Shown here: positions 1 through 41,169 of the stretch, in pieces
How the letters are laid out: each line of letters starts with the position of its first letter
Position numbering within the stretch: the stretch's first letter is position 1
Assembly (NCBI GenBank): GCA_947564525.1
Contig: CANOCK010000005.1
Coordinates: forward strand, 1 to 41,169
Length of the DNA stretch: 41,169 bases
Reading direction: 5' to 3'
Origin: an uncultured bacterium
GTDB taxonomy: Bacteria > Actinomycetota > Coriobacteriia > Coriobacteriales > Eggerthellaceae
Made by a program: the position numbers and the translations under genes
The notes under the pieces: model-generated
What the model was told of the DNA's origin: nothing
Database searches by the model: none
Seen by the model: the letters and a program-made list of their open reading frames with translations, nothing else

Positions 1-1426
1 CGCGCATGGCGGTGAACGCCTCGTGGCCCGGGGTGTCGATGAAGGTGATCTGGCGTCCGTTGATGTTGACCACCGACGCGCCGATGTGCTGGGTGATGCC
101 GCCAGCCTCGCCCTCGGCCACGCCCGTGTCGCGAATGGCGTCGAGCAGCGAGGTCTTGCCGTGGTCGACGTGGCCCATGACCGTGACCACCGGCGGGCGG
201 GGCTTCAGGTCGGCCTCGGTGTCGTTGTAGACCACCGCGTACTCCTCCTCCGGCGACACCACGCGCACCTTGCGGCCCAGGTCGTCGGCCACCAGCTCGA
301 TGAGCTCGTCGCTCATGGACTGGGTGAGGGTCAGCACCTGGCCGAGCATGAACAGGCGCTTGATGACGTCGTTGGGCTGCACGCCCAGAAGCTCGGCGAA
401 CTTGGCCACGGTCGCGCCCTGGGGAATCTCTACCACGGAGTCGTCCAGCACCAGCGTCGGGTCCAGGCCCCGCTCGATGGCCTCGGCCTCGGCGCGCTCG
501 CGGGCCTCGGCCTCGCGCTTCTCCTTGCGCTTCTTGCGGCGCCCCTCCCCCTCGTGGGACGTGGCCGCTGCCACGGCGGCACGGGCCTCGGCCAGCACCT
601 TGTCGCGCTGGAGCTTCTCGGCCTGGACGGCCATCTGGGCATAGCGGTCGCCGCCCTCGCCCCCCTGGGACTCCAGCTCGGGCACCACCTGCTGGCTGCG
701 CTTGCCGCGCTTGCCCTTGGCGGCCTTGCCGGCATCCGCCGCGGCGGGATGGCTAGCCTTCTGGGCCTCTATGCGCTGCTTCTCCGCCTCGATCTGGGAG
801 AGCAGGGAGTCGAAGTTGGCCTTCTTGGCCGCGGTCGGGGCTGCGGCGGGCGCCTTGGTCGCTGCAGCCGTGGCCTTGGAGGGCTTGCGGCCGCGCTCGC
901 GCAGCGCCTGCTCCACGGCCTGCTTCTTGGCCACCTCGGCCGCCGCCCGCTCGGCGCGGGCCCGGGCCTGGGCCTCGGCGCGCTCGCGCTCGGTGCGCTG
1001 CTTCTCGGACTCGATCTGGTCCATGAGGCTCGCGAAGCTGGGGGAGGGCGGCGCCTTCTTCTTGGGGGGCTCGGGTGCGGCCTCGGCCTCCTCGGCCGCC
1101 TTGGCGCCCTTGCGCTCGGCCCGCGCGGCCTCGCGCTCGGCCAGCTCCTTCTCCATGGCGGCCTTGCGAGCCGCCTCCTCCTCGGCCTTCTTGGCCGCCT
1201 CGGCCTCCTGCTGGGCCTTGAGCTCGGCGGCCTCCTCGGAGTCAAGCTGGCCTGCGCGCTGCTTGATCTCGGGGTCCAGGTTCTCGCGCACCTTGGCCAC
1301 GTCTTCCTCGGTCAGGACGCTCGCGTGGGACTTCGCCGCGATGTCCAGTTGATGGAGCTTCTCGAGCATCTCCTTGCTCGACAGCTCGAACTCCTTAGCC
1401 AGCTCATGTACTCGCATCGTGGCCAT
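1..1426 (-). CDS. infB: Translation initiation factor IF-2, N-terminal part (runs off left edge)
   Basis: IF-2 is the GTPase that brings initiator tRNA to the ribosome. About 475 residues are visible. An IF2_N winged domain opens the protein ([21 protein letters not shown]). A long Ala/Glu/Lys/Arg-rich charged linker follows (about residues 55-310), then a second IF2_N-type segment ([22 protein letters not shown]), then the start of the GTPase domain. G1 is GHVDHGKT, G2 is GGITQHIG and G3 is DTPGH. The frame is still open at base 1, so the rest of the G domain and domains II-IV lie outside the window. The start is ATG at 1424-1426, with a GAGGTG ribosome site overlapping the end of ylxR only a few bases upstream. 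It is the last visible gene of rimP-nusA-ylxR-infB and is surely translated from that transcript. Nothing in the visible part is unusual for the family. Confidence 0.97.
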
Positions 1427-1429
1427 TGA

Positions 1430-1729
1430 TCACACCTCAGTCTCTCTCATGTCCTGCTTCGTCGCGCTCGCGATGCCCGCGGCAACCTGCGCGTAGTCCT
1501 CTTCGGTCAGGCGGCAGCGCAGCGCGCGCTCGAGCCCCCTGCGGCCTTGGGCCTGCTCCAAGCAGGCCGCCGAGCACACGTAGGCCCCGCGGCCGGCCAG
1601 GCGCCCCGTGGGGTCGAAGGCGATGGCCCCGTCGCTGCGGCGCACGACGCGCCAGAGGTCCTGCTTGGGCCTCTTGGCACGGCACGCGACGCACATGCGC
1701 CCTTGGAGCATCCTGCCCTCGTCCGCCAT
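1430..1729 (-). CDS. ylxR: YlxR family RNA-binding protein (RnpM)
   Basis: A small 99-residue protein of the YlxR family (DUF448), which is found between nusA and infB in many bacteria. B. subtilis YlxR (RnpM) binds RNase P RNA and modulates it; that is family knowledge, not visible here. The sequence shows the family signature near the N-terminus, with MCVACRAKRPKQDLWRVVR followed by GRLAGRGAYVC and a second cysteine (CSAACLEQA). The four cysteines and the GRGAYVC segment are typical. The gene lies 12 bases after the nusA stop, and its own stop lies 3 bases before the infB start, so it is translated as part of the operon. Length is normal for the family. Confidence 0.93.
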   Translation of the reverse strand: MADEGRMLQGRMCVACRAKRPKQDLWRVVRRSDGAIAFDPTGRLAGRGAYVCSAACLEQAQGRRGLERALRCRLTEEDYAQVAAGIASATKQDMRETEV

Positions 1730-1741
1730 CCGGCCGCCTCG

Positions 1742-3199
1742 CTACTCCTCGTCGGCGTCGGCCGCCGGCTCGGGCTCCGCCTCGGGCGCATCGTCGGCCC
1801 CTTCGGGCTCCGCAGCCTCGCCAGCCTCTTCAGCGGCTTCCTCGACCACAGCCCCCTCGGCCGCTTCGACGACGTCCTCGGCGACGTCCTCGGCGACGGA
1901 CTCGGCCGCTGCCCCTTCGACGACGTCGGCCTCCTCGGCCTTCTCCGGCGCGGGCTCGGCCTCGGCCCCCCCCTCGGCGTCGCCCTGATGGATGCCGCAG
2001 TAGCGGCTGTTCGGGCGCGCGTGGTTGCGGCAGCGGGTGCCGTCCTCCGACACATGGGCGCAGAACTCGCTGTCGCCCTCGTCCTCGACGTCGATGAGCA
2101 CATTCTCTGCCAGCAGCGGCTCGCCGGAGAAGGTGGTCGACTTGATGTCGATGTGCCAGCCGGTCAGGCGGGCGGCCAGGCGGGCGTTCTGGCCCTCCTT
2201 GCCAATGGCCAGGGACAGCTGGTCGTCGGGCACCACCACGGTGGCGTAGTGGTTCTCCTCGTCCACGGTCACGCGGCTCACCTTGGCCGGCGACAGGGCG
2301 TTGGCCACGTAGGCAGCCGGGTCGTCGCTCCACTGGATGACGTCCACGCGCTCGTTGCGCAGCTCCTCGACCACCATGCGCACGCGGCTGCCCTTGGGGC
2401 CGACGCAGGCGCCCACCGGGTCCAGGTTGCCTTCGCGGGACACCACGGCCACCTTGGAGCGGGCGCCAGGCTCGCGGGCGATGGACTTGATCTCGACGAT
2501 GCCGTCGTAGATCTCGGGCACCTCGATCTCGAACAGGCGCCGGATCAGGTCCGGGTGCGTACGTGACACCACGATGGGCGGGCGCGCCGCCTCGCCGCGG
2601 GCGCGGGGCTCGTCGGACTCGGGGTCGCGCACGTCGATGATCAGCACCTTCAGGCGCTGGTTGTGGCGGTAGTGCTCGTTGTTCGGGCGCTCGTTGCGCT
2701 CGCCGGGGTTGCGCTTGGGGTCGTAGTGGGGCAGCTCCGCCTCGACGCCGTCGCGGATCTTGATGATGGTGAAGTCCGGCGTGCCCTGGAGTACCGTGCC
2801 GGTGACCAGGTCGCCCACGCGGTCGGAGAACTCCTCGTAGATGGACTTGCGGCCCGCCTCGCGCACGATGGCGTTGATGACGCTCTTGGCGTTCTGGGCG
2901 GCGATGCGGCTCACGTCGTCAGGGGTCACGTCGCGCTCGGCGAACTCGCTGTAGACGTAGTCCACATGGCCGGTCTCCTCGTCGACCACCTCGTCGGGCT
3001 CCCCTACGGGCACCAGCTCGTAGACGTAGATCTTGCCCGTGGTGCGGTCGATGGTCACCCGCGCGTCCCACTCCAGGTCCAGGATGTGCTGGTAGCTCTT
3101 CGCCAGCGACTCCTCCAGCCTCTCGATGAGGTAGAACTCGTCGATCTTGCGCTCGTGGGCCAGGGCCTGCAATGCCGCGATCAGTTCTGAAGTTGCCAT
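1742..3199 (-). CDS. nusA: Transcription termination/antitermination factor NusA with a C-terminal Cys/His motif
   Basis: NusA binds RNA polymerase and nascent RNA and controls pausing, termination and antitermination. The 485-residue protein shows the N-terminal RNAP-binding domain (residues 1-130), an S1 domain (about 135-200, [11 protein letters not shown]), and KH1 and KH2 (about 230-370, including [11 protein letters not shown] and [19 protein letters not shown]). After KH2 there is an extra motif not needed in the classical protein: Cys380, Cys390, Cys401 and His404 (C-x9-C-x10-C-x2-H), which looks like a small zinc site. An Ala/Glu-rich acidic tail of about 75 residues follows. The acidic E. 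coli AR1/AR2 repeats are not recognisable. The start ATG lies 33 bases downstream of the rimP stop. Second gene of the rimP operon. Confidence 0.96.
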
Positions 3200-3231
3200 G
3201 ATGTGTCCGTTCGCTTCCTCTCTTGTGCTGC

Positions 3232-3705
3232 CTACTTGAAACTCACAGTGCCCTTGAGGTGGGCGCGCTTGATGCCGTCATAGGGAAGGTCGACCGTGGC
3301 GCCGTCGCAGGTCAGGCGCACGGCGTCTCCCTCAGTCCCTTCCAGGGTGCCGGTGAAGGTGCTGCGGCCCTCCACGGGAGCGGCCATCTTGACCACCGCC
3401 GTCTCGCCCGCGAAGCGCGCGAAGTGCTCCAGCGTGCGCAAGGGCCGGTCGATGCCCGGCGAGGACACCTCCAGCATGTAGGCGCCCGGGAACGGGTCCA
3501 GCTCCTCGACGATGCCGTCGATCCAGCCCTGGGCCTGGGAGAGCTCGTCGAAGCTCACGCCGTCGGGACCGTCGATGTACACGCGGATGGTCGGCGCCTT
3601 GCGCGAGCCCACCACCTCGACCGTTACCACCTCGACGCCCTCTTGGGCGGCCCGGGGCTCCAGGGCCCGCAGCAGCGACTGCTCCTTGGCCGTCAGCATG
3701 GGCAT
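3232..3705 (-). CDS. rimP: Ribosome maturation factor RimP
   Basis: RimP is needed for 30S subunit maturation. The 157-residue protein has the usual two parts: an N-terminal alpha/beta domain containing the EVSSPGIDRPL signature (about residues 85-95) and a C-terminal Sm-like beta domain (GTLEGTEGDAVRL). I chose the ATG at 3705 because AAGGAGGAG lies just upstream. The open frame continues to an ATG at 3771, but those 22 extra residues have no ribosome site and no family match. First gene of rimP-nusA-ylxR-infB. Transcription probably starts about 150 bases upstream, inside the end of leuA, and the leader contains a terminator-like hairpin (3781-3810) that could control the whole operon. Confidence 0.95.
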   Translation of the reverse strand: MPMLTAKEQSLLRALEPRAAQEGVEVVTVEVVGSRKAPTIRVYIDGPDGVSFDELSQAQGWIDGIVEELDPFPGAYMLEVSSPGIDRPLRTLEHFARFAGETAVVKMAAPVEGRSTFTGTLEGTEGDAVRLTCDGATVDLPYDGIKRAHLKGTVSFK

Positions 3706-3780
3706 GTCGGGCTCCTCCTTCCGCGCCTTGCTCGGCGATGCCGTTCGTCCTTCGGTCCTGATGCGCGTCACGGCCCCTTA

Positions 3781-3810
3781 CAAAAAGAAAGCGGGCAGAT
3801 GCCCACTTTC
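3781..3810 (-). terminator. Intrinsic terminator or leader attenuator between leuA and rimP
   Basis: On the minus strand, GAAAGTGGGC and GCCCGCTTTC form a 10-bp stem (one G-U pair) around an ATCT loop, directly followed by TTTTTGT. It lies about 60 bases after the leuA stop, so it can end leuA transcription. It also lies downstream of the best promoter candidate for rimP (3859-3888) and upstream of the rimP ribosome site, so any RNA started there must pass it. It may therefore act as an attenuator for the NusA operon. Confidence 0.8.
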
Positions 3811-3858
3811 CCTAGATGCAAGAAAAGTTGTGAAGACGCGCCGCGCGTCAGCTCGCCT

Positions 3859-3888
3859 ATTATGCCACAGCTACCGCGAGCTGGTCAA
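3859..3888 (-). promoter_or_regulatory. Probable promoter of rimP-nusA-ylxR-infB
   Basis: The minus strand carries TTGACC (3883-3888) and CATAAT (3859-3864) with an 18-base spacer. The -35 hexamer lies within the last codons of leuA and the -10 lies just beyond its stop. The predicted RNA start is near 3852, giving a leader of about 147 bases before rimP. Confidence 0.6.
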
Positions 3889-5391
3889 CAGCCGATTAAG
3901 CGCGTTGAGGTAGGCCTTGGCCGACGACACGATTATGTCGCCATCGGCACCGCGGCCCGTGAACACCTCGCCGCTTGCCGCCTTCACCCGCACGGTCACC
4001 TCGCCCAGGGCGTCGATGCCGCGGGTGACGGACTGCACCGAGAACTCCGACAGGTCGCAGCGCACCTGCACCACCTTGTCGATGGCCTTGTAGACCGCAT
4101 CCACTGGGCCGGTGCCCCATTCGCACACCGTGGTGGGAGCCCCTTCGGCGTCGCGCAGGGTCACCGTGGCCGTGGGCTTGAGCGGGAAGCCGCAGCTCAC
4201 CTGCACCCCTTCGAGGGAGAACAGGGCCGTCTCCTCGCGGTCGCGCTCGTTGACCAGGCTCTCCAGGTCCTCGTCGTAGACCTCCTTCTTGCGGTCCGCC
4301 AGGTTGAGGAACGCCTCGTAGATGCGGTCGAGCTCCTCGCCCTCGTAGGCGTAGCCCAGCTCCTCGAGGCGATGCTTCAGGGCCGCGTGCCCGCTGCGGG
4401 CGGTCAGCACGATCTGGCTGGCGCTCACGCCCACCTCGGCTGGGTCGATGATCTCGTAGGTGTCGCGCTTCTTCAGCACGCCGTCCTGGTGGATGCCCGA
4501 GGAGTGGGCGAAGGCGTTGGCTCCGACGATGGCCTTGTTCGCCTGCACGTTCATGCCCGTGATCGAGCTCACCAGACGGCTGGCCTTCACGAACTCACGG
4601 GTGTTGATGTCGGTGCGGGCGTCCAGCTCCTCGCCGTGCATGCGGATGCCCATGACCACTTCCTCCATGGCCGTGTTGCCCGCGCGCTCGCCGAGGCCGT
4701 TGATGGTGCACTCGATCTGGGTGGCGCCGTTGCGCACGCCGGCCAGGGAGAGCGCCGTGGCCATGCCAAGGTCATTGTGGCAGTGCACCGATATGGTGAC
4801 GTCTTCGATGCCCTTCACGTTGTCCACCAGGTACTTGATGCGCTCGCCAAAGTCCCAGGGCAGCGAGTAGCCGGTGGTGTCCGGGATGTTGACGACGGTG
4901 GCGCCGGCGGCGATGACCGCCTCGATCACCTTGGCGAGGAAGGCGAAGTCGGACCGTCCCGCGTCCTCGGCGTAGAACTGCACGTCGTCGACGAAGGTCT
5001 TGGCATAGCCGACTGCATGGACGGCGCGCTCGATGCACTGCTCCTCGGTGATGCGCAGCTTGTCGCGCATATGGCTCTCGCTCACGCCGATGCCGGTGTG
5101 GATGCGGGGGCGCTTGGCGTACTTGAGCGCGTCAGCGGCCACCTCGATGTCCTTGTCGATGGCGCGAGTGAGGCCGCACACCACCGCGTTGTCGCCAGCC
5201 AGCTCCGATATGCGGCGCACGCTCTCGAAGTCGCCAGGGCTCGATATGGGGAATCCCGCCTCGATGACGTCGACGCCCAGGCGCAGCAGCTGCCGGGCGA
5301 TGACCAGCTTCTCCTCAGTGTTCATGGAGGCGCCAGGCGACTGCTCCCCGTCGCGCAGCGTGGTGTCGAAGATGTCGATCTTCCGCGTCAT
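3871..5391 (-). CDS. leuA: 2-isopropylmalate synthase
   Basis: LeuA condenses acetyl-CoA with 2-oxoisovalerate, the first committed step of leucine synthesis. The 506-residue protein starts with the catalytic TIM barrel ([14 protein letters not shown] at residues 6-19). The metal-site segment [10 protein letters not shown] and the GLGERAGN signature follow. The C-terminal regulatory domain that binds leucine covers about residues 390-506 ([15 protein letters not shown] onward), so feedback inhibition is likely. I chose the ATG at 5391, which has GAAGGGGAG upstream; the open frame extends to 5433 without support. No leuB, leuC or leuD is adjacent. The upstream region is long and gene-free, and I found no convincing leader peptide or T-box in it. 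Confidence 0.96.
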
Positions 5392-6010
5392 GGTTGAGCT
5401 CCCCTTCTCTCGTTCGTGGCGTCTGGATTGCATGGTACACCAACAGCTCGAAGGCGCGAGCGTCTTTCTCGGCCCTCCCCTGCTTATATATAGGTAGGGA
5501 GAGCAGCCCTCGGCGCATCGGCGCTATCACGAGGCCGCCTCCTCACAAGCAAGCTGAAGGCTCCGTTGCAGAAGGCCAGAAGGAGCTTCGACGAGATGCG
5601 CTGAATGCGGCGGCTCCATGGGGCGCTCGTCAGACGCCTCCCCTCTGGCCTCAAGGGCTGCTCCCTCATGGTCGAGGGGTCGAGCATCGGAGGTGCCCAC
5701 GCTGCGGCGAGGTCGAGCTCGCCGCCGAGGACCTGAAGGCGGTCGCAAGGGCCGAGGGCACAGCCTATCGGAGGTCGCAGGCGGGTCGCACGGACGCGAG
5801 CAGCCCCTGCCCACGCGGTGCGGAACAGCGTCGCCTCGGGCCCTGCGCGGGAAAACCGCTTTCGCCGTTGGGCCACCATCGGCATGCGCCTGCGCTGGCT
5901 CCCAACCGGGCGCACGCAGGGCTGCATCCCCTGCGCGCTGCCTGCCAGCCCCTGCGCGCCTGCCTTAGGGAGGGACCCTATGCCGATGACGGCTTAGCGG
6001 CGGCTCCCGG

Positions 6011-6163
6011 TGGTCAAGAATTGCGTTTGCTGCCCCTCCGGACATCATGCAGATGCCCTCCCACAAAGCGCGACCTGGGGCTTTGCGGGAGAGGATAGCC
6101 CGGACGAGCCTCGCAGGACCCGTTTCACGCTCCTAGAGGGGCGACAAACGCAATTTTTGACCA
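6011..6163. repeat. Long inverted repeat (28-bp arms) in intergenic DNA
   Basis: The arms are 6011-6038 and the reverse complement of 6136-6163, matching at 25 of 28 positions (TGGTCAAGAATTGCGTTTG on one arm, TGGTCAAAAATTGCGTTTG on the other). A second, nested palindrome (CTCCCACAAAGC with GCTTTGCGGGAG, near 6057-6092) sits in the loop. The whole could fold into one large stem-loop in RNA or a cruciform in DNA. No open frame explains it. Confidence 0.8.
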
Positions 6164-6179
6164 CTAGGGACGGCCTCGC

Positions 6180-6210
6180 GCGTGAACATGAGGTGCAGCA
6201 CCGTTCACGC
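6180..6210 (-). terminator. Probable terminator of surface protein A
   Basis: On the minus strand, GCGTGAAC and GTTCACGC pair over 8 bp, with GGTG/CACC pairing inside. It begins 24 bases after the stop codon at 6234. There is no U-tract, as is usual for hairpin ends elsewhere in this window. Confidence 0.5.
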
Positions 6211-6233
6211 CTGAAAATCGCATGCCGCGTGCC

Positions 6234-8930
6234 TCACGCGCCGGCCACGGCCAGACTCACCGCATAGGAGAGCCTGGCCACGGGGGCGACGTCGCGGACG
6301 GGCGGGATGGCCAGGTCGGAGTCGAGCTCCAGGCCATAGGAGACCGGGATGCGGCCCGAGGCGTCCTTGGAAGTCGCAGCCGGGATGGAAAGGCCCGTGA
6401 GCGAGGCGGAGCCGGCAGCGCCCCCTGCCGTGAGCCTGGCCGTCTGGGACGAGCCGCCCTCCCCGAGCGTGGCCGTGAAGCGCACCTTGGAGGCGGAGCC
6501 CGCCCCGAAGATGGCCTCCAGCTCGGGAGCGCCGCCTGCAGGGTCGGGCGAGCCCGATGCGCCCAGCCCCTCGCAGGAGAGCGAGTCGAAGGCCACCGGT
6601 ACCACCATGTAGGAGAGGATGGCGCCCTCGGCCGAGGTGCCGGGGGCCACGCGCACCTGGCCCGTGAGCGAGTCCACTTCGAAGGCGACCAGGGCAAGAG
6701 GCGCTATCGGCACGTCAACGTCATAGCTAAGGGACCACTTGGCGTAGGCCGTCACGTCCTCGGTCGGCCCCTCGGCCTCGGCTACCCACCTGAGCTGCTG
6801 GTCGTAGAGCTGCTCCCCCTTGCCGCCCGGCTCGCTCCAGTAGCCGCGGAACACGTGGCCCTCCCGGACGGGCCTGGGCGCGACGGGCATCTTCACCTTG
6901 CCGTCGGCGCCCACCTCGTCGACGGCCGCCCGCACCGAGCCGTCGGCTCCGGGCTTCGCCTCCTCCGGGAAGCTCCCGCCGCCGGGGTCGAAGGCCACCT
7001 CGTGGCCGTAGAGGGGAAAGACGTAGAAGTCGTCGCCATCGCCGAGCGCCACCCATTCCTCCCCTGGCTCAAGGCGCGAGAGCTGCGTCGGGGAGGGCCC
7101 GGCCCAAACCGCGGCGAAGGGGCGGCCCTCCGCGCCGGCGGAGGTGGCCGCGACGCCCCCGTCCGACCACACGGCCCGGCTCTCGAGGACGCCATCGCGG
7201 AACCGGATGTGGGTGAACTGGTTGTGCGCCTCGCCCCGACGGACCCACTGGAAGGGGGCGAAGGCGGCCTCTACCCAGGCATCTCCGGACCAGCTGTACT
7301 GCGCCTTGGTGTCGAAGCGTTGGTACATGTCGCCGCCCTTGTCCCACTTGGCGTAGGCCGTCACGTCCTCGGTCGGCCCCTCGGCCTCGGCTACCCACCT
7401 GAGCTGCTGGTCGTAGAGCTGCTCCCCCTTGCCGCCCGGCTCGCTCCAGTAGCCGCGGAACACGTGGCCCTCCCGGACGGGCCTGGGCGCGACGGGCATC
7501 TTCACCTTGCCGTCGGCGCCCACCTCGTCGACGGCCGCCCGCACCGAGCCGTCGGCTCCGGGCTTAGCCTCCTCCGGGAAGCTCCCGCCGCCGGGGTCGA
7601 AGGTTATAAGCAAAAATGCATACAGATCACCGTCGATGCCACGCCACCCGAAGTCCTTCTCAACTTTGTTCAGCGTTGTTTCTGATTTTCCAATATATGC
7701 AGTTGTATAGTGCCATAGGCCTCCATTGGGCATGTACATCCATCTGCGATCATCGTCGAAGCCCCGCATGACCCAGAGAATTCCGCCTTCGTACTTGCAG
7801 GTCCTAATCTCTCCTGGATCACTTCCTCGACGCGACCAGGTGTAAGGCGTAAGCTTCGTGCAGCCTTGATAGGTGATCGTTCCGTTGAGGAACTCTTTGC
7901 CGTACATGCTGGAGGAATTCGTTTTCACGTACAAGCGATAGCCAGGCGCGTTACCCAAGGAACGTACTCCCAGCCCCAGATCATCAGAAGACATCCATAA
8001 CAACGTCTGGTCAATCGAGCTATACAGACAACCGTTCCGCGAGGAGAAGGCTGCGCTGCCCGCTTCCACGTCGATGGCGGACACGCCGGCCGAATGCGAG
8101 AAGCGCGACGGGTCCACCACCTCCGCTTCCTTGAGGATGCGGGCAGCGCCCTGCTTGCCCTCGGGAACGAGCAAGAGGCGTGTTCGGTCGGCATCGAAGA
8201 GCATGCCGTCGAAAGAAGATAGGTGGGGGTTGCCCTCGGCCACCTCGACCGAGGCGACAGAGGAGCCCTCGAAGGCGGCCTGGTCGACGGTCTCGACCGA
8301 GGCCGGCAGCACGACCATGGCCGCGTCGCACCCAGCGAGGGCGCGGGGGCCGATGGCGGCCAGGAAGTATTGGGAGCCGTCGTAGCTGACAGCGTCGGGG
8401 AGCGTCAGGGTCGCAGGCTCAATGGCGCCATCAGCGCCAGAGCTCGCCTCAGGGCCAGGCGCCGCGAGGCCTTCTGCCACGCCGACGTCGGAGCCCTCAT
8501 CAAGGCCAGCGTCCGAGCCACCCACCAGCCCATCGGCGAGCGTCTGGGGCGACACAGCCACCAGGGCCACCTCGCCTTCGCCTACGATCGCGTAGGTGAG
8601 GCCATCCACCGTGAAGGACCCGACGACAGGCTCGATGGCCTCGTCGTCGCCGTCCACGAGCGCCACGTCGGCGCTCAGGCGTAGCATACCATCCGACAAG
8701 TAGGCCGCTAGAGTGGAAACGTTGACAGACTCGGAGCTAGCAGCATCCGCCGCAAGCCCGGCGTCGCCCTGCCCGTCGGAGGCGTCATCAGCGCCTTCGA
8801 CAACGGGAGCATCCGAAGGCTCATCCGCCTTCGCAGGGGCGGTCATCGAAGCGGTCGCCAACATCAAGGCGACGAAAGTCAAGGCCAGCCTTCCCAGGGG
8901 CTTGGCCGGAGAGACGGCAGGGGCTCGCAT
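6234..8930 (-). CDS. Secreted BspA-like leucine-rich/Listeria-Bacteroides repeat surface protein (A)
   Basis: An 898-residue secreted protein. A signal peptide covers about residues 1-35 (basic MRAPAVSPAKPLGR, hydrophobic LALTFVALMLATA, then APAKA). Acidic low-complexity stretches follow. A BspA-type leucine-rich region covers about residues 165-300 (AAIGPRALAGCDAAMVVLPASVETVDQAAFEGSS). A cassette with no family I recognise covers about 298-442. Two nearly identical Listeria-Bacteroides (Flg_new) repeats at about 443-529 and 646-732 start FDPGGGSFPEEAKPG and end VTAYAKW; a unique 115-residue spacer separates them. A C-terminal beta-rich module covers about 733-898. No LPXTG motif and no C-terminal membrane helix are present, so the attachment mode is unknown. 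The ATG at 8930 has GGAAGGAG upstream. Protein B at 28363-31089 is a paralogue. The cassette (about 7604-8040) is visibly AT-richer than the rest. Role in adhesion or carbohydrate/host contact is inferred from the repeat types only. Confidence 0.88.
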   Translation of the reverse strand: MRAPAVSPAKPLGRLALTFVALMLATASMTAPAKADEPSDAPVVEGADDASDGQGDAGLAADAASSESVNVSTLAAYLSDGMLRLSADVALVDGDDEAIEPVVGSFTVDGLTYAIVGEGEVALVAVSPQTLADGLVGGSDAGLDEGSDVGVAEGLAAPGPEASSGADGAIEPATLTLPDAVSYDGSQYFLAAIGPRALAGCDAAMVVLPASVETVDQAAFEGSSVASVEVAEGNPHLSSFDGMLFDADRTRLLLVPEGKQGAARILKEAEVVDPSRFSHSAGVSAIDVEAGSAAFSSRNGCLYSSIDQTLLWMSSDDLGLGVRSLGNAPGYRLYVKTNSSSMYGKEFLNGTITYQGCTKLTPYTWSRRGSDPGEIRTCKYEGGILWVMRGFDDDRRWMYMPNGGLWHYTTAYIGKSETTLNKVEKDFGWRGIDGDLYAFLLITFDPGGGSFPEEAKPGADGSVRAAVDEVGADGKVKMPVAPRPVREGHVFRGYWSEPGGKGEQLYDQQLRWVAEAEGPTEDVTAYAKWDKGGDMYQRFDTKAQYSWSGDAWVEAAFAPFQWVRRGEAHNQFTHIRFRDGVLESRAVWSDGGVAATSAGAEGRPFAAVWAGPSPTQLSRLEPGEEWVALGDGDDFYVFPLYGHEVAFDPGGGSFPEEAKPGADGSVRAAVDEVGADGKVKMPVAPRPVREGHVFRGYWSEPGGKGEQLYDQQLRWVAEAEGPTEDVTAYAKWSLSYDVDVPIAPLALVAFEVDSLTGQVRVAPGTSAEGAILSYMVVPVAFDSLSCEGLGASGSPDPAGGAPELEAIFGAGSASKVRFTATLGEGGSSQTARLTAGGAAGSASLTGLSIPAATSKDASGRIPVSYGLELDSDLAIPPVRDVAPVARLSYAVSLAVAGA
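6735..6994 (-). repeat. 260-bp direct repeat, copy 1, inside surface protein A
   Basis: Identical to 7344-7603 at 259 of 260 positions; the single difference is base 6957 (c) against 7566 (a). The copies lie 609 bases apart in the same frame and encode one Flg_new repeat each. Such identity at the DNA level points to recent duplication or ongoing gene conversion. Confidence 0.97.
7344..7603 (-). repeat. 260-bp direct repeat, copy 2, inside surface protein A
   Basis: Second copy of the repeat at 6735-6994. The identity stops abruptly at 7603, exactly where the AT-richer central cassette of the gene begins, which suggests a recombination junction. Confidence 0.97.
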
Positions 8931-9160
8931 TGCACCCAGCTCCTTCCGCTATGAGGTTGTTCCCGCTGCGGAGGAGGCCAAGGCGCGCTCGAAGCTCTGA
9001 CGACTTGCAAAGAGGAAGGCATCCACCGCAGTCGTCAAACGCCAAGATTGCATGCAACTGGAATCGCTTCCAAGAAAATGCACCCTCGAATGGCAGATGC
9101 CCTCCAATTCATGCATTTTCCTAGATTCGAGAACTAGAGAAAACGGGTATTCTCTTGCAT

Positions 9161-9247
9161 GCAATTCCCTCTATGGGGAATCGGCGTTTGACGCTTGGGA
9201 ATATACCAAGCGCCCGGGGAGCGCGCAAGGGGGAATTTGGGAATTGC
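9161..9247. repeat. Inverted repeat, family member A (upstream of surface protein A)
   Basis: The outer arms GCAATTCCC and GGGAATTGC are perfect. The inner arms CGCTTGG and CCAAGCG close a GAATATA loop. A related but diverged arrangement (TTGCATGCA, ATTCCCTCT, then AGGGAATTGC) lies at 28034-28121 upstream of surface protein B, at a similar distance from that gene's start. Confidence 0.7.
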
Positions 9248-9324
9248 CAGCATTCGACACCCCTAACAGGTAAAACCCGAGGTGTGGCCAGCGCACCCAG
9301 CGGCCCTTCCATGGCTTGGGCCGT

Positions 9325-9387
9325 AGGCGCAGGCGATGCCGGCCGGGCCGACAGCAGCACGAGGCGCGGCGGCTGTCGCCTGCGCCT
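9325..9387 (-). terminator. Hairpin terminator after serA
   Basis: AGGCGCAGGCGA (9325-9336) and TCGCCTGCGCCT (9376-9387) are a perfect 12-bp inverted repeat starting 10 bases after the serA stop. A competing inner stem (CGACAGC/GCTGTCG) overlaps one arm. No U-tract is present. Confidence 0.55.
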
Positions 9388-9397
9388 CGTCCCTCGG

Positions 9398-10975
9398 CTA
9401 CAGCGACAGGTACCAGAGGTTCTTCAGGTCGATGGCGCCGCGCAGGCTCGCCAGCACCTCGTCGGTCACGTCGCCCTCGACGTTCATGTACACGAGCGCG
9501 CACTGCTGGTCGGGGTTCGTGCCGATCTGCATGGTAGTGATGTTCACGCCGGCATCTCCCAGGATCGTGCCGATGGTGCCGATGCGGCCCGAGGCATCCT
9601 CGTACTCGAACACGAGGGCCTGGGGCGCCGGAACGATGTCGATCTTGTAGTCCAGCAGCGATACGATGCGCGCCGTCTGCTCGATGCCGAACAGGGTGGC
9701 CGCCACCTCCACGCCGTCGGCGACCACGCGCACGGCCGAGGCGTACTCCTGGGCATCGCTCTCCGAGGCGGTTTCCACGTGGATGCCGTAGCGCGAGGCG
9801 ATGGACACGGCGTCAGGAGTGGTCACGTCGGCGGCCTTGCGGTCGGTCAGCATGCCATCCAGCACGCCGGACACCAGCAGGGCCGGGTCGGAGGAGGCCA
9901 GGCCGCCCGCCAGCTCCACCCGCAGCAGCTTCGGCGTGCGGCCGAGCACCTGCAGCAGCAGCCGGCCCATCATGCGGCAGGCAGGCACGTAGGGGGCGAT
10001 GGCGTCGAGCATCTCGGAGGGCAAAGGCGACTTGTTGATGGCCGTGGGCACCATGGAGCCCTCCAGGCCCGCCCACACCGCCTCGGCAATCTGACGGCCG
10101 GCCCGGGCCTGGGCCTCGGCGGTGACCGCGGCGATGTGCGGCGTGAGCACCGCAGCGTCCATGCCGTGCAGGGGGCTGTCCAGGCAGGGCTCGCCCTCGT
10201 AGACGTCCAGGGCGCAGCCAGCCACCTTCCCCGCCGCCACGAAGTCGGCCAGGGAGCCCACGTCGTAGATGCCGCCGCGGGCGGTGTTCACCACCACGAC
10301 CCCCTCCTTGCACGCGGCGAACTGCTCGGGGCCGAACATGTGGGTGGTCTCGGCGGTCTTCGGCAGGTGCACCGTGATGAAGTCGGCCAGGGGCAGCACC
10401 TCGTCCATGGAGTCGTAGAGCCGCACGCCCAGGTGCTCGGCGCGCTCCAGGCTGCAATAGGGATCGTAGGCCACCAGCTTCATGCCGAAGGCCCGGGCCC
10501 GCTGGGCCACCAGCTCGCCGACGCGCCCCAAGCCGAAGATGGCCAGGGTCTTGCCCAGCAGCTCCGAGCCAGTGAAGCTGGTGCGGTCCCATCGGCCATC
10601 GTGCATGGAGGCGTTGGCCTGCGGGATGCGCCGGGCCGCCGCCAGCAGCAGCGCCATGGTGTGCTCGGCTGCCGACACGATGTTGGAGGTAGGGGCGTTG
10701 CACACGGTGATGCCCTTGGCCGTGGCGGCATCGACGTTGATGTTGTCCACGGTGACGCCGGCGCGCCCGATGATCTTCAGGTTCTCCGCCGCGTCGATGA
10801 CCTCGGGGGTGATGCGCGTGGCCGATCGCACGATGATGGCATCGTAGGGAGGTATGGCCTCGATGAGCTGCTCGGGCGTGAGGTCCAGCCGCACATCCAC
10901 CTCCAGCCCGCGACGCTCCAGGGCCTCGAGCCCCTCCTCGGCGATGGTCTCGGTTACCAGGACTCTCTTGGCCAT
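9398..10975 (-). CDS. serA: D-3-phosphoglycerate dehydrogenase, long form with ACT domain
   Basis: SerA oxidises 3-phosphoglycerate to 3-phosphohydroxypyruvate with NAD, the entry step of serine synthesis. The 525-residue protein has the substrate-binding part split around the NAD domain (about residues 100-285, GLGRVGELVAQRARAFG), with the catalytic segments ARGGIYD and TPHIAAVTAEA. The allosteric substrate-binding domain (about 320-440) and a C-terminal ACT domain (about 450-525, DASGRIGTIGTILGDAGVNITTMQIG) follow, as in other actinobacterial enzymes. The ACT domain suggests serine feedback. The ATG at 10975 has AGAAGGAGG upstream. The same frame is open far upstream through serC, but that is a shadow and not a fusion. 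It lies downstream of serC, separated by 188 bases that contain a large hairpin. Confidence 0.96.
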   Translation of the reverse strand: MAKRVLVTETIAEEGLEALERRGLEVDVRLDLTPEQLIEAIPPYDAIIVRSATRITPEVIDAAENLKIIGRAGVTVDNINVDAATAKGITVCNAPTSNIVSAAEHTMALLLAAARRIPQANASMHDGRWDRTSFTGSELLGKTLAIFGLGRVGELVAQRARAFGMKLVAYDPYCSLERAEHLGVRLYDSMDEVLPLADFITVHLPKTAETTHMFGPEQFAACKEGVVVVNTARGGIYDVGSLADFVAAGKVAGCALDVYEGEPCLDSPLHGMDAAVLTPHIAAVTAEAQARAGRQIAEAVWAGLEGSMVPTAINKSPLPSEMLDAIAPYVPACRMMGRLLLQVLGRTPKLLRVELAGGLASSDPALLVSGVLDGMLTDRKAADVTTPDAVSIASRYGIHVETASESDAQEYASAVRVVADGVEVAATLFGIEQTARIVSLLDYKIDIVPAPQALVFEYEDASGRIGTIGTILGDAGVNITTMQIGTNPDQQCALVYMNVEGDVTDEVLASLRGAIDLKNLWYLSL

Positions 10976-11052
10976 CTTCGGCCTCCTTCTCGGACGTAGA
11001 GTGCCAAAGGCTGTCGAAGGGGCGGACGGCCGCCCCTCAGTGCGTGCAATTC

Positions 11053-11151
11053 GTGCGATTGGGACGTTCCAAACTGCACATCGGCTGCGGAACCAGCTTT
11101 CTGCACAACCTGCACATCGGAGACGTGCAGTTTGGAGCGTCCCAATCGCAC
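11053..11151. repeat. 27-bp near-perfect inverted repeat between serC and serA
   Basis: The arms are 11053-11079 (GTGCGATTGGGACGTTCC... ending CTGCAC) and the reverse complement of 11125-11151, matching at 26 of 27 positions. The 45-base loop contains CTGCACATCGG again (11110-11120), a direct copy of the inner end of the left arm. The right arm ends about 13 bases beyond the serC stop. The structure is much longer than a normal terminator and could end, attenuate or be processed from the serC-serA transcript. Confidence 0.85.
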
Positions 11152-11163
11152 CCGGCCCGGCGC

Positions 11164-12246
11164 CTAGGCGTGGGCGCGCTCGAACTCGGCCATGTAGTCC
11201 ACCAGGGCCTGGACGCCGGCCTTGGGCATGGCGTTGTAGATGCTCGCGCGCATGCCGCCCACCGAGCGGTGCCCCTTGATCGACTCGATGCCGTGGCTCT
11301 TCGCCTCGGCCACGAACAGGGCGTCCAGCTCCTCGTCGCCGGTGACGAAGGGCACGTTCATGAGCGAGCGGTCCTCCTTGCGGGCGGTGCCGCGGAACAG
11401 CTCGGAGGAGTCCAGGTAGTCGTAGAGCAGCGCCGCCTTCTCCTCGTTGCGCTGCTTCATGGCCGCCAGGCCGCCTTGGGCCTTCAGCCACTTGAACACC
11501 AATCCGCACACGTAGATGCCGTAGGCCGGCGGGGTGTTGGACAGGCTCTTGGCCTTGACCTGGGTGGAGTAGCGCATGATGGTGGGCGTGAAGGGCAGCA
11601 CGTCCTCGCGCACCAGGTCGTCGCGGACGATCACGATGGTGACGCCGGCCGGGCCGATGTTCTTCTGGGCGCCGCCGTAGACGAGGCCGAAGCGGCTCAC
11701 GTCCATGGGCTCGGAGAGGAACATGGAGCTGACGTCGGTGACCAAGGGCACGCTGCCGGTGTCGGGCAGCTCGGGGTAGCGGGTGCCGTAGATGGTCTCG
11801 TTCTGGCAGATGTAGACGTAGTCGGCCTCGGGCGAGAGCTCGAGGGAGGCCACATCGGGCACGTAGGAGAAGTTGCCGTCCTCGGAGCTGGCCACGCAGC
11901 GGGCGTCGCCGTAGAGCTTGGCCTCCTTCCACGCCTTCTTCGACCACGAGCCCGACACGATGTAGTCGGCCACCTTGCCCTGCATGAGGTTCATGGGAAT
12001 GGCGGCGAACTGCTGGGTGGCGCCGCCCTGCAGGAACAGCACCTGGTAGTTGTCGGGGATGGCCAGGAGCTCGCGCAGGTCGGCCTCGGCCGCCTCGATG
12101 ATGCCGGCGAAGGGCTTGGAGCGGTGGCTCATCTCCATGACGGACATGCCGGTGCCGTCGTAGTCGAGCATCTCGGCCGCTGCCTGGCGCAGCACCTCTT
12201 CGGGAAGCACCGCCGGGCCGGCGGAGAAGTTGTAGACCCTGCCCAT
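11164..12246 (-). CDS. serC: Phosphoserine aminotransferase
   Basis: SerC is a PLP enzyme that transaminates 3-phosphohydroxypyruvate with glutamate to phosphoserine. The 360-residue length is typical. Family signatures are visible: YNFSAGPAVLP at the N-terminus, EMSHRSKPF, the cofactor-binding FLQGGATQQF, DVSSMFLSEP, and the lysine region YGGAQKNIGPAG, whose Lys should form the Schiff base. The C-terminal GHRSVGGMRASIYNAMP matches the substrate phosphate/carboxylate site. The ATG at 12246 has AGAAGGAGAG upstream. It precedes serA in the same direction, so the two pathway enzymes are probably co-expressed, subject to the hairpin between them. Confidence 0.97.
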   Translation of the reverse strand: MGRVYNFSAGPAVLPEEVLRQAAAEMLDYDGTGMSVMEMSHRSKPFAGIIEAAEADLRELLAIPDNYQVLFLQGGATQQFAAIPMNLMQGKVADYIVSGSWSKKAWKEAKLYGDARCVASSEDGNFSYVPDVASLELSPEADYVYICQNETIYGTRYPELPDTGSVPLVTDVSSMFLSEPMDVSRFGLVYGGAQKNIGPAGVTIVIVRDDLVREDVLPFTPTIMRYSTQVKAKSLSNTPPAYGIYVCGLVFKWLKAQGGLAAMKQRNEEKAALLYDYLDSSELFRGTARKEDRSLMNVPFVTGDEELDALFVAEAKSHGIESIKGHRSVGGMRASIYNAMPKAGVQALVDYMAEFERAHA

Positions 12247-12290
12247 GGACGTCTCTCCTTCTTGTTCGGTTGTCTCCTGACAGGGTTCCC

Positions 12291-12296
12291 ATTGTA
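12291..12296 (-). promoter_or_regulatory. Possible -10 element of serC
   Basis: TACAAT on the minus strand, 45 bases upstream of the serC start. No good -35 hexamer is seen at the usual distance, so the call rests on the -10 alone. Confidence 0.4.
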
Positions 12297-12456
12297 GCGC
12301 ATGGGCCCTGGGGCGCCTGGGCGCTGCGGCGGTTTTCGCCTGGCGGCCGGGGCGCCGGCGCCGGACGAGGGCCGCCCGGGCCAGCGTGGACGCCGGGCAG
12401 CCCAGGGCGAGGTTACCTCTTTGTTAAACCGCGCCTCCCCCGTCGGCAAAGCACGC

Positions 12457-12462
12457 TATACT
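12457..12462 (+). promoter_or_regulatory. Possible -10 element of the PurF-like gene
   Basis: TATACT, 65 bases upstream of the GTG start. The expected -35 position is GC-rich and does not match. A GGGGGC/GCCCCC stem-loop lies in the short leader (about 12482-12505). Confidence 0.4.
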
Positions 12463-12527
12463 CGCAGACAGAGAGAAAACAGGGGGCGCCGACCGCGCAG
12501 CCCCCGGCTTCGTCGAAAGGGACTTCC

Positions 12528-13949
12528 GTGGGCGGATTCTTCGGTGCGGCCTCGAGCCGCGACGTTGTGCTGGACGTGTTCTTCGGCGTGGACTACCACT
12601 CGCATTTGGGCACCCGGCGCGCAGGCATGGTGTTCGTCGAGGAGGGCGGCTTCCAGCGGGAGATCCACTCCATCGAGAACACCCCCTTCCGCACCCGCTT
12701 CGAGGACGACCTGCCGGGTTTCCACGGCATGAGCGGCATCGGCTGCATCAGCGACACCGACCCGCAGCCCCTGCTGGTCCGCAGCCACCTGGGCACCTTC
12801 GCCATCACCACCGTGGGCGCCATCAACAACGCCGAGGCGCTGGTGGAGGAGTTCTTCGGCTGCGGCGAGAAGCAGTTCATGGCCATGAGCTCAGGCAAGG
12901 TGAACTCCACCGAGCTGGTCGCGGCGCTCATCAACCAGAAGGAGAGCTTCGTCGAGGGCATCCGCTACGCCCAGTCGAAGGTGGATGGGTCGCTCACGCT
13001 GCTGGTCATGGAAGCGGACGGCTCGATCATCGCCGCGCGGGACGCCATGGGGCGCCTGCCGGTGCTCATCGGCAGGGACGACGCGGGGCGCTGCGTGTCC
13101 TTCGAGTCCTTCGCCTACCACAAGCTGGGCTACGAGGACGACTACGAGCTTGGCCCCGGCGAGATCGTGCGCGTGCGGGCCGACGGGCTGGAGCAGCTGT
13201 CGCCTCCGGGCGACCGCATGCGGATCTGCGCGTTCCTGTGGGTGTACTACGGCTACCCCAACTCCAACTACGAGGGCGTGAACGTCGAGGTGATGCGCTA
13301 CCGCAATGGCGCCGTCATGGCCCGGGACGAGGCGGCGGCCGGCGGCGTGCCCGAGGTGGACTACGTGGCCGGCGTGCCCGACTCCGGCGTGCCCCACGCC
13401 ATCGGCTACGCCCAAGGCTGCGGCGGCACCTTCGCACGGCCCTTCATCAAGTACACCCCCACCTGGGCGCGCTCCTTCATGCCGACGAACCAGGAAGTCC
13501 GCAACCGCGTGGCCAAGATGAAGCAGATCCACATCCCCGAGCTCATCGAGGGCAAGAAGCTGCTGTTCGTGGACGACTCCATCGTGCGCGGCACCCAGCT
13601 GCGCGAGACCGTGGACTTCCTCTACGGCTGCGGCGCCGAAGAGGTGCACATGCGCAGCGCCTGCCCGCCCATCATGTTCAGCTGCAAGTACCTGAGCTTC
13701 TCGTCGAGCAAGTCCGAGATGGACCTCATCGCCCGGCGCGTGGTGCAGGACCTCGAGGGCGACGAGGGGCAGAAGCACCTTGCTGAGTACGCCGACGCCT
13801 CCACCGAGCGGGGCCAGTGCATGCTCAAGACCATCTGCGAGCAGCTGGGCTTCGACTCCCTGGGCTACCAGAGCCTGCCCGGCATGCTGGAGGCCATCGG
13901 CATCGACCCGGAGTCGGTGTGCACCTACTGCTGGACCGGGCGCGAGTAG
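12528..13949 (+). CDS. Amidophosphoribosyltransferase (PurF) homologue lacking the N-terminal cysteine
   Basis: A 473-residue protein with the PurF layout: an N-terminal class II glutaminase-like domain (residues 1-240) and a C-terminal phosphoribosyltransferase domain with the PRPP motif LLFVDDSIVRGTQ (about 345-357). True PurF starts Met-Cys-Gly, the Cys being the nucleophile that hydrolyses glutamine. Here the protein starts Met-Gly-Gly-Phe-Phe-Gly, so that Cys is missing. From memory, a group of clostridial and coriobacterial paralogues starts the same way (MGGFFGA), so this is probably a real subfamily and not an error. Cysteines that could hold an iron-sulfur cluster are present (SACPPIMFSC and the C-terminal CTYCWTG). 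The GTG start has AAAGGGA upstream. It could use ammonia, or have a different or regulatory role; I do not assign the purine step. Confidence 0.85.
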   Translation: MGGFFGAASSRDVVLDVFFGVDYHSHLGTRRAGMVFVEEGGFQREIHSIENTPFRTRFEDDLPGFHGMSGIGCISDTDPQPLLVRSHLGTFAITTVGAINNAEALVEEFFGCGEKQFMAMSSGKVNSTELVAALINQKESFVEGIRYAQSKVDGSLTLLVMEADGSIIAARDAMGRLPVLIGRDDAGRCVSFESFAYHKLGYEDDYELGPGEIVRVRADGLEQLSPPGDRMRICAFLWVYYGYPNSNYEGVNVEVMRYRNGAVMARDEAAAGGVPEVDYVAGVPDSGVPHAIGYAQGCGGTFARPFIKYTPTWARSFMPTNQEVRNRVAKMKQIHIPELIEGKKLLFVDDSIVRGTQLRETVDFLYGCGAEEVHMRSACPPIMFSCKYLSFSSSKSEMDLIARRVVQDLEGDEGQKHLAEYADASTERGQCMLKTICEQLGFDSLGYQSLPGMLEAIGIDPESVCTYCWTGRE

Positions 13950-14043
13950 GGCCGCGAGGCCGCTGGGGGTCGCTCGGGCCAGCGTCGGCCTCGCTGCGAC
14001 CCCAAGGGCGGGCCCGGGCCCGCAACCTCGCCAGGAAGGCGCG

Positions 14044-14075
14044 AAGGGCCTCCCGCCAGGCGGCGGGAGGCCCTT
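14044..14075. terminator. Bidirectional terminator between the PurF-like gene and the rubredoxin gene
   Basis: AAGGGCCTCCCGCC and GGCGGGAGGCCCTT form a perfect 14-bp stem with an AGGC loop between two convergent genes. A short pyrimidine run (CCCTT) follows on the plus strand. Confidence 0.8.
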
Positions 14076-14100
14076 CCCTTGCAGCGACCGCAGCGCGGCC

Positions 14101-14817
14101 CTACAGCTCGACGCGCTCGAAGTACTCCCGGCCGACGCCGCAGAGGGGGCAAGCGTAGCCCTCGGGCAAGCCGTCGGGGTAGCCCTCCTCGATGTAGCCG
14201 CAGATGGTGCATTGCCAGCCGTAGCGCTTGGGGCCGTCGCCCTTGGGAGCCGCCGGGGCCGGCCCCTCCACGGGGATGGCGGCCGAGGCCGGCTGGGCGG
14301 CGAAGCCGCCGTTGTAGGAGGCGGCCTTCGGCGGCGTCTTCCCTCGCAGGGTGCCATGGTAGTAGGCGTAGCTCATGGGCTCGCCCTCGTCGAGGACGTC
14401 GGCCTCCTCCACGGGGCCGACGAACATCAGGTGCGACCCCACGTCTACCACCTGCTCCACGCGCACGGCGAGGTAGGCCAGCCCGTGGTCGGTCACCAGC
14501 GGAGCGCCATTGCCGCAGGCGCGCAGGCCGCAGCTCGCGAACTTGTCCACCTCCAGGCTGGACTTGAAGCCGAACAGGCCGATGAGCTCCATCGTGGCCG
14601 TCTGGCCGAGCACCGTCACGGCGAAGGCGCCCGACTCCCGCACCGCCTTGGTGGTGGCGTTCTGCTTGTTCAGCGAGATGGACACCGTGGGCGGCTCGGA
14701 TGCCACCTGCACGAGGGTGTTGATGACGCAGCCAACGTTGCAACCGGTCCCATCCTTGGCCGTGACCAGGTACAAGCCGCTGGTCAGCGTGCGGAATGCC
14801 CTCTTGTCGATCCTCAA
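14101..14817 (-). CDS. Flavin reductase/rubredoxin fusion (high-molecular-weight rubredoxin)
   Basis: A 238-residue fusion. Residues 1-150 are a flavin reductase-like FMN-binding split-barrel domain (LTSGLYLVTAKDG, GCVINTLVQVASEPPTVSISLNK). A linker of about 40 Ala/Pro-rich residues follows. The C-terminus is a rubredoxin with both metal-binding pairs: CTICGY and CPLCG. Proteins of this layout (Hrb in Moorella) pass electrons from NAD(P)H to flavodiiron proteins that reduce NO or O2; that role is inferred here, and no flavodiiron gene is in the window. I chose the TTG start at 14817 because GGAGGGAGG lies 6 bases before it. The ATG at 14853 lacks a ribosome site. It follows ilvC by 110 bases in the same direction and may be read from the ilv transcript. 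Confidence 0.88.
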   Translation of the reverse strand: MRIDKRAFRTLTSGLYLVTAKDGTGCNVGCVINTLVQVASEPPTVSISLNKQNATTKAVRESGAFAVTVLGQTATMELIGLFGFKSSLEVDKFASCGLRACGNGAPLVTDHGLAYLAVRVEQVVDVGSHLMFVGPVEEADVLDEGEPMSYAYYHGTLRGKTPPKAASYNGGFAAQPASAAIPVEGPAPAAPKGDGPKRYGWQCTICGYIEEGYPDGLPEGYACPLCGVGREYFERVEL

Positions 14818-14927
14818 AGCAATCCTCCCTCCATCATGGGCCTTCGCTGCCATCTTACAGCATGGCGAAGGGACCGCCCGTCAGCCGGGCAGCCCCATCC
14901 GCCACCGAGCCGTCAGCCAAAGGGGCG

Positions 14928-15926
14928 CTAGGCCTCCTTGAGCCAGCTGAACATGGAGCGGATGCGCTCGCCCGTCTTCTCGATCTCGTGGTCGTTGATG
15001 GCCTCGCGCTGCTCGACGAGCCGCTTGTGGCCGTTCTTGCAGTCCTGCACGAACTCCTCGGCGAAGCTGCCGTCCTGGATGCGCTTCAGTATCTCGCGCA
15101 TGGCCTCGCGGCTCTGCTCGTTGATGACCTTGGGGCCGGCGTAGTACTCGCCGTACTCGGCCGTATTGGAGATGGAGTAGTTCATGAAGTGGATGCCCGA
15201 CTCGTACATGAGGTCGACGATCATCTTCATCTCGTGGTAGCACTCGAAGTACGCGAGCTCCGGCGGATACCCCGCCTCCACCAGCGTCTCGAAGCCGGCC
15301 TTCACCAGCTCGACCAGGCCGCCGCAGAGCACCGCCTGCTCGCCGAACAGGTCCTCCTCGGTCTCCTCCTTGAAGGTGGCCTTGATGACGCCCGAGCGCG
15401 CGCCGCCGACGCCCCATGCGTAGGACAGCGCGATGTCCCAGGCGTCTCCGGTGGCATCCTGGGCGACGCACACCAGGTCGGGCACGCCGGAGCCCTCGGT
15501 GTACTGGCGGCGCACGATGTGGCCGGGGCCCTTCGGCGCGCACATGATGACGTTCACGTCCTCGGGCGGCGTGATGTAGCCGTAGTGGATGTTGAAGCCG
15601 TGGGCGAAGGCCAGCGTGTCGCCCGCCTTGAGGTGCGGGGCTATGGACTCCTCGTAGACGGCCGGCTGCAGCTCGTCGGGCACGAGGACCATGATGAGGT
15701 CGGCCTCGTCGGCGGCCTGGGCGACGGGCATCACCTTGAGGCCGGCATCTTCGGCAGCCTGCCACGACTTGGAGCCCTCGCGCAGGCCCACGCGCACGTC
15801 GCAGCCGGAATCCCTCAGGTTGAGCGCATGGGCATGGCCCTGGCTGCCATAGCCGATGATGGCCACTTTCTTGCCCTTGATGGCCTCGGGGTCGCAATCC
15901 TGCTCGTAGTAGATGGTCACTGCCAT
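14928..15926 (-). CDS. ilvC: Ketol-acid reductoisomerase (class I)
   Basis: IlvC converts 2-acetolactate or 2-aceto-2-hydroxybutyrate to the dihydroxyacid with NADPH and Mg2+. The 332-residue length marks the short class I enzyme. Seen are the Rossmann motif [10 protein letters not shown] (residues 23-32), PKGPGH, and the knotted C-terminal domain with metal ligands in [12 protein letters not shown] and [12 protein letters not shown]. The basic/serine residues after beta-2 ([11 protein letters not shown]) fit NADPH use. The ATG at 15926 has AAAGGA upstream; the open frame runs on to 15995 without support. It is the fourth gene of ilvD-ilvB-ilvN-ilvC. Confidence 0.97.
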
Positions 15927-15954
15927 GGGTATGGTCCTTTCGTCGGTTGTCAGT

Positions 15955-15977
15955 CGCCCCGTCCGCAAGACGGGGCG
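15955..15977 (-). other. Intercistronic hairpin between ilvN and ilvC
   Basis: CGCCCCGTC and GACGGGGCG form a perfect 9-bp stem with a 5-base loop. There is no U-tract, so it more likely stabilises or processes the transcript than ends it. Confidence 0.5.
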
Positions 15978-16021
15978 TTCGCCCGCTTCGCTCACGGGCG
16001 CGGTGGGTCGGAAGGGCGGCC

Positions 16022-16507
16022 TCAGCCGCGCGAGAGCGCGATGAGGCCCGTGCGCACCACCTCCTTAATGCCGTAGGTGCGGAACAGGTCCTCGAGCCCG
16101 CGCAGCTTCTCCTCGTCGCCCGTGGCCTCGATGGTGAGCGCGTTGCGCCCCACGTCGACGATCTTGGCGCGGAAGATGTTGGCCACCTCGATGATCTCGC
16201 CGCGGCGCTCGGGCGGGGCGTTCACCTTGAACAGCACCAGCTCGCGCTCGATGGACGCCTCGTCGGTGAGGTCGGTTATCTTGTGCACGCTCACGAGCTT
16301 GTGCAGCTGCTTGGTGATCTGCTCGTAGGCCACCGCGTCAGCGCGCACGATGGCCGTCATGCGCGAGAGCGTGGGGTCGTCGGTGGGCCCCACCGACAGG
16401 GACTCGATGTTGAAGCCGCGGCGCGATATGAGCCCGGTCACGCGCGAGAGCACGCCGGGCTTGTTCTCCACCAGGGCCGAGAGCACATGCCTCATGCTGT
16501 CGCTCAC
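16022..16507 (-). CDS. ilvN: Acetolactate synthase small (regulatory) subunit
   Basis: The 161-residue regulatory subunit binds valine and controls the IlvB catalytic subunit. The N-terminal ACT domain is clear (residues 4-80, [36 protein letters not shown]), including the glycine/asparagine region that contacts valine in the family. The C-terminal dimerisation domain follows (residues 85-160). The start ATG overlaps the ilvB stop (ATGA), which indicates translational coupling and matched subunit amounts. Confidence 0.96.
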
Positions 16508-18492
16508 GAGCGGCCTCCTTCCTCGTCGGCGCCTGCGCGGGGCGCGGTGTCATCGGGCCCCGCCTCCCATCGTCCGCCGAACTGCTCGTCGATCTGGGCG
16601 CAGGGCGACGGCGCAGGGGCCTGCACCGGCGCTGTGGCGGGCATGGCGGTGCGCACGGCGCCGACGGCCACATCGATGGCCCCCATGACGTCGTCGAGCG
16701 CGCTGCCCGGCGCCACCATGGGATAGACGCTCTGGTCGGGCGATATGGCCACGTCGAGCAGGTAGGGCCCTTGGGCGGACAGCATGCGGTCGATGGCGGC
16801 CGGCACGGCATCGGGGGCCTCGACGCGCTCGCCTTCCCAGCCATAGGCCTCGGCCAGCTTCACGAAGTCGGGCACCGGCTCGAGCAGCGTCTCGGAGTAG
16901 CGCTCTCCGTAGAACATCTTCTGCCACTGATGCACCATCCCCAAGGCCCGGTTGTCCATGACCAGCACCTTCACCGGCACCTGGTTGATGGCAGCGGTGG
17001 CCATCTCCTGGGAGTTCATCTGGAGCGACCCGTCGCCGGCCACGCACACCACCTGCTTGCCTGGGCACCCGATGGCAGCGCCGATGGCCGCGGGGAACCC
17101 GAAGCCCATGGTGCCCAGCCCGCCGCTGGAGATGAACGAGCGGGGCACCTCGCGGTCGATGAACTGGGCTGCCCACATCTGGTGCTGGCCCACCTCGGTG
17201 GCCACGATGGAGCGTTGCGGGTCGAGCCGAGCCGAGAGCTCCCTCATCACCACCTCGGGTACCACCTCGCCCTCGTTCTCCCCGACAGCCGCATCGTAGA
17301 ACGGATAGCGCTCGCGCCAGGCCCGCACCTGCTCGAGCCACGGCCCGTCTTGGCGCGCGGCGCCGACCTTGCGCAGCTGGGCCGCCATGGCCGCGAGCAC
17401 GCCCTTCACGTCCCCGACGATGGGCACCTTGGCCTCGCGGATCTTGCCGATCTCGGCCGGGTCGATGTCGATGTGGATGACCTCGGCATGGGGCGCGAAG
17501 GCCGACAGGCGCCCGGTCACGCGGTCAGAGAAGCGCGCGCCAGCGGCTATGAGCAGGTCGCACTCGGTCATGGCCAGGTTGGAGTACTTGGCCCCGTGCA
17601 TGCCCACCGGCCCCAGGTTCAGCGGATGCGACGCGCGCAGGGCCCCCTTGGCCATGAGCGTGGTCACCGCCGGGATGCCCATGAGGTCCATGAGCTGCTC
17701 GAGCTCGGGCGCGGCATCGGATATGCCCACGCCGCCGCCCACGTAGAGCAGCGGGCGCTCGGCCTGCTCGATGAGCTTGCAAGCAGCCCGCACCTGCTTG
17801 GCGTTGCCCTTGTAGGTGGGCTTGTAGGAAGGGATGGACACCTCATCAGGGTACTCGAACACCAGCTCGGCGCTGGCGATGTCGGAGGGCACGTCGATGA
17901 GCACCGGGCCAGGGCGGCCTGTGACCGCGATATGGAAGGCCTCGCGCACCGTGCGAGCCAGCTCGCTGGCAGACTGGACCAGGAAGGAGTGCTTGACCAC
18001 CGGCATGGTGATGCCCACGATGTCGGATTCCTGGAAAGAGTCCGTGCCGATGACCGCCTGGGACACCTGTCCGGTGATGACCACGAGCGGCACCGAGTCC
18101 ATGTTGGCCGTGGCGATGCCGGTCACCGTGTTGGTGGCCCCGGGGCCGCTGGTGACCACCACGACGCCTGGCCGGCCGGTAGCGCGAGCGTAGCCGTCGG
18201 CCATGTGCACGGCCCCCTGCTCGTGGCGGGCCAGCACGTGCGTTATCTGATCGGAGTCGTAGAGCGCATCGTAGATGCGGATGGCCTGGCCGCCCGGGTA
18301 GCCGAACAGCACGTCCACCCCCTCGGCCTCCAACGACGCCACCAGCGCCTCGGCGCCGAGCATGCGCTTGCCCTGCTTGGGGGTCTTGCTGCCGAGCCCT
18401 CGCGGGGCGCCCATGGCCGCGGCGGTGCGCTCGACGGCCTCGGGCCCTGCGCCTCTCGCGGCCCCCGCCGCCTTCTTCTCGTCCGTCATCAT
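16504..18492 (-). CDS. ilvB: Acetolactate synthase large (catalytic) subunit
   Basis: The TPP enzyme that condenses two pyruvates, or pyruvate with 2-oxobutyrate. The protein has 662 residues. About 45 N-terminal residues precede the conserved part. GYPGG and the catalytic glutamate in ARHEQGAVHMADGYARATG lie in the first domain. The central FAD domain is followed by the TPP domain with GDGSLQMNSQEMATAAIN. About 70 C-terminal residues, Ala/Pro-rich, extend beyond the usual end; they look like a lineage-specific tail. The start ATG at 18492 overlaps the ilvD stop (ATGA), with GAAGGAG upstream. The stop overlaps ilvN in the same way, so ilvD, ilvB and ilvN are tightly coupled. Confidence 0.96.
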   Translation of the reverse strand: MMTDEKKAAGAARGAGPEAVERTAAAMGAPRGLGSKTPKQGKRMLGAEALVASLEAEGVDVLFGYPGGQAIRIYDALYDSDQITHVLARHEQGAVHMADGYARATGRPGVVVVTSGPGATNTVTGIATANMDSVPLVVITGQVSQAVIGTDSFQESDIVGITMPVVKHSFLVQSASELARTVREAFHIAVTGRPGPVLIDVPSDIASAELVFEYPDEVSIPSYKPTYKGNAKQVRAACKLIEQAERPLLYVGGGVGISDAAPELEQLMDLMGIPAVTTLMAKGALRASHPLNLGPVGMHGAKYSNLAMTECDLLIAAGARFSDRVTGRLSAFAPHAEVIHIDIDPAEIGKIREAKVPIVGDVKGVLAAMAAQLRKVGAARQDGPWLEQVRAWRERYPFYDAAVGENEGEVVPEVVMRELSARLDPQRSIVATEVGQHQMWAAQFIDREVPRSFISSGGLGTMGFGFPAAIGAAIGCPGKQVVCVAGDGSLQMNSQEMATAAINQVPVKVLVMDNRALGMVHQWQKMFYGERYSETLLEPVPDFVKLAEAYGWEGERVEAPDAVPAAIDRMLSAQGPYLLDVAISPDQSVYPMVAPGSALDDVMGAIDVAVGAVRTAMPATAPVQAPAPSPCAQIDEQFGGRWEAGPDDTAPRAGADEEGGRS

Positions 18493-20162
18493 GCCACGTA
18501 CGCTCCTTCGTCTGCCGATGAAACAAGGCGTGCGTACTTCGCGAGCACGCCATGGTCGTGCTTGGGGGCGGGGGGCCGCCAGGCGTCGCGCCTGCGGGCG
18601 AGCTCGTCCGCGTCGACGTTCAGCACGAGCGCGCCGCCCTCGATGTCGACGGTGACCGAGTCGCCCTCCTCGATCAGCGCGATGGGGCCGCCCGAGGCCG
18701 CCTCGGGGCTCACGTGCCCGACGGCGGGGCCCTTGGTGGCGCCGGAGAAGCGCCCGTCGGTGACCAGCGCCACGCTGTCGGAGAGGCCCATGCCGCAGAT
18801 GGAGCTGGTGGGCGTGAGCATCTCGCGCATGCCGGGGCCGCCCTTGGGGCCCTCGTAGCGGATGACCACCACATCGCCCGGCCGGATGGCCCCGGCGTTG
18901 ATGGCGGCGCACGCCTCCTCCTCGCCGTCGAACACGCGGGCGGGGCCGGTGTGCCTCATCATCTTGGGGTCGACCGCCGCCTTCTTCACGATGGCTCCGG
19001 CAGGCGCTATGTTGCCGTGCAGGACTCGCAGGGCGCCTTGCGCCGAGAAGGGGTTCTCGTGCGTGCGGCACACCTCGCCGTCGGCCGCCTTGGTGCACGT
19101 GGCGATGTAGTCGGGCATCGGCCCCATGCAGGTGAGCGCGTCCATGTCGAGCAGGCCGAGCTCGGCAAGCTCGTGCATGACCACGGGAACGCCGCCCACC
19201 TCGTACAGGTCGGAGAGCGGGCGCGGGCCCGAAGGCTGCAGCTTCACCAAATGCGGCGTGCGGGCGCTCGCGGCGTCCCAGTCGTCCATGGTGATGGGAC
19301 ATCCCGCCGCCTTCGCGATGGCCGTCAGGTGCAGCACGGTGTTCGTCGATCCGCCGAAGGCCATGTCGCATTCCATGGCGTTGTGGATGGCGGCGCCGTC
19401 CACGATGTCCTTGATGCGGACGCCTCGCTCGACGAGCTCCATTATCTTCATGCCGGCGTGCTTCGCCAGGCGGATGCGCTCGGAGTAGACGGCCGGTATG
19501 GTGCCGTTGCCCGGAAGCGCCACGCCGAGCGCCTCGCACAGGCAGTTCATCGAGTTCGCCGTGAACAGCCCCGAGCAGCTTCCGCAGGTGGGACATGCCG
19601 TGTTCTCGTAGTATTCGAGCGCGTCGGCGTCCATGCTGCCCGCGGCCACGGCGGCCGCGCCGTCGAAGAGCGTGTTCAGGTCGGTGGTGGGGCCGCAGCC
19701 GCCGGGCTGCCTGCCAGCCAGCATCGGGCCGCCGGACACGAACACCGTGGGGATGTTCACGCGCAGCGCGCCCAGCAGCATGCCGGGCACGATCTTGTCG
19801 CAGTTGGGGATGCACACGATGCCGTCGAAGGCGTGGCCCTGCACCGCGCACTCGAGCGAGTCGGCGATCGTCTCGCGCGAGACCAGCGAGTAGTGCATGC
19901 CGTCGTGGTTCATGGCTATGCCGTCGCACACGCCGATGGTGGATATCTCGAACGGCACGCCGCCGGCCATGTAGATGCCGGCCTTCACGGCCTCGGCCAC
20001 CTTGTCGAGGTTGGTGTGCCCCGGAATGATGTCGTTGCGGGAGTTGAACACGGCGATGAACGGCCGCTTCATCTCCTCGTCGGTGATGCCGTCGGCCTTG
20101 AGCAGGCTGCGGTGCGGGGCGCGTGCCACCCCTTTGGTCACCTGGTCGCTTCGAAGCTCCAT
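18489..20162 (-). CDS. ilvD: Dihydroxyacid dehydratase
   Basis: IlvD dehydrates the dihydroxyacid intermediates of valine/isoleucine synthesis with an iron-sulfur cluster and Mg2+. The 557-residue length is normal. Visible motifs are PNCDKIVPGM (first cluster Cys), GGCGPTTD, ACPTCGSCSGLFTANSMNC (further cluster ligands), CDMAFGGSTNT, and DGRFSGATKGPAVGHVSPEA near the C-terminus. The ATG at 20162 has GGAAGGAGG upstream; the open frame continues to 20402 but that part is the untranslated leader. First gene of the ilv operon. Its 375-base leader carries a T-box-like structure and an intrinsic terminator, so the operon is probably controlled by transcription attenuation. Confidence 0.96.
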   Translation of the reverse strand: MELRSDQVTKGVARAPHRSLLKADGITDEEMKRPFIAVFNSRNDIIPGHTNLDKVAEAVKAGIYMAGGVPFEISTIGVCDGIAMNHDGMHYSLVSRETIADSLECAVQGHAFDGIVCIPNCDKIVPGMLLGALRVNIPTVFVSGGPMLAGRQPGGCGPTTDLNTLFDGAAAVAAGSMDADALEYYENTACPTCGSCSGLFTANSMNCLCEALGVALPGNGTIPAVYSERIRLAKHAGMKIMELVERGVRIKDIVDGAAIHNAMECDMAFGGSTNTVLHLTAIAKAAGCPITMDDWDAASARTPHLVKLQPSGPRPLSDLYEVGGVPVVMHELAELGLLDMDALTCMGPMPDYIATCTKAADGEVCRTHENPFSAQGALRVLHGNIAPAGAIVKKAAVDPKMMRHTGPARVFDGEEEACAAINAGAIRPGDVVVIRYEGPKGGPGMREMLTPTSSICGMGLSDSVALVTDGRFSGATKGPAVGHVSPEAASGGPIALIEEGDSVTVDIEGGALVLNVDADELARRRDAWRPPAPKHDHGVLAKYARLVSSADEGAYVA

Positions 20163-20224
20163 GGCCCTCCTTCCCCTTCCCTCGCCATCCATCAAGGAAC
20201 AGCGGATCCGCCTTTTCCTGGCGG

Positions 20225-20258
20225 AAACAAAAAGACCCGGGCGGCAGGTCGCACCGGG
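20225..20258 (-). terminator. Intrinsic terminator in the ilvD leader (attenuator)
   Basis: On the minus strand, CCCGG-T-GCG pairs with CGC-CCGGG (8 bp with one bulged T) around ACCTGC, directly followed by TCTTTTTGTTT. It is one of the best-formed intrinsic terminators in the window. It lies 63 bases before ilvD, well downstream of the promoter at 20544-20571, which is the expected place for an attenuator. Confidence 0.85.
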
Positions 20259-20520
20259 ATGACGGGGCCGAGGGCCGTCCTGCCGAGGGCGCCTTCGATA
20301 GGAAGGCTGTCCGAAAGCAGGCACGAAGGGCCATGACGGGGCCGCATGCCGGTCCGGCGCTACCAGCCTGGCTGGTGCCCACGGTAAGCGGCGGCCAGCC
20401 ATGCGTTCATGCCGAACTGCTCAGAGGGGGCTTCCGGCCGCCTTGCCGCCTGGCTCCCAGCCGATGTCCAGGCTCTCTCGAAGGCAAGGTGCGTCCGTAC
20501 TCTTCCTCGTCGACGCATCT
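20225..20520 (-). promoter_or_regulatory. T-box-like leader of the ilvDBNC operon
   Basis: T-box leaders sense uncharged tRNA. On the minus strand the order of Stem I signatures is present: GAGGAAGAGTA (specifier-loop 5' side, about 20499-20509), then GAGAGAGCC and GGCTGGGAGCC (distal bulge and loop, about 20450-20482), a CCTTGCC/GGCAAGG helix joining the two sides, and CCGGAAGCCCCCTCTGAGC (specifier 3' side, about 20417-20435). GAGG/CCTC closes the loop below it. An intrinsic terminator ends the leader. Against this, I could not find a clean copy of the T-box core sequence (AGGGTGGNACCGCG). The three bases after GAA read GCC (Ala), not Ile, Leu or Val; a CTC lies four bases further on. The identity is likely but the specifier is not settled. 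Confidence 0.6.
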
Positions 20521-20543
20521 GAAGCTATGAACTTGTCAGATGC

Positions 20544-20571
20544 AGTATAGCGCTGGGCGCGCAAGGCGCAA
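20544..20571 (-). promoter_or_regulatory. Promoter of the ilvDBNC operon
   Basis: TTGCGC (20566-20571) and TATACT (20544-20549) on the minus strand, 16 bases apart. The RNA would start near 20537, about 20 bases before the T-box-like Stem I and 375 bases before ilvD. Confidence 0.6.
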
Positions 20572-20704
20572 GGGGCCCTTCCGCCAGAGGGGCTGCGAGG
20601 GTGCGCGCAAGGGAGGGGCATGGGGCAGGCGCGCGCAGCCGAGGCGAGCGCGAGCAGCGCAAGGGGAAGGCGGCCCGCGGTGCGGCGCGGCCGGCAGGCC
20701 GTCC

Positions 20705-21625
20705 TCAGCCCTGCGACGGCACGAGGACGCTCAGGGCCGCGGGCTCCAGGGTGGCCTCGAAGGTGCGCCCATGGATGGCCTCGCCATCCATCTGGGCGGG
20801 CGGCTCCTCGTCGAACTCGATGCGGAGGCTGCGGGCGCTCAGCATCTCGATGGGCCTGGCGCCGACATGCCGGCCGCGCTTCGCGCGCAGGAATATGTAG
20901 GCGGCCTTGGCCCTGCTCACCGGCGGGTGCGCGATGCACAGGCTGAAGGCTCCGCGGTCGATGGCGGCATCCGGGCACACCTTGAAGCCGCTGCCGTAGT
21001 AGGGGCCGACCTGCACGGCGAAGATGATGGAGCGACCGCGCACCGGCTCCCCGCCGTCGAGGCTCAGGGAGTAGCCGTAGGAGCCCAGGTGGTTGATCAG
21101 CTGGTCGAACCCCGCCTCCATGTAGAGCAAGGTGCCGGTGCGGCCCGTGCGCACGCGACGCTCCACGGTGTCCAACGCGATGGCGGCGTCCAGCCCGAAG
21201 GAGAGCGTCTCGACGAACCACCGGCCGTTCACGCAGCCCACGTCGGCCGGGCGCGGCTCAGCAGCCAGCAGCTGGCCGCAGGCGCGGCGAAGGTCGGAGG
21301 CCATGCCGAGGGTGCGGGCGTAGTCGTTGCCGGAGCCCATGGGCAGCACGCCAAGGGTCGGCCTATGGCCGGCAGGACGCTCCATCAGGCCGTTCGCTAC
21401 CTCATGGATGACGCCGTCGCCCCCAAGGGCTATGACGGTGTCGAACCCCTCGGCCCGGGCAACCAAGGCGGTGGCATGACGCGGGCCGCTGGTGCGGGCC
21501 ACGGTGAGGGCCCCTTCGGGCAGCTGCTCGCGCAGCCATGCCGCCGCCTGGTCGACCGCCCTCCCGCCGCGCCCGTTCTGCGCAGCCGGGTTGGCTACCA
21601 GCAGGGTCCTTCCCAAGTCGGCCAT
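20705..21625 (-). CDS. Diacylglycerol kinase family lipid kinase (YegS/DagK type)
   Basis: A 306-residue soluble lipid kinase of the DAGK_cat family, which phosphorylates diacylglycerol or a related lipid at the membrane. The nucleotide-binding motif GGDGVIHEVANGL (about residues 68-80) and the second loop MGSGNDYARTLG are intact. The second beta-sandwich domain follows (YSLSLDGGEPVRGRSIIFAVQVGPYYGSGFKVCPDA), with the conserved glycine/aspartate segment. The exact lipid substrate cannot be told. The ATG at 21625 has GGGAGG upstream; the frame is open to 21709 without support. It is upstream of the ilv operon but has its own -10 (TAGAAT), and the ilv promoter lies after its stop. Confidence 0.9.
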   Translation of the reverse strand: MADLGRTLLVANPAAQNGRGGRAVDQAAAWLREQLPEGALTVARTSGPRHATALVARAEGFDTVIALGGDGVIHEVANGLMERPAGHRPTLGVLPMGSGNDYARTLGMASDLRRACGQLLAAEPRPADVGCVNGRWFVETLSFGLDAAIALDTVERRVRTGRTGTLLYMEAGFDQLINHLGSYGYSLSLDGGEPVRGRSIIFAVQVGPYYGSGFKVCPDAAIDRGAFSLCIAHPPVSRAKAAYIFLRAKRGRHVGARPIEMLSARSLRIEFDEEPPAQMDGEAIHGRTFEATLEPAALSVLVPSQG

Positions 21626-21654
21626 GGCGCGCCGCCTCCCTTCGTGTCCGCCCC

Positions 21655-21663
21655 ATTCTACCA
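21655..21663 (-). promoter_or_regulatory. Extended -10 element of the lipid kinase gene
   Basis: TGGTAGAAT on the minus strand, 30 bases upstream of the start. The same TAGAAT hexamer precedes yebC and ackA. Confidence 0.45.
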
Positions 21664-21932
21664 CCGGCCCTGCCCAGGAGGCCTGCCGGGTAGGGCGGAT
21701 CGAGGCCATCTGCCGGGGCGGCTCCCGACCCCGTGGCCCGCACGCGCCTCGGCTCGCAGCCCGACGCTCGCCACGGGCGGGGCTCCCCGGAACGCCCCGG
21801 CCCTGCAGGTTACAGGCTCCTTACTGCTTGCCAGAGCCTCCGTGACGGATGGGCCGCGCGGCCGAGCGCCCCGGTCTGCTGGCTTATGCTCCATTCATGG
21901 AACTATGGGTGAGAGGAACGGAGGTACGCATC

Positions 21933-22778
21933 ATGACGAGCAGCACCCTTGCAGGCAGCCGCGGCGCCGAGAGCATCCACACCTTCTCCCATCCGGGATT
22001 CAGCTACGTCGCCGTGCTGCCCAACCGCGCCAGCTACGGAGCCGTCGGCCACGGGCAGCCCGAGCGGCCGAGCGTGAAGGCTCCGGCGGCCGCGCCGGAA
22101 CGGTCGGCCGACTCCGCGGCGCTCCAGGCGCCCACCTTGTTCGCCATCGCCTTCGCCCTGCTGACGGCCGTGGCCCTGCTGGCGGCCCTGGCCTTCGCCG
22201 GCACCCGCGCCCCGGCCGCCGTGGCCGAGGAGCCGGGCCAGGCCGGCGAGCCAGAGCAGAGCACGCCCATGGCCGACTGGGCCCAGGGCACGCTGCCCCA
22301 TCTCTACCAGTCCAACCAGGGCTGGGCCTACGCCCCCTTCGGCGACGCCACCGTGGGCGAGGCCGGGTCCGCTCCGACCAGCCTGTGCATGGTCTACGTC
22401 AAGGCGACGGGCAGCCGCAGCTACACGCCGGCCGGCTTCGCCGCCTTCGGCAACGAGCAGGGGCTGACGGGCCGCGACGCCGCAGGCGCCCTGGCCTACC
22501 TCCAGGCCGGCGCCGAGGCCTTCGGGCTCGCCGTCGTCCCGGTCGAGCCGAGCGCCCTGGGCCTGCGCCAGGCCCTGGCCCAGGGGAGCACGGTCATCGC
22601 CTTGATGCCCAGCGCCAGCCAGGACGGCACCGTGACCTGCGCGGTCATCGACGATGTGAACGAGGACAGCGCCCTGGCGGTCGTCGACCCCGCCAGCGCC
22701 GCCCACGAGCCGCAGGCCTGGGCCTTCGACGACCTGCTGGGCAGCACCGTCGGGCTGCTCGGGCTGCAGGCGGCCTGA
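21933..22778 (+). CDS. Membrane-tethered C39-like domain protein, apparently catalytically inactive
   Basis: A 281-residue protein: a cytoplasmic N-terminus of about 68 residues, one membrane helix (69-91, LFAIAFALLTAVALLAALAF), then an outside domain (about 116-281). That domain resembles the papain-like C39_2 family: YQSNQGWAYAPFGDATVGEAG resembles the usual YYQxDxxWGYxxYG...G segment, followed by PTSLCMV. In active members the motif is G-C-G-P-T-S; here it reads G-S-A-P-T-S (Ser146 in place of Cys). The histidine position (usually GH[YF] before a hydrophobic strand) reads V-T-C (Thr235). Both catalytic residues are therefore missing. The family assignment is from pattern, not a search. The ATG at 21933 has GGAGG upstream. 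It stands alone on the plus strand. Confidence 0.7.
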   Translation: MTSSTLAGSRGAESIHTFSHPGFSYVAVLPNRASYGAVGHGQPERPSVKAPAAAPERSADSAALQAPTLFAIAFALLTAVALLAALAFAGTRAPAAVAEEPGQAGEPEQSTPMADWAQGTLPHLYQSNQGWAYAPFGDATVGEAGSAPTSLCMVYVKATGSRSYTPAGFAAFGNEQGLTGRDAAGALAYLQAGAEAFGLAVVPVEPSALGLRQALAQGSTVIALMPSASQDGTVTCAVIDDVNEDSALAVVDPASAAHEPQAWAFDDLLGSTVGLLGLQAA

Positions 22779-22862
22779 GGCCCGAGGCCCTGTGCCGCCA
22801 GAGGCCGGCCGCGCCCCATCACGGTGCCTTCGCCCCGCGCGCCCGAGGGCACCAGGCCGCAC

Positions 22863-22894
22863 GGGACGAGGCGCCCGCGCCAGCCCCTCGTCCC
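22863..22894. terminator. Bidirectional hairpin terminator
   Basis: GGGACGAGG and CCTCGTCCC are a perfect 9-bp inverted repeat, placed directly after the stop of the GIY-YIG gene and 85 bases after the convergent C39-like gene. Confidence 0.65.
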
Positions 22895-23203
22895 TCAAAG
22901 CTCCAGGCCGAACCGCTGGGCCAAGGCGGCTGCGAAGTCCGCCTCCCCCTCCGCCCCGGCCAGCAGCGCCTCCTTCTGGGAGCGCGTCAGCCGCTTGAAG
23001 CGGAACTCGGCGCTCATGGCCGCGTGCTTGGTGGCGAAGGCCGCCGAGGCCACCAGCCGCACGGGACGGCGCGCCTTGGTGTACTTGGCGCCACGTCCCA
23101 GGTTGTGGGCCGCCACCCGCTGGGCCACGTCCACGGCGTAGCCGGTGTAGAGCGTGCCGTCGGCGCACTCCACCACGTACATGAAATGGGAGGCCCCCTT
23201 CAC
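22895..23203 (-). CDS. GIY-YIG nuclease-like protein (YhbQ/UPF0213 type)
   Basis: A 102-residue single-domain GIY-YIG protein. The motif appears as [16 protein letters not shown] (Y-V-V and Y-T-G), followed by the conserved arginine in VAQRVAAHN, then [16 protein letters not shown], and a conserved glutamate in [18 protein letters not shown]. Small proteins of this type are widespread; some have nuclease activity on DNA, but the biological role is unclear. I chose the GTG at 23203 because it overlaps the permease stop (GTGA), which suggests coupling. An upstream GTG at 23221 is also possible and neither has a strong ribosome site. Confidence 0.85.
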
Positions 23204-24696
23204 CCGAACAGCCCCAACCACTGCCAGTAGGGCACCGACACCAGCAGCCCTATCATGGATATTCCCAGGTAGATGCCGCAGTAGCGAGCCATCTCAGCCT
23301 GGCGCGCCATCTCGGCGCCGGTGGCGTAGTAGGCGGTCAGGTAGATCACGTTCTGGTAGGGGGCGAACCAGGGGCTCACCATGGCGTAGACCGTGGCGCC
23401 CACCACCCACGGGTCGATGCCGGCCCCCAGGGCCACGGGCACCATGAACACCATGAACAGGTTCGCGAAGGGGGTCTCGGACACGATGAGGAAGCGCAGG
23501 GCCACGGTGAGCGCCCCTATGCCGAGCACGAACAAGTAGGGGCTCGCGGCAAGCGACTGGACGGCCGGGCCGCACAGGGCCACGACCCACTCGTCGATGC
23601 CCAGGCTCGCGAACACATCCGCAAGGCCGAACACCACGCCGATGAAGATGAGGGAGTCCCAGGCTATGCCCTCCTTGAACTCCTCCTTGGTGAAGATGCC
23701 GCAGGCGATGGTGGCCACGAGGGCGGCGAGCGCCACCACGTGGGAGGCGATGGCGTGGAGGGGCTCGGTGACCCACAGGGCCACGCAGCACGCCATGATG
23801 GCCGCCATGCGCCGCTCCTGGGGCGAGAGGGGGCCCGACTCCTCCAGGGCAGCCGGCTCCGCGGTCGGCGGAGCTTGCGCAACGGCCACGGCAGCCGGGA
23901 ACTCGGGAGCCGCCGCGCTGCCGGTCAGGGAGCCCTGCCGCGGGCCGCCGCCGGCGCGGGCGCGCCACTCCCTGCCCTTGGTCGGCGCATAGCGCGCCAT
24001 GATGGCCAGGTAGTTCAGCAGGCTCACCACCGCGAACCAGGGCAGCATGGCCAGGAGCCAATGCACCATGTCGAACCGGGCCTGCACGTCGGGCGGCAGC
24101 AACCCCAGGATGGCATAGCCGATGATCGAGGCGCTGACCACCGCCGGGGCGATGTTGCGGATGCCGGTGAACATGGCCAGGAACAGCCCCTCGGCGGCGC
24201 GGCTCTTGCGCTCGTAGCCCAGGGAGTCGGACACGCCCAGGGAGAGCGGCGCCAGCATGACCGCCTTGACCGCCATGGAGGGCACCAAAGGGCCGATGAG
24301 CGTGCCCGCTGTCAGGAGGCCCAACACCTGGGCCCGGTAGGTGCGCGGGAACGCCCGCAGCACGGCCAGGGCCATGCGCCGCAGCAGCCCGCATTGGCGC
24401 ATGCCGAGCCCCAAGCCGAAGGCGGCCAGCAGCAGCCACCAGGTGGGCGTGGCGAAGGCGGCGAACACCGAGGCGGTGGGCACGCCGGCCACCGTCACGA
24501 ACAGCACCGCCATCAGCAGGGCCGTGGCATGCTCCGGCAGCACCCTGCAGACCCACCAAACGATGGCCCACGCCAGGATGCCCAGGCCGCAGTTGGCCTG
24601 AAACGAGAGCCCGTCGGAGCCGCAGAGCAGCGGCACGGCCGCACCGGCGGCGATGCCGGCGACAGCGCCGGCTATCCTCAACGGCTTCTGGCTCAC
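23200..24696 (-). CDS. DASS (SLC13) family anion permease
   Basis: A 498-residue membrane protein with about a dozen hydrophobic helices, resembling the divalent anion:Na+ symporter family (CitT/SdcS type). Supporting segments are the inverted-repeat halves with [25 protein letters not shown] and [20 protein letters not shown], and the [15 protein letters not shown] segment, which matches the second conserved substrate/sodium loop. A hydrophilic loop of about 60 residues (about 240-300, Ala/Gly/Pro-rich) divides the halves. Substrate could be a dicarboxylate, citrate or sulfate and cannot be told. The start is GTG with GAAGGAAG upstream. It is followed directly by the GIY-YIG gene, an association with no obvious functional logic. 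Confidence 0.85.
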
Positions 24697-24715
24697 AACG
24701 GGGCTTCCTTCGCAT

Positions 24716-24750
24716 AAAAAAATGACCCGCCTATTCTAGCAGGTCATTTT
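24716..24750 (-). terminator. Intrinsic terminator of cspA
   Basis: AAAATGACCTGC pairs with GCGGGTCATTTT over 12 bp (one wobble) around an 8-base loop, followed by further T residues on the minus strand. It lies about 20 bases after the cspA stop and just upstream of the permease ribosome site. Confidence 0.85.
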
Positions 24751-24769
24751 CTCGTGAAGCGGGTTAGCG

Positions 24770-24973
24770 CTATGCCAGGGTGACGTTGCTCGCCTGGAGC
24801 TTGCCGTTCTGGCCCTCCGTCACCTCGAAGTTGACCGCGACGCCCTCGTCGAGGGTCTTGAAGCCGTCCATCTGGATCTCAGAGAAATGGACGAAGAGGT
24901 CCTCGCCATCCTGCTGGGAGATGAAGCCGTAGCCCTTCTCGGGATTGAACCACTTAACCGTACCTTGTGCCAT
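24770..24973 (-). CDS. csp: Cold-shock domain protein
   Basis: A 67-residue RNA/single-stranded DNA chaperone of the CspA family. The RNA-binding motifs are intact: [12 protein letters not shown] (RNP1, KGYGFI) and DLFVHFSEI (RNP2, LFVHF). The start has AAAAAGGAA upstream. The leader between the probable RNA start and the ATG is about 100 bases and includes TATAGT near 25060 that may be the -10. Monocistronic, because a strong terminator follows. Confidence 0.97.
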
Positions 24974-25116
24974 GTTTGTTCCTTTTTGCTCTTCCCTAAA
25001 AGGGATACCGATGGATCGTGCGGCTCGGGCACGGACCCGTGCCTAGCGCACTCGGTACACTATACGCCAAATACCGGCCATAACGAGGGGGAATTCCCCT
25101 TTACACAATTTATTGC

Positions 25117-25524
25117 CTAATATCCGCAATTCAACAGGAACCCCTCCATGGCGCCCGGGGCGGCGTCGTCCCTGGTCACGTCATGGCCGTAGGCGGCGGC
25201 GATGGCCTCGGCCTGCTGGGCCCTCAGGTCGGCCATGGGCTGGTCGCCCGCCGCATCGTAGTAGTGGGAGGCCAGGTAGAGGCTGCGCACCACGTACTCG
25301 GTCACCGCCGGGTCGGTGCCGGTGGCCTGCATGATGGTGGCGATGGAATCGGGCGCCAATGAGAGCAACGTGGCGCCGTCCAGGTCCGTGGCCTCCCCCA
25401 CCGCCGCCTCCAGCAGCCTGGCCGCGTCCCCCGGGTCGCGCTCAACCTCGGCGCGCTCCAGGCTGCGCCGGATGGCCGCTCCCAGCTCCATGATGATGCG
25501 CATCAGGTAGTCGCGCTCCAGCAT
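25117..25524 (-). CDS. Conserved hypothetical protein
   Basis: A 135-residue soluble, mostly helical, acidic protein starting MLERDYLMRIIMELGAAIRRSLERAE. It resembles a small uncharacterised family (DUF6483, from memory) that shares this N-terminal RDYLMRII segment; no function is known to me. The middle looks like helical-repeat packing (AARLLEAAVGEATDLDGATLLSLAPDSIATIMQ). There is no signal peptide and no membrane helix. It starts 12 bases after ruvB in the same direction and so is likely the last gene of the ruvC-ruvA-ruvB transcript. Confidence 0.75.
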   Translation of the reverse strand: MLERDYLMRIIMELGAAIRRSLERAEVERDPGDAARLLEAAVGEATDLDGATLLSLAPDSIATIMQATGTDPAVTEYVVRSLYLASHYYDAAGDQPMADLRAQQAEAIAAAYGHDVTRDDAAPGAMEGFLLNCGY

Positions 25525-25536
25525 CGCCTCGCCCCC

Positions 25537-26616
25537 TCACTGCCCTTCGGGGGCCCGCAGCCCCAGGTGGTCGAAGGCGCGCACCGTGGCCTGGCGGCCC
25601 TTCGGCGTGCGCATGACGAGCCCCTGCTGGATGAGGTAGGGCTCGTAGACGTCCTCGATGGTGTCCGGGTCCTCCGCCAGGGCCGAGGCCAGGGTGGACA
25701 GACCCACCGGCCGGCCGGAGAACTGCACGCACAGCACCTCCAGCAGGCGGTTGTCCATGGCGTCGAGGCCGAGGGAGTCCACCTCGAAGAACCCCAGCGC
25801 CTCGGCGGCCACGTCCTCGTCGATGGCGCCATCGCCTCTCACCTGGGCCCAGTCGCGCACCCGCTTCAGCAGGCGGTTGGCCAGGCGCGGCGTGCCGCGG
25901 CTGCGCCGGGCGATCTCGAGGGCGCCCTCCTGTCCCACCCCCACCTCCAGGATGGAGGCCGAGCGGCGCACGATGGCGGCCAGCTCCTCGGGCGTGTAGT
26001 ACTCCAGGCGGAACACGACGCCGAAGCGGTCGCGCAAAGGGCCGGTGAGCAAGCCCGTGCGGGTGGTGGCCCCGACGAGGGTGAACCGCGGCAGGTCCAG
26101 GCGGATGGAGCGGGCCGCCGGCCCCTGCCCCACCACGATGTCCAGCTCGAAGTCCTCCAAGGCCGGGTAGAGCACCTCCTCCACCATGCGGTTCAGGCGA
26201 TGGATCTCGTCGATGAACAGCACGTCGCCCTCTTCGAGGTTCGTGAGGATGGCCGCCAGGTCGCCCGTGCGGGCGATGGCCGGCCCGCTGGTCACGCGGA
26301 TGTGCGTGCCCAGCTCGTTGGCCACCACGCTGGCCAAGGTGGTCTTGCCGAGGCCCGGAGGCCCCGAGAACAGGATGTGGTCCACCACGTCGCCGCGGCC
26401 CTGGGCCGCCTCTATGAGGATGGCGAGCGCCTCCTTGATGCGCTCCTGCCCGAGGTAGTCCCCCAGGCGCCTCGGCCGCAGGGACCGGTCGAGGGCCAGG
26501 TCGTCCTCGACCAGCTCCGGCGTGACCGCCCGCGGCGCCCGGGAGGGGCCGCTCACGCTGCCCGTGGCCTCTGGCGCCTCGAACACCATGCCCTCTATCT
26601 GCACCTTGTCCGACAC
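25537..26616 (-). CDS. ruvB: Holliday junction branch migration helicase RuvB
   Basis: RuvB is the AAA+ motor that drives branch migration with RuvA. The 359-residue protein shows Walker A ([12 protein letters not shown]), Walker B ([10 protein letters not shown]), sensor 1 (LVGATTRTG), the arginine finger region (GPLRDRFG), sensor 2 ([17 protein letters not shown]) and the C-terminal winged helix (about 285-355). The N-terminus is about 25 residues longer than in E. coli. The start is GTG with TAAGGAGGG upstream, 9 bases after the ruvA stop. Confidence 0.97.
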
Positions 26617-26625
26617 GGGCCCTCC

Positions 26626-27234
26626 TTACCGGCTCCCAAGCCGCTTCAGCGCGTGCTGCAGCAGCTGCGGCTCGGCCGCGCCCTCCGGGGCGCCCTTCAA
26701 GGCCAGCTCGGCCTCGGCCGAGGTGAACCCCATGGAGAGCAGCGCCTCGGTGGCGCCCTGCAGAGCCGCAGGCTGCTCCGGGGCGCCCACGTCACCCTCG
26801 CCGGCCGCAGGGGCGAACAGGCCGCCCAACCCCTGCTCCAAGGACCCCTTGAGCTCCAGGATCATGCGCGAGGCCGTCTTCTTCCCCACGCCGGGGATCT
26901 GGGCCACCAGGGCCTTGTCCTCGTTGGCGATGGCCGAGGCGAGGGCCTGGGGGGTGAAGGCCGACAGCGCCGCCAGGGCCATCTTGGGCCCGATCCCGCT
27001 CACGGACACGAGGCGCTCGAACAGCGCCTTCTCCTCCTCGGAGAGGAAGCCGAACAGGAAGGCCCCCTTGTCGCTCACCTGCAGAGCGGTGTGCACCACC
27101 ACCGGCTGCCCCACCGGGGGCAGCTTGGCCAGGGCCGACTGGGGCATGAGCACGGCGTAGCCGACGCCCCCCACGTCTATGAGAGCCCTGTCCGCCGTGA
27201 CGGCGGCCATGGTGCCGGAGAGGAAGGCGATCAT
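26626..27234 (-). CDS. ruvA: Holliday junction DNA-binding protein RuvA
   Basis: RuvA binds the four-way junction and recruits RuvB. The 202 residues show the N-terminal OB-fold (residues 1-63), two helix-hairpin-helix motifs (LVSVSGIGPKMALAALS and IPGVGKKTASRMILELK), a flexible linker, and the RuvB-contacting C-terminal domain (about 155-200, ALLSMGFTSAEAELALKG). The start ATG overlaps the ruvC stop (ATGA), indicating coupling. Confidence 0.97.
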   Translation of the reverse strand: MIAFLSGTMAAVTADRALIDVGGVGYAVLMPQSALAKLPPVGQPVVVHTALQVSDKGAFLFGFLSEEEKALFERLVSVSGIGPKMALAALSAFTPQALASAIANEDKALVAQIPGVGKKTASRMILELKGSLEQGLGGLFAPAAGEGDVGAPEQPAALQGATEALLSMGFTSAEAELALKGAPEGAAEPQLLQHALKRLGSR

Positions 27235-27812
27235 GCGGTCATCCTTTCGCTGCTCGTGCGCGCCGCCTCGCGGCGCCTGTCGTCGGCCGCGCAGGCCCGC
27301 GCCACGGCGGCTCCGTAGCGCCCCTCGGCCTGGGAGCAGCCCTCATGGGTGACGTAGCACACCGCTGCCGCCAGGGCGTCCGCGGCGTGGTCGGGCCGGG
27401 GGACGTCCTCCAGGGTCAGCAGCTGGCGCACCATGTACTGCACCTGGTCCTTCTCGGCCGTGCCCGTGCCCACCACCGCCAGCTTTATCTGGCGCGGGGT
27501 GAACTCCCCTACGGAGAGCCCTCCTTCGGCGCAGGCCACCAGGGCCGCCCCGCGCGCCTGGCCCGTGGCGAAGGCGGCGGAGACGTTCTGGCCGAACCAC
27601 ACCGTCTCTATGCCGACGCAGACGGGGCGGAACCGCTCGACCACCGCGCCCACCTGCTCCCTGATCTTCAACAGGCGCTCGGCCAGGGGCTGGGTGCGCG
27701 GCGTGGCGATGCAGCCGTAGGCGACGCACCCCAAGCGCGCCCCCTGCTGCCGGATGACCCCCCAGCCGGTATGGGCCAGCCCCGGGTCTATGCCCAGGAT
27801 CACCCGCTCCAC
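27231..27812 (-). CDS. ruvC: Holliday junction resolvase RuvC
   Basis: RuvC cuts Holliday junctions. The 193-residue protein has the RNase H-like core with the four acidic positions in place: VILGIDPGLAHTGWG, GIETVWFGQNVSAAFATGQARG, GTGTAEKDQVQYMV and PDHAADALAAAVC. The C-terminus is some 20 residues longer and charged. I chose the GTG at 27812, which has GGGAGG upstream; a TTG immediately before it is possible and the frame is open to 27875. First gene of ruvC-ruvA-ruvB. Its usual neighbour yebC is 4.4 kb away, beyond surface protein B and a dehydrogenase. Confidence 0.95.
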   Translation of the reverse strand: MERVILGIDPGLAHTGWGVIRQQGARLGCVAYGCIATPRTQPLAERLLKIREQVGAVVERFRPVCVGIETVWFGQNVSAAFATGQARGAALVACAEGGLSVGEFTPRQIKLAVVGTGTAEKDQVQYMVRQLLTLEDVPRPDHAADALAAAVCYVTHEGCSQAEGRYGAAVARACAADDRRREAARTSSERMTA

Positions 27813-28006
27813 CAACTCCCACCTCCCATGGCTGCCCAATAGCCCCTTGCGTTCGATGGAGCTATGATAGAACAAACGTTTGGGTCACGCAAGGGCAGAG
27901 AAGGGACAGCGCGCGAGCGGGGCCCCTGGCGCCTTGACGCCGTGTGGGGAAAGGGGCAATGGGGCGACCCTGCCGACGTTCTCCCCAGAATACGACCTAT
28001 AAGTCG

Positions 28007-28035
28007 TTGACCGCGCTTCCCATCTGGCGATACTT
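28007..28035 (+). promoter_or_regulatory. Possible promoter of surface protein B
   Basis: TTGACC (28007-28012) and ATACTT (28030-28035) with a 17-base spacer. It would give a leader of about 320 bases that includes the inverted repeat at 28047-28119. Confidence 0.35.
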
Positions 28036-28121
28036 GCATGCAGAAAAATTCCCTCTTGCAGACCGGAAATGCGGTTGCTACACTCCCACCCAGGAAAAAA
28101 GCGACCCTTTCAGGGAATTGC
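28034..28121. repeat. Inverted repeat, family member B (upstream of surface protein B)
   Basis: TTGCATGCAG is followed by AATTCCCT (28047-28054), and AGGGAATT (28112-28119) closes the repeat. The order and words resemble the element at 9155-9247 (TTGCATGCAA, ATTCCCTCT, GGGAATTGC). The near edges lie about 224 and 242 bases from the starts of proteins A and B. Confidence 0.55.
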
Positions 28122-28362
28122 GAACAGTCGAATACCGGGATGCCAGCCTCGCTGCATTCGTCCTTTCAGGTAACCCGACGTGAAGAGGGTATCTGCCTTT
28201 CAAGACGCTGGGTTTCTGAAGGACATTCAGAACTGTTTGCAATCTTGCTTTTTTCCGATTGTGGTGGATACCCTCCTTACGTCGGCGCTTCCTTTACGCA
28301 GTGCCACCCGAGGACCTCCTCCGCAATGGTGTTCGCCATGCAATCGGAAGGAGCGTCCCTTC

Positions 28363-31089
28363 ATGAAGACCCGTGCTGCTTCTGCCTCCCATAGAGCCTC
28401 GCGCATCCTGACAGGAGTGACCCTCTGCGCCCTTCTGATCGCACCTGTTACCCCTTTCGCCGCAGCTAGCGAAGCCGACGACGCTGCCGCCCAGGGAGAC
28501 ATCCAGGGCAATGCTACGCCTCTGGCGAGCCAGCTTGCCTCCTCGGCGAACGACGAGAAGGCATATCAGGACGAGCATGGCGATGCAGCGGCGTTCGACG
28601 AGCTCCCTTCTCCGTTGGCTGCCTCGCAGCTCAGCCGCGAAGTGGCTCTTCAGCCGCTCACCGAGGATGGCTCCAGCGTGCCGCTGCTGGCCGACGCTTT
28701 GGCCGGCCAGCCCACCCGCTTCGTGAACCAAGAGGTTTCCCTCGACGGACAGGCCTCGGTGCTCGGGTCCTTCACCGTTGATGGCATGACCTACGCCGTC
28801 ACGGGCGACGGGACCGTCGAGCTCGTGGCCATTGCTTCGACCTTCCTTGCTAGCAGCTTGGCTACCGCTTCCGATAGCAGCTCCGATGGCGCCGAGGGCG
28901 AGGAAGTCCCCGAGCCTGTGGTCCTCGACGTCCCCGAATCCGTCGGGCATGACGGCATCACCTACTCCGTCACCTCCATCGGCCCTCGCGCCTTCGCCGG
29001 CTGCGACGCCGACGTCGTGCGCATCCCGGCATCCGTCGCCTCCGTCGACGAGGCCGCCTTCCGCGGCTCGTCGGTCGGTGGCGTCGAGGTTGCCGAGGGC
29101 AATCCCAACCTAGCTTCCTACGAAGGCGTCTTGTACGGCGCCGAGCTGAAAAGCCTCTTGCTCATTCCCGAGGGCAAGCAGGGCGCTGTCCGCATCCCCA
29201 AGACAGCCGAGGTCGTACCTGCCGACGCGTTCTCGCATTGCGCGTCGGTGACGGCGATCGAAGCGGATGCGGGCAGCGCAGCCTTCTCCTCGGAGGATGG
29301 GTGCCTATACGATGCCGAAGGCGCGCTGCTATACGCCCCCGAAAGCCAAGGGAAGGCCGGCCCGACCACACCCTCTCGCCATAAGTCAGAGGCACCGACC
29401 AGCGATCACGAAGACAAGGACGCCCTCTGTAACGAATACGAGCCTCTGCGTTCCTCTTTCCGCAGCACGACCAAGCTACCGCTGAATTACCTCTCGACCT
29501 TAGGGCGAGCTGCGGTTTCCCGTCTGAAAAGAACTCAAGACGTTACCTATCACGGCAATGGAGGACTCACCACCACCGGTGCCACCTCATTTACTCACAC
29601 TGTGCAATGGGAGTACGGAGAGCGTTTCACTCTATACCTACCCGGTGACTATGCTTTCATCAGAGATGGCTACTACCTTAAAGGATGGAATAGAAACCGT
29701 CCTCCCAGCGGCGATTACACTGAATACGCTATAGGCTATAACTATCACAAATCTCCGTACACAGACAGCGTTCCAGCTAACTGGTATGCCTCCTGGGGGC
29801 GCGGCTACACTATAAAGTGGGATGCGCGGGGAGGACGCGTCAGCCCCTCCTATACCAACATCCCGTTAGGGGGATTCACCACAGCTCCTACGCCCGAGCT
29901 CAAAGGGCACGATTGCGTCGGATGGGTCGACGAGGAGGAACCCCCGAACGTCATCGCTTCACCTGGCGACGAAGTTCCTTGCCCCGATAAAAACATCACT
30001 CTTTACGCCTCCTGGCAGCCACGGAGCTACACGATCAGCTTTGACCCCCAAGGAGGCGTGCTGGACAGCGTCGAGCCGATCACCGCTGTTTACGGATTGC
30101 CGCTGCCTGACGCCTCATCCTTCATACCCAAAAGAAGCGGCTATGCCTTCGAAGGATGGTTCAATCAGCCTATTGACGGGGAGAGGATGTACTCTTCAGC
30201 AGGAACGGCTTGCATGGACAAATGGGATACCGACTCAGACCTAACGCTCTATGCGCATTGGACGCGTCTCCCTCCGACGAGCATTGCGTACGAACTCGAC
30301 TCAGAGCCATTGGACGTGAACAGCAAAGGGCTATGGCCAACACCATACGAACCCCCAACGCTCCTCGAGGCGGATGCCGGCTTGGTGCCGCTCGCAACTC
30401 CCTTGCGCCCAGGCTATGCCTTCATGGGCTGGATGCCAGAGGGCCTTCCCAATGACGATGCGCTGCTCGCGAAGGGTCCTGACGGCACCTGGTCGCTCGA
30501 CACCGCCAAGCTGCCCGACTACGCAGACGCCGACAACTTGGTCACCTTGGTGGCGCGATGGTCGAGCGTCCTGTCGGTGGACGTGCCCTCGCTGGCCACG
30601 TTCCTCTACGACCTGAGCCGATTCGACCCGGACGAGCCCCGCACGGCCTACGCCGAGGGCGGCGCGCGGTTCCTCAACCGCAGCGCTGCCGACCTGCGGG
30701 TCTCGGGGCTGGAGAGCCGGCGTGGGGAAGCCGCCGACGCGCTCTCCCTGGCCGACCCGAGCCCTGGGGGCACCAAAGTGCTCGCCGCCTTCCCTGACGA
30801 GGAGGGCACGAGCGCATCCCTCGATGCCGCCAAGGGGCCTGCAGGCGCGTTGCCCGCGCATGCGGTCTCCTTCTCCCTGGACGACGTGCTGCTGGAAGCC
30901 GCCTTCGACCCCATGGCTTGGAAGGTGCCCGCCAGCGGCATGCTGGAGGTGGGCTATCGGCTCAACCTCGGGGAAGGCGCCTCCCTCGACCCGAGCGCCC
31001 TGCTGGCCTCTGGGGCGCTGCCTGACGGCGCGAACCACGGCCCTGGCGTCACGATCGCCACCATCACCTACTGCTTCGCGCTGGCCTAG
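28363..31089 (+). CDS. Secreted BspA-like leucine-rich/Listeria-Bacteroides repeat surface protein (B)
   Basis: A 908-residue secreted paralogue of protein A. The signal peptide is residues 1-31 (MKTRAASASHRASR, then ILTGVTLCALLIAPVTPFAAA). An acidic region follows. A BspA-type leucine-rich region covers about 130-323 (SIGPRAFAGCDADVVRIPASVASVDEAAFRGSS), closely matching A. The central part (about 343-736) has at least three Listeria-Bacteroides repeats (TYHGNGG...YLKGWN, ISFDPQGG...FEGWF, RPGYAFMGWM), each ending in Y-A-(S/H)-W or similar. The C-terminal module (about 737-908) is related to that of A and ends VTIATITYCFALA without LPXTG or an anchor helix. The ATG at 28363 has GGAAGGAG nine bases upstream; the frame is open back to 28180. 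The central DNA is AT-richer than both ends. Binding or adhesion is an inference from repeat type. Confidence 0.87.
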   Translation: MKTRAASASHRASRILTGVTLCALLIAPVTPFAAASEADDAAAQGDIQGNATPLASQLASSANDEKAYQDEHGDAAAFDELPSPLAASQLSREVALQPLTEDGSSVPLLADALAGQPTRFVNQEVSLDGQASVLGSFTVDGMTYAVTGDGTVELVAIASTFLASSLATASDSSSDGAEGEEVPEPVVLDVPESVGHDGITYSVTSIGPRAFAGCDADVVRIPASVASVDEAAFRGSSVGGVEVAEGNPNLASYEGVLYGAELKSLLLIPEGKQGAVRIPKTAEVVPADAFSHCASVTAIEADAGSAAFSSEDGCLYDAEGALLYAPESQGKAGPTTPSRHKSEAPTSDHEDKDALCNEYEPLRSSFRSTTKLPLNYLSTLGRAAVSRLKRTQDVTYHGNGGLTTTGATSFTHTVQWEYGERFTLYLPGDYAFIRDGYYLKGWNRNRPPSGDYTEYAIGYNYHKSPYTDSVPANWYASWGRGYTIKWDARGGRVSPSYTNIPLGGFTTAPTPELKGHDCVGWVDEEEPPNVIASPGDEVPCPDKNITLYASWQPRSYTISFDPQGGVLDSVEPITAVYGLPLPDASSFIPKRSGYAFEGWFNQPIDGERMYSSAGTACMDKWDTDSDLTLYAHWTRLPPTSIAYELDSEPLDVNSKGLWPTPYEPPTLLEADAGLVPLATPLRPGYAFMGWMPEGLPNDDALLAKGPDGTWSLDTAKLPDYADADNLVTLVARWSSVLSVDVPSLATFLYDLSRFDPDEPRTAYAEGGARFLNRSAADLRVSGLESRRGEAADALSLADPSPGGTKVLAAFPDEEGTSASLDAAKGPAGALPAHAVSFSLDDVLLEAAFDPMAWKVPASGMLEVGYRLNLGEGASLDPSALLASGALPDGANHGPGVTIATITYCFALA

Positions 31090-31126
31090 GCTCGCACCAA
31101 CAGCCAAGGGCGCAGCAGCATGAAGA

Positions 31127-31155
31127 GAGGGCCCAGGCAGGTAGCCTGGGCCCTC
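31127..31155. terminator. Bidirectional hairpin terminator after surface protein B
   Basis: GAGGGCCCAGGC and GCCTGGGCCCTC form a perfect 12-bp stem around AGGTA. It lies between the convergent surface protein B and dehydrogenase genes. No U-tract. Confidence 0.7.
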
Positions 31156-31222
31156 GCAGGTCGCCTCGTCGCCGTCGGCCGTCCCTCTGGGCTGCCACGG
31201 CCCCGCCAAGGCGCCGCGCCCC

Positions 31223-32023
31223 TTAGGGACGCTGCCCCATGCCGCCCTCCAGCGTGAGCGTCTCACCGCTCATGAACTTGAAGTCGGGGTTGGCCAGCTG
31301 CACCACCACGCGGCCGATCTCGGTCTCCACGTTGCCGTAGTGGCCCATCGGGGGCATGTGCACGTTGGCCTCGAAGGCCTCCGGGTACTGCTCCTGGAAG
31401 TTCTCCAGGGCCGCGGTCCATGCCAGCGGGCACACCACGTTCACGTTGATGCCGTCGGGGCCCCACTCGGTGGCCGCCACGCGGCTCATGCCGCGGATGC
31501 CCTCCTTGGCGGCCGCGTAGGCGCACTGGCCGTAGTTGCCGAACAGCCCGGCGCCGCTCGCGAAGTTGATGACCGAGCCCTTGGTCTCCTTCAGGTGCGG
31601 ATAGCACGCCTGCATGTAGTAGAAGGTGGCGTAGAGGCCCGAGTAGACGGCCAGGTCGAACTGGTCGGTCGTGTGGTCGGCCAGGGTCACGCCGGACGCG
31701 GAGGCCTGGGCGTTGTTCACCAGCACGTCGATGCGGCCGAACTCGGCCATGGCGGCGTCCACCACGGCTTGCACCACGGCCTTGTTGTCGGCGCCGGCGT
31801 TCACGTCGGCCTGCACGGCCAGCACCCTGATGCCGTGCTCGGCCTCCAGGCGCTCCTTGGCGTCCTCCAGCTTCTGCACGTTGCGCCCGGTGATCACCAG
31901 GTTGGCGCCCTCCTTGGCGTAGGCAGTGGCGATGCCGTAGCCGATGGAGCCGGCCGAGCCGTCCTTCAGCGCCGCGAAGCCGGCGCCGGTGATGATAGCG
32001 GTCTTGCCTTCCAAAAAGCCCAT
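31223..32023 (-). CDS. Short-chain dehydrogenase, probable 12-alpha-hydroxysteroid dehydrogenase
   Basis: A 266-residue classical SDR. The cofactor motif is TGAGFAALKDGSAGSIGYG (residues 13-30), with ITGRN after beta-2 (Arg47), which usually favours NADP(H). The catalytic set is Ser156, Tyr169 and Lys173 (FASGAG; CAYAAAK). The usual NNAG reads NNAQASASG. The stretches SGLYATFYYM, GQCAYAAAKEGIRG, RVAATEWG, VNVVCPLAWTA and the C-terminal MSGETLTLEGGMGQRP match, from memory, the 12-alpha-hydroxysteroid dehydrogenases of gut clostridia and Eggerthella, which oxidise the 12-hydroxyl of cholate-type bile acids. The substrate is therefore inferred, not shown. The ATG at 32023 has GAAGGAGG upstream. 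It is a single gene bounded by hairpins on both sides. Confidence 0.85.
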   Translation of the reverse strand: MGFLEGKTAIITGAGFAALKDGSAGSIGYGIATAYAKEGANLVITGRNVQKLEDAKERLEAEHGIRVLAVQADVNAGADNKAVVQAVVDAAMAEFGRIDVLVNNAQASASGVTLADHTTDQFDLAVYSGLYATFYYMQACYPHLKETKGSVINFASGAGLFGNYGQCAYAAAKEGIRGMSRVAATEWGPDGINVNVVCPLAWTAALENFQEQYPEAFEANVHMPPMGHYGNVETEIGRVVVQLANPDFKFMSGETLTLEGGMGQRP

Positions 32024-32149
32024 GGGGCCTCCTTCCGCGAGCGTCGGGCGCGGCCCGCGCCGCAGCCCCTGTCCCCTCCACGGTACCAGAACCGACCGCG
32101 CCCGTGTTTCCAGCCTGTTGCCGGCGACCGGCTCGCCCCCTGAAAGGCA

Positions 32150-32185
32150 GAGGGGGCGCCTGGCCCTGCGGCCCGGCGCCCCCTC
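32150..32185 (-). terminator. Hairpin terminator after yebC
   Basis: GAGGGGGCGCC and GGCGCCCCCTC form a perfect 11-bp stem with a 14-base loop, about 22 bases after the yebC stop. No U-tract. Confidence 0.65.
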
Positions 32186-32206
32186 CGGTCGGCTCGCGCG
32201 ATGCGG

Positions 32207-33007
32207 CTACTCGTCCAGGGCAGCGGCGATCTCGTCGGTGATGTCCATGGTGTGGTAGACGTTCTGCAGGTCCTCCAGCTCCTCCAGCTTGTCGATGAGG
32301 CGCATGACCTTCTTCGCGTCGGACACGCTCACAGAGGTGGGGGTGGTGGGCTCCATGGTCATCTCGGCGCCCTTGGTCTCGACGCCCTGGGCCTCCAGGC
32401 CCTTCTTCACGGCCATGAGCTCCGTCGGAGCGGTGTAGACGATCCACTCCTCGTCGGCGTCCTCGTAGTCGTCGGCGCCGGCCTCGGCCACGGCCAGCAT
32501 GAACTCCTCCTCGTCCGCGGCGGCGCCGTTGGGGGCGATGGGGTTCTTCTTGTCGCCGGTCTCCACCTGCTTGGGCACCATGACCTGGCCCTTGCGCTCG
32601 AACATGAAGGCCACGCTGCCGCTGGTGCCCAGGTTGCCGTTGGCATGGCTGAAGGCGCTGCGCACGTCGGCGGCGGTGCGGTTGCGGTTGTCGGTCAGGG
32701 CCTCGCAGTACACGGCCACGCCGGCCGGGCCGTAGCCCTCGTAGATGACCGTCTCGTAGCTTGCGGCGTCCTTGCCGCTGCCGAAGGCCTTGTCGATGGC
32801 GGTCTTGATCTTGTCCTTGGGAAGGGAGTAGCCCTTGGCCTTCTCGATGGCCGCCGCCAGGCTGGCGTTGTTCTCAGGGTTGGGATCGCCACCCTCCTTG
32901 GCCGCAACGGTGATGTTGCGCGAGAGCTTGGAGAACAGCGCGGAGCGCTTCGCGTCCTGCGCCGCCTTGCGATGCTTGGTGGTTGCCCATTTAGAGTGCC
33001 CTGACAT
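32207..33007 (-). CDS. yebC: YebC/PmpR family protein
   Basis: A 266-residue member of the YebC/TACO1 family. Members were long annotated as transcription regulators (PmpR); some work suggests a role in translation of difficult sequences. The N-terminal signature MSGHSKWATTKHRKAAQDAKRSALFSKLSR is intact, as is EGYGPAGVAVYCEALTDNRNRTAADVRSAFSHANGNLGTSGSVAFMF in the second domain. Compared with the usual 240-250 residues there is an acidic insertion around residues 150-185 (VETGDKKNPIAPNGAAADEEEF). The ATG at 33007 has GGAAGGGA upstream. It usually precedes ruvC; here another 4.4 kb of genes intervenes. Confidence 0.95.
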   Translation of the reverse strand: MSGHSKWATTKHRKAAQDAKRSALFSKLSRNITVAAKEGGDPNPENNASLAAAIEKAKGYSLPKDKIKTAIDKAFGSGKDAASYETVIYEGYGPAGVAVYCEALTDNRNRTAADVRSAFSHANGNLGTSGSVAFMFERKGQVMVPKQVETGDKKNPIAPNGAAADEEEFMLAVAEAGADDYEDADEEWIVYTAPTELMAVKKGLEAQGVETKGAEMTMEPTTPTSVSVSDAKKVMRLIDKLEELEDLQNVYHTMDITDEIAAALDE

Positions 33008-33045
33008 AGATCATTCCCTTCCGCGAGTGCAGTTACCGACCCGCT

Positions 33046-33054
33046 ATTCTAGCA
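33046..33054 (-). promoter_or_regulatory. Extended -10 element of yebC
   Basis: TGCTAGAAT on the minus strand, 39 bases upstream of the start. No good -35 is visible, as expected for an extended -10 promoter. Confidence 0.45.
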
Positions 33055-33060
33055 CAACGA

Positions 33061-33089
33061 GGGCCTGCGGGCGCCCCCGCCCGAGGCCC
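33061..33089 (-). terminator. Hairpin terminator after moaC
   Basis: GGGCCT-G-CGGGCG pairs with CGCCCG-AGGCCC (12 bp with one bulged G), 38 bases after the moaC stop and before the yebC -10. No U-tract. Confidence 0.55.
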
Positions 33090-33126
33090 GAGGGCGGCTC
33101 GGAGGCCGGCCGCCCGGTCCCGCGGG

Positions 33127-33633
33127 CTAGGCCTGGGCCTCGCGCAGCCACAGCCCCGTCTTGCCGCCGTCCTTCTTCAGCAGCCGCACGTCCATGATCT
33201 CCATGCCGCGGTCGACGGCCTTGCACATGTCGTAGACGGTCAGGCAGGCGATGGACGCCGCGGTGAGGGCCTCCATCTCTATGCCTGTCTTGCCGGTGAC
33301 GCCGCAGGTGCACGTCACACGGATGCCCACGCGGCCGTCCTCGCGCTCGCCGGCGCCCACCGGCTCGCACTCCACCTTGGCCTTGGTGATGTTGAGCGGG
33401 TGGCACATGGGGATGAGGGAGCTGGTCTGCTTGGCGCCCATGACGCCGGCCACCCGGGCGCAGGCCAGCACATCGCCCTTGGCCGCCTTGCCCTCAACGA
33501 TCAGCGCCAGGGTCTCCGGGTGCATGGCGATGAACCCCTCGGCCACGGCCACGCGCTCGGTGTCGGGCTTGGCCGACACGTCCACCATGCGCACCTCGCC
33601 CTTCTCGTCTATGTGGGTAAGATGGTCGCTCAT
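33127..33633 (-). CDS. moaC: Cyclic pyranopterin monophosphate synthase
   Basis: MoaC completes cyclic pyranopterin monophosphate synthesis from the MoaA product, the first stage of molybdenum cofactor formation. The 168 residues include [18 protein letters not shown] near the N-terminus, the active-site segments [17 protein letters not shown] and [31 protein letters not shown], and the C-terminal [10 protein letters not shown]. The ATG at 33633 has GAAGGAA upstream; the frame is open to 33660 without support. It follows moaA by 84 bases in the same direction. Confidence 0.96.
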
Positions 33634-33717
33634 TTCCGTATTCCTTCCTATGCTCGGCATGTCATGGGGCAGCAGGGCGGCCCGACGCGCGTCGCCGCGT
33701 CGGCGCGAGCGCGGGCC

Positions 33718-34719
33718 CTAGCCCCCTATCTGGCTCATGTTGCGCTCGGTGCCCACCTTGTCGTGGTGCTCGTCGGGCTTGGCGCCCAAGGCCTCGTAGA
33801 GCACGGCCCGCACCGCCTCGTCGTCGCCGGCGCGCAGGGCGGCCCGCACGTCGTGCTCTGCATCGCTGAACAGGCAGGGGCGGATGAGCCCCTCGGCCGT
33901 GACCCGCAGGCGGTTGCACTCGCTGCAGAAGTGGCGCGACAGCGGGCTGATGAACCCGACGGTGCCCTGGGCGCCCGGGAACTCGAAGTAGCGGGCGGGG
34001 CCCCAGCCGATGGGCCGGCTCTCCCCCGCCGGGCGCAGAGGCTCCATCCCCTCGGCCACGGCGCGCTCGTTGATGAGCTCGAACAGCTCCTCGCTGGGGA
34101 TGACGTCGGCCTTGCCCCAGCCGCAGCCGTCCACGCCGCTGGCGTTTCCCACGGGCATGTACTCGATGAAGCGCACGTGGAGCGGCCGGTCCACGGACAG
34201 CTTCGCGAAGGCCAGGAAGTCCTGGCCAAGGCTGCGCACGGTGACGGCGTTCACCTTCACGGGGTTGAATCCCGCCTCCAGGGCCGCCTCGATGCCGGCC
34301 AGGGCGTCCTCCAGGCGCCCCACCCGGGTCACCTCGCGGAACTGCTGGGGGTCCAAGGTGTCCAGGGACACGTTCACGCGATGCAGCCCGGCGCGGCGCA
34401 GGTCCTCGGCCATGGCTGGCAGCAGCACGCCGTTGGTGGTCATGGACACGTTCTCGATGCCCGGGGTGTGGGTGATGGACTCCACCAGGCCCACTACGCC
34501 CTTGCGCACCAGCGGCTCGCCACCGGTCAGGCGGATGCTGCGGATGCCGATGCCGGCCGCCACCCGCACCAGGCGCTCGATGTCCTCGATGCGCAGGATC
34601 TCGTCATGGGCGAGCTGGCACACGCCGTCTTCGGGCATGCAGTAGATGCAGCGGAAGTTGCAGCGGTCGGTCAGGGATATGCGCAGGTAGTCTATAACGC
34701 GGCCATGGGCGTCTTTCAC
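33718..34719 (-). CDS. moaA: GTP 3',8-cyclase
   Basis: MoaA is the radical SAM enzyme that rearranges GTP for molybdenum cofactor synthesis. The 333-residue protein has the N-terminal cluster motif DRCNFRCIYC (Cys20, Cys24, Cys27) and the SAM motif LTGGEPLVRKG. The C-terminal second cluster has CSECNRLRVTAEGLIRPCLF. It ends in the conserved Gly-Gly tail (MSQIGG). I prefer the GTG at 34719, since family proteins begin just before GRxIDYLRIS. An ATG at 34758 lies inside a TATAAT that looks like the -10, so it would not be in the RNA. A hairpin overlaps the short leader. It is followed by moaC; the mod genes lie upstream in the same direction. Confidence 0.95.
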   Translation of the reverse strand: MKDAHGRVIDYLRISLTDRCNFRCIYCMPEDGVCQLAHDEILRIEDIERLVRVAAGIGIRSIRLTGGEPLVRKGVVGLVESITHTPGIENVSMTTNGVLLPAMAEDLRRAGLHRVNVSLDTLDPQQFREVTRVGRLEDALAGIEAALEAGFNPVKVNAVTVRSLGQDFLAFAKLSVDRPLHVRFIEYMPVGNASGVDGCGWGKADVIPSEELFELINERAVAEGMEPLRPAGESRPIGWGPARYFEFPGAQGTVGFISPLSRHFCSECNRLRVTAEGLIRPCLFSDAEHDVRAALRAGDDEAVRAVLYEALGAKPDEHHDKVGTERNMSQIGG

Positions 34720-34725
34720 GGAGGT

Positions 34726-34762
34726 CCCCCAAGCTTCTCGGTCGTCCCTTGGGGGCATTATA
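34726..34762 (-). promoter_or_regulatory. -10 element and leader hairpin of moaA
   Basis: TATAAT (34757-34762) on the minus strand is followed at once by CCCCCAAG and CTTGGGGG, a perfect 8-bp stem with a 14-base loop (34726-34755). The 3' arm lies 6 bases before the GTG and covers the only purine-rich stretch that could be the ribosome site. The hairpin could therefore limit translation. No clear -35 is seen. Confidence 0.5.
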
Positions 34763-34904
34763 GCCGACTGAGAACAAATCGCCTAGGGAGGCTCGGGCGG
34801 CCGAGGGCGGTGCGAGCGGGGTTCGGGCGGCGGTGCGAGCGGCCGCCCCAACCCGGCCCGGAAGGGCCCGGGCGCCCCGCCCGCCGCGGAGCCGGCCAAG
34901 CCCC

Positions 34905-36010
<1,106 letters not shown>

Positions 36011-36014
<4 letters not shown>

Positions 36015-37540
36015 CGCGCGCCCCCTTCCCCAGCGTCGGCCGCTGCCACGCCCGCCTCGAGCGCCCCATCGCCGCCCAGGCGCTTGCGGCGGCTGCGGCC
36101 CGAAGCCGGCCCGTCGTCGGCCACCGGGCGGCGGTACTTGGTGGTGCGGCGGCTCCACAAGTTGATGAACAGGATGACCACGAAGCTGAACATGATGATG
36201 ACGATGGTCCAGAACACGGCCACGTCGGTGTTGCCGTTCATCCACTCGAAGTAGATGGCTATGGGTATGGTGCGCGTCACGCCCGCGTAGTTGCCCGCCA
36301 GGAACAGCGTGGCGCCGAACTCGCCGAGCGCCCGGGCGAAGGCCAGCACCGTGCCTGCGGCGATGGACGACCACGACAGCGGCAGCATGATGCGGAAGAA
36401 TATGCGCGGGTCGCTCCACCCCAGCGTGCGGGCAGCGTCGAGCATGTTGGGATCCAGGTTCTCGAAGGCCCCGCGCGCGCTGCGGTACATGAGCGGGAAC
36501 GCCACGATGACCGCGGCGATGACCGTGGCCTGCCAGCTGAACACCAGCGGGAAGCCCACGTCGATGAACCACTGGCCGAGCGCCGTGGAGCGCCCGAAGG
36601 CCAGCAGCAGCAAAAAGCCGCACACCGTGGGCGGCAGCACCATGGGTATGGTGAAGATGGAGTCGAAGGTGTCCTGCGCGCGCGGCGGCAGGCGCAGCGT
36701 GAAGTACGCAGCGGCCAGCCCCAGCGCGAATATGAGCACGATGGCCAGCCCCGTGGTGCGCAGCGTCACCCACAGAGGGCTGTAGTCCACCTCAGCCAGG
36801 AACGCGGCCAGCCACTCCAGCCCCGTGGCCTCGCCTTGGATGGCCACGGCGTGCGGGTCCACGATGCGCCCGAAGTCGGCATGGGCCAGCTGGGCGTGGG
36901 CCGGGTGCGAGGACGCGGTCACGTCGCCGCCGTCCTCGCCTATGACGCAGGTGTAGTAGCGCCCTTCCTGCAGCGCCATGTCGAAGCGGAACTCGATGCC
37001 GCCCGCCCGGTAGCGCTGCTCGCTCGTGAAGCGCCAGTCGGCCACGGCCTCGAGCCGCGCCGAGCCCTTGGCGGCCGCGGAATCCAGCGCCACCAGGTAG
37101 CGCTGGAGCAGCTGCTGGTCGGCGGCACTGGCCAGGTCGATGCGGAAGGCGCTGGCCGTGGCGGCGGGCACGTAGACCACCGCCATGGACCCCGTGGACA
37201 CCACGGCCAGGTTGTCCGGCTCGGTGCCCACGTAGTAGTTGTAGCCCTGGTAGGTGCCATCCACCGCGCGGTTCGAGCCCGACTGCGAGCGGGCGAAGTC
37301 GGCCACGGCGAAGCGGCAGCCCTCGATCAGCGCCGCGTCGCCCGCAGCCGACACCTCCACGCCGTCGTCGTCCTGCGGGGCGCGCTCGACGGCCTGGCCG
37401 CCCGAGGCGCTGGCCGGCGCGATGGGAGCCGCCGGCTCCTCGACGCTGCCCAGGCTGTCATCGGCCCAGCAGGGCGAAGGGGCTGCGCAGCCAGCCGCCA
37501 GCAGGCAAGCGACCACCACCTGTGCGAGCTTCGCTCCCAT
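36011..37540 (-). CDS. modB: Molybdate ABC transporter permease with a large extracytoplasmic N-terminal domain
   Basis: The C-terminal half (about residues 250-475) is a standard ModB permease: helices from LWVTLRTTGLAIVLIFALGLAA, the segment FTIPMVLPPTVCGFLLLLAFG, and the EAA loop with ARTLGWSDPRIFFRIMLPLSWSSIAAGTVLAFARALGEFG. The N-terminal half (1-250) is not part of the usual 220-230-residue protein. It begins with a signal peptide-like segment (MGAKLAQVVVACLLAAGCAAPSPCWA, with a lipobox-like AAGC) and continues with a soluble beta-rich domain (FRIDLASAADQQLLQRYLVALDSAA, YYTCVIGEDGGDVTASSHP) that I do not recognise. A basic/acidic tail follows the last helix. The ATG at 37540 has GGGAGGGG upstream. 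The frame is continuous, so the fusion is real in this sequence. Confidence 0.88.
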
Positions 37541-37582
37541 GAGCCCCTCCCTCGTCCTATCCTCGGATGAAGATGATAGCGC

Positions 37583-38470
37583 TTATTCCGAGAGCTCGAA
37601 GCCCCACTTCTGCCATATCTTCTGGGCATCGGGGTCGGTCAGGCACCATTCCATGAAGTCGGCAGCAGCCTGGGCGTTCTCGGAGCCCGCGCACACGGCG
37701 CCCGGGTACGCGATGGGCTTGTGGGCGTCATCCGGGATGATGCCCACGTTCTTCACGCCGCCGAAGCGGAACACGTCGGAGCTGTAGACGATGGCCAGGT
37801 CGACGTCGCCGTTCTCGGCCTGCTTGCACACGTTGCCCACCGAGGTCTGCAGGATGGGGGTTATGCCCGTGTAGGCGCCGCCCTTGCCGGTTATGGCCGC
37901 GCCCGTCTTGCCCGCCTCGGCCGCCGGCGGCTCGTACAGCCCCACCGTGGAGAGCGCCTGGGCCGCATAGGTGCCCGCCGGCACCGAGTCGTCGCCCACG
38001 CACAGGCTGTAGGCGCCGCCCTTCAGGTCGTCGAGCGTGACGTCCTGCAGCGCCGAGCCCTCCTTGGACACGAACACCAGCTCGTTGGTGAACAGGTCAG
38101 TGCGCGTGGCCTCGTCCACGTAGCCGCGCTCCACGGCGTCGTCCATGGTGCCCTTGGAGGCGGTCACCAGCAGGTCGGCATAGCTGCCGGCCGCCAGCAT
38201 CTCGTTGAGCTCGCCGGAGCCCTTGTACTGGGTGTCGGCGAAGGCGACGCCCGGGTTCTGGCTCGCATAGAGCTCCTGGGCCTCGTCCATGGCCTTGGAC
38301 AGCGAGTTGGCCGCGAACACCTGCAGCTCCACGGCCGGCTGGCCCCCGGCTGCAGCCGACGACGCGCCCGACGGCGCCGCATCCGGGCCGCTGGCGCAGC
38401 CGGCGAGGGCCAGCAGGCCGAGGGCGGAGCATGCCAGGGCGCTGGCGATGATGGTCCTTGTCTTCTTCAT
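37583..38470 (-). CDS. modA: Molybdate ABC transporter substrate-binding lipoprotein
   Basis: ModA captures molybdate (or tungstate) outside the membrane. The 295-residue protein has a lipoprotein signal (MKKTRTIIASALACSALGLLALAGC, lipidated Cys25) and an Ala/Ser/Gly linker. The two-lobed binding fold follows, with family segments VFAANSLSKAMDEAQELY, YKGSGELNEMLAAGSYADLLVTAS, ITPILQTSVGNVCKQAENGDVDLAIVYSSD and AAADFMEWCLTDPDAQKIWQKWGF. The serine-rich AANSL and SG positions fit oxyanion binding. First gene of modA-modB-modC. A good promoter with a repeated sequence element lies upstream. Confidence 0.95.
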   Translation of the reverse strand: MKKTRTIIASALACSALGLLALAGCASGPDAAPSGASSAAAGGQPAVELQVFAANSLSKAMDEAQELYASQNPGVAFADTQYKGSGELNEMLAAGSYADLLVTASKGTMDDAVERGYVDEATRTDLFTNELVFVSKEGSALQDVTLDDLKGGAYSLCVGDDSVPAGTYAAQALSTVGLYEPPAAEAGKTGAAITGKGGAYTGITPILQTSVGNVCKQAENGDVDLAIVYSSDVFRFGGVKNVGIIPDDAHKPIAYPGAVCAGSENAQAAADFMEWCLTDPDAQKIWQKWGFELSE

Positions 38471-38539
38471 GATGGGTCCCTCTCGATTCCGTTCTTCCCC
38501 TTTCCCGAGCAGGCGCTCTTTGAGCCTGATCGGGTGCGT

Positions 38540-38600
38540 ATTATCCTCGTTCGAGGAACATGCTGCCTTGGATATTATCCTCAGTTGCGAATATAGTCAA
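38540..38600 (-). promoter_or_regulatory. modA promoter with tandem repeated element
   Basis: TTGACT (38595-38600) and TAATAT (38572-38577), 17 bases apart, form a good promoter. GAGGATAATA occurs twice on the minus strand (about 38574-38583 and 38540-38549), 34 bases apart, and the second copy overlaps the small palindrome CGAACGAGG/CCTCGTTCG. The downstream copy would lie just after the RNA start, a typical repressor position. ModE-type control is possible, but the E. coli ModE consensus is not seen. Confidence 0.6.
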
Positions 38601-38627
38601 CCGCCCGACGGCCGACGGGCGCGAGAA

Positions 38628-38649
38628 AGGGCCCTCCGCAGAGGGCCCT
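38628..38649 (-). terminator. Hairpin terminator downstream of ackA
   Basis: AGGGCCCTC and GAGGGCCCT form a perfect 9-bp stem with a 4-base loop, followed by TTTCTC on the minus strand. It lies 180 bases after ackA and upstream of the modA promoter. Confidence 0.6.
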
Positions 38650-38828
38650 GGGCGAAGCGAGCTTGAGGGCGAACGGGCCGGCGGGCGCATGCCAGCGCGA
38701 GCGAGGCGGCCAGCGCCGCTGCCGGCACGTCGGGAGCGGCAGCGCGCCTAGCCGAAGGCGGGCTGGCCGCCGCAAGGCGAGCAGGCCTCGACGGCGAGCC
38801 GAACCGGGCGCACCGTGCGCGAAGGCCC

Positions 38829-40043
38829 CTAGAAGGCCCCTTCCGCCCCCCCCTCGAACAGCAGGTCGAAGGTGTCCAGCGCGATCATGTACTCCTCGTT
38901 GGTGGGGACCACCAGGATCTGCACCTCGGAGTCGTCGGTGGATATCTCGCGCTCGCCGCCGCGCAGCTTGTTCTTCTCCAGGTCGAGCTTGATGCCCAGG
39001 GGCTGCAGGCCCGCGAAGATCATGCGGCGCATCTTGTCGCAGTTCTCGCCCACGCCCGCCGACAGCACGACGACGTCAACGCCGCCCATGACGGCGATGT
39101 ACTGGCCGATGTACTTCTTCACCGAGTAGGAGTACATGTCGTAGGCCAGCTGCGCGCGCTCGTGGCCGCTCTCCGAGGCTGCGCGCACCTCGCGCAGGTC
39201 GTTGGACAGCCCCGATATGCCCAACAGCCCCGAGCGCTTGTTCATGAGGTCGTTCACCTCGGCGGCCGAGAGCCCCTCGTGCTCCATGATGAAGGGCACC
39301 ACAGCCGGGTCCACTGCGCCGCAGCGCGTGCCCATCATCAGGCCGTCCAGCGGCGTGAGGCCCATGGAGGTGTCCACGGCCACCCCGTGGTCGATGGCGC
39401 TCATGGAGCAGCCGTTGCCCAGGTGGCAGGTGATGATCTTCAGGTCGTCCAAGGGCTCGTCCAGGAAGTCCGCCGCCCGCTGGGCGATGTAGCGGTGGGA
39501 GGTGCCGTGGGCGCCGTACTTCCGGATGGAGTGGCGCTCGTAGAGCTCGTAGGGCAGCGGGTACATGTAGGCCTTGGGCTGCAGCGACTGGAAGAACGAG
39601 GTGTCGAACACCGCCACCATGGGCTTGCCCGGCATCTGCTCGGCACAGGCATTGATGCCCATCAGGGCCGCCTTGTTGTGCAGCGGCGCCAGCTCGGCCA
39701 GCTCGTCGATCTTGGCGATCACGTCGTCATCGATGACCACGGAGCGATCGAAGTACTTGCCTCCCTGCACCACGCGGTGCCCCACGGCGTCGATCTCGTC
39801 CAGGGAGTCGATGGCCTTGGTGGGCCCGGAGGTCAGGGCCTGGAGCACCAGGGCCATGGCCTCGTTGTGGTCGCGCATGGGGGTGTCGATGACATGCTCG
39901 TTGTCGTCGAGGCCGTGCTTGTGGAACGCCGCGTCGGAGCCGACGCGCTCGCAGATGCCCCGAGCCAGCACCGCGTGGCTCTCCACGTTGATGAGCTGGT
40001 ACTTGAGGGAGGATGATCCGGCGTTGAGCACGAGTACGTTCAT
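38829..40043 (-). CDS. ackA: Acetate kinase
   Basis: AckA interconverts acetyl phosphate + ADP and acetate + ATP, the substrate-level ATP step of acetate-forming anaerobes. The 404-residue protein carries NAGSSSLKYQL at the N-terminus, HRVVQGG, VFDTSFFQ, the catalytic region GAHGTSHRYIAQRAA, the phosphate loop CHLGNGCSM, TPLDGLMMGTRCGAVDP, and the C-terminal VLSAGVGEN. All key positions are present. The phosphotransacetylase gene pta, often adjacent, is not in this window. The ATG at 40043 has GAGGAAG upstream, and TAGAAT at 40086-40091 is a likely -10. Confidence 0.97.
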   Translation of the reverse strand: MNVLVLNAGSSSLKYQLINVESHAVLARGICERVGSDAAFHKHGLDDNEHVIDTPMRDHNEAMALVLQALTSGPTKAIDSLDEIDAVGHRVVQGGKYFDRSVVIDDDVIAKIDELAELAPLHNKAALMGINACAEQMPGKPMVAVFDTSFFQSLQPKAYMYPLPYELYERHSIRKYGAHGTSHRYIAQRAADFLDEPLDDLKIITCHLGNGCSMSAIDHGVAVDTSMGLTPLDGLMMGTRCGAVDPAVVPFIMEHEGLSAAEVNDLMNKRSGLLGISGLSNDLREVRAASESGHERAQLAYDMYSYSVKKYIGQYIAVMGGVDVVVLSAGVGENCDKMRRMIFAGLQPLGIKLDLEKNKLRGGEREISTDDSEVQILVVPTNEEYMIALDTFDLLFEGGAEGAF

Positions 40044-40085
40044 GGGCCCTGGCTTCCTCGAGAAAGGCGGGTGGTACGGCTTTCC

Positions 40086-40091
40086 ATTCTA
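40086..40091 (-). promoter_or_regulatory. Possible -10 element of ackA
   Basis: TAGAAT on the minus strand, 43 bases upstream of the start; no convincing -35. Confidence 0.35.
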
Positions 40092-40194
40092 CGGTCTAAT
40101 GGCCCTGGGGCGCGCTGCCCCGGGACGCGCATTCGGCGAGTGGGCGGCGAGGCCGACGGGCCTGCCCGCCCGGGCGGGCAGGCCGGAGAGGACC

Positions 40195-40551
40195 CTAGGA
40201 GCGGCGAGGGCTGCCGTCGTTCATGGGCTCGCCGCCGAGCACGTGGACGTGCAGGTGATGGACCGTCTGGCAAGCGTCGTCGCCGGTGTTGGCGATGGTG
40301 CGGAAGCCGCTCTCGCGGACGCCCGTGGCCTCGGCCACCTTCCCCACGGCGTTGAACAAGTGCCCCATCAGGTCGTCGGGCAGCCCGTCGGCGATGGAGT
40401 CGTAGTGGTCCTTCGGCACCACGAGAACGTGCACCGGCATCTGGGGGCTCACGTCCTCGAAGGCCAGCACGCGGTCGTCCTCGTACACCTTGGTCGAAGG
40501 CACCTCGCCGGCTACGATCTTGCAGAACAGGCAGTCTTCCTTGGCGGTCAT
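40195..40551 (-). CDS. HIT family protein (HINT-type nucleotide-binding hydrolase)
   Basis: A 118-residue histidine-triad protein. The N-terminal CLFCKIVAGEVPSTKVYEDDRVLAFEDVSPQMPVHVLVVPKDH and the triad HHLHVHVLGG (catalytic centre) are both typical of HINT phosphoramidases that hydrolyse adenosine phosphoramidates. The two N-terminal cysteines (CLFC) may hold a metal with downstream histidines. The ATG at 40551 has GAAAGGA upstream. It lies between xseB and ackA, all in one direction. Confidence 0.95.
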   Translation of the reverse strand: MTAKEDCLFCKIVAGEVPSTKVYEDDRVLAFEDVSPQMPVHVLVVPKDHYDSIADGLPDDLMGHLFNAVGKVAEATGVRESGFRTIANTGDDACQTVHHLHVHVLGGEPMNDGSPRRS

Positions 40552-40637
40552 GGTCGTCCTTTCAGGTCAGGGCAGGATGGGTCGGAGGGCGGGGCCGCAG
40601 CTGCCACGGGGCTCGCCGCCGCCACGCCCAAGCGCGG

Positions 40638-40895
40638 TCATGCCTTCTGGAGGGTGGAGTCCACGGTGTCGTCGTCCGGGGCGGCGGCCAGCTCGCCCAT
40701 GAGCACCCCTATCTGCTGCTCGGCCGCGCCCAGGCGCCGCTGGCACGAGGCGAGCAGCGCCACGCCGCGCTCGTAGGACACCAGGGAGTCCTCCAGCTCC
40801 AGCGTGTTGGACTCCAGCACGCCCACGATGGCCTCCAGCTCGCGCATGGCCTCGCGGAACGTGAGCTCGTCTACGGGCCTCTTCTCCTCGGTCAT
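40638..40895 (-). CDS. xseB: Exodeoxyribonuclease VII small subunit
   Basis: The 85-residue small subunit of exonuclease VII, which degrades single-stranded DNA together with XseA. The family core FREAMRELEAIVGVLESNTLELEDSLVSYERGVALLASCQRRLGAAEQQI is clear. The ATG at 40895 overlaps the xseA stop (ATGA), with GGGAGGAGAG upstream; an earlier in-frame start at 40910 lies inside xseA and is not needed. The overlap suggests balanced production of the two subunits. Confidence 0.95.
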   Translation of the reverse strand: MTEEKRPVDELTFREAMRELEAIVGVLESNTLELEDSLVSYERGVALLASCQRRLGAAEQQIGVLMGELAAAPDDDTVDSTLQKA

Positions 40896-41169
40896 GGTCT
40901 CTCCTCCCACGGTTCGATGACGGTCTCTATGCGTTCGATGGCAGCGACGTCGCAGGCGATGCGCCCGTCGGCCACGGTCAGCTCCAAGGGGTCCCCCACG
41001 GCCACGGCGCCCACCGAGGCCACCACGGCCCCCTCTCGGCTGCGCGCGATGGCCCAGCCGCGCCCGAGCAGGGCCAGGGGCGACAGGTCGTGGAGCCGGG
41101 CGGCCTGGACGGCCAGGGAGCGCTCGAAGGGGCCGAGCAGCGTGGCGCCGGCGCAGCCCAGGCCGTCCA
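40892..41169 (-). CDS. xseA: Exodeoxyribonuclease VII large subunit, C-terminal end (start lies beyond right edge)
   Basis: The open frame entering from the right edge encodes about 92 residues. It matches the C-terminus of XseA: LSPLALLGRGWAIARSREGAVV, then VGAVAVGDPLELTVADGRIACDV, ending EPWEERP. The central LSPLAxLxRGxAI segment is the family's typical end of the coiled-coil/C-terminal domain. The stop overlaps the xseB start (ATGA), the usual arrangement. The catalytic and OB-fold parts lie outside the window. Confidence 0.9.
   Translation of the reverse strand, partial: DGLGCAGATLLGPFERSLAVQAARLHDLSPLALLGRGWAIARSREGAVVASVGAVAVGDPLELTVADGRIACDVAAIERIETVIEPWEERP

Follow-up and report, generated by a model that had tools for sequence, protein, structure and literature searches.

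A mosaic family of surface proteins in an uncultured Eggerthellaceae bacterium is preceded by a pseudoknotted leader RNA, probably a new class of cis-regulatory RNA

The window, by which we mean the whole stretch of 41,169 nucleotides that was analysed, contains the genes of two paralogous proteins, A and B, on opposite strands (Table 1). Protein B consists, in this order, of a signal peptide, an N-linker, a leucine-rich repeat (LRR) cassette, a variable segment, Listeria-Bacteroides (List-Bact) repeats and a C-terminal beta-rich domain. An initial annotation had taken A and B for a mosaic pair with a common leucine-rich region and a common C-terminal module on either side of unrelated, AT-richer centres, set in otherwise housekeeping surroundings. 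These surroundings were recognized again, with NusA and a PGDH-type dehydrogenase identified by Pfam and RuvC-like and SDR-like proteins by eye. The cassettes of A and B share 53% identity (E about 1e-53 to 1e-55) over a block that contains the motifs GSFTVDG, IGPRA-AGCD, VAEGNP, PEGKQGA and GSAAFSS, as had been described. Past the cassette, the GC content is indeed lower, at 51% in A and 56% in B versus 69% in the window.

Table 1. Features of the two surface-protein genes and their leaders, with the G-tract loci found elsewhere in the family.
Feature	Position	Strand	Evidence or remark
Protein B	28363..31089	+	ORF, 908 aa, secreted surface protein
Protein A, paralogue of B	6234..8930	-	ORF, 898 aa
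Constant LRR_5-like cassette of B (aa 133-316)	28759..29310	+	common to 49 paralogues
Constant LRR cassette of A (aa 102-303)	8022..8627	-	A-B comparison
Variable AT-richer segment of B (aa 317-478)	29311..29796	+	singleton type among 39 members
List-Bact (InlB B-type) repeats of B	29800..30267	+	PF09479 E=1.4e-20; TIGR02543
List-Bact repeat copy 1 of A	7344..7604	-	86 aa identical to copy 2
List-Bact repeat copy 2 of A	6735..6995	-	counterpart of copy 1
Sigma70-type promoter of B, TTGCAG - 17 nt - TACACT	28056..28084	+	conserved across members
Sigma70-type promoter of A, TTGCGC - 17 nt - TATATT	9200..9228	-	promoter-like site
Structured leader RNA of B (P1, P2, P3, P5, pseudoknot P7)	28086..28285	+	CM R1 134.7 bits; covariation
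Structured leader RNA of A	9005..9198	-	CM R1 158.4 bits
P1 5' arm of B leader	28093..28102	+	pairs with 28247-28256
P1 3' arm of B leader	28247..28256	+	pairs with 28093-28102
P3 5' arm of B leader	28118..28128	+	pairs with 28232-28242
P3 3' arm of B leader	28232..28242	+	pairs with 28118-28128
P7 pseudoknot 5' strand of B leader, GAGGGUAUC	28185..28193	+	covariation
P7 pseudoknot 3' strand of B leader, GAUACCCUC	28267..28275	+	covariation
Anti-Shine-Dalgarno CUCCUCCG of B leader	28316..28323	+	predicted to pair with the SD
Shine-Dalgarno region CGGAAGGAG of B	28345..28353	+	predicted to pair with the anti-SD
G-tract loci L092, L052, L089, L091, L090, L093			members C101, C2_21204, C27_6257, C22, C28, C99

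The proposal that the centres are unrelated held for the stretch right after the cassette, but not for the List-Bact (InlB-type) repeats, which are present in both proteins. B scored 73.6 bits with PF09479 (cut-off 27); A gave a weak match of 26 bits with this model and scored 36.3 with TIGR02543, above the cut-off of 20.95. By these two models, A and B both qualify as List-Bact repeat proteins. A BLAST comparison of A with B over the repeat region gave E=6e-5. Since both proteins have homologous repeats, their centres are not wholly unrelated. The initial annotation had named two observations that would speak against its reading, an absence of other members and homology between the centres; homology was found for the repeat domain only and not for the post-cassette segment. 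The C-terminal module fared less well: the likeness between A and B is weak there, the two belong to different C-terminal clusters, and the C-termini of the family form a few types rather than one. The two 86-aa repeats of A have the same protein sequence and 99.6% DNA identity, which suggests a very recent internal duplication or conversion. With the LRR_5 model PF13306, B scored 24.9 bits, just below the gathering score of 27.7. The AF2 model of B was of low confidence overall (mean pLDDT 58.9), confident stretches being predicted just at about residues 185-325 and 480-640, and the variable segment had a pLDDT below 50.

A search of the source assembly for further members, as the initial annotation had advised, yielded 49 ORFs carrying the N-terminal cassette, so that A and B are confirmed as paralogues, though of a family much larger than a pair. 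These ORFs total 156 kb, about 8% of the assembly, which is a fragmented MAG of 1.93 Mb in 175 contigs (86% complete) in which many members stop at contig edges. Pairwise comparisons were made with the 39 members that had enough sequence. The cassette aligned in 741/741 pairs with a median identity of 59%, whereas the 150 residues that follow it were alignable in 123/741 and formed 22 clusters (one of 17 members, one of 2 and 20 singletons), in agreement with the idea of constant ends and interchangeable middles. The last 170 residues, compared in 24 members, formed four clusters of 12, 8, 3 and 1. Among the 17 complete members, LRR_5 was found in 14 (E<0.001) and List-Bact repeats in 16. In one sub-group (G000:C53, C39, C45, C29, C62, C100, C55 and C20), the cassette is present twice, the second copy being divergent and lying about 290-340 residues past the end of the first.

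We considered the possibility that the likeness of A and B reflects plain duplication and drift without recombination, the mosaic blocks being artefacts of short-read assembly. The fragmented state of the MAG would fit this explanation, as would the same-genus assembly G001, in which just 12 short exact blocks (40-54 bp) were found among 20 extracted members. Yet, seeding with exact 40-mers revealed 609 common blocks between otherwise divergent members of the source genome; near-identical blocks reach 462 bp, many mosaic blocks sit inside long ORFs, and donors change along a single gene, as in C100, where blocks match in turn C113, C53, C29 and again C113. Furthermore, the types of cassette, centre and C-terminus combine in mixed fashion across members. 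Because near-identical blocks between divergent members switch donors in this way, the sequences support diversification of the family by segmental recombination among dispersed copies, to be confirmed with long reads, and we consider duplication and drift alone unlikely. Most of the near-identical blocks lie in coding sequence (595) and few in the leader (14), which indicates that coding parts are exchanged while leaders stay gene-specific. In a cassette tree, the copies of the source genome and those of G001 were separated by one branch (support 93/57), as would be expected from separate expansion or homogenization.

With respect to the proteins, we see a new expansion of domain types that are already known. 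Like BspA-type LRR_5 proteins (PF13306), they are secreted and form a large paralogous set, with a cassette match to LRR_5 in 14 of the 17 complete members; in place of a long LRR array, they have one short cassette followed by List-Bact repeats. They share these repeats (16/17 members) with the Listeria-Bacteroides repeat/internalin B-repeat proteins (PF09479, TIGR02543), from which they differ in organism and architecture, and the NCBIfam internalin model gave 33.9 bits versus 1600, far under its cut-off. The variable parts of these surface proteins may serve in binding.

A feature absent from the initial annotation, which we rank above the protein mosaic, is an RNA leader common to A and B. 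Alignment upstream of the start codons of the family genes revealed a promoter-like site of the TTGCAN-17-TATANT type, with a leader of about 265-300 nt between this site and the start codon, in which the ribosome-binding site GGAAGGAGC is conserved. Inverted repeats of 13-22 bp lie at a fixed distance upstream of many members and, taken by themselves, could be DNA elements, namely invertible promoters or recombination sites. However, the repeats do not enclose the promoter, the inner segment keeps one orientation in 39/39 members, the repeat arms are gene-specific and covary, and the region also contains a Shine-Dalgarno (SD) hairpin. The fixed orientation, the outside promoter and the gene-specific covarying arms led us to reject an invertible promoter, and DNA elements of either kind are very improbable.

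The inverted repeats were examined as arms of an RNA fold. The leaders of 39 members were aligned, and the 5' arm of each member was paired with its own 3' arm or with the arms of other members. For P1, the own arm was the best partner in 37/39 members (z=23.5), and the own arms were also favoured in P3 (z=14.7), P5 (z=15.4) and the P7 extension (z=10.2). The P6 hairpin gave no signal in this test (z=-1.6) and is therefore not claimed. When pairs were counted in fixed columns of a 29-sequence alignment, 91% of cells were paired versus 76% after shuffling, and 205 cells were doubly changed versus 60; sliding the partner columns by 1-3 positions lowered pairing to about 41-45%. Across genera, P1 was paired in 99.8% of cells in 48 distinct sequences, with 381 doubly changed cells versus 97, in an alignment fitted to the model, which biases these counts. 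P7 joins a loop strand (GRRGGGCAUC) to a strand located 3' of P1 (GAUGCCCUYC) and hence forms a pseudoknot. Complementary strands of this type were present in 72/72 distinct sequences, a generous count since it takes the best match in each sequence, the fixed-column counts being stricter; compensatory versions include GAGCAUC/GAUGCUC, GGACAUC/GAUGUCC and GGGUAUC/GAUACCC. P5 and the distal P7 extension overlap in some bases and both covary, which suggests that the leader RNA may adopt two alternative states.

Downstream of the pseudoknot, a predicted helix between CUCCUCCG and CGGAAGGAG covers the ribosome-binding site and is near-invariant in the family. SD complements in other genera averaged 9.3 versus 7.6 in shuffled spacers and was individually above shuffled (p<=0.05) in 12/31. 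In view of this predicted SD/anti-SD pairing, the element is read as a putative translational switch.

The source genome contains 45 copies of the leader, as determined by alignment, CM search and inspection: those of A and B and 43 others. Nearly all of them head family genes, several copies stop at contig ends, and a leader is found upstream of 40/49 family ORFs. The core motif was counted 46 times in this genome and 0 times with the reversed control. At one locus, L202 (G000:C3:8053-8254, minus strand), a complete leader and ribosome-binding site are followed by a family start that is cut after about 12 codons and joined to sequence also present near the start of G000:C67, possibly an insertion or repeat element. 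CM R1 detected 34 copies in G001, a species of the same genus (uncultured Eggerthellaceae MAG), and three copies were found in Adlercreutzia caecimuris B7. Within the order, 52/395 genomes had matches, in 31/123 genera and three families, other genera having mostly 1-4 copies per genome; in a sample of 198 genomes of the phylum, R1 found none outside the order. The range outside the genus is based on R1 and is a lower bound, and the scores there are modest (about 22-80 bits). Pattern matches in Fictibacillus and a deltaproteobacterium, which had no R1 support, were treated as chance.

In other genera, 35 copies are followed by an ORF that begins 16-300 nt past the RNA, and most of these ORFs have a ribosome-binding site. 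A simple rule based on hydrophobicity classes 24 of them as encoding membrane proteins, secreted proteins or lipoproteins. The domains encoded downstream comprise LRR_5 (twice), LRR_4, choline-binding repeats, CHAP plus a ricin-type lectin and fn3/PPC, as well as SHOCT membrane proteins (one with a signal peptidase domain), PASTA, SPFH, MFS, OmpA and AAA. As judged from these predicted products, envelope function is the commonest theme. Genes for EcoRI-type adenine methyltransferases follow the leader at L134, L181 and L193, in three genomes, two being recognized by Pfam and the third by eye; such a target was unexpected next to the envelope genes. The downstream genes of other genera are so varied that no pathway names a ligand.

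No Rfam 15 family matched the window, 10 further loci of the source genome or the leaders of 12 loci from other genera, the one match below cut-off being to the unrelated c4-2. The leader RNA was also undescribed in the literature searched, from which the 2017 survey of 224 motifs was left out, and its novelty rests mainly on Rfam. Collinsella-1 RNA (RF01700) is likewise a candidate structured RNA of gut Actinobacteria, surveyed without a cis-regulatory role (PMC2864571); it is in Rfam, yet our leader RNA gives no match. With translational riboswitches, the leader shares its 5' position, a conserved pseudoknotted core and a predicted SD/anti-SD hairpin. It differs from them in being present, in one genus, at 34-45 copies per genome before a single gene family. 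Conserved structure backed by compensatory changes and placement in a 5' leader, from a promoter-like site to the start codon, are among the marks of a riboswitch, and both are present here. We nevertheless list the RNA as a candidate for an unlisted class of structured cis-regulatory leaders and do not file it as a riboswitch; it is probably a new, riboswitch-like class of cis-regulatory RNA.

A second mode of control may exist in members outside the leader-bearing group. Six of these (Table 1) have a run of 8-11 G directly past the signal peptide, which, as assembled, leaves one in frame (C28) and five out of frame. Only six places in the genome have at least 10 G in a row, and three of them are in these members. 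As in poly-G contingency loci, the leaderless sub-clade thus has G8-G11 tracts in and out of frame, which is consistent with slipped-strand phase variation. In contrast, such tracts are absent from A, B and the leader-bearing members, and A and B are not classed as slipped-strand contingency loci.

Taken together, these data point to a large repertoire of secreted LRR/InlB-repeat surface proteins that is specific to the lineage and has diversified through segmental recombination among dispersed copies; the N-terminal cassette is constant, the centre varies and the C-termini are of few types. In most members, A and B included, a sigma70-type promoter of their own would drive transcription through a leader of roughly 270 nt, which folds into the probably new pseudoknotted cis-regulatory RNA. 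Computation supports directly this fold with its covariation, its place from the promoter-like site to the start codon and, in the genomes searched, its confinement to one order. In this RNA, the P5-loop strand GRRGGGCAUCUGCC is predicted to pair with GGUGGAUGCCCUYC, just 3' of P1, and the hairpin downstream of the pseudoknot to mask the SD sequence. A common signal, be it a small ligand, a protein or something else, would shift these pairings, so that translation of the repertoire would go up or down together, presumably to the benefit of the cell. As a whole, this model of a recombining surface repertoire under a pseudoknotted leader RNA and a common translational signal is the best explanation, and we hold it with good confidence.

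More specifically, the leader could be a new riboswitch class, confined to one order of gut and termite Actinomycetota, whose ligand is a small molecule related to the envelope or the host and which was copied to more than forty loci in one genus, where one signal would set translation of the whole mosaic repertoire. This proposal is tentative, and we come down slightly on the side of doubt. We also weighed the possibility that the leader is a true structured RNA that does not sense a ligand: it could be bound by a regulatory protein, pair through its conserved loop with a small RNA acting in trans, or have a role in temperature response or stability. The varied downstream genes and the long, stable, variable helices would fit such a function, and the loop, conserved in sequence, could serve as a target for a protein or small RNA. 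However, a conserved pseudoknot and a junction-like core together with SD masking, as predicted for this leader, are the usual layout of a riboswitch, and the element is conserved across three families of the order, mostly at low copy number per genome. A leader that does not sense a ligand is a serious candidate, though one that we lean against.

With its unusually strong covariation, this uncatalogued structured RNA lends itself readily to the search for a ligand. Because A. caecimuris B7 is a named strain with a genome record and three copies of the leader, tests of function need not await culture of the source organism. DNA inversion and tract slippage are the more frequently described means of co-ordinating surface repertoires; amplification of the leader to 34-45 copies would tie an RNA switch to the co-ordinated control of a recombining surface repertoire.
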